Assembly: GCA_007116145.1 (NCBI GenBank) | Contig: SKJB01000131.1 | Span: 1-46,295 of the forward strand | DNA length: 46,295 nt | Direction of reading: 5' to 3' | Origin: Limnochordia bacterium | Lineage (GTDB): Bacteria > Bacillota > Limnochordia > Darwinibacteriales > DTU012 | Part shown: in pieces, positions 1 through 46,295 of the stretch | Numbering within the stretch: position 1 is the first letter of the stretch | Layout: each line of letters starts with the position of its first letter | Notes under the pieces: model-generated | The model's input: only the letters and a program-made list of their open reading frames with translations | What the model was told of the DNA's origin: nothing | Database searches by the model: none | Program-made: the position numbers and the translations under genes

Positions 1-2
1 TA

Positions 3-1103
3 TTTGGTCGTGTAATTCCAGCTCTAAAAGGAAAAGAGGTTGAGATTCTAGCAGGAGAAGGAGTGCGTCTAAGTAGTGATAATCTCCAAGCCTTTGCTAA
101 TCGATCTGGTATGCCGCTGTTGCAAAAGGAAGTATTACGGGTAATGTCTATATACGAACTCAAGAAGAATGCAGATTTATCGACTGGCAATATTCGATTT
201 AAAGGCGAGGTAATTATCCGGGGAGATGTCTGTGATCAAATTCAAATAGAAGCAATTACTGGTGGGATCAAAGTTTTTGGCATGGTATCTTATGCAAGAA
301 TTAAAGCCGATCGTGACATAGATCTATTAAAAAGTGTGATTTCATCTCAGATTTCTGCAGGTGGAATAACCGTGGCGTATTTGAAAATTCTTTCCTATCT
401 TAGCAATCTCAATCACCAGATAACTCAGTTGCTTCATGGATTCAGCATCGTATACGATCAGCACGCTACGAGTCATGGCAAGCTAATTAAGAGCCTGTTG
501 GAATTAAAGTTTCACAATATTCCCCGTCAAGTTGCTGAACTAGCACAATATTTTGAGTCAGTGGCAGAGTTGGTAGATAATGAATTTGATATAGTAATAC
601 AAGAATTACAATCTTGCTTTATTGGTCGGGGCCCACTTGAAATTGATGATATTAAAGTACTTGAAGAGTTATCTGTAGAAATGAAAGTCTGGGAAGAGAT
701 CCTAAAAAACGAGATATCCCAACCTGCTAATATCTCGGTAAATATTCTCCAAAACTCGAAATTGGAGGCTTCTGGAGTCGTAGTCATTAAAGGTAAGGAA
801 AGCTACTACTCAAAAATTATTGCTGGAAAAGGACTTCGTCAGAATCGAGGCGTTTTTCGCGGAGGAGAAATCATTGTGGACGAAGGGGATATAGTTATTC
901 GTGAGATTGGCGGACCGACTGGTATATCTACAAGCGCATCGATTAATAACGACGGCACGATGAAATTAGGCATCGTACACCCGAATGTAACCGTGGCTAT
1001 TGGGAATCAGAAATTTATATTTGATAAACCGGTGAATAATGTAAAGGTGTATTTCAAAACAGGTTTACGAGTCTTTAGTGGTTCGTCCGAATTGCACAAG
1101 TAG
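3..1103 (+). CDS. FapA/DUF342-family polymer-binding protein, 3' part only
   Basis: The reading frame is open to the left edge, and the first codons (FGRVIPALKGKEVEIL...) continue a DUF342 pattern, so the gene begins outside the window; the GTG at 63 is an internal codon. The visible part has the glycine/valine-rich beta-helix character of FapA proteins (repeated I-x-G-x-V steps around residues 65-115), a helical insert with coiled-coil character in the middle, and a second beta-helix stretch near the end (KGKESYYSKIIAGKGL, GGEIIVDEGDIVIREIGG). FapA-like proteins are cytoplasmic; the family name comes from a flagellar assembly role, but many members have no known function. No flagellar gene is visible here. 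The next gene starts 29 bases on, so the two may share a transcript. Confidence 0.8.
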   Translation, partial: FGRVIPALKGKEVEILAGEGVRLSSDNLQAFANRSGMPLLQKEVLRVMSIYELKKNADLSTGNIRFKGEVIIRGDVCDQIQIEAITGGIKVFGMVSYARIKADRDIDLLKSVISSQISAGGITVAYLKILSYLSNLNHQITQLLHGFSIVYDQHATSHGKLIKSLLELKFHNIPRQVAELAQYFESVAELVDNEFDIVIQELQSCFIGRGPLEIDDIKVLEELSVEMKVWEEILKNEISQPANISVNILQNSKLEASGVVVIKGKESYYSKIIAGKGLRQNRGVFRGGEIIVDEGDIVIREIGGPTGISTSASINNDGTMKLGIVHPNVTVAIGNQKFIFDKPVNNVKVYFKTGLRVFSGSSELHK

Positions 1104-1132
1104 GATTAGTTTTTAACTGTAGGAGGAGGAGC

Positions 1133-1648
1133 ATGTCCATCTCAAATACCCAAAAAACGATTCACCTAGGGTTAATGGTAGGATTGGCAATGGGACTGCA
1201 TGTTTTTGAATCCTTTTTGCCCCTACCCTATTTGTTTCCTGGAGCAAAACTTGGATTGGCCAACATTGTCACCTTATATGTAATTGTGTCGTTTGGGATA
1301 AAGGAAGCTGTCCTCATTAGTGTTTTGCGGACTGTTCTCGGCTCTTTACTTATAGGCACACTCCTTAATATTACATTTTTCCTAGGCTTTTTTGGTGGGT
1401 TAGCGAGCGCCCTGGTTATGGGAATACTACATCACTTATTTCGAGACCATGTTAGTCTTGTGGGCATAAGTATTATTGGGGCGCTAACACATAATATAAC
1501 CCAAGTAGGTGTGGCAGCATATTTTCTAGGCACTCTGGGGTTCTTTTTTTACTTGCCGTATTTACTCATTTTCTCCTTGCCCACCGGACTATTTGTAGGG
1601 GTTGCTACAGCTGGGCTGTTACGAAAGAATATGCTAAAACCACATTAG
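1133..1648 (+). CDS. Gx transporter / Hpre_diP_synt_I family membrane protein
   Basis: A 171-residue, very hydrophobic protein with about five membrane segments. It matches my recollection of the family often annotated 'heptaprenyl diphosphate synthase component I' and also called Gx transporter: an N-terminal helix, then the conserved P-x-x-K-L-G-L-A-N patch (residues about 37-46), then a T-x-L-G-S-L-L-x-G patch (about 66-75). The family resembles ECF-type substrate-binding membrane components, so a transport role is at least as likely as prenyl synthesis. Start chosen at ATG 1133 behind AGGAGGAGG. It follows the FapA-like gene closely. Its TAG stop is interlocked with the TAA stop of the opposing DUF4363 gene in the tetranucleotide TTAG, leaving no room for a terminator. 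Confidence 0.7.
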   Translation: MSISNTQKTIHLGLMVGLAMGLHVFESFLPLPYLFPGAKLGLANIVTLYVIVSFGIKEAVLISVLRTVLGSLLIGTLLNITFFLGFFGGLASALVMGILHHLFRDHVSLVGISIIGALTHNITQVGVAAYFLGTLGFFFYLPYLLIFSLPTGLFVGVATAGLLRKNMLKPH

Positions 1649-2025
1649 AAGATATTTTGCACATTAAACATCTCTTTCCGATAGATATGACTAAGTTGAG
1701 TATTTAATGCCGCTAGTTCAGCCAAGGCAGCAGCTTTATCTTCTGAAGATAAGTAGCTCAATATTCGGGCTATGTATAATTCAACCTGTTCAATTTCACT
1801 ATGAACGATAAAGAGATCCCAGCGATCTTGAATTTCGTTCCATTGTTCCAATAGACGTGCAGTATCGTTGCGTGCTGCATCCCAATTCTCATTATTAATC
1901 TCTCGACTAATGTTAGGAACCATTTCCTGCATATCACTAGCTAACCCTAGAATTTGTTGTTGGGTATGAATCCCAAAAACGACAAAGACGATCATTAAAA
2001 TAGTTAGCCCAGCTAGTAACTTCAC
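1645..2025 (-). CDS. DUF4363-like membrane-anchored protein
   Basis: A 126-residue protein starting at GTG 2025, with one N-terminal membrane segment (residues 5-20) and a helical outer part rich in E, Q, W and D that looks like a four-helix bundle. The pattern W-D-A-A-R-N-D followed by L-x-x-W and later Y-L-x-x-x-D-K-A-A-A-L-A-E is typical of DUF4363 proteins of spore-formers, which are commonly encoded beside a DUF421 protein, as here. Function unknown; the pair is probably an envelope module. The DUF421 gene ends 18 bases upstream on the same strand, so they form one operon. Confidence 0.7.
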   Translation of the reverse strand: MKLLAGLTILMIVFVVFGIHTQQQILGLASDMQEMVPNISREINNENWDAARNDTARLLEQWNEIQDRWDLFIVHSEIEQVELYIARILSYLSSEDKAAALAELAALNTQLSHIYRKEMFNVQNIF

Positions 2026-2043
2026 ACCAATCCCTCAATTCTC

Positions 2044-2724
2044 CTACTTTTTGTGGTCTCGTGATTGAAAATAGAGCTTTCCTTGAGTATCTAAGCTCGC
2101 TATTAGTACATCATCTGGTCGGTCTATCCCAAATTTTTGGAGTTCCAATTTTAGCCAACTTTCGTCTAGATTTACCATGTTAAGGTTTTTAGTTTGTATT
2201 AGTCCATCAATAACTAGGGGAATTGGTAACCCTTCGTATTGAGTATCAATTTTGAGATCCCCTGGTGTAACAGCCCGTTTCTGCGACTTTGGAATAACAC
2301 TCAGATCACCACTCGTTTCCAGGATTGCGTATTCCACATCGGAGATATTCGCATAGCCCTTGGTTCGTAATTGTTCAATTAGTTCATTTAAATTGAATCG
2401 AGCATTATACAACTCTTTTTCTTGGATTTTACCATTACGAACCACGATAGACGGACTTCCATCCATTATCGAGCGAAACCACAAGCTCTTAAGCGACAGG
2501 AATGATATTAGAACTTGAATAAATAGCAATGTCATTATTGGTACTAAACCATTGATTAAAGGTATTCCACGATCCTCCATGGGAATCGTTGCTAGTTCTG
2601 CAATCATAATAGCGATCACTAATTCAAACGGTTCTAGTTGACCAATTTGTCGTTTCCCCATGAGACGCATGGTTAAGACTACGACACTGTAGAGAATAAA
2701 CGTTCTGACAAATATGACTAGCAT
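2044..2724 (-). CDS. DUF421 (YetF-like) membrane protein
   Basis: I place the start at ATG 2724 because GGAGG lies about ten bases before it; the longer open frame up to 2790 has no Shine-Dalgarno. The 226-residue product has three N-terminal membrane helices holding the family signature R-x-M-G-K-R-Q-I-G-Q-L (about residues 20-30) and E-L-V-I-A-I-M-I-A-E-L, followed by a soluble domain with G-S-P-S-I-V-V-R-N-G-K and L-x-E-L-x-x-Q-L-R-x-x-G, then D-V-E-Y-A-I-L-E. These are hallmarks of DUF421/YetF proteins, several of which are made during sporulation and sit in the membrane. Biochemical role unknown. First gene of a two-gene minus-strand operon with the DUF4363 gene. Confidence 0.85.
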   Translation of the reverse strand: MLVIFVRTFILYSVVVLTMRLMGKRQIGQLEPFELVIAIMIAELATIPMEDRGIPLINGLVPIMTLLFIQVLISFLSLKSLWFRSIMDGSPSIVVRNGKIQEKELYNARFNLNELIEQLRTKGYANISDVEYAILETSGDLSVIPKSQKRAVTPGDLKIDTQYEGLPIPLVIDGLIQTKNLNMVNLDESWLKLELQKFGIDRPDDVLIASLDTQGKLYFQSRDHKK

Positions 2725-2946
2725 AGTCTCTACCTCCCTAGATATACTTCTTATTGAGCTAGTATATCCAGATTGGAGATATCTTTGCATATTTCTAGAG
2801 GATCCTCAACCACTAATAATTACAGCTTAAGACAAGAATTGCAAAAAGCGGTGCTAGGAGTTAATTATTGAGTAGTACATATTGGATCCTGCAGGAGTCT
2901 TTTATAGATTCGAGAACTAGTGTAAGTAGGGAAGGAGGCGATACCG

Positions 2947-5652
2947 TTGCTAGTAAAACGACTACCTTGGATACTTACTTTGTGTCTAGTAATCGTATTT
3001 GCAGGTAGTCTACCAAGCACTGCCAACACGTATTACACGTTAGAAACCCCGAATTTCTTGATTCATTTTCCCTTAGAATATCTGGATTATGCCAAACAAG
3101 TGGGAACTGTAGCTCAATGGGCTCACGATCAATTATACCCTGCGTTTCGTTATACGCCAGAGGAACGTACTCATATCACGGTCTTCGACCGAGGTGACCT
3201 GGCAAATGGCTTTGCTGATAGTATATTGTATAATATGATTGGTCTTTATCCAATCGATCAGGTTGGATATGGCTATCGCTCTGGGATGAGCGCTAATGGT
3301 TCGGATTGGTTATCCCTACTAGTCCTACATGAATATGCACATATTCTTCATCTCGACTTAAATACAGGACTAGCCCGCAATCTTCGTAGTATTTTCGGCC
3401 GAATACCTGGAGCTGGTAATCCCCACATAATGCAGAGTTATGCGTTAATTGAGGGGATTGCCTTATGGCAAGAGACAAATAAAACAGGTGGAGGACGGGG
3501 AACAGCGGGGTTTTATGATATGTTTCTGCAGGGCATATTAGCGGATCAGAAATTCCTATCTGGAGATCAGGTTCTTGGCCGCTATAGTCTTAGTGGTTGG
3601 CATCCTGGCACCGCATATTATTTCTATGGCTACTATTTGGTCGACTATTTGATTAACCAATACGGAGAGGACTCCTTTTATCGATTGTTAGATTATTTAG
3701 CGCAACAACCGACATCCTTAGATAACGGTCTAAACGAAATATACTATCAGGGCTTTAATCAGATCTGGGATGATATGGTGTATACTCTGCAAGCAAAACA
3801 AACTAGTAAGAAACAGACTACACAAGCTTGGGAGTATCTTAATACTCATGGAGAAATTCAGCGCCATCCTGTTTTCTCGCCTGATGGAAACCACCTTGTC
3901 TATTTTGCGAGTGGAAATACCACACCTGCTCTACGCATGTATTCATGGTCAACAGGTGAGGATCAGCAACTCGTTCAAGGACGCTTTAGTGATGAATCGC
4001 AAGTATCCTGGTTAGATAATCAGCGTATTGTTTATGGAAAACTAGAGTTAGATCGTTTTGGTTACTCCCGTTACGATCTCTATGAATATAACTTAGCAAC
4101 CAAACAGGAAACCCGGCTTAGTTTCGGCAAGCGTATCTATGCTGTGACAGCATTAGATTCGGAGTCATTAGTCTATTTGCAGCGAACAACAGAAGATACG
4201 GTAATCGGCGTTAAGCAAGATGGCGCTTTTCAAACCATTGAGGGTCATCCGGGAGATCGCTTAGCAAATATCACTGCAGCATCCAACGGCACACTCGCAA
4301 TTAGCGTAACGGAAGCTTCGGGTTACCGCAACTTGTATTTGCTGACGATACATGGAGCACATAGTATTCGCACTCCGATCACGCAAGATACAAAGAGCCA
4401 AGGGAATCCAGTATTTAGTACTGATAACCGCTATCTATTTTTTGATGGAGATTATACAGGAGTGTTTAATATCTATGCATGGGATATCCAGACCAACCAA
4501 TTTTATCAAGTCACCAACTCACGCTTTGGTTCCTTTGCTCCAGCAGTGACCATCGATGGGCAGTGGCTTGTCGTGATGGATTATACCCCTGATGGATATA
4601 AGCTTGCTAAAGCAAAGCTAGATTCAAGGGAGTGGACTGCTGTCCAGCTCCCGTTCGTTAGTTTACCTGTTGCTAGCAAACCGGAATTGTTTCAAGGAGA
4701 GATAGTTCCGTATAACTCGTTATCGAGTATGCGTCCGCGTTTTTGGCTTCCTGTTCTGGAAGCTGAACCGCAATTCGTTACCGGCGTGTACACCGCAGGT
4801 AGGGATGCCCTCGACCAACACGATTACTCCGCCATGATCGGCTATGGATGGGACACGCATACCCTTGCTGTTAAACTGAACTATCAACATAAGGTTAGAG
4901 CTCCTTTCCGTCCGACTCTTACAGTATCCTTTACACAAGCAACACATATGCACGATCAGGGTTTTCGCCAACAGCAGAACTTCGATTTAATGTCTTTGAT
5001 CACAAAACAAACCTACTTTTCCGCTTTACAGTTTGGAATGGGCTTGACTGGAGTAAGGCAGGTAACAAAGCCTTTGTCAACCACAAAGTTAGCAGGAAAA
5101 CTAAGGATTACCTACCAAGATTACCAGGGCGCAGGCACACACTATCACCAACGAAGTGGGGTACTGACGTATCTACAAGAGTTGAACACAGCTAAACGGT
5201 ATCAAACAGGGGTGTTAGCGTGGAAGGAAGCATGGGGTGAATTAGGTTCTGGAAAATTAACAATGCAGACAACGATTGGACACTCTAGCGATCCAAATGG
5301 TTTTGTTGTTGGAGGCCTAGATGGGGTCTATGCAGTTCGAGGTTATGGTCGCGAAGAACGAACAGATGCGTATATCTTATCCTTTGACTTTGAGTACCCT
5401 GTGTTAAAAATCGAGCGAGGTTGGGCGGATTTTCCAATATTTCTACAAGAATTTCAACTTAATGCATTTATGGATTTCACAGATGGGTGGTCACAAAATC
5501 GCTGGCAGTCTGCAGGATTCGAGTTCGGTCCAAATATTTCTTTACATTATGGTAATGCTACGTTTTACCCAAGGATTGGCGTAGTTAAAACAATTCATAA
5601 CGAGAAATGGCAGTGGTATCTACGAACTGGTATGGGGTCTATCTACTTTTAG
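2947..5652 (+). CDS. Exported HExxH metallopeptidase with TolB-like repeats and an Omp85-like C-terminal barrel
   Basis: 901 residues from TTG 2947, preceded by AAGGAGG. Residues 1-26 form a signal peptide ending near S-T-A. Residues about 30-290 carry a gluzincin-type active site: H128-E-Y-A-H132 and a downstream L-I-E169-G-I-A segment supplying the third zinc ligand, as in peptidase MA-like enzymes. Residues about 300-560 hold WD40/TolB-like beta-propeller blades (repeated P-V-F-S-x-D-x-x-x-L-x-F). From about 600 the sequence alternates like an outer-membrane barrel, with G-G-L-D-G-V-Y-A-V-R-G-Y at 788-800 followed by an F-D-F-E-Y-P strand, the pattern around the VRGF/Y motif of Omp85/BamA barrels, and ends in aromatic Phe. 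Peptidase and propeller are well supported; the barrel is inferred. It stands alone between a divergent DUF421 operon and copZ. Confidence 0.75.
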   Translation: MLVKRLPWILTLCLVIVFAGSLPSTANTYYTLETPNFLIHFPLEYLDYAKQVGTVAQWAHDQLYPAFRYTPEERTHITVFDRGDLANGFADSILYNMIGLYPIDQVGYGYRSGMSANGSDWLSLLVLHEYAHILHLDLNTGLARNLRSIFGRIPGAGNPHIMQSYALIEGIALWQETNKTGGGRGTAGFYDMFLQGILADQKFLSGDQVLGRYSLSGWHPGTAYYFYGYYLVDYLINQYGEDSFYRLLDYLAQQPTSLDNGLNEIYYQGFNQIWDDMVYTLQAKQTSKKQTTQAWEYLNTHGEIQRHPVFSPDGNHLVYFASGNTTPALRMYSWSTGEDQQLVQGRFSDESQVSWLDNQRIVYGKLELDRFGYSRYDLYEYNLATKQETRLSFGKRIYAVTALDSESLVYLQRTTEDTVIGVKQDGAFQTIEGHPGDRLANITAASNGTLAISVTEASGYRNLYLLTIHGAHSIRTPITQDTKSQGNPVFSTDNRYLFFDGDYTGVFNIYAWDIQTNQFYQVTNSRFGSFAPAVTIDGQWLVVMDYTPDGYKLAKAKLDSREWTAVQLPFVSLPVASKPELFQGEIVPYNSLSSMRPRFWLPVLEAEPQFVTGVYTAGRDALDQHDYSAMIGYGWDTHTLAVKLNYQHKVRAPFRPTLTVSFTQATHMHDQGFRQQQNFDLMSLITKQTYFSALQFGMGLTGVRQVTKPLSTTKLAGKLRITYQDYQGAGTHYHQRSGVLTYLQELNTAKRYQTGVLAWKEAWGELGSGKLTMQTTIGHSSDPNGFVVGGLDGVYAVRGYGREERTDAYILSFDFEYPVLKIERGWADFPIFLQEFQLNAFMDFTDGWSQNRWQSAGFEFGPNISLHYGNATFYPRIGVVKTIHNEKWQWYLRTGMGSIYF

Positions 5653-5656
5653 ATTC

Positions 5657-5685
5657 TTGACAAACTTTATGAACCACGGTAGAAT
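5657..5685 (+). promoter_or_regulatory. copZ promoter
   Basis: TTGACA at 5657-5662, a 17-base spacer and TAGAAT at 5680-5685 make a near-consensus SigA promoter. It lies just after the stop of the peptidase gene and 44 bases ahead of the copZ ATG. Confidence 0.75.
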
Positions 5686-5693
5686 GTACCTAG

Positions 5694-5710
5694 ATACCCA
5701 CTCAGGGTAT
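5694..5710. promoter_or_regulatory. Palindromic operator before copZ (CsoR/CstR-like)
   Basis: ATACCC-ACTCA-GGGTAT is a perfect inverted repeat with 6-base arms, starting 8 bases after the -10 box and therefore covering the expected transcription start. CsoR-family repressors bind GC-tract palindromes of the form TACCC...GGGTA. The same consensus, ATACCC-N5-GGGTAT, occurs once more in this window, inside the trxA promoter. The regulator is not encoded here. Confidence 0.65.
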
Positions 5711-5728
5711 ATGGCAGGAGGTTATGCA

Positions 5729-5935
5729 ATGAAAAGGGTTGTTTTCAAAGTAGAGGGAATGAGTTGCAATCATTGTGCGAATGCGGTTAAAACTAGTTTG
5801 CAAGAGTTACCGCATATAACCGCTATTGACGTGAATCTAGCACAAAAAAGTGTAACGATTTCAGTGGATAGTGATACCGCAGACCAAAAGGCAATGAAAG
5901 AAGCGATTGAAGAAGCTGGTTACGAGGTAATCTAG
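5729..5935 (+). CDS. copZ: CopZ-like heavy-metal-associated (copper chaperone) protein
   Basis: A 68-residue protein read from ATG 5729 behind AGGAGG; the longer open frame from 5657 runs through the promoter and is not coding. It has the HMA fold signature G-M-S-C-N-H-C at residues 11-17, which binds one Cu(I) through the two cysteines, then A-V-K-T-S-L and the C-terminal E-E-A-G-Y-E-V typical of CopZ and of P-type ATPase metal-binding domains. It probably shuttles copper to an exporter encoded elsewhere, as no CopA or CsoR is in the window. A strong promoter and a palindromic operator precede it, and a 16-bp hairpin overlaps its stop codon. Confidence 0.85.
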   Translation: MKRVVFKVEGMSCNHCANAVKTSLQELPHITAIDVNLAQKSVTISVDSDTADQKAMKEAIEEAGYEVI

Positions 5936-5966
5936 TAAAGAGCTGGAAAATCCAGCTCTTTACTAG
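5932..5966 (+). terminator. Hairpin at the end of copZ
   Basis: Perfect 16-bp arms (5932-5947 and 5951-5966) with a 3-base loop, overlapping the copZ stop codon. It is followed by TAGTAGTG and not by a T-run, so it may terminate poorly or instead protect the copZ message or attenuate read-through into miaB. Confidence 0.6.
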
Positions 5967-5999
5967 TAGTAGTGTAACAATGAACGAAGGAGCGAACAT

Positions 6000-7337
6000 A
6001 TGCTAAATCCTTACCATCTGCAAGCACAAGCGACGTTCTATTTAAAAACAATGGGATGCCAGATGAATGAACATGACTCGGAAGTAATTACAGGAATTCT
6101 CATGTCCCTAGGCTATGTGTCCACTGATTCTGTCGATGAAGCTGATCTTATCTTATATAACACTTGTTCTGTGCGGGAAAACCCAGAACGTAAGGTTTAT
6201 GGACAAATAGCAAGGTTTCGGGCACTGAAAGCAAAAAAACCGAACCTAATTATTGGCATATGTGGATGTATGACCCAACAAAAAGAGGAGCTCACAGCCA
6301 TACTTAGGAAGTTGCCTCATGTTGATTTGATTTTTGGTACTCATAATATACATCGTTTACCAGAACTATTGGAAAGAGCTACGTCAGGGGATCGCGTGGT
6401 TGAAGTGTGGGACGAAGGTCAAGAAATAATTGAAGAATTACCGGTACGTCGCAGTAATACATTAAAGGCCTTTGTGAATATAATATATGGTTGCACCAAT
6501 TTTTGTACATACTGCATTGTTCCATATACACGCGGCAAAGAACGGAGTCGTCGACCCGAATTGATTTATGACGAAATCTGCCAGCTAGCGCAAGCTGGAT
6601 ATAAAGAGATAACATTACTCGGTCAAAATGTCAATGCTTACGGTCGGGATCTTGGGTTGGAAAATGACTTTGCTCAGCTATTGCACGAACTGAATAAAGT
6701 ACCAGATCTAAGTAGAATTCGCTTCACAACGAGTCATCCGAAGGATATGAAGGATAATCTAATTACTGCTATAGCGAGTTTGGATAAAGTATGCGAGCAT
6801 TTGCATTTGCCAGTGCAAGCTGGCAGTAATCATGTTTTAAAAGCGATGAACCGCGGATACTCTCGCGAGTATTATTTGGATCTTGTGGCAAGGATAAAAA
6901 AAGCAGTACCTACTATTAGTCTAACCACGGATCTAATTGTAGGTTTTCCTGGTGAAAGTGACGAAGATTTCCAAGAGACCTTATCCTTGGTTGAAGAGGT
7001 TGGTTTCTCATCCTCGTTTACGTTCTTGTACTCACCACGCAAGGGAACACCTGCTGCCAAAATGACAGCTCAAGTGCCTGAAGACATCAAAAAGGAACGG
7101 ATCTACAGACTCATTGCGTTACAAAATGATCTAAGCGCTAAACACATGCAAACTTTGCTTGGCCAACGCTTAGAGGTGCTCGTTGATGGTGTTGCTGAAC
7201 AGTCTGGTGACTTAACGGGGCGTACTCGAACAAACAAGCAAGTACTTTTTTCGGGTTCTTCGGATCTTGTGGGTCAAACTGTCAATGTGATAATTAAGAT
7301 GGCACAGACCTGGATCTTAAGAGGAGAATTAGTATAA
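6000..7337 (+). CDS. miaB: tRNA-2-methylthio-N6-dimethylallyladenosine synthase MiaB
   Basis: A 445-residue radical-SAM methylthiotransferase that adds the 2-methylthio group to i6A37 of tRNAs reading UNN codons. The N-terminal UPF0004 domain holds cluster ligands Cys20 (M-G-C-Q-M-N), Cys56 and Cys90. The radical-SAM core has C165-x3-C169-x2-C172 in G-C-T-N-F-C-T-Y-C, followed by the family's P-Y-T-R-G-K-E-R-S-R-R. A TRAM domain closes the protein (about residues 380-445). Length is normal for the family. ATG 6000 follows GAAGGAG. It acts after MiaA, encoded 5 kb downstream in the same block, so the full ms2i6A pathway is present. Confidence 0.95.
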   Translation: MLNPYHLQAQATFYLKTMGCQMNEHDSEVITGILMSLGYVSTDSVDEADLILYNTCSVRENPERKVYGQIARFRALKAKKPNLIIGICGCMTQQKEELTAILRKLPHVDLIFGTHNIHRLPELLERATSGDRVVEVWDEGQEIIEELPVRRSNTLKAFVNIIYGCTNFCTYCIVPYTRGKERSRRPELIYDEICQLAQAGYKEITLLGQNVNAYGRDLGLENDFAQLLHELNKVPDLSRIRFTTSHPKDMKDNLITAIASLDKVCEHLHLPVQAGSNHVLKAMNRGYSREYYLDLVARIKKAVPTISLTTDLIVGFPGESDEDFQETLSLVEEVGFSSSFTFLYSPRKGTPAAKMTAQVPEDIKKERIYRLIALQNDLSAKHMQTLLGQRLEVLVDGVAEQSGDLTGRTRTNKQVLFSGSSDLVGQTVNVIIKMAQTWILRGELV

Positions 7338-7354
7338 GATAAAGGGGGTATAGT

Positions 7355-7702
7355 GTGTGGCTGAATAGAGATAAAACACTACTGGAGAATCGTAATAAGG
7401 ATACATGGCAATTACCCGTTGTCGACGTGGATTATAATTACTTAGGAAATGTAATTGGCCAAATAGTTGAACCAGAAGAGTATATGGTACGCTATTTTCT
7501 AATCTACGATCCTAATCAGCAACGTCGTTATTTGCTACCATCTGATACAGTATTTGCGATTGAGGATAAGATCTATAGTACCGTCGATATTACGCAGATT
7601 GCACAATTCCCTAGCTACAGTCAGGATATAGAGCGTGATGACGAATGTAAGATTTACGAGATTATTTCGCAGAAACCCTATTGGACCAAAGGCTACTCTT
7701 AA
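7355..7702 (+). CDS. Conserved small protein, possible PRC-barrel-like fold
   Basis: 115 residues starting at GTG 7355, after AAAGGGGGT and only 17 bases past miaB, so it is in the same transcript. No motif that I recognise with certainty. Residues about 20-80 (V-V-D-V-D-Y-N-Y-L-G-N-V-I-G, then Y-L-L-P-S-D-T-V-F-A-I-E-D-K-I-Y) alternate short beta strands and turns in the manner of a PRC-barrel domain, where an x-D-x-x-G-x-x-x-G turn is common; this is a weak assignment. In Bacillus the slot between miaB and mutS is occupied by ymcA and cotE; this protein resembles neither. A hairpin terminator includes its stop codon in the loop. Confidence 0.6.
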   Translation: MWLNRDKTLLENRNKDTWQLPVVDVDYNYLGNVIGQIVEPEEYMVRYFLIYDPNQQRRYLLPSDTVFAIEDKIYSTVDITQIAQFPSYSQDIERDDECKIYEIISQKPYWTKGYS

Positions 7703-7716
7703 ACCGAGTAGCCTTT
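7688..7716 (+). terminator. Terminator after the miaB operon
   Basis: Arms 7688-7698 and 7706-7716 (11 bp, perfect) enclose a 7-base loop that contains the stop codon of the small gene. The descending arm ends in a short T-run (TTTT). Confidence 0.75.
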
Positions 7717-7840
7717 TCCTAATGCCCCCTCATAGAAACTTTACCGACTGCTTCAAAAAGTCTTTCGATTTGATGCTATGCAGGAGATGATTACCAGAAA
7801 GGCGAATATTATGATACTGTGATGGAGGTGTCAAAACAAC

Positions 7841-10414
7841 ATGAGTCTTACTCCTATGATGCAACAATACATGAATGCTAAAGAGATGCATCCAGATTCG
7901 CTCATCTTTTTTCGCTGTGGTGATTTTTATGAACTATTTGGGGAGGATGCGAAAATTGCCGCTAAATCCCTGGATATCACCTTAACGAGTCGTGATCGCA
8001 ATAAAGATAATGAAGAGCGCTTACCAATGTGCGGAGTGCCCTATCATGCGGTTAACACTTATTTGGAGAAATTGATCAAGCAAGGTTTCAAAGTGGCCAT
8101 TTGTGAGCAACTCGAAGACCCAAAACAAGCAAAAGGGATCGTAAAACGCGATGTGGTACGAGTCATTACTCCAGGTACCTACTTGGAAGGACAAATGGAT
8201 GAAAAACGCAATCTCTATTTAGTCAGCATCATTTATGCGAGAGAACAATATGGACTCGCAGTTGTTGACCTCTCGACAGGTGAGTTCAAGGTGAGTAGTT
8301 TTGGTGCTACAGCAAAAATTGAGGATGAATTAGCACGAATCCAACCGGCAGAAATTCTTATCGCAACCAATAGCGACTCATCCTTACAAGCTGTAATTGC
8401 TCAAAGTAGCGCAACGATTACCCAAACGGATCCACGGTCATGGGTACTAGAGTCCTGTCGGCGGAGATTAATCGATCACTTTCAGATACATTCTCTCAAA
8501 GCAGTTGGAGTTAAGGATGACGTGGTTATTCAGGCTGCTGGAGCAATTCTCCAATATATACAAGAAACGCAACAAGCATCACTTACACATATATCACAGA
8601 TATCTAGTTATCGGTCTGATGAATTCCTTCAGATAGATGGAGCGAGCAACAGAAATCTTGAACTGACGAAAACAATTCGCGAAGGCCGTAAGCACGGTTC
8701 GTTATTAGGGACCATTGATCACACGAGAACTAGTATGGGAGGACGTTTACTACGTTCTTGGATCGAAAAACCTCTGATCGACATCACAGAGATTCAGACA
8801 AGGCAAGATGCTATTGGGTGCTTACTCGATGCGCGATTTCTGCTTGATGAACTCTCTGATCACTTAGAAAACGTACTCGATCTAGAACGCCTCTTAAGTA
8901 AATTAGTCTATGGTACTGGCAATGCTAGGGATCTAGTGGCACTACGATTATCTTTAGCGCAAATACCTGCGATACGTTCATCGCTCAGCAATGCTACAGA
9001 TTCATTTTTGCAAAACATCCATGCATCATTAGATCCCTTGCCATCCTTGTGTCAGCAAATTGCTACCGGCATTGTTGATGAACCACCCATATCTTTACGC
9101 GATGGTAATTTAATAAAGTCCGGTTTTAATACCGAACTAGATACTCTGCGTCGTGCGAGTAAAGAAGGTAAGCAGTGGATTACAGCCTTAGAGACTCAAG
9201 AACGGAATCGTACTGGTATTAAGTCATTAAAAGTCGGTTTCAACAAGGTCTTTGGGTATTATATAGAGATTACCAAAACCCATATGCACAATGCTCCTGT
9301 AGAGTATGAACGCAAACAAACTTTAGCCAACGCCGAGCGCTTTATTACACCAGAGCTGAAGGAAAAAGAAGCATTGATTTTAGGAGCAGAAGAACGGATA
9401 GCTGATATAGAGTATGCTTTATTTTGTGAAATTCGCAATCAAGTAACTCAATATATTACTCCCATACAACAAAATGCTCATGCTTTAGCAACCCTTGACG
9501 CTGTTTTGAGCCTAAGCGTTGTCGCTCGGAATCAAAACTATGTCTGTCCTGAAATGCTCAATGATACCACCCTAGAGATTATCAATAGCCGTCATCCAGT
9601 GATTGAAACAATGCAAACTGATTTTGTACCTAATGACTTCCATTTTTCCAAGGATGAACAGTTAGTCTTATTAACGGGTCCAAATATGGCTGGCAAAAGT
9701 ACATACCTACGCCAAGCTGCTCTAATTGTTATATTAGCACAGATAGGCAGTTACGTCCCTGCATCCAAGGCCAAGATAGGTATTGTTGATCGGATATTCA
9801 CGCGCATCGGAGCAGCCGATGATTTAAGTACAGGACAAAGTACATTTATGGTCGAATGTGCAGAAACGGCAAATCTACTGATCAACGCAACTCACCGCTC
9901 GCTTATCATATTAGATGAACTAGGACGTGGTACGAGTACTTTTGATGGAATGGCTATTGCTCAAGGGGTTATTGAGTATATCCATAATAAAATAAAGGCA
10001 CGGACATTATTTTCCACTCATTATCATGAACTAACACGCTTATCGGAAACACTAAAGCGCTTAGTCACATTTCGTATGGCTGTGGAGGAAAAGGAGGGAC
10101 AAGTATACTTTCTCCATAAAGTTGTACTCGGTAATGCGGATAAGAGTTATGGTATCAATGTGGCGAAGATGGCAGGCATACCGCAACCAATCATCGAACG
10201 TTCACAAAAATTATTATATCAGTTTGAAGCCGATCAACAAAAACCATTGCAACTCCATTTATTTCAGAGCACGGAATATAACGAGGTCACTCCGCCAATA
10301 CCACATCCTATGATTGTATCTTTAATGAATATGGATCTCAATTGTATGACTCCCATCCAAGCTTTTGAGCAATTAGTCCAATGGCAAAGCGACCTTGAAA
10401 AGGACGGAGATTAG
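7841..10414 (+). CDS. mutS: DNA mismatch repair ATPase MutS
   Basis: 857 residues, the usual length of bacterial MutS1. Domain I contains the mismatch-reading G-D-F-Y-E-L-F motif (around residue 31). The lever and clamp regions follow, then the ATPase domain with Walker A G-P-N-M-A-G-K-S-T at about 613-621, a Walker B region ending in I-L-D-E-L-G-R-G-T-S-T-F-D-G, and the H-Y-H-E-L switch. It recognises base mismatches and recruits MutL. ATG 7841 follows GGAGGTG. It is separated from the miaB transcript by a terminator and about 120 bases in which I find no convincing promoter. Its TAG stop abuts the mutL ATG directly, implying translational coupling. Confidence 0.97.
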   Translation: MSLTPMMQQYMNAKEMHPDSLIFFRCGDFYELFGEDAKIAAKSLDITLTSRDRNKDNEERLPMCGVPYHAVNTYLEKLIKQGFKVAICEQLEDPKQAKGIVKRDVVRVITPGTYLEGQMDEKRNLYLVSIIYAREQYGLAVVDLSTGEFKVSSFGATAKIEDELARIQPAEILIATNSDSSLQAVIAQSSATITQTDPRSWVLESCRRRLIDHFQIHSLKAVGVKDDVVIQAAGAILQYIQETQQASLTHISQISSYRSDEFLQIDGASNRNLELTKTIREGRKHGSLLGTIDHTRTSMGGRLLRSWIEKPLIDITEIQTRQDAIGCLLDARFLLDELSDHLENVLDLERLLSKLVYGTGNARDLVALRLSLAQIPAIRSSLSNATDSFLQNIHASLDPLPSLCQQIATGIVDEPPISLRDGNLIKSGFNTELDTLRRASKEGKQWITALETQERNRTGIKSLKVGFNKVFGYYIEITKTHMHNAPVEYERKQTLANAERFITPELKEKEALILGAEERIADIEYALFCEIRNQVTQYITPIQQNAHALATLDAVLSLSVVARNQNYVCPEMLNDTTLEIINSRHPVIETMQTDFVPNDFHFSKDEQLVLLTGPNMAGKSTYLRQAALIVILAQIGSYVPASKAKIGIVDRIFTRIGAADDLSTGQSTFMVECAETANLLINATHRSLIILDELGRGTSTFDGMAIAQGVIEYIHNKIKARTLFSTHYHELTRLSETLKRLVTFRMAVEEKEGQVYFLHKVVLGNADKSYGINVAKMAGIPQPIIERSQKLLYQFEADQQKPLQLHLFQSTEYNEVTPPIPHPMIVSLMNMDLNCMTPIQAFEQLVQWQSDLEKDGD

Positions 10415-12286
10415 ATGACACGGCGTATTTCACTCCTACCCGATGTATTAGCCCATAAAATTGCAGCAGGTGAAGTTGTCGAGCGGCCTGCCTCTGTGGT
10501 AAAGGAACTCGTCGAAAATGCTATTGATGCCCAAGCAACGACAATTGAGATAGAAATACGAGCTGGTGGCAAAGAGTATATTCGCATTAGCGATGATGGT
10601 GTGGGCATCCATCCTGAAGACCTAAAGACTGCATTTTTAGCCCACGCTACGAGTAAGATTCATACCGTAGATGATCTCTTTGCCATCCAAACTCTGGGTT
10701 TTCGCGGCGAGGCCTTACCTAGTATTGCTAGTGTCTCCCAGTTGAACCTTAAGACTCGGCAGCACAATAATGATCGAGGCTATGAGATTCGTTTTCGTAA
10801 TGATCAACCTCCACAAGTGCAACCTGTTGGGATGGGGCCTGGAACCACTGTAGAAGTTTGGGAACTCTTCTATAATACACCTGCTCGTTACAAGTTTTTG
10901 AAAACTACAGCGACAGAACGACGCTATATTGTAGATTTTGTCGCACATATTAGTTTAGCTCATCCCCACATTGCGTTTAAGCTCGTTGCCGATGAAAAAG
11001 TTGTTTTCCGATCTAATGGTAAGGGTGACTTACTCGAAGTATTATCTGCTGTCTATGACTATACATTAGCAAAAGCGATGCTACCAGTTGATTTCACGAC
11101 GAGCTGGGGACGAATACGAGGCTATGTAGCACCACCTGATTTTACCCGTGGAAACCGGCAATCTCAGTTATTTATTCTCAATGGACGAGTGATCAAAAAT
11201 CCCATGTTTAACTATGCCCTTGAAAAAGCCTACCATGGTATGTTAGCAAGTCGCCAATATCCAGTCGCCCTCTTAGTGTTAACGATGAATCCGCAATTTG
11301 TCGATGTAAATGTTCATCCTACGAAATCGGAAGTGCGCTTTCAAGAGGAGCAAGCAATTTATCGAGATATTCTCTCTGCAGTAAAGCAAGGATTGTTATC
11401 GCACGATCTCAGTGTCCCGATTCAAAAACCGGCTGCTTCAACGCAAAGTGCGGTAAAAGCTGAACAGACAGCGTTGGATCTAAACAAACATTTTCCCTGG
11501 CAACCACAAACGTGGGCTAAAGTTGATGAGATCCTGCTTGCTAGCTTGCACCCTCGTACTCACGAAACACCAGTTCAAACGAGTCCCGCTGATACAGCGG
11601 TAACCTATCAACCAAACCAACCGAGTCCAGCAAGGCAACCAGGAGAACAAGGAGAGCATTTCGTGAAGGAGTCGGAGTCGACTCCGAGACTAGACTCTAA
11701 AAGCCGCGGTCACTCTTACCAGGTGCGCGATCAGTTGTTAAATGGACGAATTATTGGTCAGTTACAACGGATGTATATTCTCTTAGAGGTGTCTAGTGGC
11801 CTCTGGATCTTGGATCAGCATATTGTGCATGAACGTATTTTGTATGAACGTCTATGTGCAAAGCAGTATACTCCGCATATCCAACAAGTACTGCCCCAAA
11901 ATCTTGACTTTTCAACGAAAGATAGTGCCCTGATTACCGAACATTTAGCCGAGCTTCGTTCATTAGGAATCGAACTAGAAGGGTTTGGTAATAATAGTTT
12001 CTTGCTGCGTGGATTACCACAGTTTCTAGCTGCTGAAGGCTTTTTGGAAGATGACATCCTCCAACTACTTAGTGATCTAGAACGAGGCGATAACTGGCAA
12101 CAGAAGTCAGCCCTAACACTCGCTTGTAAGGGAGCGGTGAAAGCGGGTCAAGCACTGACACATAATCAGATTCATAGTCTTTTGACGCAACTCGTAGAAA
12201 CCGAAAATCCGTTTACTTGTCCTCATGGACGGCCGATTATTGTCAAGCTAGAAGAAGGCGAGTTGCTCAAACGTTTTGGAAGGTGA
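10415..12286 (+). CDS. mutL: DNA mismatch repair endonuclease MutL
   Basis: 623 residues. The N-terminal GHKL ATPase has E-L-V-E-N-A-I-D-A (motif I), D-D-G-V-G-I (motif II), G-F-R-G-E-A-L-P-S-I-A (motif III) and V-D-V-N-V-H-P-T-K. A Pro/Gln-rich linker (about 340-420) leads to the dimerisation domain. That domain keeps the nicking-endonuclease signature as D-Q-H-I-V-H-E-R-I-L-Y-E (DQHA-x2-E-x4-E with A replaced by I), plus A-C-K-G-A-V-K-A-G and the terminal zinc-binding C-P-H-G-R-P. It is therefore the endonuclease type found in bacteria without MutH. ATG 10415 touches the mutS stop codon. Confidence 0.97.
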   Translation: MTRRISLLPDVLAHKIAAGEVVERPASVVKELVENAIDAQATTIEIEIRAGGKEYIRISDDGVGIHPEDLKTAFLAHATSKIHTVDDLFAIQTLGFRGEALPSIASVSQLNLKTRQHNNDRGYEIRFRNDQPPQVQPVGMGPGTTVEVWELFYNTPARYKFLKTTATERRYIVDFVAHISLAHPHIAFKLVADEKVVFRSNGKGDLLEVLSAVYDYTLAKAMLPVDFTTSWGRIRGYVAPPDFTRGNRQSQLFILNGRVIKNPMFNYALEKAYHGMLASRQYPVALLVLTMNPQFVDVNVHPTKSEVRFQEEQAIYRDILSAVKQGLLSHDLSVPIQKPAASTQSAVKAEQTALDLNKHFPWQPQTWAKVDEILLASLHPRTHETPVQTSPADTAVTYQPNQPSPARQPGEQGEHFVKESESTPRLDSKSRGHSYQVRDQLLNGRIIGQLQRMYILLEVSSGLWILDQHIVHERILYERLCAKQYTPHIQQVLPQNLDFSTKDSALITEHLAELRSLGIELEGFGNNSFLLRGLPQFLAAEGFLEDDILQLLSDLERGDNWQQKSALTLACKGAVKAGQALTHNQIHSLLTQLVETENPFTCPHGRPIIVKLEEGELLKRFGR

Positions 12287-12294
12287 AATGCATA

Positions 12295-13224
12295 GTGGTA
12301 AACCAACATAAACCAAACTTACTCGTTATACTTGGTCCAACAGCTGTTGGTAAGACGGAAATTGCGTTAGAAATTGCAACAGTCCTTTCGGGTGAGATTA
12401 TTTCTGCTGATTCCATGCAAGTATACCGCGGGATGAATGTCGGAACAGCAAAACCATCAGCTTTTGAACAACAACAAGTTCCGCACCATCTGATTGATAT
12501 AGCGAATCCCGATCAACGATTTACTGTTGTTGACTTTTTACATCACGCGCAAGCAAGCATCGACAGCATAATTGCCAAAGGCAAGCTTCCAATCCTCGCA
12601 GGCGGCACTGGACTCTATATTAATGCATTGATCGATGGATTCGCGTTTCCCGATCAAGGTTGCAACCAAAACATGCGCCAAAAATTAGCGCAAAAACATG
12701 GAAACGATCCACAAGCACTCCACCAAGCCTTGATGAAGGTCGATCAAGAAGCTGCTTCAAAGCTCCATCCTAACGACACACGGCGAATCATTCGCGCATT
12801 AGAGGTCTATCATACCACAGGGAAGCCTATAAGTGTCTTACAACAGAAAACAGGTGCAGCTGCAACTAAATATGAGATAGTGAAGATTGGGTTAAACAGA
12901 GACCGCCAAACACTTTATCAACGTATTGAAGCGAGAGTTGATCTCATGATTAAGCACGGACTCGTTGACGAAGTCATTCAGTTGTTACAACAGTATCCAA
13001 CGCAACCCACAGCCCTCCAAGCCATTGGTTACAAGGAGATTGCATTATACTTACAACAATATATCACGATTGAAGAAGCAATTTATCTCATAAAGCGAGA
13101 TACTAGGCGCTATGCCAAACGTCAATTATCGTGGTTTCGACGCGATGACCGAATTCAATGGTTTGACGTGGAAGCTTTATCCGTACAAGCGATTGTCGAA
13201 AATATTGTAGGAATACTTTCATGA
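12295..13224 (+). CDS. miaA: tRNA dimethylallyltransferase MiaA
   Basis: About 309 residues from GTG 12295, which lies 8 bases after the mutL stop with AAGGTG upstream; the open frame extending into mutL is discarded because family members begin just before the P-loop. It has the P-loop G-P-T-A-V-G-K-T, the substrate motif D-S-M-Q-V-Y-R-G-M, the G-G-T-G-L-Y-I-N-A-L patch, and R-R-Y-A-K-R-Q-x-x-W-F-R near the end. It transfers the dimethylallyl group to A37 of tRNA, providing the substrate for MiaB. The mutS-mutL-miaA order is common in Bacillota; hfq, often next, is absent here. A weak hairpin terminator follows. Confidence 0.95.
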   Translation: MVNQHKPNLLVILGPTAVGKTEIALEIATVLSGEIISADSMQVYRGMNVGTAKPSAFEQQQVPHHLIDIANPDQRFTVVDFLHHAQASIDSIIAKGKLPILAGGTGLYINALIDGFAFPDQGCNQNMRQKLAQKHGNDPQALHQALMKVDQEAASKLHPNDTRRIIRALEVYHTTGKPISVLQQKTGAAATKYEIVKIGLNRDRQTLYQRIEARVDLMIKHGLVDEVIQLLQQYPTQPTALQAIGYKEIALYLQQYITIEEAIYLIKRDTRRYAKRQLSWFRRDDRIQWFDVEALSVQAIVENIVGILS

Positions 13225-13233
13225 GCAATTTTG

Positions 13234-13265
13234 GAACCGGAGAATTCCTGCGGTTCTTTTTAATT
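13234..13265 (+). terminator. Probable terminator after miaA
   Basis: GAACCG (13234-13239) and CGGTTC (13251-13256) form a short stem followed by TTTTTAATTT. It is weak in length but has the right T-tract. Confidence 0.55.
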
Positions 13266-13331
13266 TCACGAGAAATTGGAACACTTTCTCACACAATTGC
13301 GTATATATAGTAGATAAGGAGGGGGATTCGG

Positions 13332-14294
13332 ATGGCGAACGAGTTACATGTAAATGAGCCCGAGCGCATATATGGTCTTGTTGAACACGGTGAAATTTCT
13401 GTCAGTGAAGCGCTATCCATGATCCGAAAATCCACAAATCAGTTTGGTAAGGCAGAGGTGGAAATATCAAAAGAAGAACGGATCGCCAAAATCCAACGTG
13501 AACTCACAAAGCTTATCGGACTAGACTCGGTGAAAAGCTTAGTTCTTGAAATACAAGCATTTGTTGAGATTACGCAACGACGAATATCTGCCAGATTAGC
13601 TTCTGATCCTGTTGTGCTACATATGATATTTAAAGGTAATCCAGGCACTGGGAAAACTACAGTCGCCCGCATTATTGGGAAATTATTTCTAGAAATGGGG
13701 GTGTTAAGTAAAGGGCATAGCGTGGAAGTCGAACGTGCGGATTTAGTGGCTGAATATATTGGGCAAACGGCCCAGCGCACACGAGAACAATTGCGAAAGG
13801 CAGCAGGTGGAATACTATTCATTGATGAAGCATACTCTTTAGCTCGCGGTGGTGAAAAGGATTTTGGCAAAGAAGCAATTGATACCATGGTAAAAACCAT
13901 GGAAGATCAGCGTTCTGATCTCATTGTCATTTTAGCAGGCTATTCAGAACCGATGGAAGAATTCTTAGAAACCAATCCAGGGCTTAAGTCTCGTTTTCCT
14001 ATTACAATCGAATTTCCGGACTACTCTGCATTTGAGCTTTTTAAGATTGCAGAAGAAATGTTAGAACAGCGCGACTATCAGTTAAACAAAGCAGCTAGAC
14101 GAAAATTATTTCGCATTATTGAGGATGTGCGCAAAAAAGAGCAAGTGAATTTTGGTAATGCTCGTGCGATCCGCAATCTCATAGAAAAGTCCATTCGTCA
14201 ACAAGCGGTTCGTTTAGTTAGTAAGAAAACGACATCGCGCACACAATTAATGGAGATCAGTGACGATGACATCCAGGAGGTAGTGGATGCATGA
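13332..14294 (+). CDS. spoVK: SpoVK-like AAA+ ATPase (CbbX/CfxQ family)
   Basis: 320 residues, one AAA+ domain. Walker A is G-N-P-G-T-G-K-T-T (about residue 103), Walker B I-L-F-I-D-E-A-Y-S-L, and an arginine-finger region G-L-K-S-R-F-P is followed by a helical lid (about 230-310). The lead-in I-Q-R-E-L-x-K-L-I-G-L-D-S-V-K is the usual SpoVK start of the core; SpoVK is needed for late spore maturation in Bacillus. The first 40 residues hold a short S-x-x-E-A-L-x-M-I segment. ATG 13332 sits behind AAGGAGGGGG. It is the first gene of a closely coupled operon: the next ATG overlaps its stop (ATGA). Confidence 0.88.
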   Translation: MANELHVNEPERIYGLVEHGEISVSEALSMIRKSTNQFGKAEVEISKEERIAKIQRELTKLIGLDSVKSLVLEIQAFVEITQRRISARLASDPVVLHMIFKGNPGTGKTTVARIIGKLFLEMGVLSKGHSVEVERADLVAEYIGQTAQRTREQLRKAAGGILFIDEAYSLARGGEKDFGKEAIDTMVKTMEDQRSDLIVILAGYSEPMEEFLETNPGLKSRFPITIEFPDYSAFELFKIAEEMLEQRDYQLNKAARRKLFRIIEDVRKKEQVNFGNARAIRNLIEKSIRQQAVRLVSKKTTSRTQLMEISDDDIQEVVDA

Positions 14295-14899
14295 AACGAG
14301 TTATTATTCTTGGTCAGACAAACGCAGGGAAGACGCTATTTACGATTAACTTTGCAGCATATCTCGGAGTCCAATCCATTACATTCACCTTTAGTGACAA
14401 GCAACGAGGATCGTATACTCGCACAATTGAAATACAAGACGCAATTGAGTTACTTGTGAGTGATCGAGCTCATCATACACGCTCCATTCAGTCGGCCGTA
14501 TTACAGATACCCTGGGGTAAAGCAGCGAAACGTTTTGAGATTCTAGATACAGCAGGGTTAAGCGATGGCATCCATAGTGATGAAACAGTGCGGCGCGGAA
14601 TGGCCTACACACTAGCGACTGTCCGCGAGGCCGAGATTATCTTGCATGTCTTAGACAGTGCACTCATTGCCAAGAAAAATGTACTACACAGCATTGGTGA
14701 GGTTGATTACCAGGTCGCACAATTTGGGCAATTACACACAGGTTACGCCATACTTGCCAACAAAATTGATGTACCCCATGTTAAAGAAGGTTTAGATAAA
14801 ATTTGTGAGGAGTTTCCTGGTCACTTTGTGATCCCTATTTCGGCTCTACTAAAACTGGGTTTTAAGGAGGTCCGAGACTTTGTCAAACGTCATCTCTAG
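14291..14899 (+). CDS. Small GTPase-domain protein coupled to the SpoVK-like ATPase
   Basis: 202 residues with a complete G domain: G1 G-Q-T-N-A-G-K-T (residues 8-15), G3 D-T-A-G (about 95-98), G4 N-K-I-D and G5 I-S-A-L near the C-terminus. It resembles Era/TrmE/FeoB-type GTPases but lacks any KH, MnmE or membrane domain, so the partner specificity is unknown. Its start overlaps the spoVK-like stop codon and its end overlaps the following membrane-protein gene by 20 bases, so the three proteins are probably made in step. One idea is that it is a switch for the adjacent AAA+ machine; this is inference. Confidence 0.75.
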   Translation: MKRVIILGQTNAGKTLFTINFAAYLGVQSITFTFSDKQRGSYTRTIEIQDAIELLVSDRAHHTRSIQSAVLQIPWGKAAKRFEILDTAGLSDGIHSDETVRRGMAYTLATVREAEIILHVLDSALIAKKNVLHSIGEVDYQVAQFGQLHTGYAILANKIDVPHVKEGLDKICEEFPGHFVIPISALLKLGFKEVRDFVKRHL

Positions 14900-15491
14900 T
14901 CTCATGAGCTACTCATCCTCTGTACTCGCTGTATTTCTAACAGGATTCGTTGTAAAAGCCATAGATGACTTACTTGATGAGGATGAACCACTGACACGTG
15001 GTCTTTTGGCATACCTAGGTAAAGGAGCCTATATTTATGTTCTGCTTGCTCTACTTATCGCTTGTACCTTAGATTTTTCCGTTACCTTTCCGCTCTTTAG
15101 TGCTTGCTATATAGTTGGTATGTTTTCAAGTTGGTCAATGCCCTTGCCGTTTGGTTTATCAAGCTTTGGGGAATCAATCGTTATGTTTTTTTTGTCACTC
15201 ATAGTCGCTGGTAATGCGGTTACTATTTGGTCTCTTCTCATTATTTTCTCCATTCACATTCTCGATGATCTCTTAGATATAGCAGTAGATTATCCAAAGG
15301 GCTCTGCGAATTATGCGCTCCGTTGGGGTCGGCACCCAACCATCTTTGTTTTCCTCATTACGCTCTATTCTAGTGTTTTGATGCAGCCTTTTTTATCGGT
15401 CGTAGTGTTGTGCTGTACCCTAATTATTAGTGAAGGAATTTTCAAATTGTTTGAGGAGGAGGATAGAGATGACCCTACCAGATTTTGCTGA
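14880..15491 (+). CDS. Membrane protein with two DDLLD motifs (possible UbiA-like)
   Basis: 203 residues from TTG 14880 after a perfect AAGGAGGT. About six membrane helices are predicted by eye. The striking feature is a pair of aspartate-rich motifs in similar settings: V-K-A-I-D-D-L-L-D-E-D near residue 30 and H-I-L-D-D-L-L-D-I-A-V-D near residue 127. Membrane-embedded prenyltransferases of the UbiA superfamily carry two such Asp-rich motifs about 100-120 residues apart that bind Mg-diphosphate. The protein is shorter than a normal UbiA enzyme (about 280-300 residues) and lacks a clear N-x-x-x-D motif, so this is only suggestive. It lies between a GTPase and a small Cys-containing membrane protein. 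Confidence 0.6.
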   Translation: MSNVISSLMSYSSSVLAVFLTGFVVKAIDDLLDEDEPLTRGLLAYLGKGAYIYVLLALLIACTLDFSVTFPLFSACYIVGMFSSWSMPLPFGLSSFGESIVMFFLSLIVAGNAVTIWSLLIIFSIHILDDLLDIAVDYPKGSANYALRWGRHPTIFVFLITLYSSVLMQPFLSVVVLCCTLIISEGIFKLFEEEDRDDPTRFC

Positions 15492-15696
15492 GCTTTATAT
15501 CCTTGTTTTGTTAATTGTGGCTTTTTGCTTTGCACATGTAGCCTATCGGCAAGGTTATTGTGCAGGACAACAGAAAGCAGAGTTAACAACCACTCTCGCC
15601 CTACGAGAAGCGAACTTCAAAAAGGGTTTCTGTATTTTGTGTGGTTCTGGGCAGGAATCGCAAAATACTGTAGCGAATAATGATGAGTATTATTGA
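15469..15696 (+). CDS. Small membrane protein with a C-x-x-C motif
   Basis: 75 residues from ATG 15469, preceded by GAGGAGGAGG inside the end of the upstream gene (23-base overlap). One N-terminal membrane helix (residues 9-24) is followed by a polar tail with Y-C-A-G-Q-Q-K-A-E and F-C-I-L-C-G. The C-x-x-C could bind metal or form a disulphide. No family recognised. The strong Shine-Dalgarno and conserved operon position argue that it is real. Confidence 0.6.
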   Translation: MTLPDFAELYILVLLIVAFCFAHVAYRQGYCAGQQKAELTTTLALREANFKKGFCILCGSGQESQNTVANNDEYY

Positions 15697-15710
15697 AAGG
15701 AGGTTACCTA

Positions 15711-16868
15711 ATTCGATCACTGACTAGAGGTTCGTTTATTGGACTATTTTTATTTGGCTTCATTTACACGATTGTTGGTCCCGCTCTACCTTTTTTAATT
15801 GAAGAATTTAACTTTACCTTAACGCAAGCAGGTTCAATTTACTCCCTGCGTGGATTTGGCATGATCCTGGCTGTGCTGCTAGCTGGCCTTATTTCGGACT
15901 TAATTGGTTATCGCAAAGTCATTCTCGCTGGAATTGTACTATGGACGCTTGGATTAATTATCTTTTCTGTCACTAATTCTACGTTTTTACTTTTAGCTAT
16001 CTGGCCGCTCATTGGTTTAGGTTTTGGAGCTATTGATACGGGATTGAATGCATTAGTGGCGGAGACAAATAAAGATAAGGGATCAGCACTTAATCGCCTT
16101 CATTTCTGGTTTGGTGCAGGAGCATTTTCTGGCCCCTTATTCGCGGGCTTTGTATTAAGTTATTTTCATTGGCGCACTCTATTTTTTATCAGTGCGGGGT
16201 TGGTTATCGTGTATGGGATTCTGATGTACCGTTTAGACTATCCTCCGATACCTAAGACTGCTGTGTCACCGTGGAAGAATATCCGTCATGTCTGGAGTCT
16301 GTGGCTCCTATTGCTCGGTGTTGTAACCTTTGGCTATACAGGGATTAGTACTACATTTATGGGTTGGATTAACACGTACTTGACGCAAACTCTAACATAT
16401 AGTACTTGGCTTGCCTCTTCAATATTAGCCTTTTATAGTATCGGTTTAGCGGTGGGACGGCTGCTTACAAGTTTTGTGGCAGAGCGGTATTCGTATGAAA
16501 AGATTCTCGCTATAAGCGCAGCCTTATCATTCTGTACTGCAATACTAAGCGTTTATAGTCTACACCCTGTTTGGGTCGCTGTGGGTTTTGGATTGACTGG
16601 TTTTTTCTTTTCTGCGTTACTCCCTCTAAGTTTAGCCATTGGAGCAAAACGCTTTCCAATGCAAACAGGTACAGTCACTGGATTTTTGATCTCTTTTGGC
16701 TCGCTTGGACGTACCATTTTACCAGTTTCAGTCGGCTTTGTTGCCGATAATAGTAGTCTCATTTTAGGTTTACGATCAATACTACTACTTGTACTAGCCA
16801 TATTCCTAGCATCCTACACACTTTTGGTTATGGCTAAGCGAGACCAAGGAGATAAATTACAGATATGA
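15711..16868 (+). CDS. MFS transporter (apparent AUU start)
   Basis: About 385 residues with twelve membrane segments in two halves, a G-x-x-x-D-x-x-G-Y-R-K loop between helices 2 and 3 (D-L-I-G-Y-R-K) and the paired loop after helix 8. It resembles sugar or drug exporters of the major facilitator superfamily (FucP/YfkF-like layout); substrate unknown. The only strong ribosome-binding site, AAAGGAGGT at 15696-15704, points to ATT at 15711. The alternatives are TTG 15693, overlapping the upstream stop but without a Shine-Dalgarno, or CTG 15720. It overlaps the next gene by ATGA, so it is cotranscribed with the PLP-enzyme gene. Confidence 0.8.
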   Translation: MRSLTRGSFIGLFLFGFIYTIVGPALPFLIEEFNFTLTQAGSIYSLRGFGMILAVLLAGLISDLIGYRKVILAGIVLWTLGLIIFSVTNSTFLLLAIWPLIGLGFGAIDTGLNALVAETNKDKGSALNRLHFWFGAGAFSGPLFAGFVLSYFHWRTLFFISAGLVIVYGILMYRLDYPPIPKTAVSPWKNIRHVWSLWLLLLGVVTFGYTGISTTFMGWINTYLTQTLTYSTWLASSILAFYSIGLAVGRLLTSFVAERYSYEKILAISAALSFCTAILSVYSLHPVWVAVGFGLTGFFFSALLPLSLAIGAKRFPMQTGTVTGFLISFGSLGRTILPVSVGFVADNSSLILGLRSILLLVLAIFLASYTLLVMAKRDQGDKLQI

Positions 16869-18094
16869 GTGTAGTTGCCGATGCAAAACGCAAGATAATA
16901 CCCTATTGCGAAAAGTTAGAGTCTGTTCGCTTACTTAATCAAAAGAAGGTTCTAGATGCATTTCACCAAGCAAGAGTGGGAACTCACTGCTTTACAGATT
17001 CCACTGGATATGGATACCATGATGAAGGAAGGGAATGCTTAGAAAGAGTTTTTGCCACTGTTTTTAAGACCCCAGCAGCTCTGGTTCGCCCCCAAATCGT
17101 CTCAGGTACGCATGCCATTACTCTTTGTTTGTCTTTACTTGGTGTTGGTGAAGAATTAGTATCTATCAGTGGAGCACCCTATGACACCCTGCAGCAGGTA
17201 ATTGGTTCAAAGGGTGCGTCTAAGCGCTCTCTTATCAATCGAGGCATACATTATCAAGAGGTGGCACTTAAAGAGGATGGGCACCTCGATATGGTCGAAA
17301 TAGCGAATACAGTTACCACAAAGACTCGAATGGTATTATTACAGCGCTCCCGCGGCTATAGTTGGCGTCCGGCCATTAGCATCGCAGACATAAAGACAGC
17401 GTTTGCAGTTGTGCACGAGAAGAATCCTAACTGTATCTGCTTTGTGGATAACTGTTACGGAGAATTTGTTGAACTGCTAGAACCGACAGAAGTCGGTGCT
17501 CAACTTGTGGCTGGTAGTTTAATCAAGAATCCAGGTGGTACCTTAGCGCCAAGCGGGGGTTATATCGTAGGGCAAATGGATCTCGTCCATGAATGTGCAG
17601 AGGCTCTTACCGCACCAGGGATCGGGGCCAAGGTCGGTCCAACGTTTGGTCTGATCCGACCATTGTTACAAGGATTCTTTATGGCACCTCATATTGTAGG
17701 ACAAGCGATAATGGGAGCTATTTTGGTCTCACAGGTGTTTTCTGATCTCGGGTATCAAGTATCTCCGTTGCCACACGAGTTGCGTACGGATATTATTCAA
17801 GCCATTCGGCTCGAGCAAGAACAGAAGTTGCTGGCTTTTTGTCGTGGAATCCAAAAGGCTTCTCCTATTGATGCACAGTTCATGCCAGTCCCTGATTCTA
17901 TGCCAGGCTACGAAGATCCGATTGTGATGGCAGGGGGCACATTTATCCAAGGGTCATCCCTTGAATTAAGCGCTGATGCGCCAGTGCGCGAGCCGTATAT
18001 TGTTTACATGCAAGGGGGTTCTTCTCTAGAACAAGTAGAAATAGCCATGGAGTCCGTGATTACTGAGCTAGGTTTGGATAATACGTCACAGTAA
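16865..18094 (+). CDS. Methionine gamma-lyase-like PLP enzyme ('aluminium resistance protein' family)
   Basis: 409 residues, fold type I PLP enzyme. The N-terminus has the family's F-x-x-x-x-V-G-x-x-x-F-x-x-S-T-G-Y-G-Y-x-D-x-G-R block (residues about 35-60), then R-P-Q-I-V-S-G-T-H-A-I, the cofactor-binding D-N-C-Y-G-E-F and the lysine segment G-S-L-I-K-N-P-G-G. These are hallmarks of the family often labelled aluminium resistance or methionine gamma-lyase family protein in Bacillota, usually found near miaA, hfq, hflX or glnR; proximity to miaA fits. The true substrate is uncertain, presumably a cysteine- or methionine-derived amino acid. Its start overlaps the MFS stop. A terminator follows. 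Confidence 0.88.
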   Translation: MSVVADAKRKIIPYCEKLESVRLLNQKKVLDAFHQARVGTHCFTDSTGYGYHDEGRECLERVFATVFKTPAALVRPQIVSGTHAITLCLSLLGVGEELVSISGAPYDTLQQVIGSKGASKRSLINRGIHYQEVALKEDGHLDMVEIANTVTTKTRMVLLQRSRGYSWRPAISIADIKTAFAVVHEKNPNCICFVDNCYGEFVELLEPTEVGAQLVAGSLIKNPGGTLAPSGGYIVGQMDLVHECAEALTAPGIGAKVGPTFGLIRPLLQGFFMAPHIVGQAIMGAILVSQVFSDLGYQVSPLPHELRTDIIQAIRLEQEQKLLAFCRGIQKASPIDAQFMPVPDSMPGYEDPIVMAGGTFIQGSSLELSADAPVREPYIVYMQGGSSLEQVEIAMESVITELGLDNTSQ

Positions 18095-18110
18095 ACATAA
18101 CAGCAATAAG

Positions 18111-18150
18111 CCCTGATCTGTCGCATAGATGGAATCAGGGTTTTATGTTT
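18111..18150 (+). terminator. Terminator of the spoVK-like operon
   Basis: CCCTGAT (18111-18117) pairs with ATCAGGG (18134-18140), followed by TTTTATGTTTTT. A classical intrinsic terminator closing the 13.3-18.1 kb operon. Confidence 0.75.
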
Positions 18151-18212
18151 TTCTAGGAGGAATAACACAGAAAATGTAGAAATAGTAGAGAACACTTCTA
18201 AGGAGGGAAAAT

Positions 18213-18848
18213 ATGGAAGTCCGTGTACCCCATAGTATCCCACATGAGTTAGCTTGGGATCAATGTTCAGATGAAGAATTGGTAGTATTATCTCAAACTG
18301 GTAACATAGCAGCTGAGGAATTTTTAATCAATAGATATCAAAAAATGGTGTATTTTTGGACACGCTCCTATTTCTTACAGGGAGCCGAGGCTGATGATGT
18401 ACTTCAAGAAGGAATGATTGGTCTATATAAAGCCATTCGTGATTTCAGTGGTGGAACATCCACATTTTGGTCCTTTGCAAAACTCTGCATTATTCGGAAT
18501 GTAATCAGTGCAATTAAAGGTACAACTCGACAGAAGCATATGCCGTTAAACTCCTATACCTCCTTACAAAAACCTGTTAACGATTTTGAAGGAGATCGGA
18601 CATTACTTGAGACACTAAGTAATCAAAAAATGGATGATCCAGAAACACTAGTTATCAATAGCGAGCGACTGACGAATACTAAGCAAATGATTCGCAACAT
18701 TTTATCTGATTTTGAATACAACGTATTTAAGTTATATGTAACCGGATACTCATATCGCGAGATAGCACTGGAACTTGACACACATACGAAGTCGATAGAT
18801 AATGCATTATGTCGCATTAAAACGAAAATAGAAAAGAGATTGGAATAA
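18213..18848 (+). CDS. sigH: RNA polymerase sigma factor, SigH type
   Basis: 211 residues. Region 2 has S-D-E-E-L-V-V-L-S-Q-T-G, the core-binding Q-E-G-M-I-G-L-Y-K-A-I-R-D-F (about 66-79) and a following S-F-A-K-L-C-I-I-R-N-V-I-S-A-I-K. The segment R-Q-K-H-M-P-L-N-S-Y-T-S-L and D-R-T-L-L-E-T-L are characteristic of sporulation sigma factor SigH. Region 4 ends with S-Y-R-E-I-A-L-E-L-D-T-H-T-K-S-I-D-N-A-L-x-R-I-K. Several usually constant positions differ (W/S in region 2.3), so a diverged SigH or a second copy is possible. The gene is not beside rpmG/secE, its Bacillus location. Start ATG 18213 after AAGGAGGG. Confidence 0.85.
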   Translation: MEVRVPHSIPHELAWDQCSDEELVVLSQTGNIAAEEFLINRYQKMVYFWTRSYFLQGAEADDVLQEGMIGLYKAIRDFSGGTSTFWSFAKLCIIRNVISAIKGTTRQKHMPLNSYTSLQKPVNDFEGDRTLLETLSNQKMDDPETLVINSERLTNTKQMIRNILSDFEYNVFKLYVTGYSYREIALELDTHTKSIDNALCRIKTKIEKRLE

Positions 18849-18910
18849 ACCGATTGCCTAAATTCATAGGCTAACATAAACATACATAGCAGTAGCAAGG
18901 AGTGTCAGCC

Positions 18911-19579
18911 ATGGAAGTTAGTAATTCAGTTATGACGATTCGTTTGGTGGTTTCACTAATATTTGGAGGACTAATCGGTCTAGAACGTGAAAGTCATGGT
19001 CGACCGGCTGGATTTCGGACACACATCCTTGTCTGTGTCGGTTCCACTCTTGTGATGTTAGTTTCAGCATACGGATTTCAACATATGTGGGATCCCCCTA
19101 AAATGGGCTATGATCCAGGGCGAATTGCGGCGCAGGTTATCAGTGGAATTGGATTTCTCGGAGCAGGAACAATAATGCGTGAAGGTGCAAATATTCGGGG
19201 TTTGACGACTGCAGCTAGCCTCTGGATTGTGGCTGCAATCGGACTGGCTGTTGGAATTGGTATGTATTACCCAGCCATGATCGCTACAGGCTTAGTTGTA
19301 CTTACGTTGGTGGTACTTAGTCGAATTGAGCAGCCATATAGCAGTGATCAATATCAACTCCTTACGATTCAAGCCCTAGATGTACCTGGACGGTTAGCAG
19401 ATATTTTTGCTGTTCTTGCCAAGCATAACGTCGATGTCCGTAATATCGATTTGAAAAGTGGCGAAGATGGTCAATCTGATATTCAGCTATCTGTGGAACT
19501 ACCATCCAAGCTGGATCGAGCAAACTTAATTGAGAATTTGGTTACAACTAATGGTATAAACCGTGCAATGATTGAGTAG
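18911..19579 (+). CDS. MgtC/SapB family membrane protein
   Basis: 222 residues from ATG 18911, nine bases after AAGGAG; the GTG at 18902 is inside the ribosome-binding site. Four to five membrane helices carry the MgtC signature: G-L-I-G-L-E-R-E-x-x-x-R-x-A-G-F-R-T-H near the start, then R-I-A-A-Q-V-I-S-G-I-G-F-L-G-A-G-T-I and R-G-L-T-T-A-A-S-L-W. The last 80 residues form a soluble ACT-like domain (L-D-V-P-G-R-L-A-D-I-F-A-V-L). Members affect magnesium homeostasis or inhibit ATP synthase; the exact role of this one is unknown. It ends 13 bases before surE and is likely cotranscribed. Confidence 0.9.
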   Translation: MEVSNSVMTIRLVVSLIFGGLIGLERESHGRPAGFRTHILVCVGSTLVMLVSAYGFQHMWDPPKMGYDPGRIAAQVISGIGFLGAGTIMREGANIRGLTTAASLWIVAAIGLAVGIGMYYPAMIATGLVVLTLVVLSRIEQPYSSDQYQLLTIQALDVPGRLADIFAVLAKHNVDVRNIDLKSGEDGQSDIQLSVELPSKLDRANLIENLVTTNGINRAMIE

Positions 19580-19592
19580 AGGAGGTTTACCA

Positions 19593-20339
19593 ATGCGTTT
19601 TTTAGTAACTAACGATGATGGTATTTATGCACCGGGAATCCGGACACTAGTAGAGACTTTAACTAGCTTTGGCGAAGTGGTTGTTGTTGCACCCCATCAA
19701 GAACGTAGTGGAGTGGGCCATGGAATTACCGTAAATCATCCCTTAAGAGTTCATCAAATCGAACTATTTCAGGATGTTCCTGAGTGTTACATGGTTGATG
19801 GGACACCAGCAGATTGCGTAAAACTTGCTATACAGGGGTTAGATCGTAAACCCGACCTAGTAGTGAGTGGGATAAATATTGGAGCCAATTTAGGGACGGA
19901 TGTATTATATTCTGGGACGGTGTCAGCTGCAATGGAAGGCACCCTGCTTGGCATTCCCTCGATGGCCATTTCCTTATGTAAAACAGAGGAATTTCTCGCC
20001 ACAGCCGCTCATTATGTTGCGTATTTGCTATTTGATCGAAAGATCCCTTTTCCAAGTGATGGGTTATTAAACGTTAATGTTCCATCTTTACCCACCAAGC
20101 AAGTAAAAGGTATTCGGACCACAAAGCTTAGCATTCGCTTATACAATAACGAATTTGATAAACGGCAAGATCCTCAAGGTAAGTCGTATTACTGGATGAA
20201 AGGCATACCTTATGCCCCAGAATCTGGCCAAGATCATGATCATGTAGCCATCGATCAGGGTTTTGTGTCGGTAACCCCTATTCATTTTGATCTTACACAT
20301 CATGCTTTTTTATCAACGTTGAATACTGCTTTAGATTAG
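19593..20339 (+). CDS. surE: 5'-nucleotidase SurE
   Basis: 248 residues from ATG 19593 behind AGAGGAGGT; the frame open from TTG 19572 overlaps the mgtC-like gene and is not used. It shows the metal-binding T-N-D-D-G at residues 5-9, the E-R-S-G-V-G-H-G-I-T loop with the conserved Ser, and G-I-N-I-G-A-N-L-G supplying the Asn ligand. SurE dephosphorylates nucleoside monophosphates and is linked to stationary-phase survival. Length matches the family. No clear T-tract terminator follows; a 6-bp GCAGAA/TTCTGC hairpin near 20411 is weak. Confidence 0.95.
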   Translation: MRFLVTNDDGIYAPGIRTLVETLTSFGEVVVVAPHQERSGVGHGITVNHPLRVHQIELFQDVPECYMVDGTPADCVKLAIQGLDRKPDLVVSGINIGANLGTDVLYSGTVSAAMEGTLLGIPSMAISLCKTEEFLATAAHYVAYLLFDRKIPFPSDGLLNVNVPSLPTKQVKGIRTTKLSIRLYNNEFDKRQDPQGKSYYWMKGIPYAPESGQDHDHVAIDQGFVSVTPIHFDLTHHAFLSTLNTALD

Positions 20340-20470
20340 GGAGAATTCTTGGGATTTTTCACCCTCTGTTAAACTTTTTTCCCAAACCTTCTAGAGACTA
20401 GGTTAAAGGCAGAAGTGGATTTCTGCTTGCTGCTTTACCCCCATATACTGTAGAGTTAGAGCGAACATTT

Positions 20471-20504
20471 TTAGTATAGTTCTGGTTAGGGTGTCCTATA
20501 CTAA
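20471..20504. repeat. Inverted repeat upstream of three small genes
   Basis: TTAGTATAG (20471-20479) and CTATACTAA (20496-20504) are perfect 9-base arms with 16 bases between. It lies 70-100 bases ahead of the first small gene, with a TATAAT at 20542-20547 downstream but no matching -35. It could be an operator; this is a guess. Confidence 0.4.
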
Positions 20505-20574
20505 TGGCAACATGCCGCAAACACTTTTTGCAGATTGCGCATATAATAGTACGCAAAGAAGGAGGGACGGTGTT

Positions 20575-20772
20575 GTGACTGATGAAAAGATGCAATTATT
20601 AGAAAACCTTAACCAAGATTCTTCCTTTCATGAAGTGGATGAAAACGTAGAGTACCTGGGTTCGTTTAAAAAGGCATCAGGAAAACTATGTGATTATTAT
20701 CGAATGACGGCCGATCCTTGTGGTATCTGTTTTTATATTGAGAGAAATGCTCAACCAACTGAGCGGAATTAA
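20575..20772 (+). CDS. Uncharacterised small protein
   Basis: About 65 residues from GTG 20575, seven bases after AAGGAGGG. The open frame further upstream (from 20491) is not credible as coding because it runs through an inverted repeat. The product is acidic at the front (L-L-E-N-L-N-Q-D-S-S-F-H-E-V-D-E-N-V-E-Y-L) and contains C-D-Y-Y-R-M-T-A-D-P-C-G-I-C-F-Y, with three cysteines near the end (C-x12-C-x2-C if the first is counted from L-C-D). No family recognised. Confidence 0.5.
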   Translation: MTDEKMQLLENLNQDSSFHEVDENVEYLGSFKKASGKLCDYYRMTADPCGICFYIERNAQPTERN

Positions 20773-20884
20773 ACCGAGAAAATCTAATAATCTGCTTATC
20801 CAGCGGGAATAAGTAAAGAGAATGTCGAATCTAATATAGAAATAGACTTGTGACTTCCTGAAAAATATTAAGGGGGAATGAATC

Positions 20885-21277
20885 ATGATCAAGGTGGCAA
20901 AGGAAGATGTGCTAAAAGGACTTAAGAAGTTCAAACGCCTCGCTAAACAAGATTTATTGGTCAGCCAACTTACACCCGATCCCATGTTTTGGATTACTCA
21001 AGCTGAGGGGCGGCGAATTACGTATGCACAATTGATGGATTTAATTGAAGAGCACGGGCTAGATCATGCGTATCGTTATGCCATTCAACAATACGCTGAT
21101 CGGCCTGTTTTATTTATCTCTGATCAAAAAGACCCTGCAATGACAGGAAAAAAGCAAGCTTTTGAAATGTTTTTTGCCCTCTTAGGGGTACAGATACCGA
21201 AACAAAAGGAAATCCGAATCAGTAATCAAAATTTGACAACAAATGCAGGAAATATTGCTCTCAATGCCCAATCATAA
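20885..21277 (+). CDS. Uncharacterised conserved protein
   Basis: 130 residues from ATG 20885 with AGGGGGAA upstream. No signal peptide, membrane helix or cysteine. The first 30 residues are a lysine-rich amphipathic helix (V-L-K-G-L-K-K-F-K-R-L-A-K-Q-D); the middle is mixed helix and strand (Y-A-Q-L-M-D-L-I-E-E-H-G-L-D-H-A). I do not recognise the family. The flanking small genes on the same strand suggest a three-gene unit ending at the strong hairpin before lexA. Confidence 0.55.
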   Translation: MIKVAKEDVLKGLKKFKRLAKQDLLVSQLTPDPMFWITQAEGRRITYAQLMDLIEEHGLDHAYRYAIQQYADRPVLFISDQKDPAMTGKKQAFEMFFALLGVQIPKQKEIRISNQNLTTNAGNIALNAQS

Positions 21278-21310
21278 CAGTATCACATTGATTAATGATG
21301 GAGGTAAAAC

Positions 21311-21661
21311 ATGGGATTTTTGGGCAATTTATGGCAGTCAGTAAAAAAAGATTCAGCTTCTCAGGGTTACAGTAGGATGCAAGGCAATGGAGTCTGGGTC
21401 TTTGTACAGTGCACTAAGTGTCAAGAGAAGATACGGTTGCGATTGCGCCGCACGGATGAGTTACAACGCTCGGAAGAGAAAGGTGCTGGTGCATTTTTTG
21501 TAAACAAGACTATTATGGGGAAACAATGTTTTACCCGGATAGATGCACATTTTCAGTTTGATGCAACCTATCGGATACTCAAAGAGCACAGTGAGCTAAA
21601 GAATGGTAAATTGATTTCGGAACGTGAGTTCGAACAAGAGCAGGACGGCTCCGCACAATAG
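21311..21661 (+). CDS. Uncharacterised small protein with C-x-x-C
   Basis: 116 residues from ATG 21311, preceded by GGAGGT. It holds V-Q-C-T-K-C-Q-E-K-I-R-L-R-L-R-R-T near residue 37 and a further Cys in G-K-Q-C-F, so a partial zinc-ribbon-like site is possible, though only three cysteines are present. The tail is acidic and Gln-rich. No family recognised. Third gene of the small-gene group, ending 8 bases before a 24-bp perfect hairpin. Confidence 0.55.
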   Translation: MGFLGNLWQSVKKDSASQGYSRMQGNGVWVFVQCTKCQEKIRLRLRRTDELQRSEEKGAGAFFVNKTIMGKQCFTRIDAHFQFDATYRILKEHSELKNGKLISEREFEQEQDGSAQ

Positions 21662-21669
21662 GTTAGCAG

Positions 21670-21730
21670 CGAAATGAATACGAAAAGATGCCACGGTCAA
21701 GTATGCTGGCATCTTTTCGTATTCATTTCG
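21670..21730. terminator. Bidirectional terminator with perfect 24-bp arms
   Basis: Arms 21670-21693 and 21707-21730 are exact reverse complements with a 13-base loop. The stem contains a run of A on the left and of T on the right, so it can end transcription both from the small-gene group and from lexA on the other strand. Confidence 0.85.
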
Positions 21731-21745
21731 AACTATACAAGAACA

Positions 21746-22387
21746 CTATGGGATTCGACGTATTAGTCCAATGACCTTACCTAAGATAGCTACATTATTT
21801 AAAATAATCGGTGACATGGTTGTATTCTCTGGTTGTAAACGAATATGGTCTCCCTCATGGAAAAACCGTTTTACAGTAGCTTCCTCGCCATCTACTAGCG
21901 CTACAACAATTTCACCGTTGGTGGCTGTTTCTCTTTTCTCCACTAAAACATAGTCTTTATTAAAAATTCCAGCATCAATCATGCTGTCACCCTGAATCCT
22001 TAAGATGAAAACATCCTGTTTGTCTACAAAGTCCTGAGGTAGCGGGAAAAAATCATCAATATTCTCAAACGCTAAGATGGGTTCGCCAGCTGTAACCTGT
22101 CCGACAATCGGAACGTTTATCATTGATTTTTGGACTTCTATGGGGTTTCCATCTAACTTCTTTAGAATCTCAATGGCCCGCGGCTTCGTCGGATCCCGGC
22201 GGATGTATCCTAGGGTTTCTAACACTCCGAGATGAAAATGTACCGTAGAACTCGATGCTAAACCAACCTTAGCGCCTATCTCACGTACTGAAGGTGGATA
22301 ACCCTTCTGCTGTACCTCACTTAAAATAAATTGAAATATTTCTAATTGACGCTTGCCAATCGTTTTTTTTCGCTTTTTCGTGTCCAT
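21746..22387 (-). CDS. lexA: SOS repressor LexA
   Basis: 213 residues. The N-terminal winged helix-turn-helix (residues 11-70) has [20 protein letters not shown], the usual recognition region. The C-terminal S24 domain has the self-cleavage site Ala100-Gly101 (Q-V-T-A-G-E-P), the nucleophile Ser135 (G-D-S-M-I-D-A-G) and general base Lys173. It is divergent from a yneA-like gene as in Bacillus, and the shared intergenic region contains LexA-box-like sequences overlapping both promoters, indicating autoregulation and SOS control of cell division. Confidence 0.97.
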
Positions 22388-22434
22388 AATTTCGCTCCTT
22401 ATTTGACCTTTAGAGAGGGTTATATTCTAGGCTC

Positions 22435-22474
22435 ATTATACCATAAGCTCTTCATAAATGCAAAAATTTGTTCG
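22435..22474 (-). promoter_or_regulatory. lexA promoter with overlapping LexA box
   Basis: On the minus strand: TTGCAT (22463-22458), 17 bases, TATAAT (22440-22435). A box reading CGAACAAATTTTTG at 22474-22461 matches 13 of 14 positions of the Gram-positive consensus CGAACRNRYGTTYG and overlaps the -35. Confidence 0.75.
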
Positions 22475-22501
22475 ACTATTGCCGCACAGGTCAAATTACC
22501 A

Positions 22502-22556
22502 TTGACAAAACGTATGTTCTGCATTATAATGTAGACATGGGTAGAACACATGTGCG
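22502..22556 (+). promoter_or_regulatory. yneA-like promoter with two LexA-box candidates
   Basis: TTGACA (22502-22507), 17 bases, TATAAT (22525-22530) is a perfect SigA consensus. AAAACGTATGTTCT at 22507-22520 lies in the spacer (core AAC-N4-GTT kept) and AGAACACATGTGCG at 22543-22556, just past the start point, matches 12 of 14 consensus positions. A strong promoter held off by LexA fits a cell-division inhibitor. Confidence 0.75.
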
Positions 22557-22578
22557 CAAAACAGAGGGGGAGCTTATA

Positions 22579-22869
22579 GTGAAATCTTACAAGAAACTTT
22601 ACTCAGTAGTTGGTATAACACTTATTGCAACTGTAATGGTCTTAACGGCCGTTATAGTATTCCAAAACACAGATGTCCAACAGAAAATAGATTATAAGGA
22701 AATAATCGTAAATCCTGGTGACACATTATGGGGAATTGCCAAAGCAACGGCGCCCGATCAGGATCCACGTAGAATTATTTGGGATATAAGACAGATAAAC
22801 GAATTAGAACAAGCGATCGTTTATCCCGGGCAGATACTTGTAATACCAACCTATGTCGAGAGTATGTAA
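22579..22869 (+). CDS. yneA: YneA-like SOS cell-division inhibitor (membrane anchor plus LysM)
   Basis: About 96 residues from GTG 22579, eight bases after GAGGGGGA; frames opening earlier run through the promoter. One N-terminal membrane helix (about residues 8-28) is followed by a linker and a single LysM domain (I-V-N-P-G-D-T-L-W-G-I-A to P-G-Q-I-L-V-I-P). This is the architecture of YneA, which blocks septation during SOS in Bacillus, and the gene is in the same divergent position relative to lexA. A generic LysM protein is possible, but location and LexA boxes favour YneA. Confidence 0.85.
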   Translation: MKSYKKLYSVVGITLIATVMVLTAVIVFQNTDVQQKIDYKEIIVNPGDTLWGIAKATAPDQDPRRIIWDIRQINELEQAIVYPGQILVIPTYVESM

Positions 22870-22912
22870 GATAAAAGACGCCTCAATACCTGGTCGGGGG
22901 CGTCTTTTATCT
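22869..22912 (+). terminator. Terminator after yneA-like gene
   Basis: Perfect 14-bp arms at 22869-22882 and 22899-22912 with a 16-base loop; the right arm contains TCTTTTAT. Confidence 0.8.
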
Positions 22913-23114
22913 ATTCATTATTATAGTTGAATCCAGATAGAGGAAATATAACAAGCTCTATGGAAATTATAATCATCATGCGCTATTTAGGTTATTGGAA
23001 ATTTCAACCTGCTAGCGGAATCTCCAAGCGTTTAAGGATCTTTCAAATTTATTTAGGATTCTGCGTTATACTAGAGGTAATAATGCGGATGCAGAATTGA
23101 GGTTTTTTTTCGTG

Positions 23115-23795
23115 ATGACTCGTGTACTAATAGTAGAAGATGAAAAGAAGATTGCTCGTTTGGTAGAAACCTATTTAGAACGAGAAGGTTATCGGATCTT
23201 TGTAGCTTACGACGGCGAGGTGGCATTAGATATTATTGGTCGAGAACAACTTGACTTAATTGTGTTAGATTTAATGCTCCCTGGAGTATCTGGTTACGAG
23301 ATCTGTGAATATGTCCGCCAAAAAAGCACGATCCCAATTATTATGTTAACCGCAAAAACAGACGAAGACCAACGAGTAAAAGGCTTCAACATGGGAGCTG
23401 ATGACTATGTGATTAAGCCTTTTAGTCCAAAAGAATTAGTGGCTCGCATTAAGGCTGTTTTACGTAGATCTAGTAAGAATGAGAGTATTTTATCTAGCGA
23501 TGATCAAGCCGTTGAGCTTAATGTAGATACTCATCGCACTACGGTGAATAGCAATAATCTACAAATAACACCCACCGAGTTTCGGATCTTAGAAACATTT
23601 CTGCGTAATAAACAACGGGTTTACTCAAGAAGCGAACTAGCGGAGCGGGCGTTTGGCTGGGACTATGAGAGCTATGAAGAAACAATCTATGTACACGTAA
23701 AAAATTTGCGCAAGAAAATTAGCCAACACACGAGTAAGCAGTATATCCATACTGTATACGGTGTTGGATATCGGTGGGATGACGATGTTAAGTAG
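23115..23795 (+). CDS. OmpR/PhoB-family response regulator
   Basis: About 226 residues. The receiver domain has E-D-E-K-K near the start, the phosphorylation site Asp52 (I-V-L-D-L-M-L-P-G), the T of M-L-T-A-K-T and K-P-F-S-P-K-E-L. The C-terminal winged helix contains L-Q-I-T-P-T-E-F-R-I-L and Y-V-H-V-K-N-L-R-K-K-I ending in V-Y-G-V-G-Y-R-W. Start ATG 23115 (or GTG 23112) follows a weak GAGGT. Its stop lies inside the first codons of the kinase gene, so the two are cotranscribed. The signal and targets are unknown; no obvious target operon lies next to it except a secreted LamG-like protein downstream. Confidence 0.93.
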   Translation: MTRVLIVEDEKKIARLVETYLEREGYRIFVAYDGEVALDIIGREQLDLIVLDLMLPGVSGYEICEYVRQKSTIPIIMLTAKTDEDQRVKGFNMGADDYVIKPFSPKELVARIKAVLRRSSKNESILSSDDQAVELNVDTHRTTVNSNNLQITPTEFRILETFLRNKQRVYSRSELAERAFGWDYESYEETIYVHVKNLRKKISQHTSKQYIHTVYGVGYRWDDDVK

Positions 23796-25140
23796 AGTGG
23801 GTTGGAAAATTACTGCATATTCGGTTTTAGTTACCACGCTCACAATTGTACTAGCTAGTTTTATGATAAATCAGGCACTAGACAGACAATTTATTGCCTA
23901 TCTGGCAGAAAGTGAGAATGAACGTAACCAACAGATTATAGCAACCATTCAGGCGTTATATAGAGAAACCCCTAGCTGGCCAGGAATTAGAGAAGACCTA
24001 GAGGTCCTTAGTCTGGTCACAAACTCGCAAATCCGGATAATTGATGTAAATGGTAATCTATTATTCGAGACATTTCAGATGCGTAGAGGACCCAGACACC
24101 AATCAATGATGGAAGCAGGGAATGCATCGACATACACCACCGAGGAAAAAATTTTTTTCGATAATGCAGTACGTGCAAGGGTACAAGTAACTACCGTTAG
24201 CCAGCGTATGGGCAGATTACACAATACACAAGACATTCTATTTCGGCAAACGATCAACAATTCAGTAATTCAAGCAGGCTTCTTATCTCTACTCTTTGCT
24301 TTACTGATAAGCTATATATTGTCAAATCGATTGACCAAGCCTTTATTGACACTGCTGACTTCTGTTCGAAATTTTGGTCGAGGAGACCTTAGCCAACGCG
24401 TTTTGATAACTAGTAACGATGAGATCAGCTGGTTAAACCAAGCGTTCAACGAGATGGCTGCAAATCTACAGAATTTGGAGGTTATACGCAAAAAATCGAC
24501 AGACGACGTCGCTCATGAATTGCGCACGCCACTAACGACAATTAGAGGATATTTAGAAGCGATGAGTGATGAAGTACTAGAAGCAAACAAGGAAAACCTA
24601 GGCGTTGTCTACGATGAGACAGAGCGACTGATCCAGTTAGTTAATGATCTCCATGAACTAGCCCAGGCTCAAGCTCCCTTACGCATTAAGGAAGATGTCG
24701 ACATGGTAAAACTAATACGAGCATTAGTTTCTAGGTTTCGTTCATTATTTCAAGAAAAACAGATAAGTCTTGACCTTGAATTACCAACAAGCGCCTTAAT
24801 ACGTAGTCATGGTCGAAGTCTAGAACGGGCAATTGGAAATGTACTAATTAATGCATGGAAATATACTCCAAAGGGTGGAGCTGTCAACATATACTTAGAA
24901 TCAAATCAGGAGTACATGATTCTAAAGATATCTGACACTGGAATTGGTATGTCTGTTGATGACTTACCATTTATTTTTGAACGATTTTATCGAGCAGATA
25001 TCTCGCGCTCAAGATCAACAGGTGGCACAGGAATTGGTCTAGCAATCACTCGTGAAATTATCGAAGCTCACGGTGGACAGATTTCCGCTAAAAGTGAAAT
25101 TAATGTAGGTAGTGAATTTACCATTAGGCTGAAGTTGTAA
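23785..25140 (+). CDS. Membrane sensor histidine kinase
   Basis: About 451 residues from ATG 23785 (ATG 23779 is an alternative), overlapping the regulator by 11 bases. Two membrane helices (residues about 10-30 and 160-185) flank an extracytoplasmic sensor of about 130 residues. HAMP follows, then the HisKA box with His244 (D-D-V-A-H-E-L-R-T-P-L-T-T-I-R-G), and the HATPase with the N box (I-G-N-V-L-I-N-A-W-K-Y-T-P), G1 D-T-G-I-G-M, F box F-I-F-E-R-F-Y-R-A-D and G2 G-G-T-G-I-G-L-A-I. All catalytic elements are intact. It resembles BaeS/ResE-type kinases; ligand unknown. Confidence 0.93.
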   Translation: MLSRVGWKITAYSVLVTTLTIVLASFMINQALDRQFIAYLAESENERNQQIIATIQALYRETPSWPGIREDLEVLSLVTNSQIRIIDVNGNLLFETFQMRRGPRHQSMMEAGNASTYTTEEKIFFDNAVRARVQVTTVSQRMGRLHNTQDILFRQTINNSVIQAGFLSLLFALLISYILSNRLTKPLLTLLTSVRNFGRGDLSQRVLITSNDEISWLNQAFNEMAANLQNLEVIRKKSTDDVAHELRTPLTTIRGYLEAMSDEVLEANKENLGVVYDETERLIQLVNDLHELAQAQAPLRIKEDVDMVKLIRALVSRFRSLFQEKQISLDLELPTSALIRSHGRSLERAIGNVLINAWKYTPKGGAVNIYLESNQEYMILKISDTGIGMSVDDLPFIFERFYRADISRSRSTGGTGIGLAITREIIEAHGGQISAKSEINVGSEFTIRLKL

Positions 25141-25217
25141 TAATCTGTAAATTACCTCTCGTCTAGGATAATTATTTAACTTCGCATAATATATATTATG
25201 TAAACTAAAAAATAGAG

Positions 25218-25265
25218 AACGTTAAAGCCTACGACCAATGAAACTCGATCGTAGGCTTTAACGTT
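25218..25265. terminator. Bidirectional terminator between kinase and LamG-like gene
   Basis: Perfect 17-bp arms (25218-25234 and 25249-25265) with a 14-base loop, between convergent genes. Confidence 0.8.
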
Positions 25266-25274
25266 TGGAGATCC

Positions 25275-26195
25275 CTAGCGTTCGTTGGGTAACGACATGA
25301 TTTGAATATCATTACCTGATCTAGCTGTATTGCGAATTGTAAGATCGCTAATCATCCCTCTTAACCGGCGATCTTGTGCATGATTATTGCCAATAAAATA
25401 AGTAACACTTTGGGGAAGTTTTAATGGTTGGGGACTCCCCGATTCGACTGTTAATCTCTGCTCCTTGCCATCTATAAGCACTGATAGGGTTTCTCCATCG
25501 TGAATGAGCTTTATATTATGCCAACGTCCGAGCTGGATAGAGTTAGACTCTGTACTCACACGATATTCGCTGAACATAATAACTAAACTGTTCCTATTAT
25601 AGCGTGGCCCTGTATTCACCATCATCATCAGATCAAAATCTTCTTCGTTGGATGTTGTGATAAGCCGTGCATATCCTAAGTCTTCCACTGGTCCAAAGTC
25701 ATCTAGATATACGTTCATTTCTAACGTTAACTCCTGAAATTGACTCAAATCCGCAGTTAAGATAGCACCCCCATGGTTAGTAGAGGGGAACCTCAACCCT
25801 TCAAAGCGACCTAGGGTACCGACTGTAACCGGTGACCTAAAGATAATCGTATAATTACGATCAAGATCTCTAAAACCACCAAGCGCCCTATCATAAAGAC
25901 TGCTTCTGAAGTTAAAGACTGCTTCTAATGGGTCGATAACTGGTAAACTTACTACATCCCGATACGCTTTTAGCGCACCTAAGTAGTATTGCAAATCAAG
26001 GATAAAATTGGGGCGAGCCGAGTTCCCTCGTTCAGCCCGGGTAATACTGCTTTCTAATCCTGCAATAATTTCATTAAGACTCTCAATTGAGCCTTGTTCT
26101 GTTCCTCCTAACCATGCGCCATATCCTAAAACTGGACCAGAAAAAACCAACACGATTAATAAACATATTAACACGATACGAGACAAATTACTCAT
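25275..26195 (-). CDS. Secreted LamG/concanavalin-like protein
   Basis: 306 residues. Residues 1-24 are a signal peptide or anchor (hydrophobic I-V-L-I-C-L-L-I-V-L-V-F). A helical segment (about 35-85) precedes a beta-sandwich of about 200 residues with the LamG/concanavalin pattern: L-T-L-E-M-N-V-Y-L, L-G-R-W-H-N-I-K-L-I-H-D-G, L-S-V-L-I-D-G-K-E-Q, and a closing R-G-M-I-S-D-L-T-I-R-N. Such domains bind carbohydrate or protein at the cell surface; ligand unknown. ATG 26195 has GAGAGAGG directly abutting it, so TTG 26186 is an alternative start. Single gene, convergent with the two-component system. Confidence 0.7.
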   Translation of the reverse strand: MSNLSRIVLICLLIVLVFSGPVLGYGAWLGGTEQGSIESLNEIIAGLESSITRAERGNSARPNFILDLQYYLGALKAYRDVVSLPVIDPLEAVFNFRSSLYDRALGGFRDLDRNYTIIFRSPVTVGTLGRFEGLRFPSTNHGGAILTADLSQFQELTLEMNVYLDDFGPVEDLGYARLITTSNEEDFDLMMMVNTGPRYNRNSLVIMFSEYRVSTESNSIQLGRWHNIKLIHDGETLSVLIDGKEQRLTVESGSPQPLKLPQSVTYFIGNNHAQDRRLRGMISDLTIRNTARSGNDIQIMSLPNER

Positions 26196-26308
26196 CCTCT
26201 CTCTATACAGTTTATATTTATTCTTTATTCTATCAAGGAACGAAAATACCTTCTAAGAAATTCGTGATCACTCAACGAAGTGCCTTGGGCTGCGTTGAAA
26301 TAGACAAT

Positions 26309-27265
26309 CTAATACCCTGCTAGAAAGTCGATGGCATTCTTTAAGCTTTGTTTGTTCTGGTATCGCTTCAGGTTAGCGCAAAAAATCTGTTGCGTTCGTC
26401 GGCGGTTAGAAAGCGAACGACCAGAACTATGAGAAGTTAGAATCACATTATCTAGTTTCCATAATGGGCTCTCTTGTGGTAATGGTTCAGGACTCGTTAC
26501 ATCTAAGCCTGCACCCGCGATTCTCTTTTCTTGCAATGCTTCGATTAGTGCTTCCTGATCGACTAAGGCACCGCGGCCGATATTCACTAGATACGAACTG
26601 CTTTTCATCATAGCAATACGCTTGCGGCTAAGCATATTCTCTGTTCTTGTCGTGTGTGGTAGAGCGAGAACTAAATAATCGGAGTGGGCTACTACTTCAT
26701 CGATACCTTCTTCACCATATAAACGCTCAATATAACCGGGGATATTCGTAGGGTTTCGCTTAACGGCAAGTACCTTCGCTCCGAAAGCGTGCCCTCGTTT
26801 TGCTACCTCATGACCAATATCTCCTAAACCAACGATACCTAAAGTCGAACCAAAGAAGTCTCTCTTCGGTGCTTCGCTATGCCAATGTTTTGCATTCTGA
26901 TTGCGAAAGTGAGCAGGTAGACTGCGCCCAAAAGAAAGGATTAAAGCAAAAACATGCTCAGCAATGGGCATCCCATATACACCACTAGATGTTGTAACAA
27001 TTATGTCCTTGTTATGGTAGAGACTTTGATCGGTAAACCCATCAGCGCCTGCGCTTGGTAAGTGGAGCCAGCGCAACTTCTGCGCATCTTGCAGCTGATC
27101 ATGGGTTGGCTTGCCCATAATCACTTCGGCCTCTGCCAGATGCTTAGAAGATACCTCTTTATCCGATTCAGCCCATACATTAGCATTAGGGGCAATGCTT
27201 AGTATTTCATTCCGCTCGGCTTCATCACATCCAGATAAAATCAAAATAGACAGTCTGCTTTGCAC
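26309..27265 (-). CDS. D-2-hydroxyacid dehydrogenase (NAD-dependent)
   Basis: 318 residues from GTG 27265, preceded by AGGAGGT. The Rossmann domain has G-L-G-D-I-G (about residue 145) and the catalytic set typical of the family: Arg in N-I-G-R-G-A-L-V-D, Glu in D-V-T-S-P-E-P-L-P, and His in L-T-S-H-S-S-G. The sequence L-H-L-P-S-A-G-A-D near residue 67 and the L-P-A-H-F-R-N-Q patch resemble YneE/GhrA-like members acting on glyoxylate or hydroxypyruvate; substrate is not determinable here. The gene precedes no obvious partner; trpS lies upstream on the same strand with about 140 bases between. Confidence 0.9.
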   Translation of the reverse strand: MQSRLSILILSGCDEAERNEILSIAPNANVWAESDKEVSSKHLAEAEVIMGKPTHDQLQDAQKLRWLHLPSAGADGFTDQSLYHNKDIIVTTSSGVYGMPIAEHVFALILSFGRSLPAHFRNQNAKHWHSEAPKRDFFGSTLGIVGLGDIGHEVAKRGHAFGAKVLAVKRNPTNIPGYIERLYGEEGIDEVVAHSDYLVLALPHTTRTENMLSRKRIAMMKSSSYLVNIGRGALVDQEALIEALQEKRIAGAGLDVTSPEPLPQESPLWKLDNVILTSHSSGRSLSNRRRTQQIFCANLKRYQNKQSLKNAIDFLAGY

Positions 27266-27402
27266 CGCAGTAACCTCCTAAGAAATAAGAATTCCACCCT
27301 CTATTCGCAACGAATCACAGGGATGATTATACATACGTCACGTTTGAAAAAGAGATGAATCACCGTAAGTAACTCATCCCCAGCTAGTTATTTCGCTTAC
27401 GT

Positions 27403-28392
27403 TTAGCTAACGGGAAACTTAAAACCCATTACCTCACGCACTTGTTTTAAGGTTTCTTGAGCTTCGATACGCGCTCTATCCCCACCTGCCATGAGAACAT
27501 CCTTGAGATAGTCTGGCTTTGCTAGTAATTCTGCTCGACGCTCACGGATCGGAGTTAAGTGCTCCACAATCCCCTCACCAATTGTATGCTTCAGATCCGA
27601 ATAGCGCAATTGCTCATTCGCGTAATCTGTTTTGAATTGCCTATAGACGTCAGGCTCTGTAAAAGCTTCTAGTAACAGAAATAAATTCTTAACTCCTGGA
27701 CCCATTTCACCACCTTGTGGACCTGGATCTGTCACAGCTCTACGAATTTTCTTGCGAATGGATTCCGGTTTTTCATCGAGAGAAATACAGCTGCCTTCTA
27801 TACTCTTAGACATTTTGCTCGTAGGATCATTAAGAGCCATTACGCGAGCACCTGAGGTTAAGAGAGGTTGGGGCTCTGGAAATATCTCCCCAAAGGTTGT
27901 GTTAAACCTCCTGGTAATTTCGCGAGCCAACTCGAGATGCTGGATTTGATCATCCCCTACTGGTACTAAATCCGCTTTATACAAAATGATATCTGCTGTC
28001 TGTAGTACGGGATAGTTCATTAACCCAGCAAAAATATTGCCTTTTTGCCGTGCAGATTTGTCTTTAAATTGGGTCATTCGCTCCAAAGAACCAAGCGAAG
28101 TCAAGCACGTTAAATACCACGTTAATTCGGTGTGTTCTGGTACGGATGATTGTACAAATAACGTAACTTTCTCTGGATTGAGACCGACTGCGAGATTTGT
28201 TGCCGCTACATCCAGAATGCGATCATAAATTTGATTTGGATCATAGGCTAATGTAATAGCATGAAAATCAACAATACAAAATAAACTATCATATTTATCT
28301 TGGAGTGCTACCCAGTTCCGAATTGCTCCTAAATAATTGCCTATATGTACATTTCCCGTTGGTTGAATGCCAGAAAAGACGCGTCTAGCCAA
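27403..28392 (-). CDS. trpS: Tryptophanyl-tRNA synthetase
   Basis: About 329 residues. I place the start at TTG 28392, eight bases after AGGAGG; TTG 28398 would be too close. The class I signatures are the HIGH motif as G-N-V-H-I-G-N near residue 15 and K-M-S-K-S near residue 193. G-D-D-Q-I-Q-H-L-E-L-A-R is the usual TrpRS helix. Length is normal. The upstream region carries a plain SigA promoter and no T-box leader that I can find, so tRNA-Trp sensing is unlikely to control it at this level. A tRNA-Trp gene lies 16 kb away in the same window. Confidence 0.97.
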   Translation of the reverse strand: MARRVFSGIQPTGNVHIGNYLGAIRNWVALQDKYDSLFCIVDFHAITLAYDPNQIYDRILDVAATNLAVGLNPEKVTLFVQSSVPEHTELTWYLTCLTSLGSLERMTQFKDKSARQKGNIFAGLMNYPVLQTADIILYKADLVPVGDDQIQHLELAREITRRFNTTFGEIFPEPQPLLTSGARVMALNDPTSKMSKSIEGSCISLDEKPESIRKKIRRAVTDPGPQGGEMGPGVKNLFLLLEAFTEPDVYRQFKTDYANEQLRYSDLKHTIGEGIVEHLTPIRERRAELLAKPDYLKDVLMAGGDRARIEAQETLKQVREVMGFKFPVS

Positions 28393-28453
28393 AGTCAATT
28401 CCTCCTTAATTCGATTACTCTATACGAAGCTACTTGTGATAGGGACGAGTTCT

Positions 28454-28482
28454 ATTATATCCAAGATATGTGAGAAATGCAA
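28454..28482 (-). promoter_or_regulatory. trpS promoter
   Basis: Minus strand TTGCAT (28482-28477), 17-base spacer, TATAAT (28459-28454), about 60 bases before the start codon. Confidence 0.65.
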
Positions 28483-28629
28483 CTTATTCATGTATTCCAT
28501 GGTCATCCTGTGCATACTAACAAGAATTGTATTCCAATTCTGTTTGCCACTTCGCATGCCAACCATGAGCTATTTATGGTAAACTATCAGTATAGTAAAA
28601 GTAAATCGAGTAGAAAGCGATGATACATA

Positions 28630-29763
28630 ATGGAAAAGCTAGTAATATTTATTGCCTTCTTTGATAACCTCTCACAACAACCGATAATCTCACCCCTAGC
28701 TGCAGCCTTCGGTGCCTCCCCTTTATTGATCGGACTTATCGTTGGCACGTACTCATTAGGGAGCATTCTTGGGAATGTGTACTCGCTTTATATTTGTCGC
28801 AAACTTGGGTTGCGTACCACGATCTATCTTTCTTTCATGCTTGTTAGCGTCGTGCTTGTAAGCTATGCACTCATTCAAACATCCGAACAATTACTGATCG
28901 TTCGTATACTCCACGGCGCGGCAGCGGGGATCGGTGTACCCTGTATTTTTTCCTTGGTAAGCCAAGCACGGCAACAGGGCAGGAAGATGAGTGAAGTGGG
29001 CCAAATAATTGGCTTAGCCGCCATTACAGGGCCTCCTCTTGCCGGGGTTGTTAGTAGTCGTTGGGGGAGTTCCACAGTGTTTGTTGGACTAGCACTTCTA
29101 TTTGCCTTTGGCGCACTCTTGATCCCAACTTTACCCCAGCAAAATCCTCCCAAGAAACCAGAAATTAACATTAAAGCAGTGCTTATTGACAACGGACTAC
29201 ACATCGCTTATGCAAGTGCTTTTTCATTAATGTTTTCCACTGGTATGCTTGGGTTTTGGTTTCCACTTCAGTTACTAGCACTTGGTTACCCCCTCTCTTC
29301 CACAGGAATGCTTTTTGGTTTATTTGGTGTTACAGCCATATGTGTCATGGGCATTGCCAGGACTTACGGTATCAAGACACCAGTACATTATGTTTGCCTT
29401 GGATTTGTCTCAATCTGTCTAGGCTTGTCTGTATTCACGATATCTAGTAATCTTTGGTATATGGGCGTTGCAATGATCTTGTATGGATTCGGGTTTGGTT
29501 TGGTCTTTCCTGCTATGAACATAGTCTTGATAAATAGCACATCAATTACCAATCGCACAAGTGCTTATGCAATTTTTCACAGTTTTTTCTCTCTTGCAGT
29601 TTTTTTAGCACCTTTGCTTGGTGGGATGATCTATACTCGTTTCAACCCTTTGCTCTTGGTACTATTTGTCATTGGGATGAGCTTCCTTGTTTTTTTGAAG
29701 ATTGGTTTATCTAGAAGAGTATTGGACATAATTAGTAAAGAAAGAGGTGATCCCGTATCTTAA
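28630..29763 (+). CDS. MFS transporter
   Basis: 377 residues, about twelve membrane helices. It has the helix 2-3 loop of MFS proteins in diverged form (S-L-Y-I-C-R-K-L-G-L-R), the N-terminal half motif G-x-x-x-G-P-P-L-A-G (A-A-I-T-G-P-P-L-A-G-V), and a repeat of the fold after residue 190. This is the drug-exporter style; substrate unknown. The ATG at 28630 has only a weak GAAAGCGATG Shine-Dalgarno. Its last codons contain a near-perfect ribosome-binding site for the next gene, indicating translational coupling to the prenyltransferase. Confidence 0.85.
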   Translation: MEKLVIFIAFFDNLSQQPIISPLAAAFGASPLLIGLIVGTYSLGSILGNVYSLYICRKLGLRTTIYLSFMLVSVVLVSYALIQTSEQLLIVRILHGAAAGIGVPCIFSLVSQARQQGRKMSEVGQIIGLAAITGPPLAGVVSSRWGSSTVFVGLALLFAFGALLIPTLPQQNPPKKPEINIKAVLIDNGLHIAYASAFSLMFSTGMLGFWFPLQLLALGYPLSSTGMLFGLFGVTAICVMGIARTYGIKTPVHYVCLGFVSICLGLSVFTISSNLWYMGVAMILYGFGFGLVFPAMNIVLINSTSITNRTSAYAIFHSFFSLAVFLAPLLGGMIYTRFNPLLLVLFVIGMSFLVFLKIGLSRRVLDIISKERGDPVS

Positions 29764-30620
29764 AAAACTGGTGGTTAAGTCTTCGTCCCTTTAGTTTTAC
29801 TGCTTCGCTGATTCCGTTAGCACTTGGTAGTATACTAGCCATGAGAGTTACATCCTTAAATCTTTTCGGTCTAATTCTCACATTTTGTGCTGGTCTTACC
29901 TACCATGTGATCGCCAATGTGTTTAATAGTTACTATGACTGGGAAAATGGGTTTGATTCACCCCGCGGTCCCCAAGTAGTCCCTATATTGCTAGATAGGC
30001 GTATGGGATCAAAAGCATTATACCGTTGTGGATTGGTTTTTTTGATCTTTGGATGTTGTTTAACAATACTTCTAGGTTTCTTATATGGGATAACAATCTT
30101 TATCCTCGGTGTAGTCGGTGTAGCATCAGCTTATTATTATACCGCTCCACCTATTGCTTATAAGTATCGCGGTTGGTCACTCCCTGTTGTCTTCGTTACT
30201 ATGGGTGTTTTGCTTACCATAAGCGCTTATCTTGTGCAAACTGCTGCCTGGAGTTGGGCTGTGCTTATACTTACCCTACCCATAGCCTTTTTGGTTGCCG
30301 CAATACTACAGGCAAATGAGTTAAGGGACTATATCACAGATAGCTCACACGGCTGTATATCGCTAACGATTGTAACAGGCGTACCTGTGGGAATCGAGAT
30401 ATATCGGTGGTTATTATTAACGCCATACATCATAGTGGTGACCTTGGTGATAACGAAAGTAATTGCCTTTCCTAGCCTCCTAGTGTTGCTTACCGTAGGT
30501 CAATCGTTCTCACTCATCGCTCAAGCAGAAGAGCGCAACCTCACACCGCTCGTAGTTTCTACGGCAAAACTACATGCAACATTTGGTTTAACGTATCTTT
30601 TCGGTATGCTATTCCGCTAA
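29757..30620 (+). CDS. UbiA/MenA-type prenyltransferase (apparent AUC start)
   Basis: About 287 residues if started at ATC 29757. The frame is open from 29751, and residues 2-28 (L-K-N-W-W-L-S-L-R-P-F-S-F-T-A-S-L-I-P-L...) read as the usual first helix of MenA-like enzymes, so the first ATG (29841) would delete it. AAAGAGGTGATC at 29741-29752 matches the anti-Shine-Dalgarno at 11 of 12 positions. Asp-rich motif 1 is N57-S-Y-Y-D-W-E-N-G-F-D67 and motif 2 is N187-E-L-R-D-Y-I-T-D; both bind the prenyl diphosphate. It would attach a polyprenyl chain to an aromatic acceptor, for example in menaquinone synthesis; no other quinone gene is here. Confidence 0.85.
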   Translation: MLKNWWLSLRPFSFTASLIPLALGSILAMRVTSLNLFGLILTFCAGLTYHVIANVFNSYYDWENGFDSPRGPQVVPILLDRRMGSKALYRCGLVFLIFGCCLTILLGFLYGITIFILGVVGVASAYYYTAPPIAYKYRGWSLPVVFVTMGVLLTISAYLVQTAAWSWAVLILTLPIAFLVAAILQANELRDYITDSSHGCISLTIVTGVPVGIEIYRWLLLTPYIIVVTLVITKVIAFPSLLVLLTVGQSFSLIAQAEERNLTPLVVSTAKLHATFGLTYLFGMLFR

Positions 30621-30694
30621 GATTGACAAGGATGGAAGGAATGTTTCATCTCCACCTCGAATAGTACAATGATGCGAAAGGGGATGACAAATAA

Positions 30695-31540
30695 ATGAAC
30701 GCTACAAAAATAAAACTAATTACAGATACTGCGTCTGATTTACCCGATGAATTGTTAAGTAAACATGACATCCATATGGTACCTTTAACAATTCATTTCG
30801 GTGAAAAAGAGTACAAAGACCGGGTAGAGTTGCCAATACCTGCTTTTTACAAAGAGCTAGCGGCCAATACGAGCCTGCCGAGCACGAGTCAGGTTAACCC
30901 TGACCAATTTATTGAAGTGTACAAACGGTATTTAGCAGAAGGCTACAAAATACTAGTCGTTGGTATTTCACTTAAGCTCAGTGGTACATTACAAAGTGCT
31001 CAGATTGCCAAAGATATGCTAGAATCGGATGAAATTACCATTTTTGATAGTAAATCCGCTTCATTAGGTGAAGGATTGTGTGTACTTAAAGCTGCTCAGT
31101 GCATTGCTGAAGGAATGACAATCCCACAGATTGTTCAAGTATTAGAAACCCAGCGTGCTGAAGCAACTGGACTTTTTGTACTCGATTCGCTGCAACACTT
31201 AGTACGTGGCGGACGTTTAAGCAAAACCCAAGCAGTTGTGGGTTCCGTGTTAAACATTAAACCACTTCTGTCTTTTGCAAATTCTGGTGAAATTGTTGTC
31301 AAAGAAAAGGTGCGTTCGCAAAAACGTGCCCTACAAATCATTATCAACCGCTTCAAGGAACAAAACCTAGACTTTTCAACAAAAACCATGGGTATTATCA
31401 ATACCGAGTGCTTAGAATTAGCAAACGAATTTGCTAAAGTTGTCCAAGAGGAGTTTAGCCCAAAAGATATTATTATTGCTACTGGTGGAGCAACGATTGG
31501 CACTCATGTGGGTACTGGTGGAATTGGACTTTTTTGTTAG
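30695..31540 (+). CDS. DegV family fatty-acid-binding protein
   Basis: 281 residues. The N-terminal D-T-A-S-D-L-P matches the DegV start, followed by V-P-L-T-I-H-F-G-E-K-E-Y-K-D, S-T-S-Q-V-N-P (the lipid head-group contact T-S-Q-P-S in most members), I-S-L-K-L-S-G-T-L-Q-S-A, and G-R-L-S-K-T-Q-A near residue 173. It belongs to the FakB type, which presents fatty acids to the kinase FakA; no FakA is visible, so the ligand is unproved. ATG 30695 follows AAAGGGGATG. A hairpin terminator lies 12 bases after the stop. Confidence 0.92.
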   Translation: MNATKIKLITDTASDLPDELLSKHDIHMVPLTIHFGEKEYKDRVELPIPAFYKELAANTSLPSTSQVNPDQFIEVYKRYLAEGYKILVVGISLKLSGTLQSAQIAKDMLESDEITIFDSKSASLGEGLCVLKAAQCIAEGMTIPQIVQVLETQRAEATGLFVLDSLQHLVRGGRLSKTQAVVGSVLNIKPLLSFANSGEIVVKEKVRSQKRALQIIINRFKEQNLDFSTKTMGIINTECLELANEFAKVVQEEFSPKDIIIATGGATIGTHVGTGGIGLFC

Positions 31541-31551
31541 ATAAGCAAACG

Positions 31552-31581
31552 AAGCGTGTAAGCATCTGGCCTTACACGCTT
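31552..31581. terminator. Bidirectional terminator between degV-like and yhaN-like genes
   Basis: Arms 31552-31562 and 31571-31581 (11 bp, perfect) with an 8-base loop. The right arm encodes the last codons and stop of the yhaN-like gene on the other strand. Confidence 0.7.
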
Positions 31582-34091
31582 AATCTATACACCTGATTAT
31601 CGGAAAACAACTGCGTTATACTTTCGTGACAGGTAAGCATTATTATTTGTTGATTTTTCGCTATATATTTTAGTAAATCAATTGTGTTTTTCCTGCGATA
31701 CGCATCAAAATTCACAAGTATATCATCAAATACAACCGGTAGTTTGACTCCCTGCACTGCATAGTTATTAACTAAGGCCAAACGTAAGGACAAGTAGAGC
31801 TGCTCTACAGTTCCTTGACTTAATTGTGTTACATTTAGGATCCGTCCATTTTTATCTTCGACGCGTAGTTCCATCATTTCTAGCGGGGAATATACCCGCT
31901 GATACAGCCCGTCTGTAATCTGCTGAAAATACTGACTCGCTTTTAATAGTACTTTTGGTTGTCGCTCTTTCTCATATCGCTTCTGTACACGCTGGATTAC
32001 GTGTTTACAGGCAGCATACACAGCCCACTCTTCAGCCAATCCTTGCGCAAGGGTACACTTTGCTGCAAGGGCACTGTTTACTTCCTCTTGCCTCTCGTCA
32101 ACCTCTAATTGGGATAATTTCTCCTGCAATTGACCTAAACAGCCTAATTTTCTATCAATTTCTTGCTGGGTGCACGTTTCTCTCTGTTCCCATTGAGTTT
32201 GCTTTGTTAACAAACCTTCTCTTCCCATCCCTGCTAATTCTTGCTGAAAATCTGCTATCTCACCACCGATATATGTGCTTAGAATCGCTTGCAACCGCTC
32301 TGATTGATCCACTAACTTTCTACGCTGTTCATGCTCTTGGTATAGGCGGGAAATCTCTTGGATATTCTCTGTGTCACACGCAACATAGATCAGATTCCGT
32401 TCTTGACGCAGTTTCTCCAACTCCGCTGTTATTTCTTTAATCTGTTCTTGGAGTTCTACTAGTTGATAGATTTGATTCAGGGAAAAGTCTTTTGGTAGCC
32501 CCACCTGATTAAGCAACCTTTCCCAGGCATCTATTAATGTGTTGAGCACTAGTTGCTTACTCTTAAGCTCGGTCTCGTAGGTCTGCACAGCAAGTCTTCG
32601 ACGCTCTCGCTCTCGTTCTAGCAACTGCAACTCTTTACGGTAATCTGCTTCTGTATTCAATTTATCCTTCCAGATTCCAATCTCAACTGCGGGCTCGACA
32701 AGCAAAAAAAATGAGCATAAGCGGGTAAATTCTGCTCTATATTGTTTTTGCAAGTTCTGACGAGAACGATGATTAGTGATCCACCAACAAACCAACCCAA
32801 ACAGTAGTGTTACACTGAGACCGAAACCTATGGTTTGTCCCGTCGTGAAAAAGAGAAGACCCACTCCCACCCAACCCCATAGGGCTAACATAGAGATCGT
32901 CGGAATACTAGTACTTTTTTCTAATCCAGCGAGCATCTCTTGACAGTCTGTTAACTGCTTAAATCGCTGTCTTCGCTCACTAAATTCAATTTTGCGTAAA
33001 CCTGGAGGTATTAATTGGTTTAACTGGTTTTCAACAACCTGGATTTCGTCATTCACCCGTTTGTATTCACTCATGGCTTCGTTTAATCGCTCTAGGACTA
33101 CATCTCGTTCTATAGAATGCACATTGATTTTGGCATCTGTCTCTGGCAATGTCGGATCGAGACCGTCCAAATCAAGCGTCACTGCAATCTGTTGATCATT
33201 GATAGGATACTTTTCTTTACACGTATGCATACGTGCTTTTAACTGAACAATTTTCGTTTGAAGATCCATTATCCGTTCATACCCTTGTACTGGTAGCTGC
33301 TTATGAGCACTCGCTTTTAGCTTGGTCTGGACCGCTATAAACTCTTGGTAATGCGGCCACGCATCCACTAGGGTGCGAATCCTAGTCAACTCATCTGTAA
33401 TCAATGCTAATTCTTCACGATTCACCCTAAGTTCCTGATCTATTTGTGCTATTTCACTTTGAATATCACGGTAACTCTGCGATCGCCCATGGATTTCGCG
33501 CAACTGATTTCGCAAGCCATCCATGCTTTCAAAGGCTTGATTTAACAAAGGTTTTCGCCCGCGCTGCTTATATATCTCTTCCATCTTTGCGGTAAGTAAC
33601 TTATCAACCCCACCTAAAGAGGTATTACTACCGAGACCCACACTGTATAAATGTGATGCAAGCTCTCGGTTTTTTACTAATTCTAATTGCTGTAACTCAT
33701 AGAGACCAAAAGCAAAGATCCTCTCATAGATAGAGCGAGATACTCCACCTAATAAAGTACGCAAAAATTCCTGCGAAAGCTCATCTCCGCTCTCCTTATG
33801 ATGGATCCGTAACTCTCCGGCAGAGCGCACACTAGCGGTGCGCTCTAAGACATAGTAGGTATCGTTTGCTTCAAAGGTAATCCGACCCCCATGTACACCG
33901 CCTTGAAACGGCTCATAGCGTTTTAGTGAATTGCGCGGAGCAAACCCAAACAGACTCGACTGTAGAAAGGACAAAAATGTGCTTTTACCTGCACCGTTTA
34001 CCCCATAAAGAACAGTGAGTTCTGGCAACAACTGAACCTGAGCATTATGAAAGATGCCATAGCCATCAATCTGAATGTAATGCATAATCAC
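31572..34091 (-). CDS. yhaN: YhaN-like SbcC/Rad50-type ATPase
   Basis: 839 residues from GTG 34091 (or ATG 34085). The N-terminal half-ATPase has the P-loop G-V-N-G-A-G-K-S-T (about 31-39). A long coiled coil (about 185-710, with E/Q/L/R-rich heptads) is interrupted by two hydrophobic segments near residue 400-440. The C-terminal half carries the ABC signature L-S-Q-G-T-V-E-Q-L-Y-L-S-L-R and Walker B V-V-F-D-D-I-L. YhaN in Bacillus is about 960 residues, so this is a shorter form. The hydrophobic pair inside the coil suggests membrane association. Its GTG overlaps the stop of the nuclease gene (GTGA). Confidence 0.88.
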   Translation of the reverse strand: MIMHYIQIDGYGIFHNAQVQLLPELTVLYGVNGAGKSTFLSFLQSSLFGFAPRNSLKRYEPFQGGVHGGRITFEANDTYYVLERTASVRSAGELRIHHKESGDELSQEFLRTLLGGVSRSIYERIFAFGLYELQQLELVKNRELASHLYSVGLGSNTSLGGVDKLLTAKMEEIYKQRGRKPLLNQAFESMDGLRNQLREIHGRSQSYRDIQSEIAQIDQELRVNREELALITDELTRIRTLVDAWPHYQEFIAVQTKLKASAHKQLPVQGYERIMDLQTKIVQLKARMHTCKEKYPINDQQIAVTLDLDGLDPTLPETDAKINVHSIERDVVLERLNEAMSEYKRVNDEIQVVENQLNQLIPPGLRKIEFSERRQRFKQLTDCQEMLAGLEKSTSIPTISMLALWGWVGVGLLFFTTGQTIGFGLSVTLLFGLVCWWITNHRSRQNLQKQYRAEFTRLCSFFLLVEPAVEIGIWKDKLNTEADYRKELQLLERERERRRLAVQTYETELKSKQLVLNTLIDAWERLLNQVGLPKDFSLNQIYQLVELQEQIKEITAELEKLRQERNLIYVACDTENIQEISRLYQEHEQRRKLVDQSERLQAILSTYIGGEIADFQQELAGMGREGLLTKQTQWEQRETCTQQEIDRKLGCLGQLQEKLSQLEVDERQEEVNSALAAKCTLAQGLAEEWAVYAACKHVIQRVQKRYEKERQPKVLLKASQYFQQITDGLYQRVYSPLEMMELRVEDKNGRILNVTQLSQGTVEQLYLSLRLALVNNYAVQGVKLPVVFDDILVNFDAYRRKNTIDLLKYIAKNQQIIMLTCHESITQLFSDNQVYRLSV

Positions 34092-35311
34092 CTATCCTGC
34101 TCACCTCCAAATAATTGCACAGCTAAAACTCTAACCCGATTTAGAATCTCATCCCGATCCAAAAATAGCATCTCACGCAGAGGTAGTGTTGACCAGATTT
34201 TTTCTAGCTCCTTATGTAGTGTTGGATCATCTATAGCGGTTGCCACAAAGGAAAGTAGTTCTCCTAAAAAATCATTCCTGTTTTCTAGTTTTCCCCAATC
34301 CAGTACAGGTAACGTCTGATCCTTAATCTGATGGATCCAGACCCCATCCCCACGTTGCTCTTCACCGACACGGATATCCACAATTAGATCGTGCAAGGTT
34401 TCTTGCATTTGCAATGCATGATGACAAGGGGTGAATCCGGTGAGAATTATTTGCAATAAAACACCTACCTCATTACACTGTCTAGATTTCTCTTTCACAT
34501 CAGCGATCACAGCATACAATTGATCAATAGTGACATCCGATAGATCCACTATTCTGTTTTCCCACATTATATCCTGAAACGGATAAAAAACTGCCTGTAG
34601 ATTTTGGCTAGCACAGGTTACATAGTAACATCCCTTTGGACCTGTTTCCTGTCGGTTGCGACCTTGCATCACCCCAGGATAGACAACCAAGTTCGTTGTA
34701 TCCCAGACGCGGTTAGTGTGGACATGACCTAAAGCCCAATAGTCAAATCCACTTTGCTGTAATCGGCTTAGATCAACAGGATAATAGAGACTATCTTCAC
34801 TACCGCCAACGTCACAATGAAACAAACCAATATTAATCTGCTGCCGTTTTGGCAACGGAAATACAGGGAATGAGGAAGCGCCTTTCATAAGCAGTCCATA
34901 ACTCATGCCACTGATTGTAACTTCATGCTCGTCGTTAAGTGTTATAGCATGTTGATCTACTTCTGTGCTAAGAACATGTACTGTTTTCGGCAAGGGAAAC
35001 ACAAACTTTGTAAATACATCGCGATCATGATTGCCTGTAACAATAAAGACTAGAATTTCGGTCTTTGCTAAACGTTGCATTTGTCGGGCAAAGTACTTTT
35101 GGACTCGTATACTCGGATCGGAAATCTCAAAAAGATCTCCAGCTAAAAGCAAAAAATCCACCTGTTGATCTATGCAGAAGTCCACTAATTTTGCTAGTGA
35201 ACGGAGACTTGCATCTCTAATTCGCTTTTCAAGTACTTCAGGGAGGTTTTCTAGGCCCGACAGTGTACTACCTAAGTGTAAGTCCGCTCCATGCATAAAG
35301 GAGAAATCCAC
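34088..35311 (-). CDS. yhaO: YhaO-like DNA repair exonuclease (SbcD/Mre11 type)
   Basis: About 407 residues from GTG 35311, eight bases after AAGGAGG; the open frame from 35338 includes the ribosome-binding site and is not used. The metallophosphoesterase motifs are H-G-A-D-L-H-L-G-S, L-L-A-G-D-L-F-E, V-T-G-N-H-D and L-G-H-V-H-T-N, which coordinate two metals. The C-terminal part is the capping and ATPase-interaction region. With the coupled YhaN-like partner it forms an SbcCD/Mre11-Rad50-like nuclease acting on DNA ends or hairpins. Confidence 0.9.
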   Translation of the reverse strand: MDFSFMHGADLHLGSTLSGLENLPEVLEKRIRDASLRSLAKLVDFCIDQQVDFLLLAGDLFEISDPSIRVQKYFARQMQRLAKTEILVFIVTGNHDRDVFTKFVFPLPKTVHVLSTEVDQHAITLNDEHEVTISGMSYGLLMKGASSFPVFPLPKRQQINIGLFHCDVGGSEDSLYYPVDLSRLQQSGFDYWALGHVHTNRVWDTTNLVVYPGVMQGRNRQETGPKGCYYVTCASQNLQAVFYPFQDIMWENRIVDLSDVTIDQLYAVIADVKEKSRQCNEVGVLLQIILTGFTPCHHALQMQETLHDLIVDIRVGEEQRGDGVWIHQIKDQTLPVLDWGKLENRNDFLGELLSFVATAIDDPTLHKELEKIWSTLPLREMLFLDRDEILNRVRVLAVQLFGGEQDR

Positions 35312-35334
35312 ATAAACTACCTCCTTGTCGATAA

Positions 35335-35361
35335 GCAAAAAAGACCGGCTATGCCGGTCTT
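35335..35361 (-). terminator. Terminator of the initiator tRNA gene
   Basis: Minus-strand hairpin AAGACCGGC-ATA-GCCGGTCTT (35361-35341) followed by a run of T. Confidence 0.85.
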
Positions 35362-35371
35362 AAATTTCTTT

Positions 35372-35448
<77 letters not shown>

Positions 35449-35459
35449 ACGCAATTTCT

Positions 35460-35488
35460 ATTATACAAGTAAGTTAATCATTTGTCAA
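35460..35488 (-). promoter_or_regulatory. Promoter of the initiator tRNA gene
   Basis: Minus strand TTGACA (35488-35483), 17-base spacer, TATAAT (35465-35460): a perfect SigA consensus, as expected for a stable RNA. Confidence 0.9.
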
Positions 35489-35555
35489 GCACTATTTGAG
35501 TGGAGCGACCCCTTACTCTCAGCTAGCTCTAGAAATTCGGTAAAAAAAGTGTAGT

Positions 35556-35873
35556 TTACGAAGCTAGAATTTCCTCTAACTTTGCAGCGATAACTTCTTT
35601 TGAAACCGCTCCGACTACTTGCTCAACGATCTCGCCATCTTTGAAAAACATTAATGTGGGAATACTCATAATCCCATACTTACTAGGAATTTCTGTATTT
35701 TCATCTACATTCACTTTACCTACTACCGCCCGATCGGAATACTCTGTGGCTAATTCCTCCACAATAGGACCAACCATCCGACAAGGACCACACCAGGGAG
35801 CCCAAAAGTCTACAAGAACCACACCAGAACCAACCTCTTGTGCAAAGTTAGCATCAGTAAATTGCTTTGCCAT
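35556..35873 (-). CDS. trxA: Thioredoxin
   Basis: 105 residues with the active site W27-C-G-P-C31, the preceding V-D-F-W-A-P, the cis-proline in M-S-I-P-T-L, and the standard length. It reduces disulphides in ribonucleotide reductase, peroxiredoxins and other targets. ATG 35873 lies behind GGAGG. The promoter is unusual: a 19-base palindrome fills the -35/-10 spacer and matches the operator ahead of copZ, so trxA expression probably answers to a CsoR/CstR-type repressor sensing copper or persulphide. Confidence 0.97.
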
Positions 35874-35907
35874 TTACAATTCCTCCTTCAATACTGTCTA
35901 TAGTTAT

Positions 35908-35936
35908 ATAGTATACCCCGCAGGGGTATAAGTCAA
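35908..35936 (-). promoter_or_regulatory. trxA promoter with operator in its spacer
   Basis: Minus strand TTGACT (35936-35931), 17-base spacer, TACTAT (35913-35908). The spacer is almost exactly the palindrome TATACCCC-TGC-GGGGTATA (35930-35912, minus strand). Sharing of the 17-base core ATACCC-N5-GGGTAT with the copZ site points to one repressor for both. Confidence 0.75.
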
Positions 35937-35988
35937 TAGTTTATTAGTAATTTTTACCAGAGATTTTTGCGAGCGCCCATTGAATCCT

Positions 35989-36657
35989 TTATACCACCAA
36001 GCGCTGGCTACAGGAACGACCTTTCACACAAACTAATTCCCGCTGGGTTCCCTTTGCTTGTAATAGCATAGCACTTCCACATGCAGGACAGCCATGCGTG
36101 ACTGCCTTTGGGTAGCTAAGATGACCTGAAGCATATTGCTCTAAATGCCGATATACTTGTACGAGCAACATAACGTCATCCTTAGCTCTATGTGAGTTTT
36201 CATAGTCTTTATCTAATCCAAAATGGTACATTAAATTCTTTAATCGATGACTGCCGCCGCCTTCAGGGTAAATACATAGCTTCGGAAATAGATCACGGCT
36301 AATCGCTAATGTATCAACACCTCCACCAGTGAGGGGTGCGCATTGGTTTCGTTGGAACAGCGCCTCCAGAAACCGGAGATCAAAACTTAAATTATGAGCA
36401 ACTATCGCTCCATCTCCGATAAAACTGCGAATGGAATTAGATATACTCGACTCAAATGGTGCGTTTTGTAAATCCCTTCCCGTAATCCCAGTTATTTCTG
36501 TGATCTTCATCGGAATTGCTCGTACAGGGTTTATAAGGCTATGGTATTCGGCTACATCCCCACTGTATTCCACCTTTAACATGTAGATCTCAATTATGCG
36601 ATCCGTTGATCCATTAAGTCCAGTCGTTTCCACATCCAAAAAAACGAGATTTTTCAT
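35989..36657 (-). CDS. DnaQ-like 3'-5' exonuclease with C-terminal zinc ribbon
   Basis: 222 residues. The DEDDh motifs are D8-V-E10-T-T-G, an Asp in H-N-L-S-F-D-L-R-F-L, and the H and D of S-H-R-A-K-D-D. The last 40 residues add C-P-A-C-G and later V-C-V-K-G-R-S-C, a likely four-cysteine zinc ribbon. It could proofread for a polymerase or trim RNA; with no polymerase domain nearby the role is unknown. ATG 36657 sits behind GGAGGAG. Divergent from the YtpB-like gene. Confidence 0.85.
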   Translation of the reverse strand: MKNLVFLDVETTGLNGSTDRIIEIYMLKVEYSGDVAEYHSLINPVRAIPMKITEITGITGRDLQNAPFESSISNSIRSFIGDGAIVAHNLSFDLRFLEALFQRNQCAPLTGGGVDTLAISRDLFPKLCIYPEGGGSHRLKNLMYHFGLDKDYENSHRAKDDVMLLVQVYRHLEQYASGHLSYPKAVTHGCPACGSAMLLQAKGTQRELVCVKGRSCSQRLVV

Positions 36658-36757
36658 AGGCTCCTCCTCTCCTATCTGTAATTCTTGGCATATCTACCGA
36701 ATCCTGCCTTATGGATTTAAGAAATATGGCTAAACTAATGAAAAGGAGGAGTGCTTT

Positions 36758-37795
36758 TTGTATACATTGAATCAAGGCAGATTGCTTATCCGCTATATGC
36801 AGCTTTTTCCCCGGGTAAAGCATGAAATGAGTGTCTTACATAATAAATCTGAAGAAATGCCTCAGGTACTGAAAAAGCAAGCGCAATCGAGTTTAGAGCA
36901 CAAAGCGTTTCATTGCATCGGTGGTGCAGTATATGCGCTATACCCTCATGTTAATCGCTCTATAATGTTGAATGCAATCATCAATCTGCAAACAATTAGT
37001 GATTATTTGGATAATTTATGCGATCGGATGGAGGTAAGCGATGATGCAGCTTTTCGTCAACTACATCTGAGCTTTCTCCATGCACTTACACCTCAACAAA
37101 GAGTTGTAGACTACTATGCGTTTTACCCTTACAAAGAATCCGTTTACCTAGCTGAACTTGTTCGAAATACGCAGGCAGCGATTGAGCAAATGCCTTACTA
37201 CTCTCAGTATCAAGCACAGATTCTTGTCTTTGCCAAACACTACTGTGAACTACAGATTCGCAAGCATCTAGTGCCAGACGGCGAAACCGTATTACGCACG
37301 TACATCAATGATACATTCGCGCCAAATTGTTTAGGATGGAATGAATGGGCGGCTGCAATGGGATCTACTTTAGGTATATTCATGTGTTTTGCTGCTAGTT
37401 TTCACAGATATAACGGAGCCACAAAGCAGAAAATCATGGATGCGTATTTTCCATGGATACAAAGTCTTCATATTCTGCTTGATTACTATATTGATCAACA
37501 CGAAGACCAAATATACGGAGATTTAAATTTCACCTCCTATTACAGCAATCAACAAGAGAGTGCGAATCGTCTCGGTTTCTTTTTGACTGAAGCAAAAGAG
37601 CGCCTACGCAATCTACCTTACCCAGGTTTTCACGATTTTGTGCTTAGAGGATTAGTGGCTATGTATGGATCCGATCCAAAGCTTAGCCACTCTAATCTCT
37701 TAAGTCCATACCAAAGAGCATTAACAACACAACGCTCTAGCAGGGTTATGTATCGCCTCTGCATGTGGCTACGAAAACACAAGTATCTTGCTTAG
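36758..37795 (+). CDS. ytpB: Tetraprenyl-beta-curcumene synthase family protein (DUF2600, YtpB-like)
   Basis: 345 residues from TTG 36758, eight bases after AAAGGAGGA. It matches the DUF2600 pattern: K-A-F-H-C-I-G-G-A-V-Y-A-L near residue 50, the Asp-containing L-Q-T-I-S-D-Y-L-D-N-L-C-D-R (about 74-88), N-x-W-x-A-A-M-G-S and the D-Y-Y-I-D-Q-x-E-D helix near 250. YtpB in Bacillus converts heptaprenyl diphosphate to a C35 tetraprenyl-beta-curcumene made in spore-forming cells. Its TAG stop interlocks (TTAG) with the stop of an opposing polyprenyl diphosphate synthase gene, the likely source of substrate. Confidence 0.88.
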   Translation: MYTLNQGRLLIRYMQLFPRVKHEMSVLHNKSEEMPQVLKKQAQSSLEHKAFHCIGGAVYALYPHVNRSIMLNAIINLQTISDYLDNLCDRMEVSDDAAFRQLHLSFLHALTPQQRVVDYYAFYPYKESVYLAELVRNTQAAIEQMPYYSQYQAQILVFAKHYCELQIRKHLVPDGETVLRTYINDTFAPNCLGWNEWAAAMGSTLGIFMCFAASFHRYNGATKQKIMDAYFPWIQSLHILLDYYIDQHEDQIYGDLNFTSYYSNQQESANRLGFFLTEAKERLRNLPYPGFHDFVLRGLVAMYGSDPKLSHSNLLSPYQRALTTQRSSRVMYRLCMWLRKHKYLA

Positions 37796-38751
37796 GATTT
37801 TCGCTCCACAATAAACTGCGCTAAGTTCACTAAGTGTCTCTGGCCATCACTTGGCGGAAATGTATCTAAGATATCTATGGCCTTTTGCGAGAAAGCGCAT
37901 GCTTCTTGATACAATTCATCCAGTAATCCATTGCACTTTAAGATTTCTGTAACTTGGCTTTCAGTCATGGAAACTACCCAATCGTTCGGAAGCAAACTGC
38001 GATTCATAGCTCTAATTATCGGCAAGGTATATAGACCTTGCCGAAAATCTATTCCTTTGCTCTTGCCTAATACATCTGTGTCGCCAACATAATCGAGCAG
38101 GTCATCGATTAACTGAAAAGCATAACCAAGATTTACTCCAAATTGTTCAAGTTGATTGGTTACTTCTAGCGAGGTGTCGCCCGCTAGTAATGGTCCAGAC
38201 TTACATGCAGCCCCCAGTAAACAGGCAGTTTTTTGATAGATATAGCGCCAATAGAAAGCCTCCGTTTGCTCTGGTGCCACTAATTGATTCACTTCTCCTG
38301 TACACATCTCTCGAATAGCATCTGTCATCCCATGTAAAATAGCAGGTTGCTTCTGATTCGTAAAGAGAAGAAAAGCAGTTGAAAACAGATAATCTCCCGT
38401 TAAAACAGCTACAGACTGACCATAACGAGATTGAATTGTAGGCTCATTTCGTCGTAGTTCAGCTTCATCAATGATGTCGTCATGCACCAAACTAGCGATA
38501 TGAATTAATTCAATGCCGGTTGCAATATCAATTAATGCATGCTCATCGCAACCACCAGATAACTCACTACTAAGTGCTACTAGGATAGGACGCACCATTT
38601 TCCCATTCGTCTCTTGTAAGTCATCTAAGACCTTTTGCAGGGGTCCGTCCGACGCAAGTATTGCACGGATTCGCTGCTTCACAAGGGAAATGATGGGTTG
38701 ATCAAGAAAATAAGCAATTTTAGGCGAGGCGTATGCACTCGATGTCTCCAT
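37792..38751 (-). CDS. Polyprenyl diphosphate synthase (HepT-like)
   Basis: About 319 residues from ATG 38751 behind CGGAGG. It is a trans-isoprenyl diphosphate synthase: first Asp-rich motif V-H-D-D-I-I-D-E-A-E-L-R-R (about 87-99) and second L-I-D-D-L-L-D-Y-V-G-D (about 212-222), with R-Y-G and T-G-D-Y-L-F between. Residues ahead of the first motif (L-I-H-I-A-S-L) are small, consistent with a long-chain product such as heptaprenyl diphosphate for menaquinone and for the YtpB-like enzyme, but chain length cannot be fixed from sequence alone. A B. subtilis-type HepS partner is not visible here. Confidence 0.9.
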   Translation of the reverse strand: METSSAYASPKIAYFLDQPIISLVKQRIRAILASDGPLQKVLDDLQETNGKMVRPILVALSSELSGGCDEHALIDIATGIELIHIASLVHDDIIDEAELRRNEPTIQSRYGQSVAVLTGDYLFSTAFLLFTNQKQPAILHGMTDAIREMCTGEVNQLVAPEQTEAFYWRYIYQKTACLLGAACKSGPLLAGDTSLEVTNQLEQFGVNLGYAFQLIDDLLDYVGDTDVLGKSKGIDFRQGLYTLPIIRAMNRSLLPNDWVVSMTESQVTEILKCNGLLDELYQEACAFSQKAIDILDTFPPSDGQRHLVNLAQFIVERKS

Positions 38752-38930
38752 TTCAACCTCCGACAAATACTGTTTCTTTTAGTATCCACCAGATTGGGTC
38801 ATATTATGTTTATCGTGTATGAACAAGACTAAAACATGCTTTCCAAGAATTACCAACCTGATCTTCTAGTAAGACTTGGATAAAAGGGTAACCTAAGAGT
38901 GTCACGATATGCAGACAAGGAGGCTAAATA

Positions 38931-39221
38931 ATGAATCAGAACTATCAACAACAACAAAGAATGAGTGAACCGCCAAGTATTATTACAAATAAAGACCTCT
39001 TGTACTTGGAAGACGCCATGTCTTGGGAATTACTCGCATGTAAGAAAGCAGCAAGTTATGCAAACGAATGCCAAGATCCCCAAATCCAACAACGTTGTGA
39101 TCAGATGGCACAGATGCACCAACACCATTACCAAATGCTATTAAAGCACGTTGCGCCTCAGACGCAACAAGAAAACCTGTATCAATACAATCAGACAAGT
39201 AACCAAACTACTAACAATTAA
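38931..39221 (+). CDS. Spore coat protein-like (CotF-type helical bundle), small
   Basis: 96 residues. A Gln-rich start is followed by two helices (D-L-L-Y-L-E-D-A-M-S-W-E-L-L-A-C-K-K-A and D-P-Q-I-Q-Q-R-C-D-Q-M-A-Q-M-H-Q-H-H-Y) that resemble the ferritin-like bundle of CotF-type coat proteins, then an Asn/Gln-rich tail. ATG 38931 follows AAGGAGG. The next coat gene begins 15 bases after its stop, so they form an operon, likely under a mother-cell sigma factor, though I cannot see a clear SigE/SigK promoter. Confidence 0.75.
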   Translation: MNQNYQQQQRMSEPPSIITNKDLLYLEDAMSWELLACKKAASYANECQDPQIQQRCDQMAQMHQHHYQMLLKHVAPQTQQENLYQYNQTSNQTTNN

Positions 39222-39236
39222 AGGAGGGTTCGTGGC

Positions 39237-39761
39237 ATGCAAAGAGATCAATCTGGTCAAAGAACTGCAAATGAAACGCACATAAAGGGTCAACAGCAAG
39301 AGTATCAACAGAGTCGACAACAACAATATTACCCATACCATAATGAACAACAACAATTTAAGCACCAAACACAGCAGTCTCAACAGCAACAGAATGGTTC
39401 CATGCAGATTAAGAACTCCCAAACAGGGCAACTCTCAAGGGTAAAAGGTCCTGAGATGAATGATCGGGATCGTCTTAATGATATGTTAGCAACAGAAAAA
39501 TACTTAACCGATAATTACAATGTCTTCGCTCGAGAAGCGAGTCATCGTTCTCTGTATCAAGATGTGCAACAAATCCACAGCCAGACTCATCAAGAAATCC
39601 GTGGGCTCTTTAACTTGATGTTTGAAAAAGGCTGGTACACCTTACAGGCAGAGTCAACGCAGCAGGTGTCTCAAGCACACCAGCAGTTTTCCGACTATCA
39701 AACCCAGTTTGCGTCCTCGCAGCAACAAGGATATGGTCAACAAGGATATAGACAGTCATAA
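39237..39761 (+). CDS. CotF family spore coat protein with Gln-rich arms
   Basis: 174 residues. Residues 1-60 are extremely Gln/Asn/His/Tyr-rich, and so are the last 30 (Q-Q-Q-G-Y-G-Q-Q-G-Y). The central CotF domain reads N-D-R-D-R-L-N-D-M-L-A-T-E-K-Y-L-T and continues with Y-Q-D-V-Q-Q-I-H-S-Q-T-H-Q-E-I-R-G-L-F-N-L-M-F-E-K-G-W-Y, the family's usual sequence. CotF-like proteins form part of the spore coat. The low-complexity arms suggest self-assembly or crosslinking. A terminator follows. Confidence 0.88.
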   Translation: MQRDQSGQRTANETHIKGQQQEYQQSRQQQYYPYHNEQQQFKHQTQQSQQQQNGSMQIKNSQTGQLSRVKGPEMNDRDRLNDMLATEKYLTDNYNVFAREASHRSLYQDVQQIHSQTHQEIRGLFNLMFEKGWYTLQAESTQQVSQAHQQFSDYQTQFASSQQQGYGQQGYRQS

Positions 39762-39764
39762 GGA

Positions 39765-39808
39765 AAAAACGCCCCTAATTCCTGATGGGAATTTAGGGGC
39801 GTTTTCTA
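39765..39808. terminator. Bidirectional terminator between coat gene and transketolase
   Basis: CGCCCCTAA-TTCC pairs with GGAA-TTTAGGGGCG (one bulged T), with A-tract on the left and TTTT on the right, so it serves both convergent genes. Confidence 0.75.
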
Positions 39809-41779
39809 GCCTAGAAGTTTTTTTGCTTCAATCGCGACCTTATCGGCGACAAAACCGAAGTATTCGGCAATCTCTTCACCTGGACCGCTGCGTCCAAACT
39901 GATCAAGAGAGAACACGCGAACGTTTGCTCCAGGGCTGATGCCATACCATCCACTACCCACACCGACTTCCATCGCTAAAATTGGCGTAGCTGGAGGAAT
40001 GACTGCATTACGGTAAGAACTATCTTGATTGAGAAATTCTTCGCGACACAAGACAGAAACTACTCTAACTCCAAGACCTTCTTGCTCAAGTATTTTCGCC
40101 GTATCTAATGCGAGACTCACTTCACTTCCTGCTGCCACTAAAGTAAGACTTAGATCACCTTTTTCCGGGTATATGACATACCCACCCTTACTCGAATCGG
40201 CCTCAGCAGGTTTTTCCATAACAGGGAGGTTCTGCCTAGTTAAAATCAGGGCACTTGGACCATCGGTACGCTTAAGAGCAAGTAGCCAAGCATCAGCTGT
40301 TTCTTGTGCGTCTGCCGGACGATAAACATTTACGTTAGGAATAAGTCGTAGTGCTTCTGTATGTTCGATAGGTTGATGTGTTGGACCATCCTCGCCTACA
40401 TAGATACTATCATGGGTTAAAACATAGATAACGGGTAAATTCATCAAGGCCGATAGCCGTACTGACGGGCGTAAGTAGTCCGAGAATACTAAGAAAGTCG
40501 CTCCAAAGACGCGAAATCCACCCGATAAACTTAGACCGTTTAGGATTGCTGCCATACCATGTTCACGTACGCCAAAATTAAAGTTACGCCCACTAAAATC
40601 ACTACTTTGTATATTACTATAACCCTCTAAATGGGTGTTATTCGATGGAGCTAAATCGGCTGAACCCCCGACTAAGTGCGGTAATGCTTTTGCTAGCGCA
40701 TTCAACACTTTACCACTAACCTGACGCGTGGCGAATTTATCACCAACTTTGAATTCTGGTAGTGAATGTGCGATATCGGCTGGCAGTTCGGAGCTAAAAC
40801 CAATTTCCCATAACTGAGCCAACTCAGGATATCTGCTGCTCCACGTAGCAAACATTGCATCCCATGCATCTTGCTCTTGTTTACCTTTTGCGATAACACC
40901 AGTGCGCGCTTGGGTTGCCTCCTCAGAGACATAAAAATCTACTTTTGGTAATCCAAGTGCCTCTTTCATCGCATCAATTTCGCTTTGTCCAAGTGGGGCA
41001 CCATGAGCTGCTGCGGTATTGACTTTTGAAGGAGCTCCTTTTCCAATTTGCGTCTTTGCAACAATTAAACTCGGACGTGTTGTCTCCTGTTTTGCATTAC
41101 GAATTGCTTCCTGAATCTGAGGGATATCATGGCCGTCAATCTCTTGTACGTGCCACCCATAGGCTAGATACCTATCTTTGACAGACTCAGTAAAAGCAAG
41201 TTCAGTCGTACCTTCAATGGTAATGCCATTTGAGTCGTAAAATGTGATAAGTTTTCCTAATTTTAAATGACCAGCAAATGAAGAGGCTTCCGAACTAACA
41301 CCCTCCATCATGTCACCATCACCAGCTAATACATACGTGTAGTAATCAATCAAAGGGAAATCCGGTTGATTAAACCGGCTTGCTAACATGCGTTCAGCAA
41401 TGGCCATTCCTACTGCATTTCCAATTCCTTGTCCTAGAGGACCAGTAGTGGTCTCTACACCTGCAGTATGACCTAACTCAGGATGTCCCGGTGTAAGAGA
41501 TCCTGTTTGGCGAAACTTCTTCAACTCATCAAACGGTAGGTTATACCCCGTTAAATGTAATAACGAATACAATAACATGGAACCATGTCCAGCCGAAAGC
41601 ACAAATCGATCTCGATTGACCCAAGTCGGATCAGCAGGATTGTGTTTTAGCGTATCAAAATATAAAACTGTTCCAATATCCGCACAACCTAGGGGTAGTC
41701 CCGGATGTCCCGAATTTGCTTTCTGAACCCCATCTGCGGATAAACCGCGAATTACGTTTGCAATATGTGTTAGATTCAT
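39806..41779 (-). CDS. tkt: Transketolase
   Basis: 657 residues, the normal size. The thiamine diphosphate motif runs from [14 protein letters not shown] to N (about 154-187, with the Y-D-S-N-G-I-T-I segment), and active-site histidines occur in [10 protein letters not shown] (about 23) and in H-G-A-P-L-G. The pyrimidine domain has F-G-V-R-E-H-G-M-A and [16 protein letters not shown]. It moves two-carbon units in the pentose phosphate pathway. ATG 41779 behind AAGGA. It lies at the end of a minus-strand series that may start at pduL. Confidence 0.97.
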
Positions 41780-41846
41780 TCCTTACCCACCTTTTTACCA
41801 TTTTTTTCCTTCTCACTACTTTCTACTTCAAGCACTGCAAATCCTT

Positions 41847-42128
41847 CTAACTCCCTTTACAAGTTGAAGACATCTCTAAAATTAACTCCGCTTTAATCGC
41901 AAGTAACGTAGCTAACGACTCATGGCGTTCCATATCCTGCTCCATTATCAGTAGAGCCTCATAATCGTTTGGGGTTTTCTGCTGTAGTTGCTCCATTTCG
42001 GCTAGCAATGCCTTACCTACGCGATCAGCATTTACCACTTCTTGTGCTTTTAAATATCGTTGGTAAAGGGCTGATGGTTCTCCCTTCGCAGATTGGCATT
42101 CACATCCACCACATCCACAACTTTTCAT
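41847..42128 (-). CDS. YlbF/YmcA-family protein with Cys-rich N-terminus
   Basis: 93 residues. The body (Y-Q-R-Y-L-K-A-Q-E-V-V-N-A-D to H-E-S-L-A-T-L-L-A-I-K) is the helical hairpin of the YlbF/YmcA family. In Bacillus these proteins form the RicAFT complex with YaaT, carry iron-sulphur clusters, and affect sporulation and RNase Y. The start M-K-S-C-G-C-G-G-C-E-C holds four cysteines in eight residues, which could bind a metal or Fe-S cluster. It begins two bases after the stop of the HATPase gene, so the pair is translationally coupled. Confidence 0.75.
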   Translation of the reverse strand: MKSCGCGGCECQSAKGEPSALYQRYLKAQEVVNADRVGKALLAEMEQLQQKTPNDYEALLIMEQDMERHESLATLLAIKAELILEMSSTCKGS

Positions 42129-42130
42129 CT

Positions 42131-42484
42131 CTATCCTCGCTTCTCAATATAAACTGTAATCTCGGTTCCTTTACCTAACTCCGTCTTAATCTCTGCCCGA
42201 TCTGTCATCATACCAACCAACGAGAGACCAGTTCCAATCATGCTTTCTCCAGCAAGCGCACCGTAGTATTCTTCTAATTCCACCCGACGCGATTGCTCTA
42301 ACTTCTTACTAACCTCGGCATACTTTTCCTTGGACATTCCTATACCGTTATCTTTCACATTAATAATAATAGCTTGTTCTTTTTCTGCTACAGAAACATC
42401 GATTTTAGTTGCTTTGGCTTTTACAGCATTATTCATTAACTCATCAACAATACCTCGTATGTGTTTCCGCCATTTATGCATCAT
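42131..42484 (-). CDS. Stand-alone HATPase-domain protein
   Basis: 117 residues consisting only of a GHKL/HATPase domain: N box I-V-D-E-L-M-N-N-A-V-K-A-K-A (about 11-24), G1 D-N-G-I-G-M (about 47-52) and G2 G-T-G-L-S-L-V-G (about 86-93). It lacks the histidine phospho-acceptor and sensor parts, so it is not a classical kinase. It could be an anti-sigma-factor-like or accessory kinase, as with SpoIIAB, but it is shorter and sits in a different gene set. ATG 42484 lies behind AAAGGAGG and 22 bases after the DUF1576 gene. Confidence 0.75.
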   Translation of the reverse strand: MMHKWRKHIRGIVDELMNNAVKAKATKIDVSVAEKEQAIIINVKDNGIGMSKEKYAEVSKKLEQSRRVELEEYYGALAGESMIGTGLSLVGMMTDRAEIKTELGKGTEITVYIEKRG

Positions 42485-42506
42485 AAATCGAAAGCCTCCT
42501 TTGGTT

Positions 42507-43718
42507 TTATCGTTTACCGTTATTAAACCAACGGCTCAATCCAATAAATAGCGTTCCCACAAGTCCACCAGCAAATCCATTGTTATACAAGTTCATCCCT
42601 GCATGAAAAGCTCCCACGTGCATAACGACAGCTAAATGCAGAACACCAGCTAGAATTCCAATTGCTGGACCAAACCCTCCTGCAATAGGTGCAAGAGTAG
42701 TGGCAAACAAGGCTGCTAATAACGGACCAGGATCATTTGGTTGCCAAATACTAATGTGGCTCGCTAGAAAAACCCCAAGCATTATAGGCCAAATATTACG
42801 TATATGCTTCCCAAAAGCTCCAAAACCTACAATAGTAAATACTCCACCGATGGTAGGACCATTAAAGTCTCCCCGTACCAATCCAATATAGAGCATTCCC
42901 ATTAAACCTACTAAACCCATATTGTAAAGGGCTGAATGAAAACTTTGTTCTGAAACAAAATCAGTAACAAGTGTTCCTGGCAGCTTCCACAATTCCTTTG
43001 CTTTTTCCCTACCGGACCATCCTAAGACTACCATAGAGAAAAAATACGCTGCAAATATAACAGCTAATTGTAATTGAGCTTCTTGCCCCCACTGTAATGT
43101 TAAACCTGGTAGTAATCCACGAAACTTCAAAACAGCTGTCACATACATTCCGACAATTCCACAAGTAAATCCAACGTTATATAAGCTAAACCCTTGATGA
43201 TTATGGAGAACATGTGAAGCTAAGGCTGGTAAAAGCATTCCAACGAGTACTCCAACAATGATTGCTAATCCGTACCCTAATCCGAGTCCAAAGGCAATCT
43301 GACTAACTACAGGACCCAAGGCTGTACCAAAGAGCGCCACCACAATATAGGTTCGAAACTGATCTTTTCGTATATAGGCACTAATTGCTACTCCTACAAT
43401 TATCGGCCAGATATTGATTGGTGTTTTACCAAACAAAGCAAAACCAGCCATGGTAAATACTGCAGCAATTGTGGGACCCGACAGTGTTGTTTTAGTAAAA
43501 CTAATCAGCATGAGACCAATAAAACCTACAATCCCAGCATTTACTAACGATGCACCAATACTACCAATCACAAAATAATCCGTAACAAGCACTCCGGATG
43601 CGAAAAGTATATTCCAATAGGCTTCAAAAAAACCGACTGAACTTGGCCAAAATAATCCAATTACAATCAAAATCACCAGATAAACAGCGACCACAAAAAA
43701 CCGAAACCGTTCTTGCAC
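42507..43718 (-). CDS. DUF1576 membrane protein with internal repeats
   Basis: About 403 residues from GTG 43718, chosen because GGAGGT lies eight bases before it; ATG 43745 has no ribosome-binding site. About twelve membrane helices. An internal twofold repeat is obvious: G-P-T-I-A-A-V-F-T-M-A-G-F in the first half and G-P-T-I-G-G-V-F-T-I-V-G-F in the second, each followed by F-G-K and N-I-W-P-I, and several L-Y-N-x-G-x-x-G stretches. This is the DUF1576 family; transport function is probable but unknown. It is followed closely by the HATPase and YlbF genes, a set I recall seeing together in Clostridia. Confidence 0.8.
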   Translation of the reverse strand: MQERFRFFVVAVYLVILIVIGLFWPSSVGFFEAYWNILFASGVLVTDYFVIGSIGASLVNAGIVGFIGLMLISFTKTTLSGPTIAAVFTMAGFALFGKTPINIWPIIVGVAISAYIRKDQFRTYIVVALFGTALGPVVSQIAFGLGLGYGLAIIVGVLVGMLLPALASHVLHNHQGFSLYNVGFTCGIVGMYVTAVLKFRGLLPGLTLQWGQEAQLQLAVIFAAYFFSMVVLGWSGREKAKELWKLPGTLVTDFVSEQSFHSALYNMGLVGLMGMLYIGLVRGDFNGPTIGGVFTIVGFGAFGKHIRNIWPIMLGVFLASHISIWQPNDPGPLLAALFATTLAPIAGGFGPAIGILAGVLHLAVVMHVGAFHAGMNLYNNGFAGGLVGTLFIGLSRWFNNGKR

Positions 43719-43758
43719 TCTTAAGTACCTCCAAATCAATTCCATTAAATGAATGACG

Positions 43759-43778
43759 AAACTCCCTTGCGGGAGTTT
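43759..43778 (-). terminator. Hairpin between pduL-like and DUF1576 genes
   Basis: AAACTCCC and GGGAGTTT with a 4-base loop (43759-43778). It lacks a good T-run, so it may only partly terminate or act as a message-stabilising structure. Confidence 0.45.
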
Positions 43779-43783
43779 ACATG

Positions 43784-44365
43784 CTACTTATAGACTTCCA
43801 GCTCTTGACAATTATTTAGCCCTGCTGCATTCGCCTCATCGGTATCAATATGCATTTCTAACACGAAATCTTCCCGCACTCGTACCAAAACATTTTCAAA
43901 GACAATACTTCGTTCTCCATCCGCTTTAACTGATACCACCTGTTTATCGGTTAAGCCAAATGTTTTTGCGTCCTCTACACTCATATGAATATGACGAAGT
44001 GCTAAAATAACACCCTTCGTTAAATGCACAGCTCCCTGAGGACCTACTAAAACAACAGACTCTGAATCTTCAATGGAACCCGAATCACGTACCGGTGGTT
44101 TTAAACCTAGGGCAAACCCATCCGTACGTGAGATCTCTACCTGCGTCTCTGGGCGGACAGGGCCGAGAATTCGTACGTTTTGGATAACTCCCTTTTTTGT
44201 CACCAAAGTTACTGTTTCTTCCGCAGCATACTGCCCAGTCTGCGACAAATCCTTCATTGGTTTTAACTGATAACCTATACCAAATAGTGTTTCCAAATCC
44301 TTTTGCGATACATGCAAGTGCCTATTGGAAATTCCTACAGGAACTTTGCCGATACTCTGTGTCAA
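43784..44365 (-). CDS. pduL: Phosphate propanoyltransferase / phosphotransacetylase PduL
   Basis: 193 residues from TTG 44365 behind AAAGGAGG. It shows the PduL features: S-N-R-H-L-H-V-S near the start and R-H-I-H-M-S near residue 126, histidine pairs that bind the two zinc ions, and E-M-H-I-D-T-D-E-A-N-A near the end. PduL converts acyl-CoA and phosphate to acyl phosphate. No microcompartment shell, aldehyde dehydrogenase or acetate kinase gene is visible nearby, so it probably acts in the cytosol as an alternative phosphotransacetylase. It heads a minus-strand series. Confidence 0.92.
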   Translation of the reverse strand: MTQSIGKVPVGISNRHLHVSQKDLETLFGIGYQLKPMKDLSQTGQYAAEETVTLVTKKGVIQNVRILGPVRPETQVEISRTDGFALGLKPPVRDSGSIEDSESVVLVGPQGAVHLTKGVILALRHIHMSVEDAKTFGLTDKQVVSVKADGERSIVFENVLVRVREDFVLEMHIDTDEANAAGLNNCQELEVYK

Positions 44366-44507
44366 AATACTTCCTCCTTTGTAAAAAGCTTCACATTGTA
44401 TTTTACGACAGATAAATCAAAAATCCTTCTACTAATATCTGTTTGGGATACTCTTTTCGTAATCGCATATACTATAACTCGAGGAGTATTTTAAGGGAGG
44501 TAAGACA

Positions 44508-44936
44508 ATGTCAATTGTTGCTGGAATATACCAAAACTTCAAACAATTAGATGTGTTACTACAAAAACTAGTTGTCGCAGGGTACACGGAGGATCAAATT
44601 GAAGTCACCCTTGCCCACCAAGCAGAACCATCGCTGTTCCCCTCAGGCTATGATCCAATCGGAGGAGTTCGCCTCGCTGGATCACATATTACTACTATGG
44701 CTGCGACTGGTGGGAACATGATTGGGAATTCACACACAACGGATCTTCCGTTGGACAAATTACCAGATTTACTTTTGTCCATAGTAAATCAACAATCAAA
44801 CGACGATCCTTCGCATTCAACTATCGAGAAGCGATACTTAGTGCGAATTACAACAGCTGATCCTCACTCAATCGAAGAGTTACTGATAAACTCTGGCGGA
44901 CAAATCGTAAAATTTGCCGAATCAAAAGAAAAATAG
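44508..44936 (+). CDS. Uncharacterised protein
   Basis: 142 residues from ATG 44508 behind GGGAGGT. The first 35 residues (V-A-G-I-Y-Q-N-F-K-Q-L-D-V-L-L-Q-K-L-V-V-A-G-Y-T-E-D-Q-I-E-V) have the beta-alpha pattern of general-stress 17M/YflT-type domains, in which an x-x-x-L-x-x-x-G-Y/F-x-x-x-x-I segment is usual, but the match is weak. Residues 50-75 are Gly/Ala/Thr-rich. The tail has a second beta-alpha unit. No firm function. It ends just before the tRNA-Trp promoter. Confidence 0.5.
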   Translation: MSIVAGIYQNFKQLDVLLQKLVVAGYTEDQIEVTLAHQAEPSLFPSGYDPIGGVRLAGSHITTMAATGGNMIGNSHTTDLPLDKLPDLLLSIVNQQSNDDPSHSTIEKRYLVRITTADPHSIEELLINSGGQIVKFAESKEK

Positions 44937-44938
44937 AG

Positions 44939-44967
44939 TTGACCAGGGCGAATGGATATGTTATAGT
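44939..44967 (+). promoter_or_regulatory. Promoter of tRNA-Trp
   Basis: TTGACC (44939-44944), 17-base spacer, TATAGT (44962-44967), 13 bases before the tRNA. Confidence 0.8.
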
Positions 44968-44979
44968 ATAAATGCGCCA

Positions 44980-45055
44980 AGGGGAGTAGCTCAATTGGTA
45001 GAGCACCGGTCTCCAAAACCGGGTGTTGCAGGTTCAAGTCCTGTCTCCCCTGCCA
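44980..45055 (+). tRNA. tRNA-Trp (anticodon CCA)
   Basis: 76 bases including encoded CCA. Acceptor stem AGGGGAG/CTCCCCT, discriminator G, D arm GCTC-AATTGGTA-GAGC, anticodon arm CCGGT-CTCCAAA-ACCGG with anticodon CCA, T arm with GGTTCAAGTCC. It is a separate transcription unit with its own promoter and terminator. trpS lies 16 kb upstream on the other strand. Confidence 0.97.
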
Positions 45056-45084
45056 GTTTATAAGAATACCAGTCAAATAGTGGA

Positions 45085-45120
45085 TAGATTTTAGGTGGAA
45101 TATCCCTAAAATCTATTTTT
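45085..45120 (+). terminator. Terminator of tRNA-Trp
   Basis: TAGATTTTAGG (45085-45095) and CCTAAAATCTA (45105-45115) with a 9-base loop, followed by TTTTT. Confidence 0.85.
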
Positions 45121-45159
45121 CGTTTGACAAAAAACACCAGCGGATAGTCAGGCTTCTTT

Positions 45160-46179
45160 TTACCTGGCAACTAAGTTCGCGACATATAGCAACACAAGTT
45201 TGTTCTTTTCCCAGACTTGGTCAAAATGGGCTATTGGTAACGATTGATCGCCAACGCTCGATCCGATTTCAATCGTAAACCCAGGTTTTTGATACTTATG
45301 GATAAACCAATCTTTAAACCCTGCATGCGAATCTTCCCGGGGTTCAACAGCTAGCAGGTAACCAGTTAAGCTTGCAATTTCTTGACCTATTTTTTGATCA
45401 CGTATTAATTGTGCATCTTGCTGATCATACTGCCAATAGATAACCTGTCCACTAGAGTGATAGGCCAATACCATTTCTGGTTCTAGATCTCGCACCAGCT
45501 CAGCGAGTGCTCTACTTTCTCGTTCACTCTCTGGCTCGGGACCTTTATACTTTTCATAGTGAGGTTTAGGTTCGCTTACCGCTTGTTCCCAATTCGCTGC
45601 ATATTGAATATTAAGATTCACACCGCGTCCATTAGCCTTCCACCTAGTAAAATCAGAATTTTTCTCGTTCGCATTCTCTAAAAGAGCATGATCACCACCT
45701 TTTGGCAGTCCACTCTGTGCTATCATTACGCCATCAGGGTTAAGCATCGGGACGATGATAAGTGTCACTGCGTCTAGTAGTGCGCTTACATCATAGCCTC
45801 CCAATTCAAAATTGTTTGAAGCTGCCTTTGCATACTCTGCCAAAGCCTTAACTAAAACCATCGTCGTCATCCACTCGCGCCCGTGATGTGCGCCAACAAT
45901 CAGGATCTGTGGCCGACCATGACCAAGATAGACGACAGCAATGTCCTTCCCAAAATGACTTTTCCCGATACTATCAACCCGCATCCACGTTGGATAAACA
46001 GAAGCTAATTGGTTTAAGTCTTCATGCATTGCTTCTGGAGTGTACATCGTGTGTGCATCAACATGCAATATAAGCGGCGAGTGAGATTGTTTCGTATCAT
46101 TATCTGTATTGCTAAAAAGTATTATCAGGCTGATTATTAATCCTAGAATACACCCGATTATGATGACTAAACGGTTCAA
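45160..46179 (-). CDS. M14 zinc carboxypeptidase, membrane-anchored
   Basis: 339 residues from TTG 46179, preceded by AGGTGG. An N-terminal hydrophobic helix (about 4-23) acts as anchor or signal. The M14 active site is present: zinc ligands in H-H-G-R-E-W (H-x-x-E, about 98-102), the substrate Arg in N-G-R-G-V-N-L-N, the third zinc ligand in A-Y-H-S-S-G, and catalytic Glu in F-T-I-E-I-G. It resembles gamma-D-glutamyl-diamino acid endopeptidase I of spore-formers, so a peptidoglycan or cortex substrate is likely but unproved. The 116 bases after the gene's 5' end hold nothing that I recognise. Confidence 0.9.
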   Translation of the reverse strand: MNRLVIIIGCILGLIISLIILFSNTDNDTKQSHSPLILHVDAHTMYTPEAMHEDLNQLASVYPTWMRVDSIGKSHFGKDIAVVYLGHGRPQILIVGAHHGREWMTTMVLVKALAEYAKAASNNFELGGYDVSALLDAVTLIIVPMLNPDGVMIAQSGLPKGGDHALLENANEKNSDFTRWKANGRGVNLNIQYAANWEQAVSEPKPHYEKYKGPEPESERESRALAELVRDLEPEMVLAYHSSGQVIYWQYDQQDAQLIRDQKIGQEIASLTGYLLAVEPREDSHAGFKDWFIHKYQKPGFTIEIGSSVGDQSLPIAHFDQVWEKNKLVLLYVANLVAR

Positions 46180-46295
46180 TCGAAGTCCACCTAACGTAAA
46201 TAATAGCTTATCGAATATAGTCTACCCGCTTACGTAGATATTCATACTCAGAAAACTACTGGCTGAATATTCCTCCAAGCAACCCCCCGAAAACA

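Follow-up and report, generated by a model that had tools for sequence, protein, structure and literature searches.

What would a chain that joins an HExxH peptidase, a beta-propeller and a membrane barrel be doing in a cell of the phylum Bacillota? The question is raised by a gene in the window, which here means the whole analysed stretch of 46,295 nucleotides. The first-pass annotation of this gene read it as an exported protease ending in an Omp85-like barrel, and reasoned from there to an outer membrane.

The open reading frame starts with TTG, and a strong Shine-Dalgarno sequence, GGAAGGAGGCG (GGAGG box), lies 8-9 nt upstream. The features that had been named in the 901-residue product are all present: HEYAH at residues 128-132, a PD40/TolB propeller, V-R-G-Y-G-R at 797-802, phenylalanine as the final residue, and an N-terminus that looks like a signal peptide. 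The gene is laid out as follows.

2947..5652, plus strand: the whole gene, 901 aa, with signal peptide, gluzincin-type peptidase, TolB-like propeller and Omp85 barrel.
2947..3030, plus strand: putative signal peptide, residues 1-28, from sequence inspection, with low pLDDT in the model.
3031..3816, plus strand: peptidase domain, residues 29-290, with HExxH at 128-132, E169 as the likely third zinc ligand, and an invariant E176.
3328..3342, plus strand: HEYAH, predicted zinc-binding motif, residues 128-132, from sequence and conservation.
3817..4647, plus strand: TolB-like six-bladed propeller, residues ~291-567, from NCBIfam TolB models, the AlphaFold2 model and a structure match.
4690..5649, plus strand: linker and 16-stranded Omp85 barrel, residues 582-901 (strands 599-893), from the model and from structure and profile matches.
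5335..5352, plus strand: V-R-G-Y-G-R loop-6 motif, residues 797-802, between barrel strands 11 and 12, from sequence, conservation and the model.

The propeller is the part that domain libraries recognise directly. PF07676 (the PD40 propeller repeat) scores above its Pfam cut-off, and the NCBIfam TolB models match the propeller region; both are also found in 45/45 aligned relatives. Peptidase_MA_2 (PF13485) reaches E 1.8e-5 and 25.1 bits, against a Pfam cut-off of 32.4 bits, and matches 8/45 members at E<=0.01. The Omp85 domain PF01103 was not matched by the protein itself in the Pfam search, and is matched in 20/45 relatives. Searching the PDB with the single sequence returned mostly TolB-like propellers, and a PDB search with the peptidase profile gave weak best matches, with an M1-type aminopeptidase on top (E 0.007).

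The 45-sequence alignment was also the input for AlphaFold2. The resulting full-chain model has a mean pLDDT of 90.6 and a pTM of 0.91. Along the chain it has the signal peptide (1-28), a mixed alpha/beta peptidase (29-290), the propeller (~291-567), a short linker, and then the barrel strands (599-893). A structure prediction had been proposed as the way to tell a barrel from a soluble beta-sandwich. It gives a 16-stranded Omp85 barrel at 599-893 and no sandwich, so the annotation's claim about the C-terminus stands. Modelled alone, the barrel has a pLDDT of 91.5 and consists of 11 strands, a long loop that bears VRGY, and then 5 strands. In the model this is the Omp85 order.

Structure comparison with the full model is dominated by propeller matches, and the propeller resembles TolB with a Z of ~25. 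The barrel of the full model nonetheless aligns with Deinococcus radiodurans BamA over 286 residues (Z 20.9, rmsd 4.2). On its own, the barrel matches Bam/Tam/FhaC/Sam50 structures at Z 17-19. The barrel matches are Omp85 proteins (BamA, TamA, FhaC, CdiB, Sam50, Toc75), and the Foldseek list for the barrel also has two porin entries (OccK3/OpdO).

Sequence profiles agree. The barrel profile of the family matches a BamA-barrel profile from the same class with an hhalign probability of 99.8% (E 1e-27). The whole-family profile matches the BamA of its own genome at E 1.3e-12 and BamA-sized ORFs across the class down to E 1e-23. A profile search of the PDB finds the BamA proteins of D. radiodurans and Fusobacterium. 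The 16 strands, the RGF/Y motif in loop 6 and the barrel homology together support membership of the Omp85 superfamily.

Such a barrel would call for an outer membrane. At 2.76 Mb and 96.6% completeness, the window's genome contains a canonical BamA of 577 residues with POTRA and Omp85 domains, and this gene adjoins a 1159-residue TamB and OmpH-like genes. LptF/G, LptA-like and OstA/LptD-like genes lie near BamA. The annotation had held that a genome lacking all outer-membrane assembly genes would speak against its inference; BamA, TamB and OmpH are there. Its suggested search for bamA, lptD and tamB succeeded for BamA and TamB. LptD in the form of PF04453 was not found in this genome, and an OstA/LptD-like ORF sits in the outer-membrane cluster instead. 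Across the class Limnochordia, Omp85 is found in 65/67 genomes. The diderm inference is therefore borne out by the Lpt-like and assembly genes, and for the class as a whole it was already known, since electron microscopy has shown Limnochordia with an outer membrane (PMC11456536).

Elsewhere the window's genome encodes a protein with an SLH domain, a coiled coil and an apparent barrel (L104:1-1713, G000:C109), which resembles an OmpM-like outer-membrane tether.

In a census of genomes at least 85% complete for the window's order (G000-G035), LpxC was found in 0/32, versus 31/35 other genomes of the class. Omp85/BamA is present in 31/32 genomes of the order. An LpxB-like protein is present in 30/32, where it scores lower than in the families that carry LpxC. 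There is one LptF/G in 31/32, and two in most LpxC-bearing families. One genome, G031, has a cluster of LptD-like, LptC/A-like, FabZ, LpxB-like and LptB-like genes. This pattern suggests that the outer membrane of the order has a bridge of the Lpt type but no ordinary lipid A/LPS. Possibly another glycolipid is exported.

The outer-membrane cluster of the order can be seen at L021 1-20000 and in L126. Inside it, and conserved between two genomes, is a membrane protein of ~718 residues with a permease-like C-terminal end, beside an ABC ATPase (L021:2201-4354 and L126:10790-12949). The window's genome also encodes a second enzyme-bearing Omp85 protein of 939 aa, which has an S41 peptidase and an Omp85 barrel (PF03572, PF01103; L022:5803-8622, G000:C63). 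A TPR-POTRA-barrel protein with a weak BamA-like match lacks its start at a contig end (L023:10-1611, G000:C153).

How widespread is the three-domain protein? Relatives occur in 7/40 related genomes, the window's own included, and the best has 52% identity over nearly its full length. The closest relative is from the Limnochordia, in the same taxonomic family as the window; the annotation was right to name this class. Scanning genome contigs with the single sequence gave no relatives; with an alignment as query, a scan over one genome for each GTDB species gave 455 confirmed ones, of which the best 80 were retrieved. Going by their record titles, these 80 come from Limnochordia, other Bacillota-labelled genomes, Halanaerobiales, Myxococcota and other former Deltaproteobacteria, and also from Nitrospirota, Gallionella, other Pseudomonadota, Gemmatimonadota, Aminicenantes and Margulisbacteria. 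One is labelled Clostridia (DTU080), a lineage that GTDB places within Limnochordia. Judged on the best 80 of 455, the distribution suggests a family confined to diderms. It is patchy, being found in about 1/4 of Limnochordia genomes.

A 76-sequence tree places the window's protein among other sequences from Bacillota (97, starred), and a branch (94) puts every Bacillota row on one side. Two very divergent copies are found in the window's order (G003, G022; L014:4551-7175, L015:2763-5390). They have ~20% identity and a long branch, retain HExxH and RGY, and are perhaps a second subfamily.

Conservation is strongest where catalysis would take place. H128, E129, H132, E169 and E176 are invariant in 45/45 aligned full-length relatives, which argues that the enzyme is under selection. 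HExxH with a likely glutamate ligand downstream, E169, is the pattern of a predicted gluzincin (clan MA). The scan pattern demanded HExxH, so its presence in all retrieved relatives is partly by selection; it is followed 25-60 positions downstream by EGxA-like residues in 72/72 complete relatives. That glutamate and the barrel motif lay outside the pattern. In 67/72 complete relatives [LVMIA]RG[YFLV] is found as far from the C-terminus as expected, versus 12% in shuffles. Among the aligned relatives R798 is conserved in 44/45 and G799 in 43/45, position 800 is Y, F or L, and in an FxDxG-like barrel motif after RGY both F841 and D843 are conserved. Since both the downstream glutamate and the barrel motif are conserved, selection acts on the peptidase site as well as on the barrel.

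The annotation knew of no description of such a layout. This is only partly right. Ten Omp85/TpsB subfamilies were defined in 2014, and the main text of that paper includes WD40-Omp85 proteins, in which a TolB-like propeller instead of POTRA domains precedes the Omp85 barrel, and likens them to a BamA-BamB fusion (Heinz and Lithgow, PMC4104836). The propeller and barrel were thus already published. A peptidase is not mentioned for this group in the same main text, whereas all 72 complete relatives have an intact HExxH-E peptidase in front of the propeller. No description of an HExxH peptidase in a propeller-type Omp85 protein was found in a search that covered the main text of 2014 and freely available papers. 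The literature searched also held no experimental study of the peptidase-propeller-barrel architecture. Tentatively, the peptidase of propeller-type Omp85 proteins is so far undescribed, and the most fitting label for the 901-residue protein is that of a WD40-Omp85 member whose conserved peptidase the available text does not note.

Other known types fit less well. With BamA the protein shares the 16-strand barrel, the RGF/Y motif of loop 6 and sequence homology, but it has a peptidase and a propeller in the place of POTRA domains, and the genome has its own canonical BamA. A POTRA-based BamA paralogue was dropped as a candidate, there being no POTRA among the Pfam matches of the 45 relatives. 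The patatin-Omp85 proteins PlpD and FplA also have an N-terminal hydrolytic enzyme before the barrel, which in PlpD is periplasmic, but there it is a lipase with a POTRA domain. This type was dropped too, as patatin is unmatched in the protein and in the 45 relatives. PF00149, a metallophosphatase-type domain, is absent from the Pfam matches of the 45 relatives, and the domain here is of the HExxH kind. This separates the protein from the 'Metallo' Omp85 subfamily, called metalloprotease-Omp85 in 2014, which in the main text rests on PF00149 (PMC4104836). A 2024 paper still describes the metalloprotease-, WD40- and patatin-type subfamilies as poorly characterised (PMC11116518).

With this in hand, the anatomy can be given with near certainty: the protein belongs to the Omp85 superfamily, is exported by Sec and resides in the outer membrane, with a 16-strand barrel inserted by BamA, and with a predicted N-terminal zinc peptidase and a TolB-like propeller in the periplasm. 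Export, for which there is an apparent signal in the sequence, the barrel fold and active-site conservation are all supported by the computed results. The periplasmic side is what we infer for the peptidase and propeller, because domains before the barrel are periplasmic in Omp85 proteins, and so is the enzyme domain of PlpD (PMC11116518).

The best explanation of the protein as a whole is a periplasmic protease, anchored in the outer membrane, that controls the quality of envelope proteins or processes them, at a probability of roughly one half. BamA would insert the C-terminal barrel into the outer membrane, leaving the peptidase and propeller on the periplasmic side. The propeller, which is positioned next to the barrel in the way that BamB sits next to BamA, would bind client proteins or bring them into place. 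The HExxH-E peptidase could then cleave these clients, which may be outer-membrane proteins that have misfolded or stalled, or else proteins in need of processing. Both the predicted protease activity and the identity of the clients are what we infer.

BepA, an M48 zinc peptidase of E. coli, carries TPR. It too is an envelope zinc peptidase, and a similar outer-membrane job is proposed here, but BepA is a separate periplasmic protein and not anchored by a barrel. A BepA-type M48 protein with TPR is not what was found: M48 matches weakly in 2/45 relatives and is absent from the 901-residue protein, and there is no TPR. Client editing by a zinc peptidase at BAM thus has a precedent in BepA (PMC8423444; PMC13067283). 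By this analogy the mechanism might be that of a membrane-anchored, BepA-like envelope protease, a proposal that falls a little short of an even bet.

The relatives examined are from diderm phyla, and live in LpxC-bearing as well as LpxC-lacking Limnochordia. An LPS-specific task is therefore unlikely, and a general envelope role fits better. Against quality control, the patchy spread is unlike that of a core quality-control factor, the Peptidase_MA_2 score falls short of the Pfam cut-off, and no conserved neighbours link the gene to BAM or to a stress response. No neighbours recur across phyla among the retrieved loci, which hold just lineage-specific housekeeping genes and spurious antisense ORFs.

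It is improbable that the protein goes further and is a one-chain assembly-and-editing machine, with a BamA barrel, a BamB-like propeller and a BepA-like protease fused. The barrel would take in arriving outer-membrane proteins, and the attached peptidase would clear the failures. If true, such a machine would be spread over many diderm phyla, and be in use also in Limnochordia that lack LpxC.

The protease could also work outside the cell. The barrel would then be an anchor or self-secretor, as in an autotransporter, and the enzyme would digest external protein or attack neighbours. The Omp85 relatives FhaC/TpsB do export proteins, some relatives come from groups that are predatory or scavenging, for example Myxococcota, and surface delivery is raised for enzyme-bearing Omp85 proteins in the main text of 2014 (Heinz and Lithgow, PMC4104836). 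However, the peptidase and propeller are N-terminal to the barrel, like POTRA domains; in PlpD the comparable enzyme domain is periplasmic, and passage of a folded domain through the barrel has been argued to be unfavourable (PMC11116518). A surface or secreted nutritional protease is therefore unlikely.

Equally doubtful is an accessory insertase or translocase, with a barrel that folds or moves clients like BamA/TamA and a protease that secondarily edits or releases them. The Omp85 hallmarks are kept (RGY in loop 6, the FxDxG-like motif, 16 strands, BamA homology), but the missing POTRA domains are the usual client-receiving part, and a canonical BamA is present as well. Very unlikely is a role in peptide uptake or sensing, where the peptidase would trim peptides or signals entering via the barrel lumen: peptidase and barrel do share one chain in a confident model, but the barrel of an Omp85 protein is normally narrow or closed, and the retrieved loci have no conserved transporter or sensor neighbours. 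Nothing speaks for the annotation's own null, a soluble beta-sandwich in a monoderm cell, which has next to no chance given the predicted barrel matched to Omp85 structures, the BamA, TamB, OmpH and Lpt-like genes, and the electron microscopy of Limnochordia (PMC11456536).

Omp85 proteins that carry an enzyme are an acknowledged branch of the superfamily, but they have hardly been studied (PMC11116518). The analysis adds a zinc-peptidase site that is intact and conserved throughout a widespread group of propeller-barrel proteins, together with a three-domain model of high confidence and residues that can be tested. The gene content also confirms that this uncultured Limnochordia lineage is diderm. 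It seemingly lacks lipid A synthesis at LpxC while BamA and an Lpt-like bridge are retained, a combination relevant to the way in which outer membranes have changed and been lost in Firmicutes.

Follow-up and report, generated by a model that had tools for sequence, protein, structure and literature searches.

A CsoR-type operator in the trxA promoter and its candidate copper repressor in the Darwinibacteriales

Could a single CsoR-type repressor control a thioredoxin together with a copper chaperone, and which signal would it read? The question arises from a 46,295-nucleotide stretch of Limnochordia DNA (the window), in which one palindrome, ATACCC-N5-GGGTAT, stands at the promoters of both trxA and copZ. 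Copper harms thiols and Fe-S clusters, and CsoR regulons have mostly been described as copper export genes. If thioredoxin is a conserved CsoR-type target, copper sensing would be tied to disulphide repair at one promoter.

Operator sites in the window and its genome

The window contains two perfect copies of ATACCC-N5-GGGTAT, at trxA and copZ, and no third (Table 1), as the preliminary description of this DNA had reported, and 100 dinucleotide shuffles yielded none. That description took the two copies for one shared operator, and their sequence and internal spacing indeed agree, but their positions differ: ATACCCCTGCGGGGTAT occupies the 17-base spacer between the −35 and −10 boxes of trxA and overlaps the first base of the −10 box, whereas ATACCCACTCAGGGTAT lies 3′ of the −10 box of copZ, following TTGACA, N17, TAGAAT and 8 further bases. 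Both sites fit the published type-2 consensus of streptomycete CsoR, ATATACCCCTNAGGGGTATAT, which has a non-conserved N5 and obeys a general TAC-X9-GTA rule (PMC3902906), and the copZ site displays the TAC-X9-GTA pattern with G/C tracts at a copper gene that marks CsoR family operators. A one-mismatch copy at positions 4583-4599 of the window falls within a coding frame. Between trxA and an sbcD-like nuclease gene lies a tRNA gene (35375-35448, minus strand).

Table 1 Operator sites, promoters and genes in the window, and two further perfect sites of the same genome
Feature	Location	Strand	Basis
CsoR-type operator ATACCCCTGCGGGGTAT in trxA promoter	35913-35929	minus	perfect match to ATACCC-N5-GGGTAT
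trxA −35 box TTGACT	35931-35936	minus	sequence
trxA −10 box TACTAT	35908-35913	minus	sequence
trxA, thioredoxin, 105 aa, WCGPC	35556-35873	minus	Pfam PF00085, E 5.9e-32
CsoR-type operator ATACCCACTCAGGGTAT	5694-5710	plus	perfect match to ATACCC-N5-GGGTAT
copZ −35 box TTGACA	5657-5662	plus	sequence
copZ −10 box TAGAAT	5680-5685	plus	sequence
copZ, 68-aa heavy-metal-associated (HMA) copper chaperone	5729-5935	plus	Pfam PF00403, E 1.5e-18
Perfect site, YraQ/ArsP-like permease pair	C63:29797		one weak and one good ArsP_1 match in the pair
Perfect site, NapH-like 4Fe-4S protein	C96:36029		promoter

The motif proved rare when the assembly of the window's own genome (G000; 2.76 Mb, 164 contigs) was scanned, with five perfect copies against none for a reversed-pattern control, so the many random occurrences that would have refuted the proposal were not seen. 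Four of the five lie in promoters, those of copZ, trxA, a YraQ/ArsP-like permease pair and a NapH-like 4Fe-4S protein, the last two extending the predicted regulon. The fifth copy (C93:73452-73468, locus L277) is an intrinsic terminator separating two genes that converge and was discarded as a false positive; motif scans of this kind need to guard against such cases. One-mismatch sites on contigs C19 and C39 were set aside as lying inside long coding frames, as was one on C44 that overlaps only a short, questionable frame and has no gene start nearby. Upstream of copA, only a half-site was found, which counts against a shared copper regulon.

The candidate repressor and its copper site

The preliminary description had postulated a CsoR-family repressor, and the genome does encode one: a single PF02583 (CsoR-family) gene, csoR-A, on contig C14, convergent with trxB, a thioredoxin reductase gene. 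Its product scores 109.7 bits against the PF02583 cut-off of 22.8, its closest solved structures are CsoR proteins (best 4m1p, E 1.6e-27), and alignment with CsoR proteins reveals a complete Tyr-Cys-His-Cys-Glu, the canonical Cu(I) signature. CsoR proteins bind Cu(I) via positions X, Y and Z, whereas CstR proteins work through two cysteines, those of X and Z (PMC5146963). Of the two repressor types initially suggested, CsoR and CstR, this sole family member bears the signature of the former but not of the latter, as its Cu-ligand His is present. No rhodanese, persulphide dioxygenase, sqr or tauE operon was recognised adjoining csoR-A or at the perfect sites of this genome. A weaker operator copy, ATGCCTCTAGGGGGTAT, lies in the −35/−10 spacer of the csoR promoter itself, here and in G002, and ATGCCC...GGTAT sites resembling it stand at csoR in G004, G005, G006, G007 and G008, a recurrence among relatives that suggests autoregulation within this family.

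Relatives carry two CsoR paralogues, A and B. In a tree, group A comprises 34 rows at support 100/98 and group B comprises 31 rows at 100/100, both separate from the outgroup rows of the class. CsoR-A adjoins trxB at 32 of 34 loci, with no trxB in the stretch read at the other two, and was never found beside copA among these 34. Most CsoR-B genes adjoin copper ATPase or HMA genes (copA/copZ), and their operons carry the operator AACACCCCCCGGGGGTGTAGT or near variants 3′ of the −10 box in many genomes of family f3, and longer G-tract sites in family f1; these operators were found by reading operon starts, a G-tract palindrome pattern having recovered few. Use of the trxA operator by CsoR-B was rejected, as AACACCCCCCGGGGGTGTAGT differs from it. 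CsoR-A was not detected in three genomes (G009, G017, G027), two of which have the trxA operator. Because trxB is absent from all three as well, the shared CsoR-A/trxB locus is probably missing from these assemblies.

The presence of CsoR-B was compared with the copper genes and with the state of the copper site in CsoR-A. CsoR-B was not found in G000, G002, G003, G012 and G015, and neither paralogue was found in G009. In all four B-less genomes of families f1 and f5, the A operator stands on copZ, perfect in G000, G002 and G012 and with one mismatch in G003, and a one-mismatch A-type site lies on copA in G012 and G009. Genomes carrying CsoR-B, surveyed for perfect sites only, have none at copZ or copA. 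The Y-C-H-C-E signature of CsoR-A is intact in the same four B-less genomes and, among the B-carrying ones, in only four (G001, G004, G007, G011); in the remainder, the second-shell Tyr is replaced by N, D, S, P or A, or Gln stands in place of the Glu. All B paralogues are Y-C-H-C-E. The ligand His of CsoR-A itself is replaced in five genomes, by Tyr in G013, G019, G028 and G033 and by Phe in G036; four of these retain the trxA operator, and no trxA was recovered from the fifth, G036. Copper is thus not the universal signal, because His-less relatives keep the trxA operator, and in these relatives the signal would have to be something other than copper, most simply thiol chemistry.

In the window's genome, Cu(I) appears the most likely effector, given that CsoR-A retains every residue of its copper site and has copZ among its putative targets. 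If CsoR-A binds the operator, we regard Cu(I), by itself or combined with thiol chemistry, as quite probably the signal, and thiol or sulphane sulphur alone as decidedly the less probable one. The two cysteines may supply a second input through oxidation or persulphidation, and a dual copper/thiol input is plausible because CsoR regulons of Bacillus subtilis are induced by polysulphanes, with trxA and trxB rising within the Spx response (PMC6943732).

The strongest rival explanation casts CsoR-A as a CstR-like sensor of thiols or sulphane sulphur that forms a disulphide or trisulphide between its two cysteines, its regulon repairing sulphur stress with no role for copper. YeeE/YedE sulphur-transport pairs (PF04143) in G012, G014, G020 and G027 and TlpA-CcdA in G031 carry the operator, and yeeE-yedE genes belong to persulphide regulons in other systems (PMC7315123); the five His-less relatives keep both cysteines, as at positions X and Z of CstR (PMC5146963), and the polysulphane response in B. 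subtilis (PMC6943732) fits as well. However, the repressor of the window's genome combines the full Cu(I) signature with an operator on copZ, and every class relative of this type and every B paralogue likewise has Y-C-H-C-E, making this sulphur-only explanation an unlikely one beside Cu(I) sensing.

Conservation of the trxA operator within the order

Of 37 genomes of the order, 33 yielded an orthologue of the window's trxA, each with the operator between its −35 and −10 boxes, perfect in 30 and with one mismatch in G003, G014 and G026. The four genomes in which no orthologue was found (G009, G016, G035, G036) are assemblies of 75-88% completeness. Across the 37 genomes, perfect sites number 54, against 3 for the reversed pattern. 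When 32 trxA promoters were aligned on the operator, its half-sites reached ~2.0 bits per base and the flanks 0.27 bits, and TTGACA −35 and TATAAT-like −10 positions were conserved too, leaving the −35 box, the operator and the −10 box as the sole strongly conserved elements 5′ of trxA. Some g7 and g14 loci were retrieved via the site rather than the gene, with which the full thioredoxin match list agrees; the thioredoxin tree was built on few columns and leaves many forks unresolved.

The operator is confined to this thioredoxin gene among those read: it was absent from all 37 others, namely the order's second paralogues and the genes of class outgroups, and from distant thioredoxins recovered by a TrxA search of the named genomes. 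The label 'primary thioredoxin' that trxA had been given needs correcting to one of two, as the genome has a second thioredoxin, 46% identical, on C138, without the operator. Several perfect sites elsewhere in the order were rejected as background, those at G002:C58, G005:C124, G006:C6:126714, G008:C20:37931 and G036:C174 lying in coding frames, that at G009:C249 being a terminator, and that at G008:C5 lying where the frame call is unsure.

The operator, its placement, its conservation, the gene neighbourhoods and the residue signature are seen directly in the sequence; from them we infer binding, repression and an effector as follows. We consider it likely that one repressor, CsoR-A from C14, binds ATACCC-N5-GGGTAT and coregulates trxA, copZ, the permease pair and the NapH-like protein. 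At trxA, bound CsoR-A should block RNA polymerase because the operator fills the −35/−10 spacer, and at copZ it would cover the transcription start region. Cu(I) loading, or reaction of its cysteines, would release the protein, and with its DNA affinity lost, trxA, copZ, the YraQ-like permease pair and the NapH-like Fe-S protein would be turned on together.

The same promoters bear on the remaining explanations. Thioredoxin genes of the trxA type are frequently essential and constitutive, so the site could be a CsoR operator while the main trxA start lies elsewhere and regulation is quantitatively minor; the −35 box, operator and −10 box being the only strongly conserved elements of the 32 aligned promoters speaks against this, and we judge it improbable. 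Binding of the palindrome by a different repressor family, for example an ArsR-type protein, has a precedent in RexT, which controls a thioredoxin gene in Nostoc (PMC8960804), but the sequence and spacing are exactly the CsoR consensus and the site precedes csoR-copA in other lineages, making this very improbable indeed. That the copies are chance palindromes or terminators, as one of five in the window's genome is, can be dismissed as next to impossible, being contradicted by the empty shuffles and by a trxA promoter position kept in 33 genomes while the flanks diverged.

Distribution beyond the order and relation to known systems

The proposal that a CsoR-type regulon includes both copZ and trxA gains support from the 33 of 33 trxA promoters, by csoR beside trxB and by the class outgroups, in which all 18 CsoR rows of this type are Y-C-H-C-E and the same operator lies 5′ of copA. 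Of 398 phylum genomes sampled, 17 have a promoter-embedded operator. In 5 it belongs to trxA promoters of the window organism's own family; elsewhere it precedes csoR-copA (3), copA (2), a YraQ-like permease gene (1) and a handful of further genes. No trxA with a promoter-embedded operator was found outside the order in this sample. Two gene clusters provide independent support for a link of the PF02583 family to thioredoxin, both in relatives from the class: in G049 (L233:1983-3691), trxA, a distant PF02583 regulator and a thioredoxin-reductase-like gene share one strand, and in G039 (L192:2933-3560), a distant PF02583 gene precedes a thioredoxin gene.

The CsoR family and its type-2 operator are already known; what seems new is a CsoR lineage with thioredoxin as its conserved target, as neither this nor CsoR control of trxA was found in the open-access literature searched. 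The CsoR copZA regulons of Streptomyces lividans, B. subtilis and Staphylococcus aureus share the PF02583 fold family, Tyr-Cys-His-Cys-Glu, operator sequence and spacing, and the copZ target, whereas here the order-wide target is thioredoxin, csoR lies by trxB rather than copA, and copA of the window's genome has a half-site only. Persulphide-sensing CstR of S. aureus and Enterococcus faecalis resembles CsoR-A in family, in the sulphur-transport targets of relatives and in the loss of His in five, but the His that ligates copper is retained in the repressor of the window's genome, targets of the rhodanese, persulphide dioxygenase or sqr type were not seen, and the targets here are scattered. 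RexT of Nostoc, an ArsR-family protein, is a thiol-based repressor of a thioredoxin gene (PMC8960804), but its family and operator are unrelated to those of CsoR-A and its signal is H2O2. TTHA1953 of Thermus, a CsoR-family repressor of sulphur oxidation, offers a parallel as a paralogue beside a true copper CsoR with a non-copper regulon and two non-overlapping operators; in contrast, its operator is TACNNTACNNNNGTANNGTA and its targets are sox genes, not thioredoxin (PMC10318464).

Residues and outgroup targets point to copper as the ancestral role of CsoR-A, a role we infer rather than trace because the deep branching of A, B and outgroup is not firm. Taking these observations together, our best reading is that thioredoxin captured an ancestral copper repressor lineage and that copper and thiol defence would still be coupled in the window's genome. 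More tentatively, and with slightly less than even confidence, we speculate that CsoR-A is in transition from a copper to a thiol-redox sensor: captured by the thioredoxin system through the trxA operator and the trxB neighbour, it would have gone on sensing copper in lineages that never gained a second copper CsoR, and would have given up its copper site stepwise in those that did, leaving a natural series of copper-only, dual and thiol-only forms. Copper sensing and protein-thiol repair appear to stand under one repressor whose copper site decays where a second copper sensor is present. Since A and B have different operators and copper-site residues have been lost by degrees, the pair lends itself to testing directly how metal sensing turns into thiol sensing, a step that CsoR and CstR must themselves once have made.

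Other genes with the operator recur among relatives. Split YeeE/YedE pairs have it in their promoter at L247:1089-2206, L246, L160 and L161. Permease pairs carry it in G014 and G016, and YraQ/ArsP-like pairs of the order and of one distant phylum genome at L299, L004:477-1495, L245 and L162; their substrate is possibly copper or sulphur related. NapH-like proteins have it in G011, G030 and G035, and with one mismatch in G003, and such membrane 4Fe-4S proteins are met with it repeatedly (L006:1534-2301, L243, L249, L251, L321). In three phylum genomes (L287, L288, L302), a promoter-embedded operator lies 5′ of a protein starting like VACGTMIPELNYLK, which we take to resemble DUF1638, presumably an unexpected target of a CsoR-type repressor, and in one distant genome (L300), it stands on a gene whose product looks to us to be of the OsmC type.
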